This document shows, piece after piece, positions 1 to 38,096 of a DNA stretch of 38,096 nucleotides. The notes under the pieces are model-generated. The model was not told the DNA's origin. It was given only the letters and a program-made list of their open reading frames with translations, and did not search any database. The position numbers and the translations under genes are program-made. Position 1 is the stretch's first letter. Each line of letters starts with the position of its first letter. Source of the stretch: Alkalibacterium thalassium (GTDB taxonomy: Bacteria > Bacillota > Bacilli > Lactobacillales > Carnobacteriaceae_A); assembly GCF_900101165.1 (NCBI RefSeq), contig NZ_FNFK01000015.1, positions 1 to 38,096 of the forward strand, read 5' to 3'.

Positions 1-90
1 ACTTCAAGCTATCGCTTGACCGACATTCATCTCCCACTTTCACTGGTGCTTCGTACCCATACGTTTAGAAGTGGGAGACTTCTTTCGGAA
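1..90 (+). mobile_element. IS200/IS605-type right end with TnpB-associated hairpin (partial)
   Basis: A 9 bp perfect inverted repeat, CTCCCACTT (31-39) and AAGTGGGAG (69-77), is followed by ACTTCTTTCGG. This resembles the sequence found after tnpB at the right end of many IS605/IS1341-type elements in Firmicutes, where it also encodes the 3' part of the omega RNA. The tnpB gene itself would lie to the left, outside the window, on the plus strand. The element boundary is probably near 88-91, directly next to the stop codon of the broken gene at 91-369. Family assignment is from recall of typical ends; no transposase is visible here. Confidence 0.5.
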
Positions 91-369
91 TTACGTTAAA
101 GCATCCATGTATTCCTGAGGCCCAATACCTGCCTGATCAGCCATTGCCTCTTGATAACTCTCATCTTCAGTCTTAGCTGTACCCTGCTCATTGTATTCAT
201 TGTAATTTGACGTGACGATTTCACCATCTTCAACATTGATAATGAATTCAGCCCGCCAGCCGTTCTCATCATAGTTTGCTTCGACCAGTTCTTAAGTGCC
301 GTCTTCAAAGGTACCATGTGTGACACCAACTTCAGTGGTTCCATTCTCCACGTCGCCTTCATCATCACA
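91..369 (-). pseudogene. Remnant of a small FMN-binding-like/pheromone-type lipoprotein
   Basis: The minus frame ending at the TAA at 91-93 encodes a recognisable lipoprotein-family domain: a stretch reading ELVEANYDENGWRAEF, then VEDGEIV, a YNEYNEQG segment, and the C-terminal AGIGPQEYMDAL motif. An in-frame TAA (292-294) interrupts it where the family normally reads GTYE-like sequence. Upstream, the frame continues through an acidic linker to a Cys codon (367-369) followed by Asp-Asp-Glu, which looks like the mature start of a lipoprotein, but no signal peptide precedes it: the adjoining DNA is the ytxH terminator. The gene is therefore both N-terminally truncated and stopped. A 90-residue open frame overlapping this region in another phase is only a shadow. 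Confidence 0.65.
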
Positions 370-381
370 CGGAATATGTAT

Positions 382-412
382 AAAAAGGATGCGAACAGTA
401 CGCATCCTTTTT
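382..412. terminator. Rho-independent terminator of ytxH-like gene (bidirectional)
   Basis: A 12 bp perfect stem, AAAAAGGATGCG (382-393) and CGCATCCTTTTT (401-412), with a 7 nt loop and T/A tracts on both sides. It lies downstream of the minus-strand gene at 455-937 and could also stop plus-strand transcripts. Confidence 0.85.
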
Positions 413-454
413 ATAGTTTAATTTTAAGAGAAATCTGATAAGTGCCCGCTCCAA

Positions 455-937
455 TTAAGCTTTGGACGTGTCAGTGTCTGACAGATCTTTTCCTTCTTCA
501 ATGCCTTCCTCAATTGTTTCCTGAGCATCTTCGGCCGCATCTTTCGTAATTTCTACGTCGCGTTCTGTCCCTTCTTTGAGAGCGTCTTTGACACCTTCAG
601 CTGTTTCTTTTGCTTCCTGCTTGATTTTATCGAGATTTTTTTCAGTTTCGTCCATATTCGAGCTAACCTGATTGGACAGCTGGTCATAAGTGACCGAAGC
701 ATTTTTCAGATATTCTGATCCGGCTTCTTCTACTGTATCTCTTAAATCCGATCCTTTTTGTTTAGCAAGAGACATATACTCTTTAGCCTGCTGTTTCGTT
801 CTGTCAGCTTGATCAGCAATAGTTCCACGCATTTCTTTACCTGACTTAGGTGCGAGCAGAAGTGCGGTCAAGCCAGCTACGGCTGCCCCGACGAATGTTC
901 CCAGTACAAAACTCTCAGTATTTGAATGTTTTTTCAT
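455..937 (-). CDS. YtxH-domain general stress/envelope protein
   Basis: 160-residue protein with an N-terminal membrane anchor: residues about 10-30 read FVLGTFVGAAVAGLTALLLA and are followed by PKSGKEMR, the hallmark of the YtxH family (Gly-rich helix ending in APKSGKE). The rest is a long charged amphipathic helix rich in Lys, Glu and Asp, ending in a very acidic tail, consistent with a coiled-coil cytoplasmic or surface-facing extension. It starts at ATG with AAGGAGTG upstream. The next upstream gene on the same strand encodes a DUF948 protein; the pair corresponds to the ytxG-ytxH neighbourhood of bacilli, where it is stress-related. Molecular function is not known. Confidence 0.85.
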   Translation of the reverse strand: MKKHSNTESFVLGTFVGAAVAGLTALLLAPKSGKEMRGTIADQADRTKQQAKEYMSLAKQKGSDLRDTVEEAGSEYLKNASVTYDQLSNQVSSNMDETEKNLDKIKQEAKETAEGVKDALKEGTERDVEITKDAAEDAQETIEEGIEEGKDLSDTDTSKA

Positions 938-972
938 GCTGAATATTCACTCCTTATTTATTACTATCGTGC

Positions 973-1371
973 TTACCCTCTGACTTTACTGCCAACTTTT
1001 TTGGCGATTCCGACCGTTGCACCTTTTTTTGATGCGCTGGCAAGATGTGAAGTCAGATTTCTTGTTGATTCGTTCAGGCTTGATACTGATTCACCTAAGT
1101 CACCAACAGCCTTGAACAATGGATCAGTCATGCCTAGTTTGCCATTCACGTCATCTAAAGTCGTATTGGATTTATTGAGAAGCCCTTCGACTTCAATAAG
1201 TAAATGATCCGCGTCTTTAGTGATCGTGCTCAGGCTCTTATTCGCTTCTTCAATCGTCGTATTCAGTTCTGAAACAATGCCTGCCACTTTAAATAGTACA
1301 AAACATAAGCCTAGAACTAAAACTGCAAAAGCACCTGCCGCAATTAATGCAGCTATTTCTCCACCTGTCAT
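973..1371 (-). CDS. DUF948 (YtxG-like) membrane protein
   Basis: 132 residues from the ATG at 1369-1371, chosen because AGAGGG lies 8-9 nt upstream; a longer open frame upstream has no ribosome binding site. Residues about 5-30 form one transmembrane segment (ALIAAGAFAVLVLGLCFVLF). The remainder is heptad-like helix (VSELNTTIEEANKSL and a later VGDLGESVSSLNESTRNL), typical of DUF948 proteins, and ends with a basic Gly/Lys tail. It precedes the YtxH gene by about 35 bp, so the two are probably co-transcribed. Role unknown; the family is associated with general stress and cell-envelope genes. Confidence 0.85.
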   Translation of the reverse strand: MTGGEIAALIAAGAFAVLVLGLCFVLFKVAGIVSELNTTIEEANKSLSTITKDADHLLIEVEGLLNKSNTTLDDVNGKLGMTDPLFKAVGDLGESVSSLNESTRNLTSHLASASKKGATVGIAKKVGSKVRG

Positions 1372-1470
1372 ATTAATCCCTCTTTCTTCAATTCTGTATA
1401 GACTTAGATTACCATTATCCAGCTGATTATTGCAAACAAGAAGGTTCTGAATCCCCCTCAATTAACAAAA

Positions 1471-1498
1471 TTGAAGTATTTAAAAAAACTGGTAGAAT
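1471..1498 (+). promoter_or_regulatory. Candidate sigma-A promoter of the mscS-like gene
   Basis: TTGAAG (1471-1476), 16 bp spacer, TAGAAT (1493-1498), ending 39 bp before the ATG at 1538, with GAAAGGAT as ribosome binding site. Confidence 0.5.
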
Positions 1499-1537
1499 AT
1501 AGATACACTAAAACTCTCTGAAAGGATCGAATCAATT

Positions 1538-2440
1538 ATGTATTTTGCTCGGACTAACGGAACTGAAAATCAGGAAGGACCTACAACTCCTGAAGAAGGA
1601 TTAAACTTCTTTATTGAATACTGGAATGATATTGACTGGGAAAGTGTTTTTTCTTCAATTATTTTATTCTTCATGCAGCTTATTCTGACTCTGATCATTT
1701 TCTTCATTCTGAAAAAAATCGGTAATTATGCCATCGAACTCGTTTTCAAGCGATATATGAAAGAAAAGCAGACTGTACCTAATCGTCTGAACACTTTGTA
1801 TAAGTTGAGTAAAAACAGTTTTCATGCCATCATCTATTTCTTCCTCGTCTATGCAATACTTGAACTCATGGGTGTACCAGTCGGCACATTAGTAGCCAGT
1901 GCCGGGGTCGTCGGTCTGGCACTTTCACTCGGTGCTCAGGGATTTGTATCAGATATAGTCAATGGCTTCATGTTCCTGCTGGAAAAACAGCTGGACGTTG
2001 GTGATGTCGTCGAATTGAGCGGTATACTGGGAACCGTTGAAGATGTCAACCTTAAAACAACCAAAGTCAGAGATTTCGACGGAACTACACATTTCATCCC
2101 TAACCGATCAATCACAGTCATCAGTAACCGGTCGCGGGCGGATATGCGTGTTATGCTTCATGTCAGATTGTTTCCTGAAACGGATCTAAACAAGGTCAGA
2201 TCAGTTCTTGAACAAGTCAACCGGGAATGGATTCCCCGATGTGAGGAGATCACTATTGAGCCGACAGAAATTGCCTTTGTCCCCATTGGCGCAGGCCAGA
2301 TTGCCGCTCAGGTCATAATGTACACCAAGTCCGGTACTGAATTTGCTATGCGTAACCTCTTCTACGAGAAATACGTCGATGCTTTAAGGGAAGCAGGTAT
2401 TGAACTGCCTAAAGTCAACCTAGATATTCAGACACCATAA
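1538..2440 (+). CDS. Small-conductance mechanosensitive channel (MscS family)
   Basis: 300 residues. Three hydrophobic segments at about 37-62, 92-113 and 114-148; the third carries the Gly/Ala-rich pore helix (VASAGVVGLALSLGAQG) typical of MscS TM3, followed by the beta domain with VEDVNLKTTKVRDFDG and the conserved IPN motif (FIPNRSI). The C-terminal alpha-beta vestibule ends near residue 295. MscS channels open under membrane tension to release solutes during hypo-osmotic shock. The length matches the short MscS/YkuT-type channels of Firmicutes. It is a single-gene transcription unit, divergent from the DUF948/YtxH pair and followed by a strong terminator. Confidence 0.93.
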   Translation: MYFARTNGTENQEGPTTPEEGLNFFIEYWNDIDWESVFSSIILFFMQLILTLIIFFILKKIGNYAIELVFKRYMKEKQTVPNRLNTLYKLSKNSFHAIIYFFLVYAILELMGVPVGTLVASAGVVGLALSLGAQGFVSDIVNGFMFLLEKQLDVGDVVELSGILGTVEDVNLKTTKVRDFDGTTHFIPNRSITVISNRSRADMRVMLHVRLFPETDLNKVRSVLEQVNREWIPRCEEITIEPTEIAFVPIGAGQIAAQVIMYTKSGTEFAMRNLFYEKYVDALREAGIELPKVNLDIQTP

Positions 2441-2467
2441 TCAGAAATATATATAGTGAGCACTCTT

Positions 2468-2510
2468 GCCGGTCAGACAGGGTCAATCCCGTCTGACTGG
2501 CTTTTATTTT
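2468..2510 (+). terminator. Rho-independent terminator of the MscS gene
   Basis: GCCGGTCAGACAGGG pairs with CCCGTCTGACTGGC around a TCAA loop (one G-T pair, one bulge), then CTTTTATTTT. Confidence 0.9.
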
Positions 2511-2599
2511 GTCAAATAGATTCAATTATGTTTATTTACACGAAGCGTTCTGCGATTCGTTTCCTTATTAAAAAGAAATTCTTTACTCTCTTCTTCGGT

Positions 2600-3150
2600 A
2601 TCCCGATAGATGTTAATTGAGTAAATTGGCAGTCAGCTGTCTAAAGAGTTACGTTTTAAGATCACACTCCTATGGGTCACGTTCAGTCACTTCCTGCTTT
2701 CTCTCAGCCTACTTGAGCTCCCATTAGTGCAGTTTCTGCTGAACCGAAGGGGGAAACTTACCGTTAGAACCATTCTAATTTCAGTTCAGGCAGAGTGATC
2801 GAATAGAAGTCTTCGCTAAACCCCTTATAGTCAAAGTTCATGAAATTCTTTGACTTATTAATGCCGTTAGATGGCTTCTAGTTACAGCTTATGAAATTAT
2901 AGCTGTCTTAAATGCCGTTAAACGGCCTCTAGTTACAGCTTATGAAATTATAGCTGTCTTAAATGCCGTTAAACGGCCTCTAGTTATAGTTCAGTCAAGG
3001 ACAACCTTTGACTGATGCTCTTAGACAACTCCTAATTACACTTTCTCTAACAATATGGACGATAAAATCACATTAGACTCCCCTCTAGTCTCAGTTTAGA
3101 TAAGCTATCGAAGCATCAATTATCATTAGACTGCACTCCCACGACACTTA
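2600..3150. repeat. Degenerate tandem array of ~51-53 bp hairpin units (gene-free region)
   Basis: No convincing gene lies in 2441-3200. A TTAGA/TTAAA-like box recurs at 2713 (TTGAG), 2764, 2816 (CTAAA), 2867, 2918, 2969, 3021, 3073 and 3126, i.e. every 51-53 bp, usually followed by CTCTAGTTACAG-like sequence. Units from 2867 and 2918 are nearly identical. Several units hold a stem-loop at the same phase: AGTCAAAG/CTTTGACT (2829-2836, 2848-2855), ACAGCT/AGCTGT (2884-2889, 2901-2906 and 2935-2940, 2952-2957), CAGTCAAGG/CCTTTGACTG (2992-3000, 3005-3014). A second small palindrome, GCCGTTAAACGGC, sits at 2914-2926 and 2965-2977. Units near 2606 and 2656 are weaker. Confidence 0.75.
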
Positions 3151-3163
3151 TTATCTTTCCATA

Positions 3164-3195
3164 AGAAAAGCAGCCGATTGAACTGCTGCTTTCCT
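3164..3195 (-). terminator. Terminator of the CBS-domain gene
   Basis: AAAGCAGC (3167-3174) pairs with GCTGCTTT (3185-3192); on the minus strand the stem is followed by TTTTCTTAT. It lies directly after the stop of the gene at 3201. Confidence 0.75.
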
Positions 3196-3200
3196 ATAAA

Positions 3201-3719
3201 TTATTTGAGAACTGACTCTTTCTTCACTTCTTCATCCCGGTTTAGCTTTTCCTGAGTTTTTTCTCTGACATCATACAGCTTTTCAAACTCATGGGCAATT
3301 CGATTGGTCCCTTTGAGTATTTCACTGCGGGTGATGATGCCTTTGAAATAATTATCGTCATCTACTACGGTGATGAAGGCATGATTGACTAAGGCATGAA
3401 GAACCTCTTCCAGTTCAAAGTCTTCTTTCACCACAGGATAGTCTGTATCCATTACTTCTCTTACTTCAATTTCTCCCAATTTCTCAAATTCGACATCTTC
3501 AATATTCATGATTGCCTGAAATATTGTCGGCATGGATATCAGCCCACACATTTTTGATTCATCATCAAGAACGGGAACAACTGCATATTTATCAGATGTT
3601 AAAATAAGTAAAGCGTGATTCAGTCTGTTCTTTAAACCTACGACAGCAACTTCTTCTGCAGGTTTGACAAGGGCCCCTTCACTAGAGATAAGTAATGATT
3701 TTATTTTCTCACCTATCAA
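3201..3719 (-). CDS. cbpB: CBS-domain protein of the CbpB/YkuL (c-di-AMP-binding) family
   Basis: About 172 residues made of two CBS domains (roughly 15-75 and 85-145), with PVLDDESKMCGLIS in the first and ITVVDDDNYFKGIITRSEIL in the second, then a charged helical tail. Size and sequence match the CbpB/YkuL proteins (DarB in Bacillus), which bind cyclic di-AMP and, when free of it, stimulate the (p)ppGpp synthetase Rel and in Bacillus pyruvate carboxylase. The start is uncertain: a GTG at 3728 lies too close to GAGGA, so the TTG at 3719, 8 nt from GAGGA, is preferred. It has its own promoter and terminator. Confidence 0.8.
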   Translation of the reverse strand: MIGEKIKSLLISSEGALVKPAEEVAVVGLKNRLNHALLILTSDKYAVVPVLDDESKMCGLISMPTIFQAIMNIEDVEFEKLGEIEVREVMDTDYPVVKEDFELEEVLHALVNHAFITVVDDDNYFKGIITRSEILKGTNRIAHEFEKLYDVREKTQEKLNRDEEVKKESVLK

Positions 3720-3752
3720 TTTATTCACTCCTCGTATCTAGTCTTCTCATAT

Positions 3753-3781
3753 ATTTTACCCTTTATGACATATTATCCCAA
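3753..3781 (-). promoter_or_regulatory. Candidate sigma-A promoter of cbpB
   Basis: On the minus strand TTGGGA (3781-3776), 17 bp spacer, TAAAAT (3758-3753), about 34 bp upstream of the start codon. Confidence 0.55.
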
Positions 3782-3894
3782 CTAAAAAGGTGTATAAGGT
3801 GAATTTTCTTAGAATAATTTTGCACGTGATTACCTTAAGCTACAATATGAGGGGTTAAGTCATTATAATAATGGCAATATGATGAGAATCCTGA

Positions 3895-4416
3895 TCAGTC
3901 AGTGAGATTAAATGATTTAGTCAGTTCTTTAACTTCATTATGATCACGGTCATAGTATATGAACGAGACCTGGTGATTGTCTTTATCCAAATCCATGATC
4001 AGATATGTGCCTATCTCTCGATCTCTGGGCTGGGCAATGCTTCCGGGATTTATGAAAAAGATGCCGTCTTCTTCTTCCACTTTCGGGATATGGGTATGTC
4101 CGTAGAAGGCGAACTGACAGTTCTCTTCTAGTGCACGTGTCTTCAGTTCATTATAGGACCGCTTCACGCCATGGCGATGTCCGTGGACAATCAGGAAGCG
4201 GTCCCCTTCCAGTTCCTCCACTCGTTCAGTTTTAAAGCCTTCTGCTATATCCATATTACCTCTTACCGTTCTGTAATTCTGCCACAACGGATGGGTTTCA
4301 AGTAGTTCTGAGTCCCCGCAGTGTATCCACTCATCGGCTTCTTCCTGATAAATCGAAAGAAGTTCCTCCATATAGTAGGTATTGCCATGATTATCACTGA
4401 CGCAGATTATTCTCAT
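3895..4416 (-). CDS. YfcE/MJ0936-family metallophosphoesterase
   Basis: 173 residues from the ATG at 4414-4416, which has AGGAGG upstream; the longer frame to 4461 runs into rdgB and lacks a site. Calcineurin-like phosphoesterase motifs are complete: SDNHGN near the N-terminus (the Asp-x-His pair), WIHCGDSE, VRGNMD, VHGHRHG and FYGHTHIP, then INPGSIAQPR. Members of this family hydrolyse phosphodiesters in vitro with Mn2+; physiological substrates are poorly known. It follows rdgB by 13 bp and is the last gene of murI-rdgB-yfcE, an order common in Firmicutes. No clear terminator is visible downstream. Confidence 0.9.
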   Translation of the reverse strand: MRIICVSDNHGNTYYMEELLSIYQEEADEWIHCGDSELLETHPLWQNYRTVRGNMDIAEGFKTERVEELEGDRFLIVHGHRHGVKRSYNELKTRALEENCQFAFYGHTHIPKVEEEDGIFFINPGSIAQPRDREIGTYLIMDLDKDNHQVSFIYYDRDHNEVKELTKSFNLTD

Positions 4417-4429
4417 TGAGCTTTCCTCC

Positions 4430-5044
4430 TCATTGGTTTTGAAGCCAGTCGTCGAAAACACTTTCCAAATTTTCCAGTGCCACTGCCCTATGACTGATTT
4501 TATTTTTTTCCTCCTCAGTCAGTTCTGCCATGGTCTTTTTCTTGTCCTCCAGATAGAACAGAGGATCATAACCAAATCCGTTTTCTCCTCTAGGGACACC
4601 GATTATTTTCCCAGCTACTTCCCCATCGACTACCAGAGAGTTTTTGCCTGGCATCGCAAGAGCAAGTGAACAGTGGAAGACAGCTGTCCGGTCTTCATCT
4701 TTGACATCTGCAAGCTCATTCAGCAGTTTAGCGTTGTTTTTTGCATCATTCTTCTCTTCTCCAGCGTAACGTGCCGAATAGACTCCCGGCTGACCATGAA
4801 GAGCTTTTACTTTCAAGCCGGAATCGTCCGCAAGCACAAGCGTCTCAAACTGTTCAGCTATCGTTTCTGCTTTAAGCAGGGCATTTTCTTGAAAGGTAAT
4901 TCCTGTTTCTTCAATATCCGATACCTCGGGGTAGTCGAGAAGTGTTTGTACGGCATAGCCTTTCTTATTGAATAAAGCTTCAAATTCACTAGCTTTTCCT
5001 TTATTCCTTGTTGCGATCACTATTGTCTTGGTCAGTTCATTCAC
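4430..5044 (-). CDS. rdgB: XTP/dITP diphosphatase (RdgB/HAM1)
   Basis: 204 residues. Hydrolyses non-canonical purine nucleoside triphosphates (dITP, XTP) to monophosphates and so keeps them out of nucleic acids. Signature motifs are present: IATRNKGKASEF at the N-terminus, FQENALLKAE, LADDSGLKVKALHGQPGVYSA (split in the catalytic region), and the C-terminal GENGFGYDPLFY and SHRA blocks. It starts at GTG (5042-5044), AAGG lying 9 nt upstream inside murI; the murI stop codon directly abuts this GTG, suggesting translational coupling. Length is typical (about 200). Confidence 0.95.
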   Translation of the reverse strand: MNELTKTIVIATRNKGKASEFEALFNKKGYAVQTLLDYPEVSDIEETGITFQENALLKAETIAEQFETLVLADDSGLKVKALHGQPGVYSARYAGEEKNDAKNNAKLLNELADVKDEDRTAVFHCSLALAMPGKNSLVVDGEVAGKIIGVPRGENGFGYDPLFYLEDKKKTMAELTEEEKNKISHRAVALENLESVFDDWLQNQ

Positions 5045-5857
5045 TTAAATCAATCCTTCTAATGATATATGTGCTATTTCCAGTGAATCATTCTCCATCC
5101 ATTCAGCTGCGATTACTCTGAACAGTTCTGCATCTCCAGTCGTGAATATTTTCATCATCGGAGATTGGTGGTCTGCTTCCGCTTCGAGTTGTTCCTCTTT
5201 AAGAACATCTCTGATCGATACTGCAGTCAATGCTCCAGAATCAATCAGCTTGACTTCTTCGCCCATCACTTTCTGGATATAGTCGGACAGGAGCGGAAAA
5301 TGTGTGCAGCCTAGTATCAGCGTATCTATAGTCTGTATTTTCAGAGGTGCTAGCTTTTCAGCTACGACCTGTTCTGCATCTGCACCAGTGTGCTGATTTG
5401 CTTCCACAAGATCGACAAATTCTGGGCAGGCCAGGCTGGTAACCTCTACAGTTTTTCTTTCTCTTGCAATCGACTCTGAATAGAACTGCGAGTCTACTGT
5501 ACTCTGAGTTGCGAGCACTCCTATGTGCCCTGTTTCAGATAGTCGGGCTGCTTCTCTGCTTCCGGCACTGATGACGCCGATTACCGGGATATTAAGTTTT
5601 TCTTTCAGGAGAGTCAGTGTTAATGCTGTGGCAGTGTTGCAGGCTATGACGATCATTTTTACATCCTGAAGCAGTAAAAAATTCACAAGTTCTTCCGTAT
5701 ACTTGATAATTTCTTTTTCTGTGCGGTTACCGTAAGGATTTCTGGCACTGTCTCCGATATAGATGAATGATTCATGAGGAAGCAGATGCTTGACAGCTTT
5801 TAAGACTGTGAGGCCTCCAATACCGGAATCCAGTAAACCTATGGGTCTATTTGACAT
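5045..5857 (-). CDS. murI: Glutamate racemase
   Basis: 270 residues. Converts L- to D-glutamate for peptidoglycan. Shows the family motifs: GLLDSGIGGLTVLK at the N-terminus (catalytic-region Asp/Ser), IYIGDSARNPYG, IVIACNTATAL with the first catalytic Cys, and LILGCTHFPLL with the second Cys and His. The ATG at 5855-5857 has AAAGG 9 nt upstream and is preferred over a TTG three codons earlier. First gene of murI-rdgB-yfcE; yslB is divergent on the other side, matching the yslB-racE linkage of Bacillus. Confidence 0.95.
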   Translation of the reverse strand: MSNRPIGLLDSGIGGLTVLKAVKHLLPHESFIYIGDSARNPYGNRTEKEIIKYTEELVNFLLLQDVKMIVIACNTATALTLTLLKEKLNIPVIGVISAGSREAARLSETGHIGVLATQSTVDSQFYSESIARERKTVEVTSLACPEFVDLVEANQHTGADAEQVVAEKLAPLKIQTIDTLILGCTHFPLLSDYIQKVMGEEVKLIDSGALTAVSIRDVLKEEQLEAEADHQSPMMKIFTTGDAELFRVIAAEWMENDSLEIAHISLEGLI

Positions 5858-5916
5858 ACTTAACAACCTTTACTTTCAGACATCACAAACACCGATGTCA
5901 TAATTTTAGTTAATTG

Positions 5917-5945
5917 TTGACAGATTTTATCTATCTGACTAGAAT
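5917..5945 (+). promoter_or_regulatory. Candidate sigma-A promoter of yslB
   Basis: TTGACA (5917-5922), 17 bp spacer, TAGAAT (5940-5945). It would give a leader of about 165 nt before the ATG at 6117; no recognisable RNA element was seen in that leader. Confidence 0.55.
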
Positions 5946-6116
5946 CCAGGACACAAACACTGTAAAATAGTAACAGATGTTCCAGTCTCTATATAATTAT
6001 AAAGAATCCGGCTATAAATATAAAGACTTGTCGCTCCAATTATAGAAGTCAAGAGTCAAAACGGACATCATTCAATTTATTTTTTATAATTATCTACTAT
6101 TGATCGAGGTGAAAGA

Positions 6117-6542
6117 ATGACTAGTAACACTAACTTGCATCCCCCGCATCAAGGTATTTTACTTCTTAGAGATTCACTGCTTCCTAATCTTCTGAAAGAA
6201 GACCAGTCTGACATATTATACTGGGCCGGAAAAGAGCTCGCCAGAAGTCATACCTTTACCAGCCTGGAAGACATCATCTCCGCTGTAAAAGAAGCTTCTT
6301 TTGGTACCTTGACGCTTCTGGAACAGAAGAAATCGTCTTATCTTTTCCAGCTTCACGGTGAGATTGTTCATTTGAGACTAAGTGAGCATACGGATGCCGA
6401 TTTTTCTCTGGAAACGGGTTTTCTGGCACAGGCCATACAGACTTACACAGAAACCTATACTGAAGGATCATTCAATATCGTCAGAAAGAAGAAGGTTGTA
6501 GAAATTATTCTTCAAGCTGACAGAAAAGAAGCTGTGGACTAA
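6117..6542 (+). CDS. yslB: YslB-like DUF2507 protein
   Basis: 141 residues, soluble, no signal peptide. It resembles the YslB/DUF2507 family: an N-terminal LLRDSLLPNLLKED segment, ILYWAGKELAR, then a beta-rich middle (GEIVHLRL) and a C-terminal GFLAQAIQTYTETYTEG block, the arrangement seen in these distant relatives of V4R-type small-molecule-binding folds. In Bacillus yslB lies beside the glutamate racemase gene, as here (divergent). Biochemical role unknown. ATG with GAGGTGAAAG upstream. Confidence 0.8.
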   Translation: MTSNTNLHPPHQGILLLRDSLLPNLLKEDQSDILYWAGKELARSHTFTSLEDIISAVKEASFGTLTLLEQKKSSYLFQLHGEIVHLRLSEHTDADFSLETGFLAQAIQTYTETYTEGSFNIVRKKKVVEIILQADRKEAVD

Positions 6543-6551
6543 AAGTGTAAG

Positions 6552-6627
6552 AAGGCAGATAGTTTAGCAATCGTATTTGACCGACAGTCCAGCGAACTGC
6601 TGATCACAATCGCTTATGTATCTGCCT
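6552..6627. terminator. Possible bidirectional terminator between convergent genes
   Basis: AAGGCAGATA (6552-6561) pairs with TATCTGCCTT (6618-6627), followed on the plus strand by TTTTCTG. The right arm lies inside the last codons of the minus-strand gene, and the intervening loop is long, so efficiency is uncertain. Confidence 0.45.
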
Positions 6628-8077
6628 TTTTCTGCAGCCATAATTTCATTGAATTTACTCCACTGGCGGCACTCATACTAACCAGTTCAACGTTATTGTT
6701 TCCGAACTGCACACCTGAGACAATCTGACCATATGCCTTGAACCGTTGAAGGCAGTGTCCGGAAGCATCTATTACGCTCATGCTGGGATAATCAATTTGA
6801 ATTCCACCATAATGGTAAGGGACGATTATGCCGCTGCTTACAAGATTCCTGATCAAGGGCTGCTGCAGGCTTAATGAACGTTTCAAGTCGGTATCCTGTC
6901 CCGTACAGTTGACTACAACATCTGCATAACTCATGTCTCCCTGCTCCGTTTCCAGCTCAAACTCTGAATGCTTTTTCGTTATCTTTTTCAAGTCTTTTAC
7001 TACTTTAATATCCTCTTTGTAGAGATGCTTGATCAGATAAGTGGCAGTTTTTTGAGGCAAGGGTGCTTTGAATCGCTGCCACTGCTTTCCGTAGGTCTGT
7101 ATAAATTCATCTTTTTCCTCGTCCGGCAGATTGATCCAGATAATAGGGTAACATTTTCTCATATGTCGGATCAGCGACTGGAATTCACCCAATGATTCTG
7201 TGTATGTCAGATCCATGGCCATACCCCGCATCGTACCTTTACCTAAATTTTTCCATATCCATTCAGCATTGATTCCGTGCTCGTCCATTTCTTTTAAAAA
7301 CCAGCCTTTAACAAGAGAGAGTGTGATCTGTTTTCCACCGGCAATCAGATCGCTTACTTTATCCTGGCAGAAGTAATGCATCGTGACTGAGGGCTCATTC
7401 CCCCTCACTGATGAAAATAAACCGTCTCTTGAGTAAAATGTAATTTCAGAGAGTGGGTATTCTTTTCTCAAAAACAGCAAGGCGTCCAGAGCAGTAAGCC
7501 CTGTCCCGATCAGAGCGATTTTTTTCTGTTCAACCGACATCATTAATTGCCTGTCTGCGGGATATGGATCGTAGATATACCCTGGTGTCCCGATCAGCTG
7601 GTACGGGTCCTGATAGGCTAGGTGTCCTGCTGCCAGATGGACCATTTCAACCCGCTGACTGGCCTTTTCTGTCACGATTCTATAGGTATCCTCATCCAGC
7701 TTTTCAATATTCTGTACGTCTTCGTATATCACCGTATAGTTCAATGTCTCAAGCCAGATGCTCATCTTCTCTTTTAAGTATTCTCCGAACCAGCTCCGTG
7801 GTAAGTGAGTATGATAAACGGTTTCTGCTGATTTATTTTCTTTGATCCAGTTTAGAAAATCTTCTGGATCATCCGGTTCGATTGTCATCGTTTCTGTATA
7901 CTGATTGATCAGCAGGCTTTCATCATCTGACCTGTAAGGAAACCCTGTTCCAAACTGATCAGACCGGGTATATAGAAAGAGTTCCAGATCAGCTATTTCA
8001 TCAGTAGAAAACTGCCTGTTCAATTCTCTTATTATGCTGATACCAGCTACGCCCATTCCTACGATAGCTACTTTCAT
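6614..8077 (-). CDS. FAD/NAD(P)-binding protein (COG4529-type)
   Basis: 487 residues from the ATG at 8075-8077, which has GAGGAGG 6 nt upstream; an upstream TTG lies in the ribosome binding site itself. The N-terminus carries a dinucleotide-binding motif VAIVGMGVAGIS (GxGxxG), and a second Rossmann motif IALIGTGLTALDALLFL appears near residue 190, followed by a late VVVNCTGQ segment typical of flavoprotein pyridine-nucleotide oxidoreductases of the NAD_binding_9 group. These proteins resemble amine monooxygenase and thioredoxin-reductase-like flavoenzymes, but substrates are generally unknown. Monocistronic, convergent with yslB. Confidence 0.8.
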   Translation of the reverse strand: MKVAIVGMGVAGISIIRELNRQFSTDEIADLELFLYTRSDQFGTGFPYRSDDESLLINQYTETMTIEPDDPEDFLNWIKENKSAETVYHTHLPRSWFGEYLKEKMSIWLETLNYTVIYEDVQNIEKLDEDTYRIVTEKASQRVEMVHLAAGHLAYQDPYQLIGTPGYIYDPYPADRQLMMSVEQKKIALIGTGLTALDALLFLRKEYPLSEITFYSRDGLFSSVRGNEPSVTMHYFCQDKVSDLIAGGKQITLSLVKGWFLKEMDEHGINAEWIWKNLGKGTMRGMAMDLTYTESLGEFQSLIRHMRKCYPIIWINLPDEEKDEFIQTYGKQWQRFKAPLPQKTATYLIKHLYKEDIKVVKDLKKITKKHSEFELETEQGDMSYADVVVNCTGQDTDLKRSLSLQQPLIRNLVSSGIIVPYHYGGIQIDYPSMSVIDASGHCLQRFKAYGQIVSGVQFGNNNVELVSMSAASGVNSMKLWLQKKADT

Positions 8078-8142
8078 TCTTGTCCTCCTCAAACCTAAAC
8101 ATAGTCCCTTACATTTTAACAGATAAACTCATTTTCAGGCAT

Positions 8143-8190
8143 AAAAAAAGTGCTACCCTATTCCTCTTTAAAAGAAAAGATAAACACTTT
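8143..8190 (-). terminator. Probable terminator of the orphan gene at 8195
   Basis: On the minus strand AAAGTG (8190-8185) pairs with CACTTT (8152-8147), which leads into a run of seven T; an inner CTTTT/AAAGAG helix may extend it. Confidence 0.55.
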
Positions 8191-8194
8191 GCTG

Positions 8195-8476
8195 TTATAA
8201 ATTGACATTTAAAGGCACACTGTTGATGATCAGGGATTCGTTATCAATAATTTTAATAAATCTTATCTCACGTGCATCCCAGCTCATCAAGTCATTGAAA
8301 GAGTAGGCATTTTTACGAAGAACAACATCCAATGGACAATCAAGTTCATCGTCTGCATTATAAAAGACATCGCGGTCCTCTACCTGGAGTTCCACTGATT
8401 TATCTTTACATTCAATTATATACTTGTACTGAATCGTTGTTGACAGCACAGTTTGACATTGTTCATTCTGTGACAT
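8195..8476 (-). CDS. Small hypothetical protein
   Basis: 93 residues from the ATG at 8474-8476 (GGAG 9 nt upstream; the open frame continues five codons further to a TTG inside that site). Soluble, acidic, with no membrane segment or signal peptide; alternating hydrophobic residues (YKYIIECKDKSVELQV, REIRFIKIIDNESLIINSV) suggest a mainly beta fold. Two or three cysteines are present but without a metal-binding spacing. I do not recognise the family. It stands alone, with its own terminator, upstream of the flavoprotein gene on the same strand. Confidence 0.6.
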   Translation of the reverse strand: MSQNEQCQTVLSTTIQYKYIIECKDKSVELQVEDRDVFYNADDELDCPLDVVLRKNAYSFNDLMSWDAREIRFIKIIDNESLIINSVPLNVNL

Positions 8477-8491
8477 GTGACCGCTCTCCAA

Positions 8492-8865
8492 ACTGGAAAA
8501 ATATGTATAAATGATCCACAGGGGTTGTAGAAAAGATTGAATGTTCAGATCTGGACTGTTATTTAATCCTGTTACACCACTATTCTATAATAGTCTTCAT
8601 TAAAATGATAGGCTCTTTCGGTCTATTACCGATTATATCCATTGAAATGTCATAAAGCATTCACATTTATACACTTAAATCATTACAGATTCTGTCTACT
8701 ATTCTGAACTATCTTTTGATATCTTTCAAGAGAACGCTTTTAACTATTTAAACATAATTACATTAAGGTTATATGACAAGATTGTATTTTATTCATGAAT
8801 TACCAGTGTAGTGCATAACTTAGGTATTGTAACTATTCTATTCCACTTTTCAGGGTCTGAACAGA
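8492..8865. other. AT-rich gene-free region
   Basis: About 375 bp between the orphan gene and the trxA terminator. It holds no open frame with a ribosome binding site. It is AT-rich with several imperfect inverted repeats (for example CTATTCTATAATAG near 8580), and presumably includes the promoter of the gene at 8195. I tested for the 51-53 bp periodicity seen at 2600-3150 and did not find it. Confidence 0.5.
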
Positions 8866-8899
8866 AAAATTCCGCCACCTTATGATAAGGCAGCGGAAT
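8866..8899 (-). terminator. Rho-independent terminator of trxA
   Basis: ATTCCGCCACCTT (8869-8881) pairs with AAGGCAGCGGAAT (8887-8899) around ATGAT; on the minus strand it is followed by TTTTT. Confidence 0.9.
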
Positions 8900-8916
8900 A
8901 TCTGTCAAAGCGATGA

Positions 8917-9228
8917 TTATTTGTGTTTAGCCAGCGTTTCTTCGATCTGTTCTTTGCTGTGGTAACCGATCAGCTTATCTACAACTTCTCCGTCTTTAAT
9001 TACAAGAAGTGTTGGAATACTCATGATACCAAACTTGCTTGGTGTCGCCTGATTTGCATCAACGTCCATTTTGAAGTAGTTCACACTGCCGTCGGATTCT
9101 TCGTTCAGCTCGTCGATGACCGGTGACTGCATACGACAAGGCCCACACCATGTTGCCCAAAAGTCGACTAAAGCCAATCCTGAATTTGTTTCCTGTTCAA
9201 AGTTCTGATCTGTTAATTCTCTAACCAT
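8917..9228 (-). CDS. trxA: Thioredoxin
   Basis: 103 residues, the usual length of TrxA. The active site WCGPC is at residues 27-31 within VDFWATWCGPCRM, and the conserved cis-proline is in MSIPTLLVIKDG. Reduces protein disulfides using electrons from thioredoxin reductase. ATG with AGGAGG upstream. It has its own promoter (9292-9320) and terminator and follows mutS2 on the same strand, a common Firmicute order. Confidence 0.97.
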   Translation of the reverse strand: MVRELTDQNFEQETNSGLALVDFWATWCGPCRMQSPVIDELNEESDGSVNYFKMDVDANQATPSKFGIMSIPTLLVIKDGEVVDKLIGYHSKEQIEETLAKHK

Positions 9229-9291
9229 TATTGAACCTCCTATAAGTTTACTGAACTTACTTATTAAAAGTAAGCCGCTTAATCCATTGTC

Positions 9292-9320
9292 AGTATAGCA
9301 AAATTTAGTACCCTTGTCTA
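9292..9320 (-). promoter_or_regulatory. Sigma-A promoter of trxA
   Basis: On the minus strand TAGACA (9320-9315), 17 bp spacer, TATACT (9297-9292). A CTTACTT/AAGTAAG inverted repeat (9256-9262, 9268-9274) lies in the 5' leader. Confidence 0.7.
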
Positions 9321-9334
9321 GCTTTTGAATCTGA

Positions 9335-11704
9335 TTATTTAAAGGTCACGATCGTGGCACCACTTCCGCCCTGATTTGCCGGAGCATCTTCGTAAGTTTT
9401 GACTTGAGAGTGTTTTTTAAGATATTGATGCACACCTTTTCTGACTGCGCCTGTTCCCATACCATGAATGACAGTCACTTTAGGGTAGTTGGCAAGTAGA
9501 GCCTGGTCAATGTACTGATCCACGCGATTGACTGCTTCTTCCACACGTTCGCCGCGTACATCGATTTCAGTCGACACACCGGATGATGAGGTCCTTTTGA
9601 CTGACACCCGGCGGTCCGCTTCCTTCTCATCTTCGATCTGAATAAGATCAGCTTCAGGCAATTTCATTTTCAGCATCCCCATCTGCACGACCCAATGCTT
9701 CCCATCAGCTTTTTCAATGATCGTGCCTTTCTGTCCGAAAGACTGAACGGATACAGAATCGCCTACTTTAAGTGTCTTTTTCTGCTTCTGCTTCTGAAGA
9801 ACTTTATTTTTCTTAAGCGTCTCTTCTTCTTTTCTCAGTCCGGACAATCTTGACTGGGCATCGATCAGTTCATGTTCTTTCAGATTACCTTGCTGACCGC
9901 CGTCAAGCTGACGCTGTCTCAGCTCCTTAATGATTCGTTCAGACTCTGCTCTCGCCTTGTCAACAATAGCATTGGCTTCTTTTTCTGCCTTTTTCTTCAG
10001 CCTGTCTTTTTCATTCTGATAGTCTTCGAAGGCAGTCTTCAATTCCCTATGAAGTGCCTGAGCTTGTTTCAAGTCTTTTCTTGCCTTGTCAGCCTGCTGT
10101 TCGGCTTCATTTCGTCTTGTCTCCAGATCCTGGATCATCTGGTCTACACTCTGGCTTTCTCCACTCATCAGCTGTCTGGCAGAATCAATGATCACGTCAT
10201 CCAGTCCAAGACGTTTGGCAATCTCAAAAGCATTACTGCGTCCAGGTATCCCTATAAGCAGGCGATAGGTCGGGCTGAGTGTATCTACATCAAACTCCAT
10301 GCTGGCATTGATCGTTTCCGGGCGGTTGTATCCATATGCTTTCAGTTCAGGATAATGGGAGGTGATCATAACAAAACTGCCTCTCTGAGCGATAGCATCA
10401 AGAAGCGCAATGGCCAGCGCCGCCCCTTCCTGAGGATCGGTCCCCGCTCCAAGTTCATCCAGAAGAACCAGACTTTTCTCATCGATTTGTTCAAGAATCG
10501 ATACGATATTAGTCAGATGTGATGAGAATGTTGACAGACTCTGCTCGATCGACTGCTCATCTCCAATATCTGCGAGCACACTGGAGAAGATCCCCATTGT
10601 ACTGTCTTCTTCAACTGGCAGGAAGAGCCCCGACTGGCCCATCAGCTGCAGGAGACCCAATGTTTTAAGAACCACTGTTTTTCCGCCGGTATTTGGTCCG
10701 GTAACGATCATCGTCTTGTAGTCTTCACCAATAATGATGTCATTTGCTACAACTTCCCCTTCATTCAGAAGAGGATGACGTGCCTTTATCAACGCAACGT
10801 GATTGTCTTCTGACACATCAGGTTTCACTGCTTTGATAGCTTGGGCATAACGACCTTTGGCCTGAATGACATCCAGCTCGACCAGACTGTTCAGTTGAGC
10901 CGAGATAGCTTCTCTGTATGGTTCGATTTCTTCCGTCACTTCTTTGAGAATACGGTCTATCTCATTCCTTTCAGCCACTTGATACTGTCTTAACTGATTG
11001 TTCAGATCGACCACGCTTTGCGGCTCTATAAAGAGTGTCTGTCCCGTTGAACTCTGGTCGTGGACGACTCCTCCAAATGTATTTCTGTTTTCCTGTTTGA
11101 CCGGAATCACATATCGGTCGTTTCTCATTGTAATAATAGCGTCAGTCAGAAAACGGGCTTGGGGGCCTCTGACTATGCTTTCCAGCTTCTGGCGGGTACG
11201 GCTTTCCGTCTGCCTGATGCCTTGTCTGAGTCCTTTAAGCTTGGAACTGGCATCGTCCAGCACATATCCCCCTTCATCGACTACAGAAAATATAGTCCGT
11301 TCAAGTTTAGCAAAGGTATCCAGCCCACTGACTTTCTCATACAGCTGTTTTAAAGGGACCGCTTCTTCCTGTGCTTTAGAAAAGAATATTTTTATTTCAC
11401 GAATTGTTTTCAGGATTCGACCGATCTGCGCTAGTTCCAGACCATTGAGCGTTCCCTGTATCCGCACCCGGTTGAGGTGAGGACGAATATCTTCATAGGC
11501 TGCAAGCGGCATTCCTCCTTTTAGTCTCAGAAGCAAGACGGCGTCTTCCGTTTCTTCAAGCTTTTCAGTGATTTCTTTAATGTCTGTTATTGGATGCAGC
11601 TGACGCGACCGTTCCCTTCCTAATGAAGAAACGGTATATTCGGATAACTGCTGTATAACTTTTTCAAATTCCAGTTTTTTAAAGGATGCCTGAACTGTCT
11701 TCAT
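9335..11704 (-). CDS. mutS2: Endonuclease/ribosome-rescue ATPase MutS2
   Basis: 789 residues, typical for MutS2. It lacks the MutS mismatch-reading domain and has a core/clamp region (1-300), an ABC-type ATPase with Walker A GPNTGGKT (336-343), a signature region with LLDELGAGTDPQEG, a long Glu/Lys/Arg coiled coil (about 520-640) and a C-terminal Smr nuclease domain with IDVRGERVEEA and the HGMGTGAVR motif. Known roles of the family are suppression of homologous recombination and, in Bacillus, splitting of collided ribosomes. ATG with AAGGAGAG upstream. Downstream of zapA and cvpA. Confidence 0.96.
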   Translation of the reverse strand: MKTVQASFKKLEFEKVIQQLSEYTVSSLGRERSRQLHPITDIKEITEKLEETEDAVLLLRLKGGMPLAAYEDIRPHLNRVRIQGTLNGLELAQIGRILKTIREIKIFFSKAQEEAVPLKQLYEKVSGLDTFAKLERTIFSVVDEGGYVLDDASSKLKGLRQGIRQTESRTRQKLESIVRGPQARFLTDAIITMRNDRYVIPVKQENRNTFGGVVHDQSSTGQTLFIEPQSVVDLNNQLRQYQVAERNEIDRILKEVTEEIEPYREAISAQLNSLVELDVIQAKGRYAQAIKAVKPDVSEDNHVALIKARHPLLNEGEVVANDIIIGEDYKTMIVTGPNTGGKTVVLKTLGLLQLMGQSGLFLPVEEDSTMGIFSSVLADIGDEQSIEQSLSTFSSHLTNIVSILEQIDEKSLVLLDELGAGTDPQEGAALAIALLDAIAQRGSFVMITSHYPELKAYGYNRPETINASMEFDVDTLSPTYRLLIGIPGRSNAFEIAKRLGLDDVIIDSARQLMSGESQSVDQMIQDLETRRNEAEQQADKARKDLKQAQALHRELKTAFEDYQNEKDRLKKKAEKEANAIVDKARAESERIIKELRQRQLDGGQQGNLKEHELIDAQSRLSGLRKEEETLKKNKVLQKQKQKKTLKVGDSVSVQSFGQKGTIIEKADGKHWVVQMGMLKMKLPEADLIQIEDEKEADRRVSVKRTSSSGVSTEIDVRGERVEEAVNRVDQYIDQALLANYPKVTVIHGMGTGAVRKGVHQYLKKHSQVKTYEDAPANQGGSGATIVTFK

Positions 11705-11835
11705 TCATTTTCTCTCCTTATTGTTCCCACTTATAGCGGGAGCCTTACTAATTTTCTTTTAAGTTTCCGGACAAAAAAGGATGGCCTCCAGAGCCTCATA
11801 CTGTCTCCTTCGATCCATCCTCCATTTATAAATGT

Positions 11836-12396
11836 CTATTCTTCAAGTCCTTCTATGACCCACCATTCGTAAAACTGTCCGGATAATTCCGGTGTCGTCG
11901 TTACAATATTTCGCGCCACATTGCTTGCTTCAAACTGATTCTGAATGATCGGCAGTGGTACGGTCGATAGGACGAACAGTACGAGAAACAGCCCGATGTA
12001 GTGGACCACAAAACTGATCAGTGCTCCTCCAATAGCGTTGAGGGTTCTGACAACTGGGATGTCCGCCAGGAAATTGAACAACCCGCCGATCAGTCTTGTC
12101 ACCAGCCAGCCTGCAAACAGGATGAGGATAAATGAAATTCCTTTATAGAAAGCCCCGTCAAGATTGAACAGGAGATCCATGCTGTATAAAACGAATGGAT
12201 TGGCCGATGTCGACGTAGGTGTCGGATAGGGAATCATCATTTCAGCAAAGCCACTGAGCTGCTGATAGTAGGTCAATGCAAACCAGAATGATAAAGCATA
12301 CCCGATAGTCAGCACCAGCTGAAGGACGAGTCCCCGTCTGGCTCCGCTGTACAGGGACAGCAGTAGTATAAATAAAATAATAAACGTTAATATCAT
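11836..12396 (-). CDS. cvpA: CvpA family membrane protein
   Basis: 186 residues with four hydrophobic segments (about 1-22, 27-45, 83-105, 115-148). The SGARRGLVLQL motif after the first helix and ALISFVVHYIGLFLV in the last fit the CvpA (colicin V production) family. The exact role is unclear; it is linked to envelope integrity. ATG with AAGGAGAC upstream. Lies between zapA and mutS2, the order seen in Bacillus and Listeria. Confidence 0.9.
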   Translation of the reverse strand: MILTFIILFILLLSLYSGARRGLVLQLVLTIGYALSFWFALTYYQQLSGFAEMMIPYPTPTSTSANPFVLYSMDLLFNLDGAFYKGISFILILFAGWLVTRLIGGLFNFLADIPVVRTLNAIGGALISFVVHYIGLFLVLFVLSTVPLPIIQNQFEASNVARNIVTTTPELSGQFYEWWVIEGLEE

Positions 12397-12437
12397 AATT
12401 GTCTCCTTGTCTGAAACAACAGAAGCCGATTCTGCTT

Positions 12438-12692
12438 TTACTCTAAGTGTTCCAGTTTTTTCTTGATGTCTTTCAGTTCTTTGCGCATAGTCAGCTGGTC
12501 AGATACAGCATTGATTGCAAGCAGGATCGCACGCTTTTCGTTACTTAAACCTTTTGTGAGTTCTTTTAACTGCTTCATCTGTTCATCCACTGTTTCAGCT
12601 ACGGTTTTCATGTGTTCCTGTGATTTAGGTCCAACGATAGTGTAGCTCTCTCCGTCAATGGTTGCTTTATAACGTCGCTTTCCCTCCGGCAT
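12438..12692 (-). CDS. zapA: Cell-division protein ZapA
   Basis: 84 residues from the ATG at 12690-12692, which has AGGAGG 7 nt upstream; the longer frame to 12743 lacks a site. The N-terminal beta segment KRRYKATIDGESYTIVG and the following helix with MKTVAETVDEQMKQL, then a C-terminal coiled coil (MRKELKDIKKKLEHLE), match ZapA, which bundles FtsZ protofilaments at the division ring. First gene of zapA-cvpA-mutS2. Confidence 0.93.
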   Translation of the reverse strand: MPEGKRRYKATIDGESYTIVGPKSQEHMKTVAETVDEQMKQLKELTKGLSNEKRAILLAINAVSDQLTMRKELKDIKKKLEHLE

Positions 12693-12803
12693 GAATAAGC
12701 CTCCTCGCTTCGCAAATTCTTTCTTATAATAACATGAATCCATGATTTATGCATTATATCGACCGTCATTTCTGAAATTTCGAGCTCTTCTTCTGACACT
12801 AAA

Positions 12804-12874
12804 CAAAAATGCTGCCTTTCCCTTCTCAATTAAAGACCCTGCGTCTTTAATGTGAGAGGTAATCGGCAGCATTT
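12804..12874 (-). terminator. Large nested terminator of pheST
   Basis: Outer stem AAATGCTGCC (12807-12816) with GGCAGCATTT (12865-12874), inner stem ATTAAAGAC (12829-12837) with GTCTTTAAT (12843-12851), and CTC/GAG pairing between. On the minus strand the outer stem runs into TTTTTG. Confidence 0.85.
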
Positions 12875-12903
12875 ACCTATTTATTGCTCAACTAAAAGTC
12901 GAT

Positions 12904-15318
12904 TTAACGAATGTCAGCCTGGACTCGCTCGACCAGTGCCTGTTTCACTTTTTCGAAGTCTGAATTGACTTCTTCTTCTTTCAAGGTCGCTTCCGGATTC
13001 AGATAAGACAAGGTATAAGCTAGAGATTTCTTGCCTGCTTCGATATTGTCTCCCTGATATAGATCGAACAGGCGGATTGAACGAAGCCATTTGCCTCCTA
13101 CCTCTGTCATCACATCCATGACTTCTGCGTGAAGAACGGATTCATCTACGACAAAAGCAATATCTCTGGATGTTCCAGGGTATTTGGGAATTGATTCATA
13201 GGTCAAAGTGTCCTGCTCATTCGCAAGCAATGGCTCCATGTTCAATTCAAAAACAACAGTATCATTCAAATCACGGTCCTGAGCAAGCTGAGGATGCAGC
13301 TGTCCAATAACTCCGATGTACTGTCCGTTCCATAATACTTTAGCAGTACGTCCTGGGTGCAGTTCAGGCAATTCTTTAAAAGGGACGAAGGAAATGCCTT
13401 CAAGAACGCCGAGAGTATCGAGCCACTCTTCCACGATGCCTTTGACCGCAAAGTAATCGACACGTATTTCAGTTTCCTGCCAGCTGTTCTCCACTAATGA
13501 GCCTGTCATGACGCCTGCCACATGAGTCGTTTCTTTCGGCAAGTCTTTTTCCTGTCGAGTAAAAATGCGTCCAATTTCAAACAAGGCCACATTCTTTGTC
13601 TGACGGGCGACGTTATATTGAACATTGTCGAGCAGGCCACTCAAAAGACTTTGTCTCAAGGCTTTATGCTCTTCGCTCATCGGCCAGTCGAGTTCTACTG
13701 GTGCGCTCTCCTCCAATGAGAAGGCTGCTGCTTTTTCTGTAGTAGTTAATGCATAGCTGATTGCCTGCCCCAGTCCGCAGCCTTCCATATAATGTCGGGT
13801 GAAACGAGTCAGCTTCTGGGCATGAGTCAGTTCTCCCGGTACTGATTCACTGCGAGGCAAGGTAGAAGGGAGCTGATCGTAGCCGTAAATACGGGCCACT
13901 TCTTCAAGAAGATCCGCTTCAATACTGATGTCCCAGCGTCTTGGAGGAACCGTTACACTGATTTCATCCACAGTCACGCTGTTTTCGAAACCCAGTCGGT
14001 TAAAGATATTTTCAACTTCGCCAACCGTCAAGTCAGTACCAAGAGAGCCGTTTATTTTATTTAGAGTAGTCGTTACAGTCTGATAAGCAGGTTCTTCCGA
14101 GACAACTTCTGCCGTACCGGATACGACCTGACCCTTACCTAATGAGGCAATGAGAGCCGCCGCATGGTCCAGCGCATCCTGCACTGTTTCTTTGTTCAGA
14201 CCTTTTTCAAACCGTGAACTGGATTCACTTCTCAAGTTCAGTGCCTGTGCAGTCTTACGGATCAGGCTGGATTCGAATACAGCTGATTCCAGTGCAACAG
14301 TTTTTGTTTCTCCAGTGACATGTGTATTTTCTCCACCCATGACTCCTGCAAGAGCAACCGGATCTGCTCCATTAGTGATGACAAGATTGTCTGAAGACAA
14401 CTTTCTCTCCTGTCCATCCAATGTGACTAGAGTTTCAGATCCTCTGGCACGTCTAACCAGGATGTCTTTTGAGTTCAATGCATCATAGTCGAAGGCGTGA
14501 AGAGGCTGACCATATTCAAGCATGATGTAGTTTGTCACATCGACTACTGCATCGATCGGACGGATGCCTGCATGCATGAGTTTGCGTTGCAGCCACAAGG
14601 GACTTTCAGTTACAACAAGGTCCTTGATAACTCGCATTTTATAGATCGGGTTGTCTTCACTGTTCTCTACTGACACATTGACATATTCATCTACAGAATC
14701 CGTCGGGTCTTCGCTCAGATTGACTCCAGTAAACTTGGGTGTCTGTTCAAGTATCGCTCCAGCTTCATAAGCGACACCTCTCATACTCAAGGCATCGGCC
14801 CTGTTCGGTGTGATATCCAGTTCGATGAATGCATCATTCAGACCAAGATACGGCAGGGCATCTTCTCCAATTTGAGCGTCTTCCGGAAGCACATAAATAC
14901 CCTCCTCAGAATTTTTAGGAATCACTGAGTCAGAAAATCCCAGTTCTTCAAGCGAACAGATCATCCCATTTGAGACGACTCCTCTCAGCTTGCTTTTCTT
15001 GATCTTCAATCCATTCACCAGTCGTGCGCCCGGCAAGGCGACAATGACTTTTTGTCCGGCCTTTACATTCGGTGCGCCGCAGACGATCTGTATCGGTTCG
15101 TCCTGTCCGACTTCTACTACAGTTACGTTCAGGTGATCGGAATCTGCCATACGTTCAGCAGTCAGCACATGACCGACGACGATATTTTTCAGTTCATTGG
15201 CCGGTTCACTCACACTGTCGACTTCGATCCCAGTTAGTGTGATCTGTTCTGCCAGTTCACGAGGAGAGACTCCCGACAGGTCCAGTGATTCATTCAGCCA
15301 GTTATAAGATACTTTCAT
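12904..15318 (-). CDS. pheT: Phenylalanyl-tRNA synthetase beta subunit
   Basis: 804 residues, the standard length. Domains in order: N-terminal start KVSYNWLNESLDLS, OB-fold tRNA-binding domain (about 40-150; IQIVCGAPNVKAGQKV), B3/B4 editing domain (about 210-390, with RSESSSRFEKGL), B5 (about 400-475), core catalytic-like domain, and C-terminal ferredoxin-fold anticodon-binding domain (about 705-804; YPGTSRDIAFVVDE). Forms the alpha2-beta2 enzyme with PheS. It starts 6 bp after the pheS stop, so both are translated from the T-box-controlled mRNA. Confidence 0.97.
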   Translation of the reverse strand: MKVSYNWLNESLDLSGVSPRELAEQITLTGIEVDSVSEPANELKNIVVGHVLTAERMADSDHLNVTVVEVGQDEPIQIVCGAPNVKAGQKVIVALPGARLVNGLKIKKSKLRGVVSNGMICSLEELGFSDSVIPKNSEEGIYVLPEDAQIGEDALPYLGLNDAFIELDITPNRADALSMRGVAYEAGAILEQTPKFTGVNLSEDPTDSVDEYVNVSVENSEDNPIYKMRVIKDLVVTESPLWLQRKLMHAGIRPIDAVVDVTNYIMLEYGQPLHAFDYDALNSKDILVRRARGSETLVTLDGQERKLSSDNLVITNGADPVALAGVMGGENTHVTGETKTVALESAVFESSLIRKTAQALNLRSESSSRFEKGLNKETVQDALDHAAALIASLGKGQVVSGTAEVVSEEPAYQTVTTTLNKINGSLGTDLTVGEVENIFNRLGFENSVTVDEISVTVPPRRWDISIEADLLEEVARIYGYDQLPSTLPRSESVPGELTHAQKLTRFTRHYMEGCGLGQAISYALTTTEKAAAFSLEESAPVELDWPMSEEHKALRQSLLSGLLDNVQYNVARQTKNVALFEIGRIFTRQEKDLPKETTHVAGVMTGSLVENSWQETEIRVDYFAVKGIVEEWLDTLGVLEGISFVPFKELPELHPGRTAKVLWNGQYIGVIGQLHPQLAQDRDLNDTVVFELNMEPLLANEQDTLTYESIPKYPGTSRDIAFVVDESVLHAEVMDVMTEVGGKWLRSIRLFDLYQGDNIEAGKKSLAYTLSYLNPEATLKEEEVNSDFEKVKQALVERVQADIR

Positions 15319-15324
15319 GTTATT

Positions 15325-16371
15325 CTACCCTTTCCTCTTGAATTGTGTTAAGAAACGCTGGTCGTTCAAATAGAAGTGACGGATATCATCCACTCCATAT
15401 TTAAGCATGGCAATACGGTCTGGCCCTAAACCAAAGGCAAAGCCACCGTATTTAGATGAATCCACGCCAGACATTTCCAGCACATTCGGATGAGTCATAC
15501 CGGCTCCCAGGATTTCGATCCAGCCGGTTTTCTTGCAGACGTTACATCCTTCACCGCCACATTTAAAGCAGCTCACATCCACTTCAACAGAAGGCTCTGT
15601 GAACGGGAAGTAACTTGGTCGCAATCTGATTTCTCGTTCTTCGCCGAACATTTTCTTAGCCAGCAGTTCCAGGGTCCCTTTCAGATCGGCCATAGTGATA
15701 TTCTCATCGATGACCATCCCTTCGATCTGGTGGAACTGATGAGAGTGCGTCGCATCATCCGTATCTCTTCGGTATACCTTACCAGGGCTGATCATTTTCA
15801 GAGGCCCTTTTGAAAAGTCGTGATTCTCAAGCGTACGAGCCTGAATTGGTGAAGTATGTGTACGCAACAGTACATCCGGCGTGATGTAGAACGTATCCTG
15901 CATATCTCGGGCCGGGTGATTCTGAGGCAGGTTGACCCGTTCGAAGTTATAGTAATCAGACTCCACTTCGTTTCCTTCAATAATCTGATAACCCATACCT
16001 AGAAACAGATCCTCTATATCTTCCATGATCTGAGTAAGCACGTGTGTCTGCCCCTTTTTCACCTGTCTACCTGGAAGCGTCACATCGATTGTTTCTGCTT
16101 CTAGCTGTTTCTGTAATGCTTCTTTTTCAAGGCGTTCCTTTTTCTGATTAAGCACGGCAGTCAGTTCATCTCTAACTTCATTCGCTTTCTTACCGATAAC
16201 TGGTCGCTGCTGCGGAGAAACATCTTTCATTCCTTTAAGAATACTTGTTATTTCCCCTTTTTTTCCTAAATAGCTGACACGGATCGCTTCTATTTCCTTT
16301 ACAGACTCAGCTGAATCGATGTCAGTGACTGCTTTAGCCAGTACACCTGTTAATTGTTCTTCAATTCCCAT
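15325..16371 (-). CDS. pheS: Phenylalanyl-tRNA synthetase alpha subunit
   Basis: 348 residues from the ATG at 16369-16371, 7 nt after GGAG; an ATG two codons earlier is only 1 nt from it. Class II catalytic motifs are visible: motif 1 region [20 protein letters not shown], motif 2 [21 protein letters not shown], and motif 3 [17 protein letters not shown] cluster [12 protein letters not shown] is the usual Cys-rich insertion of bacterial PheS. The N-terminal coiled-coil arm (1-85) binds tRNA. Preceded by a T-box leader. Confidence 0.97.
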
Positions 16372-16404
16372 CTTCATACTCCTTTAATAAATTATTTAAC
16401 ATAC

Positions 16405-16640
16405 AAAAAGACCCCGTCCCAATAGAGGGACGAGGTCAACACGCGGTACCACCCTTGTTCAGAAGCCACTGCTTCTGCACTCATGCATAACGGCGCATAC
16501 CGGGATTTTAATTACCGATCCATGTCTAACCCTGCAGATATGTGCAGAGTACACGATGAAAGTGAACTTCAAGAGACTCCTCAGTCAATGCTTTCAGCCT
16601 AGGCACTGTTCTCTGGTACTGATCGGTCATCTCTACTCTT
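16405..16640 (-). promoter_or_regulatory. T-box leader (tRNA-Phe) of pheST
   Basis: On the minus strand the T-box sequence AAGGGTGGTACCGCG (16456-16442) precedes an intrinsic terminator (GACCTCGTCCC with GGGACGGGGTC, 16437-16410, then TTTTT). The Stem I base is AGAGTA (16639-16634) with TACTCT (16551-16546). Within Stem I, GAAG-TTC-AC places the Phe codon UUC (16566-16564) as specifier. Uncharged tRNA-Phe is expected to stabilise the antiterminator and switch on pheST. The leader begins at the stop codon of the hxlR-type gene. Confidence 0.95.
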
Positions 16641-16642
16641 TT

Positions 16643-17008
16643 TCATCTATCGTTTAAGTTATTTAATTCAGTATCACAAATCCACTGATTTGCCCACTCC
16701 TGCACTTCATTCATGACATTTCTTAAAGCTTTACCTTTAGCTGTCAGGCGGTAGCCTGAACGGATATCGCACGTGTCATCCAAGTCTCTCGTCACGATTT
16801 CTTCTTTTTCCAGTTCTTTCAACCGTTCAACTAGTACCCGATCGCTGACTCCTGGTATTGCCTGAGAGAGATCTTTAAACCGACGAGGTCCATCCAACAA
16901 TACATCAATGATTAATCCAGTCCATTTTTTCCCAAGTATTGAAAAAGTCTGCTCGAATCTGGGGCATATCACCTTTTCAGATTCTTTTGTCTGTGCCATT
17001 TCGATCAT
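16643..17008 (-). CDS. HxlR/MarR-like winged-helix regulator
   Basis: 121 residues. The pattern C-P-RFEQTFSILGKKWTGLIIDVLLDGPRRFKDL, VSDRVLVERLKELE (recognition helix) and YRLTAKGKAL (wing) is that of HxlR-type regulators, whose conserved N-terminal Cys (CPRF) can sense electrophiles or redox stress in relatives. ATG with GAGGTG upstream. No target gene is obvious: its neighbours are pheS (downstream, same strand) and mgtE (upstream, same strand). Its stop codon touches the 5' end of the pheST T-box leader, so hxlR transcripts may read into it. Confidence 0.88.
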   Translation of the reverse strand: MIEMAQTKESEKVICPRFEQTFSILGKKWTGLIIDVLLDGPRRFKDLSQAIPGVSDRVLVERLKELEKEEIVTRDLDDTCDIRSGYRLTAKGKALRNVMNEVQEWANQWICDTELNNLNDR

Positions 17009-17125
17009 ATATTGTCACCTCTTCTTTCACGTCTTTCAGTATACCATTATACTAAAGAAATGTGTAGAAGCTAATACTTATTTTTAGGAAGTTTAGGATT
17101 TCGTTCACAATTGTACTATAACAGG

Positions 17126-18496
17126 TTAAAGGTGTTCAAGAAAGAACGTTGCAATTGAGAAATAAATCAGAAGTCCAAGTGCATCATTAATCGTCGTAAT
17201 AAATGGTCCTGAGGCAACTGCGGGATCGATCTTGAATTTATTGATAATGACCGGGATAATTGCACCAATCACCGTTGATAGACTGACTGTAATAAACATG
17301 GACACACTAATGATGAAGGCCAGTACTGCATTGCCGTAGAAGACAAGAACGATACCGATCAGAACAGCGGCAGCAACCAGCCCCATCAGCATCCCTGCAC
17401 CCAATTCATTTTTAACAGTCTGGAAGAAGCTGTCTTTATCTCTGTCGTCATCAATCGTCAGATTACGTACCGCAACAGCCAGTGACTGGGTCCCTACGTT
17501 CCCTGCCGTATCCATGATCATCGGAATGAATGCTGCCAGAAGTACGACCGAGTCCAGGGTTTCTTCAAATGCCCCAATCAGTCCACCAGTGATCATCCCA
17601 AGGAAGAGAAGGATAACGATCCAGGGTGTGCGTGACTTCGCTGTACTGAACGGTGTGACTTTAGTTTTACGGTCATCATCACTGCGCTTGATCGCAGCGA
17701 ATTCGTTAAAGTCTTCCGTTACCTCTTCTTCCAGGACATCCATGACATCATCGACAGTAACGATCCCCTGCATTTTGCCTTCATGGTCAAGGACTGGTAT
17801 GGCAAGCAGGTCATAATCCTGAATGATGCGGGCGACCTGTTCCTGGTCTTCATCGATGCGCACTGAAACGACCTGGTTGAACATGATGTTTTCAACCGTT
17901 TCAGTTTCAGGAGAGAGCAGCAAGTCTCTGAGCGAGAGCACGCCGACCAGTCTTTCCTTCTCATCTACAACATATAAGTAATAAATCGTCTCAGCTTCGC
18001 GACCGATCTGTCGCAGCTGTTCGATGACTTCTGTCAGAGTCTGCTTATAATGGATAGCAATGAACTCTTTGGTCATAATGGATCCGGCTGTTTCCGGTGC
18101 ATACGACAGGAGTTCCTGAACACGTTGACTTTCTTCCTCATCCATCATAGCGAGCAGAGTCTGATTATCTGTTTCGTCACTTTCAGTCAGGAAGTGAGCC
18201 ACATCATCTGCTGCCATAAAGTTGAATACTTGAGCCATGTATTCATCTGGTAAATAGTGAACTGCATCTTCTTGGTCTTCTGTTTCCATCCATTCGAAAA
18301 TTTCTGCAAATTCTTCAGGACTTAAAAATTCGGAAATTTTCCTCTTCTTTTCAGGATATAACAAATGAAAGACTTCGTGCTGGTCCCGATCATGCAGTCT
18401 CAGGAACAATTCTCTGAATGCCTCGCGGTCATTCTTTTTTGCAGCCAGAAAAATCTGGTCATACGTTTTCTGCTTGTTGCTTTTCATTAATTTCAT
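17126..18496 (-). CDS. mgtE: Magnesium transporter MgtE
   Basis: 456 residues: an N-terminal superhelical domain (1-130, with LSPEEFAEIFEWM and YLPDEYMAQVFNFM repeats), two CBS domains (about 135-260, GSIMTKEFIAI and VLDHEGKMQGIVTVDDV), a connecting helix and five transmembrane helices (about 290-456). The pore region AFIPMIMDTAGNVGTQS is the conserved MgtE selectivity segment. Cytoplasmic domains close the channel at high Mg2+. ATG at 18496 with AAAGGACG upstream. Expression is under an M-box riboswitch, and a small ORF overlaps the start. Confidence 0.96.
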   Translation of the reverse strand: MKLMKSNKQKTYDQIFLAAKKNDREAFRELFLRLHDRDQHEVFHLLYPEKKRKISEFLSPEEFAEIFEWMETEDQEDAVHYLPDEYMAQVFNFMAADDVAHFLTESDETDNQTLLAMMDEEESQRVQELLSYAPETAGSIMTKEFIAIHYKQTLTEVIEQLRQIGREAETIYYLYVVDEKERLVGVLSLRDLLLSPETETVENIMFNQVVSVRIDEDQEQVARIIQDYDLLAIPVLDHEGKMQGIVTVDDVMDVLEEEVTEDFNEFAAIKRSDDDRKTKVTPFSTAKSRTPWIVILLFLGMITGGLIGAFEETLDSVVLLAAFIPMIMDTAGNVGTQSLAVAVRNLTIDDDRDKDSFFQTVKNELGAGMLMGLVAAAVLIGIVLVFYGNAVLAFIISVSMFITVSLSTVIGAIIPVIINKFKIDPAVASGPFITTINDALGLLIYFSIATFFLEHL

Positions 18497-18593
18497 AGGT
18501 AATCGTCCTTTCTATTTTAATCGGGCTAAGCGAATAACCTGATTTTTTAACTTCTTTAAATTTATACCCGATACACAAGGGAACAGGGTCCAT
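18459..18593 (-). CDS. Candidate 44-residue leader peptide overlapping the mgtE start
   Basis: Between the M-box terminator and mgtE lies an ORF with a strong GGAGGTG site 8 nt before its ATG (18593-18591), better than that of mgtE itself. It begins Met-Asp-Pro-Val-Pro-Leu, has a basic middle (YKFKEVKKSGY) and ends at a TGA (18461-18459) inside mgtE, in another frame, overlapping it by 38 nt. Early acidic and proline codons recall the enterobacterial MgtL leader (MEPDPTPLPRRR), whose translation falters at low Mg2+. Whether it senses Mg2+, couples translation into mgtE, or is an independent small protein is inference. Confidence 0.55.
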   Translation of the reverse strand: MDPVPLCIGYKFKEVKKSGYSLSPIKIERTITYEINEKQQAENV

Positions 18594-18658
18594 CTTCGCT
18601 TCACCTCCGTAAATTAGCTGGTCAATAACCTCTTTGTGTGTTATCTATCATTATAAAT

Positions 18659-18878
18659 AAAAAAACACGCCAATAAGAGCGTGTAAAGAACATGAATACA
18701 GAGTTCATCTTCATACACCTCTGTCGTTGAGCTTCAGCTTCATATGGCATAGAGTCTGTTTCAGTCTCAGCTACATTAAAAATCCCCTTCATCCGAAGAT
18801 TCCTGCTGACCCATTGGCGTCTTTGGACATTTCTGGGCAGTAGCGTGTCTCCATATGGGAGCCTCACCTAACAAGGTC
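18659..18878 (-). promoter_or_regulatory. M-box (ykoK-type) Mg2+ riboswitch with terminator
   Basis: The minus strand carries the conserved M-box segments: GTTAGGTGAGGCTCCCATAT, GGAGACACGCTACTGCCCA, AATGTCCAAAGACGCCAATG, GGGTCAGCAGGAATC, and the 3' AGCTGAAGCTCAACGACAG (about 18877-18720). The expression platform is a terminator, ACACGC/GCGTGT (18684-18679 and 18670-18665) followed by seven T. By family knowledge Mg2+ stabilises the aptamer and permits termination, shutting off mgtE when Mg2+ is plentiful. Confidence 0.95.
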
Positions 18879-18895
18879 ATTCGTTTTCCTACATA

Positions 18896-18924
18896 ATTAT
18901 AACGAATGTGAGTGATTTGTTCAA
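18896..18924 (-). promoter_or_regulatory. Sigma-A promoter of the M-box-mgtE transcript
   Basis: On the minus strand TTGAAC (18924-18919), 17 bp spacer, consensus TATAAT (18901-18896), placing the transcript start just 5' of the M-box. Confidence 0.85.
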
Positions 18925-18955
18925 GCAATAGTTATTATCCCTTAATATAAATAAG

Positions 18956-19120
18956 TTGACTCCTGTCCAATATGAAGAGTTAGAAGGACAGGATACATTC
19001 GATACTGATCAGTTTGATACCTATTTAGTCCATTATGTGGGCGGCCGTAAAGAACTTGTATTTATGGAAGACAATGAACAGATCTATAAATCGATATATG
19101 GCATATTCATCACTACAAAT
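18956..19120 (+). pseudogene. Possible decayed coding remnant
   Basis: The first ~50 codons of an open frame here have protein-like composition (QYEELEGQDTFDTDQFDTY, VGGRKELVFMEDNEQIYKSI), but the frame has only a TTG start, no ribosome binding site, a stop just upstream, and continues as noncoding-looking sequence. I do not recognise the family. It may be the end of a lost gene or chance; the rest of 18925-19258 shows nothing else. Confidence 0.25.
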
Positions 19121-19259
19121 TCTATATTTCACACTTTTGATGTGACATGTCGTCCGTCTTGGCTCCTGTCCAAGTTGATATGCCCCATTTACCTCCTTCC
19201 CTGCCACAAAGTTTTAAATAAACTGTCACTTAATTCCTCTCTTTCTACCTGTTTGTTCA

Positions 19260-19268
19260 TGCTATACT
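19260..19268 (+). promoter_or_regulatory. Extended -10 promoter of the yibE-like gene
   Basis: TGCTATACT, an extended -10 (TGN-TATACT), about 137 bp before the start codon. No good -35 is seen. The same extended -10 occurs upstream of the M3 peptidase gene. Confidence 0.5.
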
Positions 19269-19277
19269 TGAAATACA

Positions 19278-19313
19278 TGAGAGCACCTACTGAGCCACCA
19301 AGTAGTCAGCATT
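19278..19313 (+). CDS. Possible 11-12 codon proline-rich leader ORF
   Basis: An ATG at 19278, only about 10 nt after the -10 element, opens a frame coding MRAPTEPPSSQH and ending at a TAG (19314-19316 completes the stop) just before the 3' arm of the leader hairpin. There is no room for a Shine-Dalgarno, so translation would be near-leaderless. Its placement inside an apparent attenuator is suggestive, but the ORF is very short and may be fortuitous. Confidence 0.25.
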
Positions 19314-19327
19314 AGATGCTCTTTTTG
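19280..19327 (+). terminator. Attenuator-like terminator in the yibE leader
   Basis: AGAGCA (19280-19285) pairs with TGCTCT (19317-19322), with an inner CTACT/AGTAG helix, followed by TTTTTGTTT. It lies between the likely promoter and the yibE-like gene and may be either an attenuator or the terminator of an upstream transcript. Confidence 0.5.
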
Positions 19328-19405
19328 TTTCCTGTGAGAGACCATCCGGTTCATAAAGCCCGTCTCCAGGCAGACACAAAAACTTAATATGAGGAGAATG
19401 AACAC

Positions 19406-20671
19406 ATGAAGAAACGCTTAGTGATGATCACACTGCTGATGAATCTGATCATCCCCTACTTTATCTACTCAGCTCATGCTGAAGAAGCATCCGGTCCATT
19501 TGACTCCCAAAGCAGACTGCTTGCTTCGGAACTGGACGAGGATAGTGAAGATTTCGAGGAATTTGAAGAATTTGAAACGATTGATGAATACAATAATGAT
19601 TTTGAGGATGTTCCAGCGGACGAATTAGAACGAGCCAGAGTCATTGAAGTCCTTCCAGGTGACGGTCCTGGTCTGGATGAAGGGTTCTATCAAGAAATAC
19701 AGACAGTTCGCGTTGAAATCCTTTCAGGTGACCAGGAGGGCGAGGAAGTCGAGGCTATCCATACCCTTACTGGAAATCCGGGTTCCGACTTTGAAGTGGA
19801 GCCTGGAGACAGAATTCTGATCAGCGTCATTGAAATTGGCGGGGAGTCTCAGGTTCATATCGTTGAGTACGAAAGAGATCGAACAATATATATCGTACTG
19901 GCTCTGTTCGTTATCCTTCTTATCCTGCTTGGCGGGCTGAAAGGACTGAAGACGATCCTGACTCTCGCTTTGACCGTGTTCCTTCTATTAAGAGTACTCA
20001 TTCCCGGCCTGCTTGCAGGATACAGCCCGATACTCATGACTATCCTGATTTCTCTTATCATTACGGTGGTCACTATTTTGACAGTCGGCGGCCTGAACAT
20101 CAAATCCATTGCTGCCATCACAGGTGTATTGGGTGGGGTACTGATCTCGGGACTCATAACTTATATCGTCGGGAACCAGATCAACTTGACTGGACTGTCC
20201 GGTCAGGAAGCTATGATGCTCATGTATATCCCACAAAATGTGGACTTTAATTTCAGTGGCTTGCTTTTCGCGGGGATCATCATGGGTGCACTTGGTGCTG
20301 TGATGGATGTCGGCATGTCCATTGCTTCTGCTATGGAAGAAATACGGATGGCTGACCCGACTGTTTCTACAAAACGCCTGATTCTATCAGGTATGAATGT
20401 CGGAAAAGATATTATGGGAACGATGGCTAACACGTTGATCCTGGCTTACATTGGATCAATGATCCCACTGCTTTTACTGTTCACGGCCTATCAGGAACCG
20501 TTCATCAGCATCATCAATATGAATGTCATTGCGACGGAAGTCATTAGAGCTTTAGCTGGAAGCATTGGACTGATCCTCTCTATTCCGCTGACTGCTGTCA
20601 GTTCCGGCCTTCTCCGTGACAAACTAAAACCTCAGAAAGTCTCCCTGACTTCTGACGAACCGACTGACTAA
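19406..20671 (+). CDS. YibE/F-family membrane protein
   Basis: 421 residues. An N-terminal signal peptide (1-25, ending SAHA-EE) precedes a very acidic extracytoplasmic domain (about 26-160) with a beta-rich section (VRVEILSGDQEGEEVEA), then seven or eight transmembrane segments (about 165-400) including IVLALFVILLILLGG, the GALGAVMDVGMSIASAMEE motif and GKDIMGTMANTLILAY, characteristic of YibE/F proteins. The family's transport or signalling role is unknown. ATG with GAGGAG 9 nt upstream. Monocistronic, with a strong terminator and an attenuator-like leader. Confidence 0.9.
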   Translation: MKKRLVMITLLMNLIIPYFIYSAHAEEASGPFDSQSRLLASELDEDSEDFEEFEEFETIDEYNNDFEDVPADELERARVIEVLPGDGPGLDEGFYQEIQTVRVEILSGDQEGEEVEAIHTLTGNPGSDFEVEPGDRILISVIEIGGESQVHIVEYERDRTIYIVLALFVILLILLGGLKGLKTILTLALTVFLLLRVLIPGLLAGYSPILMTILISLIITVVTILTVGGLNIKSIAAITGVLGGVLISGLITYIVGNQINLTGLSGQEAMMLMYIPQNVDFNFSGLLFAGIIMGALGAVMDVGMSIASAMEEIRMADPTVSTKRLILSGMNVGKDIMGTMANTLILAYIGSMIPLLLLFTAYQEPFISIINMNVIATEVIRALAGSIGLILSIPLTAVSSGLLRDKLKPQKVSLTSDEPTD

Positions 20672-20680
20672 CTAGTCTGA

Positions 20681-20717
20681 AGCGATGCCTAAGAGCTTAT
20701 CCGGCATCGCTTTTTTT
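20681..20717 (+). terminator. Rho-independent terminator of the yibE-like gene
   Basis: AGCGATGCC (20681-20689) pairs with GGCATCGCT (20703-20711), followed by a T run. Confidence 0.92.
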
Positions 20718-20821
20718 CCTGCACTCATGCTGTCAGAATCACTTCTCTAAACTTTTATCAAATGAAACCAAGCGCTTGCCCAAAGCTTCCTTGTTCAATA
20801 ATCAGGAAATGGCATCGTGCA

Positions 20822-20876
20822 CCAAAAAAAGCCGTTTCCAATTAAGTTCTTTTTAGAACTTAACTGGAAACGGCTT
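20822..20876. terminator. Long-stem terminator of the HD-domain gene
   Basis: A 21 bp stem with one mismatch, AAGCCGTTTCCAATTAAGTTC (20829-20849, read as two halves) with its complement at 20856-20876; the minus strand then has TTTTTTT. Confidence 0.9.
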
Positions 20877-20901
20877 GAATTTTTTTAATTATCAGCTGGA
20901 A

Positions 20902-21429
20902 TCAGGCATGGACGACTCTCAACTTGAGGCTCCATTCAGCCAGTTTTGCTTTAGCTTTCATTCTAAGCGGTGTAGATACTTCATTGATTGCGCAATATTT
21001 GTCTACACATGTAACGATCATGCTTTCCTTGTATTTAGGAATACCGACCCCTGTAGTAGTCAGGAACATGTGCTTAAGGATGATATCTTTTTCAAGTTCA
21101 CTTAATTCCGTCAGACGCTGTGCATTCTTGACGGCTATTTTTGGGTGAACACAATTATGCGAACCTTCATTCATAAGAGCAATCTCTTCTCTGCATTCAT
21201 GGAAAAAGTCATGAAGCAGTCCTGCTCTTGCAACGGCTCTAGCGTTCAGTTTCAGTCGCTTAGCTATTTTATAACTGACATAAGAAACGGACAGTGAGTG
21301 AATGAGTCGTGTTGTATAATGGTGATGCGTAATATCGTCTAGTTTAAGTAAATCTTCGCTTTCAAGCAGGTCTTCGACCAATGTCATATAATCTTTGTCA
21401 TTTTCCCAAATTGAACGAACGAATTCCAT
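20902..21429 (-). CDS. HD-domain phosphohydrolase
   Basis: 175 residues. HD-superfamily metal ligands are visible: His44 in THHHYTTRLIHSLSVS, the His-Asp pair at 73-74 in AGLLHDFFHE, further histidines around 90-95 (GSHNCVHP) and Asp near 142 (TCVDKYC). Such small HD proteins hydrolyse phosphoesters or nucleotides; the substrate cannot be told from sequence. ATG with AAAGGAG upstream. Single gene; a TTGACA-N16-TATGAA promoter candidate lies at about 21571-21598 on the minus strand. Confidence 0.85.
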   Translation of the reverse strand: MEFVRSIWENDKDYMTLVEDLLESEDLLKLDDITHHHYTTRLIHSLSVSYVSYKIAKRLKLNARAVARAGLLHDFFHECREEIALMNEGSHNCVHPKIAVKNAQRLTELSELEKDIILKHMFLTTTGVGIPKYKESMIVTCVDKYCAINEVSTPLRMKAKAKLAEWSLKLRVVHA

Positions 21430-21607
21430 GGAAGCTCTCCTTTATCAGATCTTAGTCAGAGTGTTTAATGTAATAAAGTTAGTTTAAATAACAGGTCTAA
21501 TTGCCTGTCCAGTACTTATAGTACTCCTAATACGTCTGATTTTAAAGGATGAAAGGCTCCTGTAAAACGTTTTCATATCAAATGTGATATTTCTGTCAAA
21601 TTTCTAC

Positions 21608-22372
21608 TCATTGATGTAAAGAAAACATAAGGATGCTGGCGGCTATAGCGACATTCAAAGATTCAGCCTGGCCTTTGATCGGGATGTAGAGATTGGTCGT
21701 AGTCTCCTGTAACAACTGATCAGCTACCCCATTGCCTTCATTTCCTACTATAAGCGCAAACTGTTCTTTCGGTTCTACCGTATGGTAAGATACAGCCCGC
21801 TCATCCAGCGCTGTGCCATATACAGGTATATTCTTCTCTTTAAACTGACTGATCCAGTTTTCAAGAGCTGAATGAATGACAGGCAGGTGAAAATGGCTGC
21901 CCTGAGCAGACCTCAGTGCCTTGGGGTTATATAAATCGACTGACCCTTCCCCAATGATCACGGCTTCAAAACCAGCAGCATCAGCTGTTCGAATCAGGGT
22001 ACCCAGATTTCCGGGATCTTGAACCTGATCAAGCATCAGTACTGGCTTATTCCCAAGAATAGCGTTCTCTTCTTCCTTCTGCATGATGACCGCGAAAATG
22101 CCCTGTTCAGTTACGGAATCACTTAAAGATTCAGAAATCGATTCTGAAATAATAATGAGATTTCCCGGTTCCTGATCGACTAAGGCCGTGTATTGATCAA
22201 GCTTATCTTCACGAATCAGAATGTGGTCGATTTCTATGCCGGCTTTGACGGCCTCTTCTACTAGATGCAGTCCTTCTATCAGATATTTATTCTGTTTTTT
22301 CCTGCCTTTTCGTGTGAGCAGTTTCTTCCATTCCTTTACTTGCTTGTTCTGAACTGATTCGATTCTTTCCAT
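21608..22372 (-). CDS. TrmH/SpoU-family RNA 2'-O-methyltransferase
   Basis: 254 residues. N-terminal substrate-binding domain (1-90, with KYLIEGLHLVEEAV) and a C-terminal SPOUT knot domain with the three family motifs: QDPGNLGTLIRTADAAGF, IVGNEGNGV and IPIKGQAESLNVAIAASIL. It methylates ribose 2'-OH in rRNA or tRNA using S-adenosylmethionine; closest in layout to the YsgA/RlmB-like proteins often found near pheST. ATG with GAAGGAG upstream. A 21 bp palindrome lies just upstream. Confidence 0.93.
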   Translation of the reverse strand: MERIESVQNKQVKEWKKLLTRKGRKKQNKYLIEGLHLVEEAVKAGIEIDHILIREDKLDQYTALVDQEPGNLIIISESISESLSDSVTEQGIFAVIMQKEEENAILGNKPVLMLDQVQDPGNLGTLIRTADAAGFEAVIIGEGSVDLYNPKALRSAQGSHFHLPVIHSALENWISQFKEKNIPVYGTALDERAVSYHTVEPKEQFALIVGNEGNGVADQLLQETTTNLYIPIKGQAESLNVAIAASILMFSLHQ

Positions 22373-22399
22373 GCTGTATGTCTCCTTCAGTTATACTCT

Positions 22400-22420
22400 T
22401 GTATCAGTATACATGATACA
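22400..22420. promoter_or_regulatory. 21 bp palindrome upstream of the methyltransferase gene
   Basis: TGTATCA (22400-22406) and TGATACA (22414-22420) form perfect arms around GTATACA. It lies between the M23 gene's terminator and the trmH start and covers a possible minus-strand -10 (TATACT), so it could be an operator. Confidence 0.4.
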
Positions 22421-22421
22421 G

Positions 22422-22453
22422 AAAAAGAGAGAAAGCACCAACGCCTTCTCTCT
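22422..22453 (-). terminator. Terminator of the M23 hydrolase gene
   Basis: AGAGAGAA (22426-22433) pairs with TTCTCTCT (22446-22453), extended by GC pairs toward the loop; the minus strand continues TTTTTC. Confidence 0.8.
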
Positions 22454-22470
22454 TCAGCCATATATATTAA

Positions 22471-23910
22471 TTAGTTGATGTAGTTCATCGGGTTAACTAC
22501 AGATCCGTTTTTACGTACTTCAAAGTGAAGGTGGACCCCAGTTGAACGTCCAGTTGTTCCCATGATTCCCAGCTGCTGCCCTTGAGACACGCTTTGCCCT
22601 GGTGCTACGCTCAAGTTAGGCTGCATGTGAGCGTACAACGTTGCGTAGCCATTACCGTGATCGATGATAACTGTAAATCCGTAAGATCCTGAGAAAGAAG
22701 CCTGAGTTACAGTTCCAGCACGAGAAGCTCTGATCGGTCCGCTTCCGGCAATATCCACACCTGCGTGGAATGATCCTTGCTGACCTGTCACAGGATGTGT
22801 ACGGTATCCAAATGGAGAAGTGATACGTCCACTTGCCGGTCTAGCCCACCCGCTGTTTGAAGCTGGAGCAGAATTATTTGATCTGCTGTTTGCCGAGCTG
22901 TTAGACGAACTTGATGAAGAAGAACTGCTTGACGAGTTGTTAGAAGAAGAACTGCTTGACGACGTTGATGCCTGTGAACGACGTTCTGCTTCAGCTCTTG
23001 CCTGAGCCTGAGCTTCTGCTTCTGCCTGAGCTCTTGCTTTTGCCTCCGCTTCTATTCTTGCTTTCTCTTCAGCGCGACGGATTTCTTCCTGACGCTTGCG
23101 TTCCGCTTCAATAATACGCTGCTGCTCTGCTCGCATTTCTTTACTCAAATTACTTGCACGCTCAGCGACTATTGTCTGTTCATTAATGAAAGAGTTTCTT
23201 TCATCTTCAGTCATATCATAGCGTTCAGCGACCTGCATGATTGTATCCTCAAGAGCCAAACGCTGGTTGACCAGGTTGTTACGGTCGATTTCCATCTGAG
23301 CCTTAACTTTTTCCATTTCTTCCTGTTCAGCCACCACTTGAGCTTCAGTTTCTTCTAGTGCCTGCTGATCTTCAAATTGTGCCTGTACAATGTTCTGGTT
23401 TGCGGAAACCAGCTGACTGACAACACCAATTCTACCAATCAGATCTGATAAGCTTTCTGCTGACATCATGATATCAACAATATCCGCCGGGTTAGCATGA
23501 GTCTGAACTGAACGAGCCTGATTTTCAAGCTGCTCGTTTCTACGAGCGATCTGATCTTTCAGCTGTTCGATTTCTTGATTTAACCGTTGGATTTCTTCTT
23601 CAATCTTTTCAATTTCTTTTGTCTGTTCATCCAGTCTATTGACCAGTTCATCGATGTTTCCTTGAAGTTCAACCACATCAGCTTCAAGCTGTTTCTTTTC
23701 TTCTTCAAGTGACTGCATGCGCTGTTCTCGATCTGAAATCTCACCATCCAGTTCATTGGATTTCTGATTCAGCTCCTGCTGCTGCTGTTCAAGATCTCTC
23801 ATTCTTTGAGAAGAAGCTTCTACGTTCAATGTGCTGAATGTTGGTGCAGCCATCATTGCTGCCGCCATTACTGTTAAGATGCGTTTTTTATTCAATCTGA
23901 TAACACCCAT
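22471..23910 (-). CDS. Secreted coiled-coil M23 peptidoglycan hydrolase
   Basis: Up to 479 residues. Signal peptide about 1-32 (MMAAPTFSTLNVEA), a long coiled coil (about 36-290, Gln/Glu-rich heptads), an Ala/Glu/Arg-rich helix, a poly-Ser/Asn linker (about 312-350) and a C-terminal M23 domain with zinc motifs FHAGVDIAG (HxxxD) and HLHFEVR (HxH). The architecture resembles CwlO/PcsB/EnvC-type division hydrolases that are gated by FtsEX or similar through the coiled coil. Start is uncertain: the ATG at 23910 has no Shine-Dalgarno, whereas a TTG five codons later (23895; Met-Asn-Lys-Lys-Arg) follows GGGTG. Confidence 0.92.
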   Translation of the reverse strand: MGVIRLNKKRILTVMAAAMMAAPTFSTLNVEASSQRMRDLEQQQQELNQKSNELDGEISDREQRMQSLEEEKKQLEADVVELQGNIDELVNRLDEQTKEIEKIEEEIQRLNQEIEQLKDQIARRNEQLENQARSVQTHANPADIVDIMMSAESLSDLIGRIGVVSQLVSANQNIVQAQFEDQQALEETEAQVVAEQEEMEKVKAQMEIDRNNLVNQRLALEDTIMQVAERYDMTEDERNSFINEQTIVAERASNLSKEMRAEQQRIIEAERKRQEEIRRAEEKARIEAEAKARAQAEAEAQAQARAEAERRSQASTSSSSSSSNNSSSSSSSSSSSNSSANSRSNNSAPASNSGWARPASGRITSPFGYRTHPVTGQQGSFHAGVDIAGSGPIRASRAGTVTQASFSGSYGFTVIIDHGNGYATLYAHMQPNLSVAPGQSVSQGQQLGIMGTTGRSTGVHLHFEVRKNGSVVNPMNYIN

Positions 23911-24459
23911 TTCTATTTATATTCAATCAGTTTCATAATAAAAAGTTCAATATTAGTCTTGCTTCCCTTGCTGTTATGAAGGAGGAACGTCTTTATTTCA
24001 CCGCTCTCTGAAGCACTAATGAAATCATAACACGGGAAATGAGGTCATAATTTTTAAATCCTATGACAAAAAATCATGCATTTTGTTACACGTCTGTATT
24101 GTTTGACGAAAGTTTGACTATTCGGAACACCTCAACCGGCTGATATTGAAGGCTTTATGATTATATTAACTGTAATATTCAGTCTGCATCGTATGAAAAC
24201 TAGTGAACAATAAGTGACAAATATTGACATCCCCTTAACTTATCTTTCCTCACTCTATTGAAGTATCAGCTCTTTTTATTCTAGTAACTGTGCTAACTTT
24301 GTCCTTTTCAGTTATTTTCATTGTCAGTATTAGTGAATACATTAACACCAGTTGTTGTAGCCATATGTTTAGTCCACTTCTTTTTCTTTAAAGTAACTGA
24401 TTCTTTCCAATCCTATGGCAATTTGCTATTCTAGTAGGTATGAGAAAGGAAAGGTGTCC
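23911..24459. other. Intergenic promoter region between divergent genes
   Basis: No supported gene. It should hold the promoters of the minus-strand M23 gene and the plus-strand acetyltransferase pair. At 24084-24100 there is TGTTAC-N5-TGTATT, one mismatch from the WalR/YycF box TGTWAH-N5-TGTWAH, about 175 bp upstream of the M23 gene but in plus orientation. Confidence 0.4.
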
Positions 24460-25218
24460 ATGATCGATTTTCATATGCTCTACTCTTATAGTAAAGAAGT
24501 AGACAGGAATGAGTTTTTTATTCAGTATTTCAATTCATCTGCCCTGTTCAGATACGATTCCAACTACTTTAATCTGCTTTATTCCCCTTCAAAAGAAGAA
24601 TTTCAACTGATAGAAGATATGCACTGGTTTTTTTCAGAAGATAATGGGCTCGGACATGTCAAATTTACCTGGCCTATAAATCAGGGTCTGCTTCCGGAGA
24701 CGCTCGACTATTTGAGTGAGCAAGGTTACGGTCTTGAGAAACTGGAGCTCTACTCTATCGATCCGATATCCTTTAAAGCACCTGTGGCTGACGGCATACA
24801 AGTAATCAAGGTCAGCCTTGAAGAACTCGACACGTTTAAAGCCCTCAATTACATTGAGGATATGAATACGTCCCGATACTTTGCCGACGAGAAACAGACA
24901 TTTTATGACCTCATATTCTATGATCCGCATGTTACCATGTGGCTTGCTCTAAAAAAAGACCATGCAGTCGGATCCTGTCTGACTGTAGAGCAGAATGATA
25001 CCATCGAAATAGATGATGTATTCACATTGCCGGAATATAGAGGTCAATATGTAGCCAGTACACTGCAGGCCAAAGTCATGGGCGAAGCGGTCAAGAAGAA
25101 CAAGCTGGTAATTCTGGCTGCTGATGCAGAAGACAGTGTCAAAAATATGTATACAAAGCAAGGCTACACCTGTGCCGGTTTTCAAATCGGTGCCCTAAGA
25201 ATTATTGAGGAGGAATAA
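24460..25218 (+). CDS. GNAT family N-acetyltransferase
   Basis: 252 residues from the ATG at 24460 (AAAGGAAAGGTG upstream; the longer frame to 24415 has no site). The C-terminal half (about 130-250) has the GNAT layout: a substrate-side segment DVFTLPEYRGQYVASTLQAKVM containing an RGQ-x-x-A-like acetyl-CoA loop, then ILAADAEDSVKNMYTKQGY and GFQIGALR. The N-terminal half (1-120) is unlike ordinary single-domain GNATs and may be a degenerate second fold. Substrate unknown. It overlaps functionally with the next gene, starting 3 bp later. Confidence 0.82.
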   Translation: MIDFHMLYSYSKEVDRNEFFIQYFNSSALFRYDSNYFNLLYSPSKEEFQLIEDMHWFFSEDNGLGHVKFTWPINQGLLPETLDYLSEQGYGLEKLELYSIDPISFKAPVADGIQVIKVSLEELDTFKALNYIEDMNTSRYFADEKQTFYDLIFYDPHVTMWLALKKDHAVGSCLTVEQNDTIEIDDVFTLPEYRGQYVASTLQAKVMGEAVKKNKLVILAADAEDSVKNMYTKQGYTCAGFQIGALRIIEEE

Positions 25219-25220
25219 GC

Positions 25221-26225
25221 GTGAGTGTATCATTTAGACAGTTAACTGCTGATGACTTTGACTTATACAAAAATATGGAAACCGGATTAGAAGACGACTA
25301 TATGCTTAAGGTGTTTGACCGCCTGACCACTAAGGGAAATGCTCTCTTCGGTTTATTTGAAGATGAGACTCTTGTCGCTGTGGCCGGTTATACTCTTTTT
25401 GCTGGTGAATTTGCCATGCTGGGTCGTCTAAGAAGTGATAAAAGACACCGTCAGAATGGGTACGGCACAAAAATCACCGAATATATTCTCAATGCAGCCA
25501 GACAGACCCCTTCAGTGAAATGGATCGGTGCCAATACAGAACTGCACAACAAACCTGCTCAGAAGGTACTGGAAAAAATCGGACTGCCCCATGTGATCAC
25601 GTTCTACGCGGCACAGGCTTCAACGCTGACCCCTCTTATGACTGGAGACACGGAATGGACGATAGTGGACAATCGACATGAGAAAAGACAGTGGATCGAA
25701 GAGACGTACCTTAATCCCTCTTTTGAAAAGTCCGTCTTCCCCTATGAAGCCTATTATCCATTCCCTGCACGACCATCACTTTTCAGTGATGAGAAAGTGG
25801 ATGAAATGGACTGCTATATAAATCCTGACGGGACCCGGGTCCTCTTTATGTGGCGAGAAGTAAAAGGGACCGAATACCTGCATGTTGTTTACCCATGGGC
25901 CGACTTCAACGAACAGCCTGGACTGTTCGAAACAGTCGATCGCTCCTTCCAGATGCTCAAAGCTGAAAATCCTGAGGCGCTAGTCTGGATGGACCTGACT
26001 CAGGAAGAAGCTGACACTCTTCCTGCTGACCATCCTTTTGACTTTCCCTCTCCATGGATGCTTCACGGGATGTTCAAAAAAGAGGCTGATTCTATCGAAG
26101 AAGCGAATCAGATGATGGATGAACTGGAAAAAGAACTCAGCGACTTGAACGATCTGCTTGATAAGAACCAGGATAGGCTCAACACCTTGAGTGAACAGAC
26201 TAATGATCTGGATTCGAAAATTTAG
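25221..26225 (+). CDS. GNAT family N-acetyltransferase with C-terminal coiled coil
   Basis: 334 residues, GTG start with AGGAGG located in the end of the previous gene, so probably translationally coupled to it. The N-terminal 130 residues form the GNAT domain (LGRLRSDKRHRQNGYGTKITEYIL with the Q/R-x-x-G-x-G/A-like acetyl-CoA loop, then ANTELHNKPAQKVLEKIG). The middle part is an unassigned alpha/beta region rich in aromatic residues; the last 50 residues are a coiled coil (ANQMMDELEKELSDLNDL). Possibly forms a dimer or a complex with its neighbour; substrate unknown. Confidence 0.85.
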   Translation: MSVSFRQLTADDFDLYKNMETGLEDDYMLKVFDRLTTKGNALFGLFEDETLVAVAGYTLFAGEFAMLGRLRSDKRHRQNGYGTKITEYILNAARQTPSVKWIGANTELHNKPAQKVLEKIGLPHVITFYAAQASTLTPLMTGDTEWTIVDNRHEKRQWIEETYLNPSFEKSVFPYEAYYPFPARPSLFSDEKVDEMDCYINPDGTRVLFMWREVKGTEYLHVVYPWADFNEQPGLFETVDRSFQMLKAENPEALVWMDLTQEEADTLPADHPFDFPSPWMLHGMFKKEADSIEEANQMMDELEKELSDLNDLLDKNQDRLNTLSEQTNDLDSKI

Positions 26226-26243
26226 TTCAGTTGTCTTGCAAAT

Positions 26244-26319
26244 AAAAAAACTCACTGATTCACAGGATCGGAGTTCATTTTTGAACTGTCGGATACCCTG
26301 TATGATCAGTGGGTTTTTT
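26244..26319. terminator. Bidirectional terminator between GNAT pair and M3 peptidase gene
   Basis: A long imperfect hairpin centred on GTTCATTTTTGAAC, with outer arms CTCACTGAT (26251-26259) and ATCAGTGGG (26305-26313), flanked by A7 on the left and T6 on the right. Confidence 0.85.
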
Positions 26320-26322
26320 AAA

Positions 26323-28020
26323 TTATAAAGCTTTGTCGTCGACTTCTTCCAGAGCCTGGTCGATCGTCTGAATGACCCCTTCTAAAGAGCCTTCTTCAAA
26401 AGGTGAGCGCAGATTGGCTGTCGATACAGTTTCAAGGAAACTTTGTGTGCCCCCTGCTTTACAGATTGCCAGATAATCAGTCCATGCTTTTTCATCCTGA
26501 TCGACTATCGCACGTTTCCAGAACTGCAAAGCACAGATCTGAGCGAGAGTGTAGTCAATGTAGTAGAACGGCATGCCGAAAATATGTCCTTGTCTGAACC
26601 AGAATGTTCCTTTATCAAGGAAGTCATTTTCAGAAAAATCGCGATCAGGCAGGTACTGTTTCTCAAGCTCGCGCCAGACCTGCTTGCGTTTCTCAGGTGA
26701 CCACTCAGGATTTTCATATACTTCGTGCTGGAAGTGATCGACCAGAACACCATAAGGCAAGAATCTGACCGCTCCACTCAAGTGGTTGAACTTGTACTTG
26801 TCTGTCTGTTCCTTAAAGAACAGCTCCATCCATGGGTAAGTGAAGAATTCCATGCTCATTGAATGGATTTCGCAGGTTTCAAAGGTCGGGAAGACGATCT
26901 CAGGCTGCTTGATCCATCTTGACTGATAAACCTGGAACGCGTGACCTGCTTCGTGAGTCAGTACATCGATATCCCCTGATGTTCCATTAAAATTGGCAAA
27001 TATGAACGGCGACTGATAGTCAGGAATATAGGTGCAGTAGCCCCCACCTGCTTTCCCTTCCTTGGACAACAGATCGACCAGTTCTTTATCGAAAAGAAAA
27101 TCGATGAATTCAGCTGTTTCGTTACTCAGCTCATGGTACATCTTACGCCCGTTGTCGATAATGTAATCCGGGTCGCCTTGAGGTGTCGGGTTACCATCAA
27201 GGAACTGAAGAGACGCATCGTAATGCTTCATATCTTCTATTCCGATTCTTTCAGCCTGACGCTTGGCCAGTTTCTGAGTCACTGGAACCACATAATCAAG
27301 GACCTGTTTGCGGTAGACGTCCACCATGCCTCGGTCATAATCAAATCGTTTCATTCTGATGTAACCTAGTTCAACAAAATCTTTATACCCGAGCTTCTTC
27401 GCTATCGTATCTCTTACTTTGACAAGTTCGTCATACAAATTATCTAGCTTACTTTCATTTTCCTCAAAAAAACTCCACTGGGCGTCGGATGCTGCTTTTC
27501 GTGTGTCACGATCCGTCGATTCTAGATATGGCCCGAACTGGGATAAGGTCAGCTTCTTTCCGTCAAAGTCTATTTCTGCGGAAGCAAGCAGTTTCTGATA
27601 GTCACTGCTCAGCTGATTTTCTTTCTGCAGCAGATCGATGACACTGGAATCGAAGGCATCCAGTTCGAACTGCATATTCTGAAAGAAGGTTCGCGGATAG
27701 CTATCCTTCAGTTCATCAAGATAGGGAGAAGCCATGATGGCTTTATAATACGTCGTGCTGAGTTCCTGATAGTAAGGAGAGTATTCATTCCAGTACTTGT
27801 CTTCCTGATCATAAAACTCATCTTTGGTATCGATCGAATTACGGATCGAAGCGAGCGTACTCATGGTATCAAGTGATGCGGTCAGCTCAGATACTTGATC
27901 AATGGCCTGCTTGACCTGATCAGCCGATTCCGCTTCTTTCAAATTGTCAACGAGATGAAGGAAGTCTTTTTTGTACAAGTCAAAATCCGGCCGTTCGTAA
28001 GTATAATCTTGAAATTTCAT
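26323..28020 (-). CDS. pepF: M3 family oligoendopeptidase
   Basis: 565 residues. Zinc-binding HEAGH at 356-360 within VLTHEAGHAFQVYQ, with the third ligand region in FETCEIHSMSMEFF about 25 residues on, as in thimet/oligoendopeptidase F proteins. It is soluble and acts on oligopeptides in the cytoplasm. About 565 residues places it with the shorter M3 group (PepF/M3-type) rather than the ~600-residue PepF1. ATG with AGGAGG upstream. Convergent with the GNAT pair and divergent from rpoN. Confidence 0.92.
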   Translation of the reverse strand: MKFQDYTYERPDFDLYKKDFLHLVDNLKEAESADQVKQAIDQVSELTASLDTMSTLASIRNSIDTKDEFYDQEDKYWNEYSPYYQELSTTYYKAIMASPYLDELKDSYPRTFFQNMQFELDAFDSSVIDLLQKENQLSSDYQKLLASAEIDFDGKKLTLSQFGPYLESTDRDTRKAASDAQWSFFEENESKLDNLYDELVKVRDTIAKKLGYKDFVELGYIRMKRFDYDRGMVDVYRKQVLDYVVPVTQKLAKRQAERIGIEDMKHYDASLQFLDGNPTPQGDPDYIIDNGRKMYHELSNETAEFIDFLFDKELVDLLSKEGKAGGGYCTYIPDYQSPFIFANFNGTSGDIDVLTHEAGHAFQVYQSRWIKQPEIVFPTFETCEIHSMSMEFFTYPWMELFFKEQTDKYKFNHLSGAVRFLPYGVLVDHFQHEVYENPEWSPEKRKQVWRELEKQYLPDRDFSENDFLDKGTFWFRQGHIFGMPFYYIDYTLAQICALQFWKRAIVDQDEKAWTDYLAICKAGGTQSFLETVSTANLRSPFEEGSLEGVIQTIDQALEEVDDKAL

Positions 28021-28055
28021 TTGTTGCCTCCTGTGTCGATTATTAATTTTTCTTT

Positions 28056-28064
28056 AGTATAGCA
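28056..28064 (-). promoter_or_regulatory. Extended -10 promoter of the M3 peptidase gene
   Basis: On the minus strand TGCTATACT (28064-28056), about 36 bp before the start codon; no strong -35. Confidence 0.5.
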
Positions 28065-28132
28065 TAAGAAGACTCAAATGATATACTAAACCTCGTTTGT
28101 GATAAAATAAAAGGTGAAAGGATGTGACCCAT

Positions 28133-29416
28133 ATGGCATATCAGCAGCGTCCTGATTTTTCACAGAAACAGAAGCAAACGTATATCCCTAACCTGGTTCA
28201 GAATGTTCAGCTACTTCAGCTTAACCGGCTAGAACTTTCTGCCTTTCTGAATGAACTGGTCATAGATAATCCGCTTATCGATGTTCCTGAATCCGAACAG
28301 CAGCTTGTCCAGCGTGCGCTGAAAACCAGCTCATCTGTTATAGAAGAAACAGCTGCTCACAGACAGTCTCTTTATGATCATTTAAAAGAACAGGTCGAAA
28401 TGCTCTATCGTCCCACTTATTTAAGAGAATTGATTTTCTGGTGGATCAACCAGCTTGATCATAGAGGATACGTGACTGCAACTGTCGAAGAAGCCGTAGA
28501 AGAAACTGGGGCCACTGCTGTTGAACTGGTAGATGCCCTCACTTTGCTGCAGCAGCTTGATCCTGCTGGTATAGGTGCACGTTCACTGAAAGAATGTCTG
28601 ATGCTTCAGACCGAACGACTGGATTTTTCTCCAGCAACAGCCTATATCATACTGGAAGAAAATTTTGAACGGCTTACAGAGAAGAAATGGAAGGAACTAG
28701 CCGATATCTACTCTATCTCTGAGTCCGAGGTCCAGGAGGTACTGAAATTTGTACAGAAACTTACTCCCTCTCCTGCAGAAGGATTTCAGACTAGCTATAC
28801 ACCTTTTATTCTTCCAGAGCTGGCTGTATCTGTAAACGATGAAGAAGTGAGCGTAGTTGAAACGAAATATAAGACACCACTGCTTACATTCAATACGGCC
28901 TATTTTGAAGAACTGAAGCACCAGGATGACAGAACCGTTCTTAAGTATATAGGAGAAAAGAAGAAGGAGTATGATATCCTTCAGGCTGGACTTGAAAAAA
29001 GGAAAGAAACGATTTTAAGAGTCGGTACCGCTATCGCCCGTCACCAGGCAGGTTTCTTCCGCAATCCTGATGATGGCCTGTCTTCTCTTCAGCTGAACGA
29101 TCTGGCTCAGGAACTTCAGCTGAACGAATCCACTGTAAGCCGGGCAGTAAGGGAATCTTATATTCAGACACCTTCCGGCACTTACGAACTGAAATCGTTT
29201 CTATCCAGAAGGACGTCCGGTGGTGATTCACAGGACCAGCTGGAAAAGCAGATCCGAGAACTGATTGATCAAGAAGATAAATCAAACCCACTATCTGATC
29301 AGAAACTATCGGATAAACTGGCTGAATCCGGTATGCAGTTATCAAGAAGAGGTGTGACCAAGTACCGTAAAAGCCTGTCGATCCCTGCTTCTACTCAACG
29401 GAAAGTCAGAAAATGA
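28133..29416 (+). CDS. rpoN: RNA polymerase sigma-54 factor
   Basis: 427 residues from the ATG at 28133 (AAAGG 11 nt upstream; a GTG at 28124 is too close). Region I is present with the Gln/Leu-rich IPNLVQNVQLLQLNRLEL; the core-binding domain follows (LQQLDPAGIGARSLKECL), then the HTH region (LAQELQLNESTVSRAVRE) and a C-terminal RpoN box, SRRGVTKYRK in place of the canonical ARRTVAKYR. Directs transcription from -24/-12 promoters with an AAA+ activator. Convergent with the PTS operon that carries such a promoter and near its activator. Confidence 0.96.
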   Translation: MAYQQRPDFSQKQKQTYIPNLVQNVQLLQLNRLELSAFLNELVIDNPLIDVPESEQQLVQRALKTSSSVIEETAAHRQSLYDHLKEQVEMLYRPTYLRELIFWWINQLDHRGYVTATVEEAVEETGATAVELVDALTLLQQLDPAGIGARSLKECLMLQTERLDFSPATAYIILEENFERLTEKKWKELADIYSISESEVQEVLKFVQKLTPSPAEGFQTSYTPFILPELAVSVNDEEVSVVETKYKTPLLTFNTAYFEELKHQDDRTVLKYIGEKKKEYDILQAGLEKRKETILRVGTAIARHQAGFFRNPDDGLSSLQLNDLAQELQLNESTVSRAVRESYIQTPSGTYELKSFLSRRTSGGDSQDQLEKQIRELIDQEDKSNPLSDQKLSDKLAESGMQLSRRGVTKYRKSLSIPASTQRKVRK

Positions 29417-29444
29417 GTGGGACCATCGAATTTATAGTTTTTCA

Positions 29445-29490
29445 TACAAAAACAGCTGAGCCTCTATAATATAGAGCTCAGCTGTTTTGA
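29445..29490. terminator. Bidirectional terminator between rpoN and the PTS operon
   Basis: AAAACAGCTGAG and CTCAGCTGTTTT enclose an inner CTCTATAATATAGAG hairpin (29449-29485), with A and T tracts on the two sides. Confidence 0.9.
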
Positions 29491-29501
29491 TATATTATTG
29501 A

Positions 29502-30443
29502 TTATCCAAGTAGTCCCACAACATAACCTAATGTTCCAAGTACGAACAGTCCGGCGATGATTGTGATCGGGCTGACTTTACGACGTAACAACCATACGCA
29601 CGCTAGAGTCAGCATAAGTGGTGCAATTCCTGGAAGCAGTTCATCCAGTGTGTTCTGCAGTGTAGTCACTTCAACTGGAGTGATGCTCAGTCCAGATTGA
29701 ATTTCCTGAACGACACCGCGGAGCATGTCTCCGGACAAAACACCCTCGTTTGCTGCTTCAGCTACTGCTCCGAAGTTCACCATTTCATCAGCTGGTACAT
29801 CTACTCGACTCATAACTAGTGGGAAGTGCATGCTGGTCCATCTTGGAACCAGAACACCAAGGATGAACATACCAAGTACAGATGCGCCTTGAGTCAGTTT
29901 CTGCATCAGTCCGCCGGCAAGGTTCTGAGTGATGTTACCCCCTTGTACGTATCCCAGTTCCTGTGAGTACCATAGGAAAGCCATACGGATAATGTTCCAT
30001 GCCAGGAAGAAGATGATTGGTCCAAGCCAGCTTTCACTTAATGCAAGAGAAGCCGCGAATGCACCAAGTACCGGACGGATCGTTCCCCAGAAAATAGGGT
30101 CACCGACACCGGCAAGAGGGCCCATCATGCCGATTTTAACCCCTTGAATAGCGGCATTATCGATATCCTGACCGGATGCTTTCTGTTCTTCAAGAGTCAA
30201 TGTCACCCCTAGTACAGGTGCTGCAAGATACGGGTGAGTATTGAAAAACTCAAGGTGACGCTTCAATGCTAATGAACGGTCTTCTTTTGATGTGTACATT
30301 TTTTTAAGTGCCGGGATCATTGCGTAAGCCCAACCGATGTTCTGCATACGCTCGAAGTTCCAAGATGCCTGCAGGAACTGACTTCTCCAAAACACGTGTA
30401 AACGGTCTCGTTTAGATAATTTGAATTTGCTTTCTTCAGCCAT
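29502..30443 (-). CDS. manZ: Mannose-family PTS transporter, IID component
   Basis: 313 residues. The N-terminal amphipathic region (RDRLHVFWRSQFLQASWNFE), NTHPYLAAPVLGVTLTLEEQ and IGMMGPLAGVGDPIFWGT are the standard IID signatures; several membrane helices follow (about 110-150, 185-205 and 250-310). With IIC it forms the membrane channel that imports and delivers mannose/glucose-type sugars for phosphorylation. In related bacteria the IIC-IID pair is the receptor for pediocin-like bacteriocins. Last gene of the sigma-54 operon. Confidence 0.96.
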   Translation of the reverse strand: MAEESKFKLSKRDRLHVFWRSQFLQASWNFERMQNIGWAYAMIPALKKMYTSKEDRSLALKRHLEFFNTHPYLAAPVLGVTLTLEEQKASGQDIDNAAIQGVKIGMMGPLAGVGDPIFWGTIRPVLGAFAASLALSESWLGPIIFFLAWNIIRMAFLWYSQELGYVQGGNITQNLAGGLMQKLTQGASVLGMFILGVLVPRWTSMHFPLVMSRVDVPADEMVNFGAVAEAANEGVLSGDMLRGVVQEIQSGLSITPVEVTTLQNTLDELLPGIAPLMLTLACVWLLRRKVSPITIIAGLFVLGTLGYVVGLLG

Positions 30444-30462
30444 ATTTCATCAACGCTCCTTT

Positions 30463-31257
30463 TTAATAGTCATTCAGAATGTCATCAAGTGGATCGCCGC
30501 CGGAAGTGTTTCCGCCTCCGCCACCTTGATTGAATTCAGGTGCAAATTGAAGGTACAGAAGTGCCAGAACGACACCGATGATACCCATAGCGATCAGGTT
30601 CAGTTCGCCGATTGCTGAAAGAGCAAATCCTAAAGCGAAGAACAGCCATAGTTTTGGTGTAGCCATCATGTTGATAACCATCGCATAACCGACGGCAACA
30701 ATCATTCCACCGGCAACTGCCAGTCCGCCTGTCAGCCACCCCGGGATAGCGTTCAGGGCATTTGTTACGAGTTGTGGAGATACAGCAAGAATGATAGCTG
30801 CAGGGATAGCGATACGCAACCCCTGAATCATCAACGCTCCGATGTGATAGAATTCTACTGCTCTGAATGAACCTTCTGTTGCTTTTCTGTCGGCTGCGTG
30901 TGCGATTGCCACAGTCAATGTACGTACAAAGATAGTCAGTACCTGACCAGCGATTGCTAGTGGAATAGCCAATGCGATCCCTTCTGATACGCCTGCTCCG
31001 TGATAAGTGACTAAAATAGCAGATGCTACGGATGCAAGTGCCGCATCAGGTGCTACTGCTGCCCCGATGTTCATCCAGCCTAAAGCGATAAGCTGAAGTG
31101 TTCCTCCCAGTAAAAGTCCCTGAGTAGGATTTCCTGTTGCCAAACCAATTAATGTACATGCGACGATCGGCTGATGGAACTGGAACTGGTCCAGGATTCC
31201 TTCCATTCCGGCTAAGAAAGCCACAAATACAACCAATACGATTGAAATGATGTCCAT
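30463..31257 (-). CDS. manY: Mannose-family PTS transporter, IIC component
   Basis: 264 residues, about eight hydrophobic segments. Family features: start with IVLVVFVAFLAGMEGILDQFQ, CTLIGLATGNPTQGLLLGG and LIALGWMNIGAAVAPDAALAS, characteristic of ManY/LevF-type IIC. A short glycine-rich and acidic C-terminal tail (GGGGGNTSGGDPLDD) ends the protein. 19 bp upstream of manZ; co-transcribed with manX. Confidence 0.96.
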   Translation of the reverse strand: MDIISIVLVVFVAFLAGMEGILDQFQFHQPIVACTLIGLATGNPTQGLLLGGTLQLIALGWMNIGAAVAPDAALASVASAILVTYHGAGVSEGIALAIPLAIAGQVLTIFVRTLTVAIAHAADRKATEGSFRAVEFYHIGALMIQGLRIAIPAAIILAVSPQLVTNALNAIPGWLTGGLAVAGGMIVAVGYAMVINMMATPKLWLFFALGFALSAIGELNLIAMGIIGVVLALLYLQFAPEFNQGGGGGNTSGGDPLDDILNDY

Positions 31258-31284
31258 ATTTATTTTCCCTCCTTGATAGGTATC

Positions 31285-32259
31285 TTAATTCATGTATTTT
31301 GTTTTCTTAAGCAGGCTCCACAAATCTTTACGCTGATCTGCTGGTACTTTTCTGACATCGAATGTCACGCCAAGATCTCTCATTTTCTTGAAAGCTTCCA
31401 CGTCTTTTTCATCTACTGACAGAACATTGTTGATCATGACTTTACCTTCTGAGTGAGCCATGGATCCGACATTGACCTCTTCAATCTCCACTCCACCTTT
31501 AATGACACGCAGAGCATCAGTTGGGTTCTCGAATAAGAGCAGTGCTCTTGTTTTACCGAATCGCGGATCGTTCCATACTTCGATCATTTTATCGATTGGA
31601 ACAACGTTCGCTTTGATTCCTGGTGGTGAAGCCTGGGTGATCAGAGATTTACGGAGCTCATCTTTAGCTACATCATCAGAGACAACAATAATACGGGTCG
31701 GGTTGACGTCTTTAGACCAGGCAGTTGCCACTTGTCCGTGAAGCAGACGTGAGTCGATACGAGCCAGTCGGATGTCGATTTTTCCGTTACCTACTACTGT
31801 TCCTTCAGGCAATGGTTTAGACGGTTCTTCAGTTGCAGTTGCTGCTTTGCTTTCAGCTGGCTGAAGACTTTCCGGTCTCACTTTCACGCTGTCTTTCGCT
31901 ACATCGATCAGTGAAGCTGCAATATCGTGTGCTTTATCCATTGAGAAACGTGCTGTAAATGACTCGATAAGCATAGGCAGGTTCAAGCCTGCAACAATCG
32001 CCCATTTATCCTTCTTATCTTCAAACAATGTATTTGCCTGGTTAAATGGTGTACCTCCCCATAAATCGACGAGGAAGAGAATTTCGTCTGTTTCGAAAGA
32101 AGCAATGGCTTCTTCCATTTTTCTTCTAATATCATCTGGCCCTTCACTTGGAAGTAAAGTGACTGCCTTGACATTTTCCTGTTCTCCTACAATCATAGAT
32201 CCTGACTGCAGAATGCCTTCAGCAAACTCGCCGTGGCTTGCTAGTATAATTCCTACCAT
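31285..32259 (-). CDS. manX: Mannose-family PTS transporter, IIAB component
   Basis: 324 residues. IIA domain (1-135) with the phosphorylated His in ILASHGEFAEG and the LVDLWGGTPFNQA motif; an Ala/Pro/Glu linker (about 137-157); IIB domain (160-324) with the second His in RIDSRLLHGQVATAW. Phosphate passes from HPr to IIA, then IIB, then the sugar. ATG with AGGAGG-like site upstream. It follows the separate IIB gene in the same transcript. Confidence 0.96.
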   Translation of the reverse strand: MVGIILASHGEFAEGILQSGSMIVGEQENVKAVTLLPSEGPDDIRRKMEEAIASFETDEILFLVDLWGGTPFNQANTLFEDKKDKWAIVAGLNLPMLIESFTARFSMDKAHDIAASLIDVAKDSVKVRPESLQPAESKAATATEEPSKPLPEGTVVGNGKIDIRLARIDSRLLHGQVATAWSKDVNPTRIIVVSDDVAKDELRKSLITQASPPGIKANVVPIDKMIEVWNDPRFGKTRALLLFENPTDALRVIKGGVEIEEVNVGSMAHSEGKVMINNVLSVDEKDVEAFKKMRDLGVTFDVRKVPADQRKDLWSLLKKTKYMN

Positions 32260-32309
32260 TTATTTCCCTCCTACTACTAACGGACATGCCGTTATTTCTG
32301 ATTAATCGT

Positions 32310-32807
32310 TTACAAAAAGTTCCCCTTTTTTAAAACTTCCATAAGCAGCTGCTTACGGTCTGAAGGAACTTTTCTTATTTCGAGTTCTATACCTTGGTCA
32401 TCAAGATACTGAAAGGCCTCAATATCCTGCTGATCAACTGAAACGAAATGTGTGACCATCTGTTTCCCCTCGGTAAATTTCATTCCACCAATATTCACTG
32501 TATCGAACGCTACCCCCTGCTTGTAAATTGTCATTACATCGTTTGGGTTTGTAAACAACAGCAGAACTTTTACATCCTTCATGAGCGGATGGTCTTTAAT
32601 GTCGATCAGTTTCTTTACTGAGATGACATGTGCCTTGATTTCAGGTGGAGCCGCCTGCTTTAATAATAATTTCTGAAGCGGATTTGATGCGACTTGATCA
32701 CTGACAACTACGATGCGACTTATACCTGTCGACCTAGCCCATGTCGTGGCTACCTGACCGTGTATCAGACGGTCATCGATCCTTAGTAACCTGATATCCA
32801 TTAACAT
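32310..32807 (-). CDS. Separate mannose-family PTS IIB component
   Basis: 165 residues. The IIB signature LLRIDDRLIHGQVATTW with its phosphorylatable His is intact, as are VVVSDQVA and VNIGGMKF, so it is a full-length single IIB. It is paralogous to the IIB half of the following IIAB gene but clearly diverged. An extra first-gene IIB is also known from enterococcal mpt-type operons. Two ATG codons (32807 and 32801) could start it; AGGAGG is 4 or 10 nt away respectively. First gene after the sigma-54 promoter. Confidence 0.93.
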   Translation of the reverse strand: MLMDIRLLRIDDRLIHGQVATTWARSTGISRIVVVSDQVASNPLQKLLLKQAAPPEIKAHVISVKKLIDIKDHPLMKDVKVLLLFTNPNDVMTIYKQGVAFDTVNIGGMKFTEGKQMVTHFVSVDQQDIEAFQYLDDQGIELEIRKVPSDRKQLLMEVLKKGNFL

Positions 32808-32899
32808 TTATCCTCCTATATACAGAGTCACTCTCCCTTCACTTACAAATTGAGAAAAATAGTGGTGCAGCGTAGTGTTTTTCTCTTCCAATTTATATA

Positions 32900-32915
32900 A
32901 GCAAGAAGTGTGCCA
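32900..32915 (-). promoter_or_regulatory. Sigma-54 (-24/-12) promoter of the PTS operon
   Basis: On the minus strand TGGCAC (32915-32910), 5 nt, TTGCT (32904-32900): a full match to TGGCAC-N5-TTGCW. It lies about 95-100 bp upstream of the IIB start; rpoN and a sigma-54-dependent activator gene flank the operon. Confidence 0.93.
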
Positions 32916-32957
32916 ACTTTAATTTCTTGAGAACCTTTATGTATCAACGGTTTTCCA

Positions 32958-33036
32958 CAACACACTAAAACGACACACTATTATTGTGTTTCAAATAGTG
33001 TGTCGTTCAGCTGTTACTCTTCAATTAGTGTATCGA
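32958..33036. promoter_or_regulatory. Candidate LevR upstream activating sites
   Basis: Copies of a TAGTGTGTCG-like decamer: CAACACACTA (32958-32967) and CGACACACTA (32971-32980) in one orientation, TAGTGTGTCG (32996-33005) and TAGTGTATCG (33026-33035) in the other, the last within the 3' end of levR. The latter two are 30 bp apart. They lie 45-120 bp upstream of the -24 element, where an enhancer-type activator would bind. A matching 14-mer occurs upstream of levR. Confidence 0.5.
32967..33007 (-). terminator. Terminator (and palindrome) after levR
   Basis: Perfect 14 bp arms AACGACACACTATT (32969-32982) and AATAGTGTGTCGTT (32994-33007); on the minus strand the stem is followed by a short TTTT. 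The same palindrome holds two of the candidate activator sites, so it may serve both purposes. Confidence 0.65.
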
Positions 33037-35872
33037 TATCTTCAATCTCGCCTTCATCTTTAGTAATGAAATATAAGATATAGCTGTATTCCTCTTCAGG
33101 TATGCTGATTGCCAAATCCCTTTCCAGCAGTGAGATGTGATATTCCACATCCTTCGTCAGACTATTCTCTACATCAAACAGATGTGTCTCTGAAGAAGTC
33201 AGGCTATCCTGATGAATCAGCCGTTCAATGACACCTGCCATATGCAGGATCAGATTGATATGAAAGGCATACGCTTCTGAATGATCTGTTTTGAGCTGGG
33301 CACAGCCTTTAGCAAATTTCCAAAGAGGGTCCAGCACTTTAACAGGATTTAAAAAGGTATAGTTTTCCTGCAGAAAGATCTGTATCATTTCTCTGGCCTT
33401 TGTTTCATCAGAGGCAGTATCTGTAGTGTATAAGACGGACTCACTGATTATATTTTCGATCAGCGCTTCAGAGTCTCCTTCGATAAACCGCTCTAGCGGT
33501 ATAAAGGGAGCTGAAAGTTTCGGATCGGCTACACCGGTCGTGGCCAGGATGGAATAATGCTTGTTCCATTCAACTACTTTCGTATCCATATCCACTACTG
33601 AACAGGTTTTGACTTCTATAACAGCCTTGTTTCCTTGCTTGATTGGTTTTTCAATGATTTCCTTTATTTTCCTGGCGGTCCCTTCTCCAGATGCACAAAT
33701 GGCTAGGATGATTGGAGGCTTGACTACCTGATTGCTTTCATTGGTATGACCTTTCGGAAGGTGATTCGAGTAGCCGCTGAATTTGAGAAGGGACTCATGC
33801 AGAAGTTCAAGGTCTGCATCCACCAGCGACGCTTTTCTTACTGCTTCGAGTACCATAGGGGTTGAGACCATATCGATCGATCTGACTGAAATACCGGTAT
33901 CCTTTTCCAGAGAAGACTCAAATGTCGCCAGCGATCCCATGTCGACCAGAAGCAAAACTCCGCTGCCCTGGTTCACATCAATCACAGCCTGTCTGATTCG
34001 CTCGTAAACGACAGTCGGAGACATATCAAGAGGCATGTCGATGGCACTTACGCCTCTTATATTTAAGAGGTCTTCTGCTACACGGGCCATGCTGCTTGCA
34101 GTGGAGTTCCCATGTGTGGCAATGACCACTCCGATTTCACCGGCTGATTTCTCTTCCTTCAATGAAACGAGAAGAACGGTAAGATAATACACTTCATTTT
34201 CCGGAATAGTGACTTGGAAGACCTCACCTATTTTATCTTTGATCAGTGATGCAACCTCATACTCTTTGCTGTAATCCATTGCCATTTCGCGTATCCTGCT
34301 GTTCATCTTCCGTTCTTCCCCACTGTTTATCTTATTGAGCAGGGAGCTGATATGAAGACTCATAGCGTAAATGAAGTTCTGCTTCATACTCACACTTAGT
34401 GACTGATTGACTAAAGCAGCCATCTGATGAGCAAATTCAATCACTTCTTTATTAACGACGTCAGCCAGCTTAGATTCTGTCTGAAGCGAAAAGCCGTGAT
34501 TACGGTAAAAAGATTTTAGATGAACGTTGATATCTGTGGAGATATACTGATTGATTGATTCCTGATCCAATCCTTCTGCTTCAAGAAGCGCAGCCTTATC
34601 TCCAATGATGTCGTAAATATTATACGGCAGTTCATAAGCATCCATTTCCATTGTATAAAACGGCTCATTTGGACTGACTGTTATTTTTGCCTCAAGATAA
34701 TTTGACATCTCTGTCATCTGTTGTCGGTTGGAGGATAACCCGACCAGATGTGATTGAATGCTGTCCGGAATATCCTTAACCGTCAGACTGATTTCTTCCT
34801 TGCTCAGCTGGTTCATGAAGCCTCTGGCACACACCAACTGTATCGTTGATTTGAGTTGTCCGATGTTTCCATATCCTACACTGGCAATCAGTCCTTTGAC
34901 CACATCTTCAGTCAATGTGATTTTCCGCTGAATTCGATTGGCTTCAAGACCTGTCAGAAGTTTCAGCAGATCAAGCTGCTCCACAACCGGACGCTCTTTA
35001 AATGATGGCATATGAATATTGATGGGTATACGTCTCATGAAGGTATCAAGAAAAGTTGATTTAGGATCTTCAGTTGTCGCACAGACGATCCTGACGCTTG
35101 CTTCTCGGCTTTTACCTGTTTCCCCGAGGCGACTGTACTTTCCCGTATCCATGAAGTAGAAAATCATTTCCTGCCCTTCAGGTGGAAGTCTGTGGATTTC
35201 ATCTAAAAAGAGCATACTGTTGTCAGCCTGCTGGATAAGCCCTTCTTTCTCGGATGCCGCACCAGTAAAGGCTCCTTTAGCATAACCGAACAAGTAACTC
35301 ATCAGCAGTTCAGGATTATTCGCATAATCCGCACAGTTGAAGACGACCAGTTCTTTTTCAGGATCGATCAGCTCATGTGATTGAGCAAATTTAAACATGG
35401 CGTGAGCAAAAAACGATTTCCCCGATCCGGTCGGACCCGTTATAAGTGTGTTGAGTCCTTTTGGTGGATAAAGAACAGCTGCCTTAGCCTGATCGACCGC
35501 ATTTTTCATGCTGCCTTTTGCTCCAATGATCGACTGAAAAATATCTCTCGACTCTTTAACAGAGTAGTCAAAGACTTCCTGTGTGACACCCTTCTGCTCA
35601 GGCTTTTCTTCTTTATAGCTCGGTACGTGTACTGTCAATGGCTGGTGACGAACCGATTCGAGAGGAACAAAGCGAACTGGCCGTCCGTCTATTTTTTTAA
35701 GCTTCCCCTCTCTGACCAGAAGATTAAGGTCTTTGGAGACATTGCTTCTCAAAATATTTAACGTGTCAGACACTTCTTTAGTTGTAATGCCCATCCCGTT
35801 TTCGATGTCTTTTTTTGTAAACTCATTACTAGCCGATTTGACGAACTGATATATCCTATCTTTTCTTTTCAA
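33014..35872 (-). CDS. levR: LevR/ManR-type sigma-54-dependent PTS activator
   Basis: 952 residues. Order of domains: N-terminal winged HTH (1-75), AAA+ domain (105-340) with Walker A GPTGSGKS (146-153), the sigma-54 contact loop GAFTGA (200-205) and Walker B LFLDE (221-225); PRD1 (about 450-560, His507 in SLHIS); mannose-type EIIA-like domain with His587 in VIATHGNS; GatB-like EIIB domain with Cys726 in ILAICASGEGTARK; C-terminal PRD2 (about 845-940). PTS phosphorylation of the PRDs and EII-like domains controls activity in this family. TTG start (35872) with AAGGGGGC 8 nt upstream. Confidence 0.96.
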   Translation of the reverse strand: MKRKDRIYQFVKSASNEFTKKDIENGMGITTKEVSDTLNILRSNVSKDLNLLVREGKLKKIDGRPVRFVPLESVRHQPLTVHVPSYKEEKPEQKGVTQEVFDYSVKESRDIFQSIIGAKGSMKNAVDQAKAAVLYPPKGLNTLITGPTGSGKSFFAHAMFKFAQSHELIDPEKELVVFNCADYANNPELLMSYLFGYAKGAFTGAASEKEGLIQQADNSMLFLDEIHRLPPEGQEMIFYFMDTGKYSRLGETGKSREASVRIVCATTEDPKSTFLDTFMRRIPINIHMPSFKERPVVEQLDLLKLLTGLEANRIQRKITLTEDVVKGLIASVGYGNIGQLKSTIQLVCARGFMNQLSKEEISLTVKDIPDSIQSHLVGLSSNRQQMTEMSNYLEAKITVSPNEPFYTMEMDAYELPYNIYDIIGDKAALLEAEGLDQESINQYISTDINVHLKSFYRNHGFSLQTESKLADVVNKEVIEFAHQMAALVNQSLSVSMKQNFIYAMSLHISSLLNKINSGEERKMNSRIREMAMDYSKEYEVASLIKDKIGEVFQVTIPENEVYYLTVLLVSLKEEKSAGEIGVVIATHGNSTASSMARVAEDLLNIRGVSAIDMPLDMSPTVVYERIRQAVIDVNQGSGVLLLVDMGSLATFESSLEKDTGISVRSIDMVSTPMVLEAVRKASLVDADLELLHESLLKFSGYSNHLPKGHTNESNQVVKPPIILAICASGEGTARKIKEIIEKPIKQGNKAVIEVKTCSVVDMDTKVVEWNKHYSILATTGVADPKLSAPFIPLERFIEGDSEALIENIISESVLYTTDTASDETKAREMIQIFLQENYTFLNPVKVLDPLWKFAKGCAQLKTDHSEAYAFHINLILHMAGVIERLIHQDSLTSSETHLFDVENSLTKDVEYHISLLERDLAISIPEEEYSYILYFITKDEGEIEDIDTLIEE

Positions 35873-36274
35873 TTCGTACGCCCCCTTATCATTGCTCTCT
35901 AAATGCTGGACTCTGGATTCTCAATTAGTATACTATAAAAATAATGAGAACGATACACTATTGAACACACTTGACTGTAGCAGTCAGAATCTGGCTTTAT
36001 TTAAGGTTTTATGCTATATCGCAGTGTGCTAGTGTATTCTCTTAAGTATGCTCACTAGTATGTCCTTATGACTTTGCAGAACTTAGGGTCTGCTTTTTTA
36101 TGCTGGGATAGCTGAGGTTCACCCGTTTACCTGACTGTGTTTCTCCTGAGCAGGCTCACTCGGCTCCTCTTATTCACTTTACCTGATAGAGGCTTACTTC
36201 GGCACTCTCAGCTCGCTCTGTAATCCGCTTTACAGTAATCTCCAAATTTTGAAGTACCTGACCTCTTTGAAATT
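35873..36274. repeat. Gene-free region with a weak ~51-55 bp repeat
   Basis: No supported gene in 35873-36387. Near levR are a minus-strand TATACT and the 14-mer AACGATACACTATT (35949-35962), one mismatch from the arm of the palindrome after levR. Further on, related segments recur at 36072 (CTTTGCAGAACTT), 36125 (GTTTACCTGACTG), 36177 (CTTTACCTGATAG) and 36228 (CTTTACAGTAATC), 51-53 bp apart, with small hairpins such as CTAGTG/CACTAG (36030s-36058) and CTGTAA/TTACAG (36218-36235). It is more degenerate than the array at 2600-3150. Confidence 0.45.
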
Positions 36275-36312
36275 CAAAAAACAGCTCTGTGCACGTATTG
36301 TGCATAGAGCTG
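36275..36312 (-). terminator. Terminator of the first acidic lipoprotein gene
   Basis: CAGCTCTGTGCAC (36282-36294) pairs with GTGCATAGAGCTG (36300-36312) with one mismatch; the minus strand continues with six T. Confidence 0.9.
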
Positions 36313-36387
36313 CCCCCTTTTAGGTAATTAAATCTGATACCCGGTCTCTCCTGTGTCCGCAGGTGATGATGTTTCAGTAAAATAGAC

Positions 36388-36930
36388 TTATTCGCCTACG
36401 CTGACTTCGCCTTCTACAGTTCCTTCATCCAATAATGCTGAATCCATGAATTCCTGAGAAGCGAATGTCACGTCTCCTGTTACTGTAGAGTTGTATAGTT
36501 CGAATCCGTCTGCTTCTACGTATACGTCTCCGTCTACTGTACCTTCCTGAATACGGAAGTTTGGTGATTCAACAATCATTGTTCCGACAGATAGAGTGTA
36601 CTCATCAGTTACATTACGATCTTCATCCTGGGCGTAAAGTGCCAGTTTGCGGTAAACGTCTCCGTCTTCGTCATCCTGGTTGTAGAATGTACCTGCAACT
36701 GTCAAGTCTCCGTCGATAGTTACATCAGCTGTTAAAGCAGTAATCCAGTTTCCGTCAGCACTTAGAGAAGCTTCAACTTCACTGGCATCATCTGTAATAG
36801 ATGCAGCTGTTACAGCATCGCCATTGTCTCCGGTGTCGTCAGTATCTGCACCATTGTCACATGCTGCCAAAAATCCGCCTAGTGCTACTACTGCAGCGCC
36901 TGCAGCTAATTTCTTTTTCAAAATATCCAT
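36388..36930 (-). CDS. Acidic surface lipoprotein, paralogue of the next gene
   Basis: 180 residues. Lipoprotein signal peptide with lipobox LAAC (Cys24) after GAAVVALGGF; then an Asp/Gly/Thr-rich acidic linker and a domain of repeated beta-type strands (ADVTIDGDLTVAGTF, GTVDGDVYVEADGFEL, STVTGDVTFAS, GTVEGEVSV), a pattern like polymer-forming or right-handed beta-helical proteins. KLALYAQDEDRNVTDEYTL is almost shared with the paralogue. Function unknown; presumably anchored outside the membrane. ATG with AAAGGTAAGGG upstream; own promoter and terminator. Confidence 0.8.
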   Translation of the reverse strand: MDILKKKLAAGAAVVALGGFLAACDNGADTDDTGDNGDAVTAASITDDASEVEASLSADGNWITALTADVTIDGDLTVAGTFYNQDDEDGDVYRKLALYAQDEDRNVTDEYTLSVGTMIVESPNFRIQEGTVDGDVYVEADGFELYNSTVTGDVTFASQEFMDSALLDEGTVEGEVSVGE

Positions 36931-37282
36931 AATTATCCCTTACCTTTCCTGATGGAAATTTTATTGATCATAGAATGAACGGAGAAGAAGGAGAGAATGA
37001 TTAATTCGGACAGTTCTTCCCCGACTCATTACTAATTATACTATACCTTACATTTGTGAAGCAGTCAACAATTCAACCCACTAAATTATCTTAATTTTTA
37101 CTCATACGTTTATAATTACAGGGCTTGTTTTTGTGAAATGTCAATCGCTTACTTTCTTATAAAAAAAGGGAAAAATTCAAAATATCCTATCTCATTTGTT
37201 TAATAAAAACTGCCCTTCTAACTAATATGTGTCAGATTGTTGAGTAATTGTTCACAGAGTCAATCTGTTCAGAAATGTGAAA
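36931..37282. other. Intergenic region between the two lipoprotein genes
   Basis: About 350 bp without an open frame of note. It contains the promoter at 37040-37068 and a 100 nt untranslated leader for the downstream gene; the remainder is AT-rich and unremarkable. Confidence 0.5.
37040..37068 (-). promoter_or_regulatory. Sigma-A promoter of the first lipoprotein gene (36388-36930)
   Basis: On the minus strand TTGACT (37068-37063), 17 bp spacer, TATAGT (37045-37040); leader of roughly 100 nt. Confidence 0.7.
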
Positions 37283-37313
37283 GATGACCGCCATATCTAT
37301 CCTGGCGGTCATC
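37283..37313 (-). terminator. Hairpin after the second lipoprotein gene
   Basis: Perfect 11 bp arms GATGACCGCCA (37283-37293) and TGGCGGTCATC (37303-37313); the T tract on the minus strand is short (TTTCACATTTC). Confidence 0.7.
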
Positions 37314-37325
37314 CTGGAGTCAAAA

Positions 37326-37865
37326 CTAGTCTACCCTAATATCGCCTGTAACTTCTGAATTCTCATCGATTTCTGATGATGCTTCAAATTCTTCACTTGC
37401 GAAGATCAAGTCTCCATCGATTGTTCCACCAACTAATTTAAATCCGTTAGCTTCTACATACACGTCTCCTACAAATGTACCATTCTGCAGACGGGTGTTT
37501 TCGTTCTGAATAGTGATGCTTGGGGCAGTCAGAGTAAAGGTTTCTGTTACGTTACGGTCGGCATCCTGAGCGTATAATGCAAGCTTACGTTCAGTTTCTC
37601 CTTTATTCTCGAAACCTTCTACCATAACGAGATCTTCATCAGTGGTGATATCATCTTCGAAAATAACGATCCAAGCTCCGTCACTGGATAACCCTTCGAG
37701 TAATGTATCTTCATCATTTACACGAACTTGAGTAGCGCCAGTTGTAACTTCAGCTTCTGTTTCTTCCACTTCTTCAGCCGGCTCCTCTGTTTCTGCAGCG
37801 TTGTCACAAGCAGCTAGTAACCCCATGCTTGCTGTAATAAGTAATAATTTGTTCCACTTTGCCAT
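37326..37865 (-). CDS. Acidic surface lipoprotein, paralogue of the previous gene
   Basis: 179 residues. Signal peptide with lipobox LLAAC (Cys20), a strongly acidic Glu/Thr-rich linker (21-45) and the same beta-strand domain as its neighbour: KLALYAQDADRNVTETFTL, GTFVGDVYVEANGFKL, GTIDGDLIFASEEF and a final VTGDIRVD. The two genes are the same length and probably arose by tandem duplication, the C-terminal halves being better kept than the linkers. Function unknown. ATG with AGGAGGA upstream; own promoter with a Crp/Fnr-like operator. Confidence 0.8.
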   Translation of the reverse strand: MAKWNKLLLITASMGLLAACDNAAETEEPAEEVEETEAEVTTGATQVRVNDEDTLLEGLSSDGAWIVIFEDDITTDEDLVMVEGFENKGETERKLALYAQDADRNVTETFTLTAPSITIQNENTRLQNGTFVGDVYVEANGFKLVGGTIDGDLIFASEEFEASSEIDENSEVTGDIRVD

Positions 37866-37885
37866 TGTTGTTCCTCCTAATTAAT

Positions 37886-37901
37886 TGTGATTTAATTCAC
37901 A
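37886..37901. promoter_or_regulatory. Crp/Fnr-type operator TGTGA-N6-TCACA
   Basis: A perfect TGTGA-TTTAAT-TCACA site placed just downstream of the -10 box, over the expected transcription start of the lipoprotein gene at 37326-37865. That position would fit repression by a Crp/Fnr-family protein (for example ArcR/Flp-like). Confidence 0.6.
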
Positions 37902-37904
37902 TTA

Positions 37905-37932
37905 ATCATAGCATGTTTCAGCTTTATGTCAA
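37905..37932 (-). promoter_or_regulatory. Sigma-A promoter of the second lipoprotein gene (37326-37865)
   Basis: On the minus strand TTGACA (37932-37927), 16 bp spacer, TATGAT (37910-37905), 40 bp before the start codon. Confidence 0.8.
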
Positions 37933-37986
37933 TTACATTTCAAGAAGAAAGCTCTAATTTTTAATAAAATTAAGCTAAACTGCATA

Positions 37987-38036
37987 AATAAAAGCCTTGT
38001 TAGTACCAAACAACTGAGATTCGGTAACCTAACAAG
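37987..38036 (-). terminator. Terminator of a minus-strand gene beyond the window
   Basis: CTTGTTAG (37996-38003) pairs with CTAACAAG (38029-38036), extended inward by TACC/GGTAA pairing; the minus strand then reads GCTTTTATTT. The gene it serves is to the right of 38096. Confidence 0.6.
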
Positions 38037-38096
38037 ACCTGAATTATTCATACCTCTAAATGTGGATAACTATTTCTATTAAACTCACTGCTTTTT

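Follow-up and report, generated by a model that had tools for sequence, protein, structure and literature searches.

The array and its unit

The window (the whole stretch of 38,096 nucleotides analysed here, from Alkalibacterium thalassium) contains near its start a gene-free gap of 760 bp (2441–3200), bounded on the left by a forward-strand ORF call (1538–2440) that we take to be a mechanosensitive-channel-like gene, and on the right by a reverse-strand gene (3201–3728) for a CBS-domain protein, recognized by Pfam search. The gap holds an array of tandem units (2703–3150, no strand assigned), which we call family A, with dyad cores phased at 51–53 bp, the outermost being weak. Six cores are clear, namely 2754–2788 (centre 2771, leave-one-out score 22.8), 2806–2840 (centre 2823, 13.3), 2857–2891 (centre 2874, 29.2), 2908–2942 (centre 2925, 33.2), 2959–2993 (centre 2976, 32.5) and 3011–3045 (centre 3028, 14.3), giving steps of 52, 51, 51, 51 and 52 bp; the leave-one-out profile was made from the other arrays, excluding the window array, its A. 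pelagium ortholog and one further locus (L097). One weak outer unit was placed on the left by eye (2702–2736) and two on the right at 53-bp steps (3064–3151), by a 75% repeat (3062–3085 with 3115–3138) plus inspection by eye. The original prediction had counted at least eight units in kept phase: the six cores bear this out at 51–52 bp, and the outer units remain weak. In the control that it proposed, 1000 dinucleotide shuffles reached a chain score of at most 14.1 vs. 113.4 for the window, placing the tandem units far beyond chance, and its near-identical units were recovered as 2.5 copies of 51 bp with 96% matches.

The window's own unit, taken alone, does not reveal a significant dyad (P = 0.31); the dyad is visible at the family level. 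There it reads TAAACTRYARCTAGA-N5-TCTAGYTRYAGTTTA, imperfectly, and is made of two inverted half-sites (each reading outward TCTARYKRYAGYTT) that together form a site of ~33 bp. With positions numbered from the axis outward, TA at 5 and 6 and A at 12 are 93–97% fixed, and T at 15 is 85% fixed; the spacers between cores have no evident consensus. A typical array has five clear dyads, and up to nine, at 51–52 bp, numbers to be read with the fact that several contigs begin or finish inside arrays. The 160 steps between neighbouring cores measured 51 (99), 52 (60) or 53 bp (1), partly by construction since the chain search favours 51, and this regularity agrees with the earlier remark that the phase is close to five helical turns. 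A centre could be defined for 22 of the 43 arrays, a set that contains orthologs as well as the near-copy L097; counted from that centre, there are strong cores at 0, 51 and 103 bp and weaker ones at 155 bp (56% above the cut) and 208 bp (37%); the values at 261 bp (5%) and 314 bp (9%) resemble those at control offsets (2–7%). The element thus comprises about nine sites over ~450 bp, weakening outward.

At the Rfam gathering cut-offs the window yielded no family for the array and a single match elsewhere, an M-box magnesium riboswitch (RF00380, 18712–18882, reverse strand, 134 bits), and among open-licence full-text papers, judged by titles and abstract starts, we recognized none describing the class, in line with the earlier statement that no named element is of this kind. 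A left module (window 2469–2589), which consists of a terminator-like CCGGTCAGAC..GTCTGACCGG and a CGATTCG..CGAATCG hairpin, is shared with the left flanks of two other loci (L009 and L011) and precedes only these three arrays.

Spread of family A

The proposed check for further copies was positive. By our grouping there are ~20 family A arrays in the A. thalassium genome and 22 in that of A. pelagium, 19 of them at orthologous sites in the two species, so that 19 of the 20 own arrays have a partner. Blastn with a 601-base query pointed to further arrays in the own genome. There a unit-pair model (R1), scoring 150 of 905 candidates, gave 107 matches with E no higher than 1; we grouped these as 20 arrays, the weakest at E 0.13. 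R1 carried a core structure, and its detection of arrays is no evidence for that structure; a sequence-only model (R2) recovers 82 of the 84 unit pairs listed for R1. With the stricter filters used for searches over more than 40 genomes, R1 found matches of E 0.01 or better in 3 of the 60 genomes searched, the own among them: A. thalassium, A. pelagium and G009, another Alkalibacterium. The last has a single array (L097, contig C39), at the end of a 5-kb contig and 97% identical to locus L012 of the own genome, which is possibly contamination or a recent transfer. R2 matched 5 of 295 genomes of the order, with those in G182 and G267 (L117, L116) resembling, on reading, unrelated hairpins that look like chance; at E up to 0.5 it gave 2–6 weak matches in seven further genomes of the genus (best E 0.037). 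One pattern match to a viral contig was likewise scored as chance.

The arrays lie between genes, as far as simple ORF calls define these: 41 of the 43 loci are flanked by predicted ORFs on both sides, and at the other two the contig ends first. In one case (L075) an ORF of 73 codons overlaps the array, and in another (L079) the array touches one of 79 codons; most neighbouring ORFs are ~130–330 bp away, with exceptions from touching to 1 kb. By the same calls the 22 A. pelagium loci sit between tandem genes in 14 cases, convergent genes in 7 and divergent genes in 1. Dyad sites of operator size could mark operator arrays of a single transcription regulon, which we regard as highly improbable, given these distances, the one divergent pair, and the functionally mixed Pfam matches of the 40 flanking proteins searched (four had no match). 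In A. pelagium, dnaA (G007:C12, 37.7k) lies about midway between family A arrays at ~6.3k and 73.4k, which may be chance.

At two loci relatives have short gaps free of the array. At the MscS–CBS site, five other Alkalibacterium records (L100, L102–L105) lack the array and have the two genes convergent, their matched parts 76–149 bp apart; in L099 and L101 the contig finishes first. The gap downstream of luxS measures 718 bp here, 132 bp in G010 and 196 bp in G011, the gene that follows being judged by eye to be the same. Together with the dispersed, extragenic and palindromic character of the arrays, these gaps would suit arrays that are BIME- or BOX-like non-autonomous mobile repeats, spread by a transposase acting in trans and now fixed; we consider this explanation unlikely, for reasons that emerge from comparison with those elements.

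As described in PMC2817692, BIMEs are extragenic palindromic units in alternating regular arrays, species-specific and with several families per genome, tied to RAYTs; inter-REP segments in Stenotrophomonas vary substantially in length, and complementary mutations are suggested for REPs. The present arrays are also extragenic, palindromic and regularly spaced, with species-specific families, but their step of 50–52 bp recurs in unrelated families, in contrast to the variable inter-REP length in Stenotrophomonas, and their arms lack the complementary changes suggested for REPs (82 and 104 cores, below). Whereas BIMEs are RAYT-associated, A. pelagium has no match to the Y1 transposase (PF01797) despite its 22 arrays; matches number seven in G000 and occur in 5 of 12 genomes of the genus in all. 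BOX of Streptococcus pneumoniae is a dispersed intergenic composite that has end modules and, between them, tandem boxB modules whose number varies (PMC3049150). The present arrays share the dispersed intergenic placement and the variable number of tandem units, but lack a counterpart to the ends of boxA-(boxB)n-boxC: the 550-bp flanks of 20 loci contain no end module common to most, and beyond the module of the window, L009 and L011 only two short pairs at E 2e–4. What they conserve is dyad sites and phase, not a predicted RNA fold, and conservation of half-site and phase after insertion would not be expected of dead mobile DNA. A CRISPR array was also considered and rejected, the repeats being degenerate and the spacers being common to the orthologous sites of the two species.

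Pairing and conservation of the dyads

The original prediction had hairpin arms changing together with pairing kept, and read this as selection for RNA structure or for palindromic protein sites. We compared the observed share of Watson–Crick pairs with that after reshuffling of one arm, in 82 cores of the own genome and 104 of A. pelagium. Observed and shuffled pairing were close at arm positions 3–16 in both species; the largest deviations were z = +2.7 at position 15 in the own genome (0.2 in A. pelagium) and, for positions 9 and 14, roughly –2.4. In the central loop, z at position 1 was 2.8 and 2.0 in the two species. No covariation of arms was found in these 186 cores. Since the two arms change almost independently of each other, the dyad reflects shared sequence rather than kept pairing, and the proposed stem covariation does not hold up; of the two kinds of selection named, the one for protein-type sites is the one that fits, with RNA structure poorly supported.

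The inverted repeats named earlier are present in the window, among them AGTCAAAG/CTTTGACT (2829–2855, forward strand) and CAGTCAAGG/CCTTTGACTG (2992–3014, forward strand), both in spacers, but they are local and do not recur across the array spacers: axes 17–26 bp from the core axis have 0.24–0.31 Watson–Crick pairs, as most off-core axes do, vs. 0.62 at the core axis (186 cores, a descriptive comparison). The orthologous arms in A. pelagium, compared by eye with G–T counted as a pair, keep 8 of 8, 6 of 6 (twice), 4 of 6 and 3 of 9 pairs, which again fails to bear out compensatory stems; the first of the two spacer repeats is kept, with two G–T pairs, and the second is mostly lost. Mismatches over the 43 loci, on the strand as fetched, sum by our count to a slightly uneven 285 G–T vs. 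362 A–C, and the weak heterogeneity of this ratio among arrays (p = 0.0065) comes with orthologs counted twice, which are not independent. A structured RNA in the form of a chain of hairpins could draw on the local inverted repeats, the stem kept through G–T pairs and this slight skew, but it was rejected on the lack of covariation and we leave it almost no weight.

Conservation between the two species follows the half-sites. Cores of the 19 ortholog pairs have an identity of 0.860, compared with 0.788 for spacers and 0.829 for the sequence outside, and by position identity reaches 0.99 (position 5), 0.95 (6), 0.96 (12), 0.93 (15) and 0.90 (16), against 0.76–0.83 at positions 17–25; pairs exist only where an array is detectable in both species, which biases these values towards conservation. 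For indels we used 17 pairs, leaving out the window (whole-unit change) and L074 (one core only). Arrays had 13 indels in 3144 aligned bases (five of them from L014 alone) vs. 159 in 8186 for other intergenic sequence (P = 7e–11), and the flanking bases taken as coding had 28 in 3510. Identity in this comparison is similar (0.834 in arrays, 0.813 in other intergenic sequence), and per substitution indels are about four times rarer in arrays (0.025 vs. 0.104, P = 8e–9). Half-site letters and spacing thus both look selected. In the window array itself whole units have been gained or lost between the species, which suits plain repeat expansion, and the A. pelagium ortholog has more near-identical central units than that of A. 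thalassium.

Taking together the observed number of arrays, the sites and their spacing, the absence of covariation, the conservation both of half-site positions and of spacing, and the array-free gaps at two loci, we suspect, with a probability of about 0.55, that the array is a row of phased sites for a putative dimeric DNA-binding protein that builds a larger nucleoprotein structure. Each 51–53-bp unit would carry one two-fold symmetric site of ~33 bp with its two inverted half-sites, and since the steps approximate five helical turns (at 10.2–10.6 bp), the sites would lie near one face of the helix. Most simply, a dimer on each dyad would contact its neighbours, and the sites so joined could form a larger body that wraps or bridges DNA, with a role in chromosome layout or segregation rather than in a neighbouring gene; the protein, its assembly and its function are what we infer from the sequence features.

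Among known systems the nearest are BIMEs, BOX elements and the F centromere, and none matches fully. The MIRU minisatellites of mycobacteria resemble the arrays in having units a little over 50 bp long and in occupying many intergenic loci. The F centromere has the closest anatomy with a known mechanism: F parS (PMC6238139) consists of twelve tandem repeats of 43 bp and contains ten inverted repeats of 16 bp, to which ParB binds. Like the arrays here, it is made of tandem units each containing an inverted-repeat site (a protein site being a prediction in our case). Compared with F parS/sopC, the units here are 51–53 rather than 43 bp, the dyads ~33 bp, and the loci ~20, dispersed over the chromosome. 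That the arrays are a partition centromere of plasmid type, with ParB on sites arranged as in F sopC but acting on the chromosome, seems to us very unlikely, the more so as the sequence is lineage-specific and blastn found no match for a family A array among plasmids and phages, nor for family B (below) among plasmids.

Same-step arrays of other sequence

Downstream of luxS in G002 there is a different array, with a 52-bp step. This array is a member of what we call family B (GAAGGGCACGC-N11-GCGTGCCCTTC and variants), which occurs in 4 of the 27 genomes of the taxonomic family that were searched and is absent among them from the own genome and A. pelagium. Lag 52 was best in 20 of 21 family B loci, which had been found using a query with a 52-bp step; the lag-52 value of three (L170, L173 and L185) is 0.39–0.41, near background, and another (L174) gives 1.0 at several lags, probably from a masked run.

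For a census of steps, Tandem Repeats Finder (arrays of at least 80 bp, step at least 15) was applied to stretches of two Alkalibacterium genomes without family A or B, plus the mscS, luxS and plsY loci, which were picked because the own genome has arrays there. Of the 20 arrays, 7 fall in frames that are likely coding, and their steps are all multiples of three. The steps of the other 13, which include one array of family A and one of family B, are 50, 51, 52, 104 or 156 bp; coding here means open frames, and 3 of the 13 are crossed by frames of 115–154 codons. The density of arrays in this sample is not representative, since the G011 and G006 stretches begin at contig starts, where repeats break assemblies. 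Most pairs of families are no more alike than shuffles, although some pairs taken as unrelated reach z = 4.8, and F and G (z = 7.2) were counted as one. When pairs are counted, a dyad at P < 0.05 is obtained only for the A consensus and G, and when arms are scored, for the A consensus, B, K, N, P and Q; 7 of the 13 units scored for arms, the window's own included, are at P > 0.3, with a combined P of 2e–4. A dyad in every family is therefore not established, and the common step is. This suggests that across families spacing matters more than letters.

In another genus of the same taxonomic family (G015), 8 of 14 arrays fall on a 51-bp grid, with steps of 51 (three times), 103 (twice), 205, 255 and 306 bp. 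Those with longer steps have identities of 0.34–0.46 at lag 51 (background 0.34) vs. 0.56–0.93 at the block step; some same-step arrays contain higher-order blocks of 4–6 units. Samples from two further genera (G016, 400 kb; G019, 202 kb) had no arrays at 50–53 bp, and G019 had one at 49; the same-step class is thus not general in the taxonomic family, as judged from small samples.

That sequence families differ both between and within genomes counts against the reading as phased protein sites, since one protein would not easily recognize them all. The differences might reflect a set of related proteins, a protein that senses geometry, or copying paced by a ruler. More tentatively, and with the balance of our judgement somewhat against it, we propose a class of satellite DNA in this bacterial family (presumably Carnobacteriaceae), in which a step of about five helical turns is fixed and the sequence turns over between lineages and loci, with higher-order blocks like those of centromeric satellites; behind it might stand a chromosome protein that reads geometry or a copying enzyme with a 51–52-bp ruler. 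Should selection act on the step but not on the letters, the arrays would be a bacterial counterpart of satellites with a locked period and would give direct access to a protein that organises DNA. Their small size, their dispersal and their presence in a type strain make binding, phasing and removal testable.

Alternatively, the arrays could be selfish or neutral satellite DNA enlarged by slippage and unequal recombination, which would leave young units at the centre and old ones outside. The near-identical central units of the window array, more numerous in A. pelagium, and the higher-order blocks of G015 are of the kind that this reading predicts. It is nonetheless rather improbable, because position-specific conservation and few indels are not its marks and free slippage leaves the 50–52-bp step over unrelated sequences unexplained.

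Two other repeat types were seen alongside these arrays. G015 has five arrays with steps of 125–128 bp, near 2.5 times 51 (in L271, L273 and L284), and one at 146. At a contig start in G006 (L222, 1–175) there is a 27-bp repeat, likely coding and presumably collagen-like.
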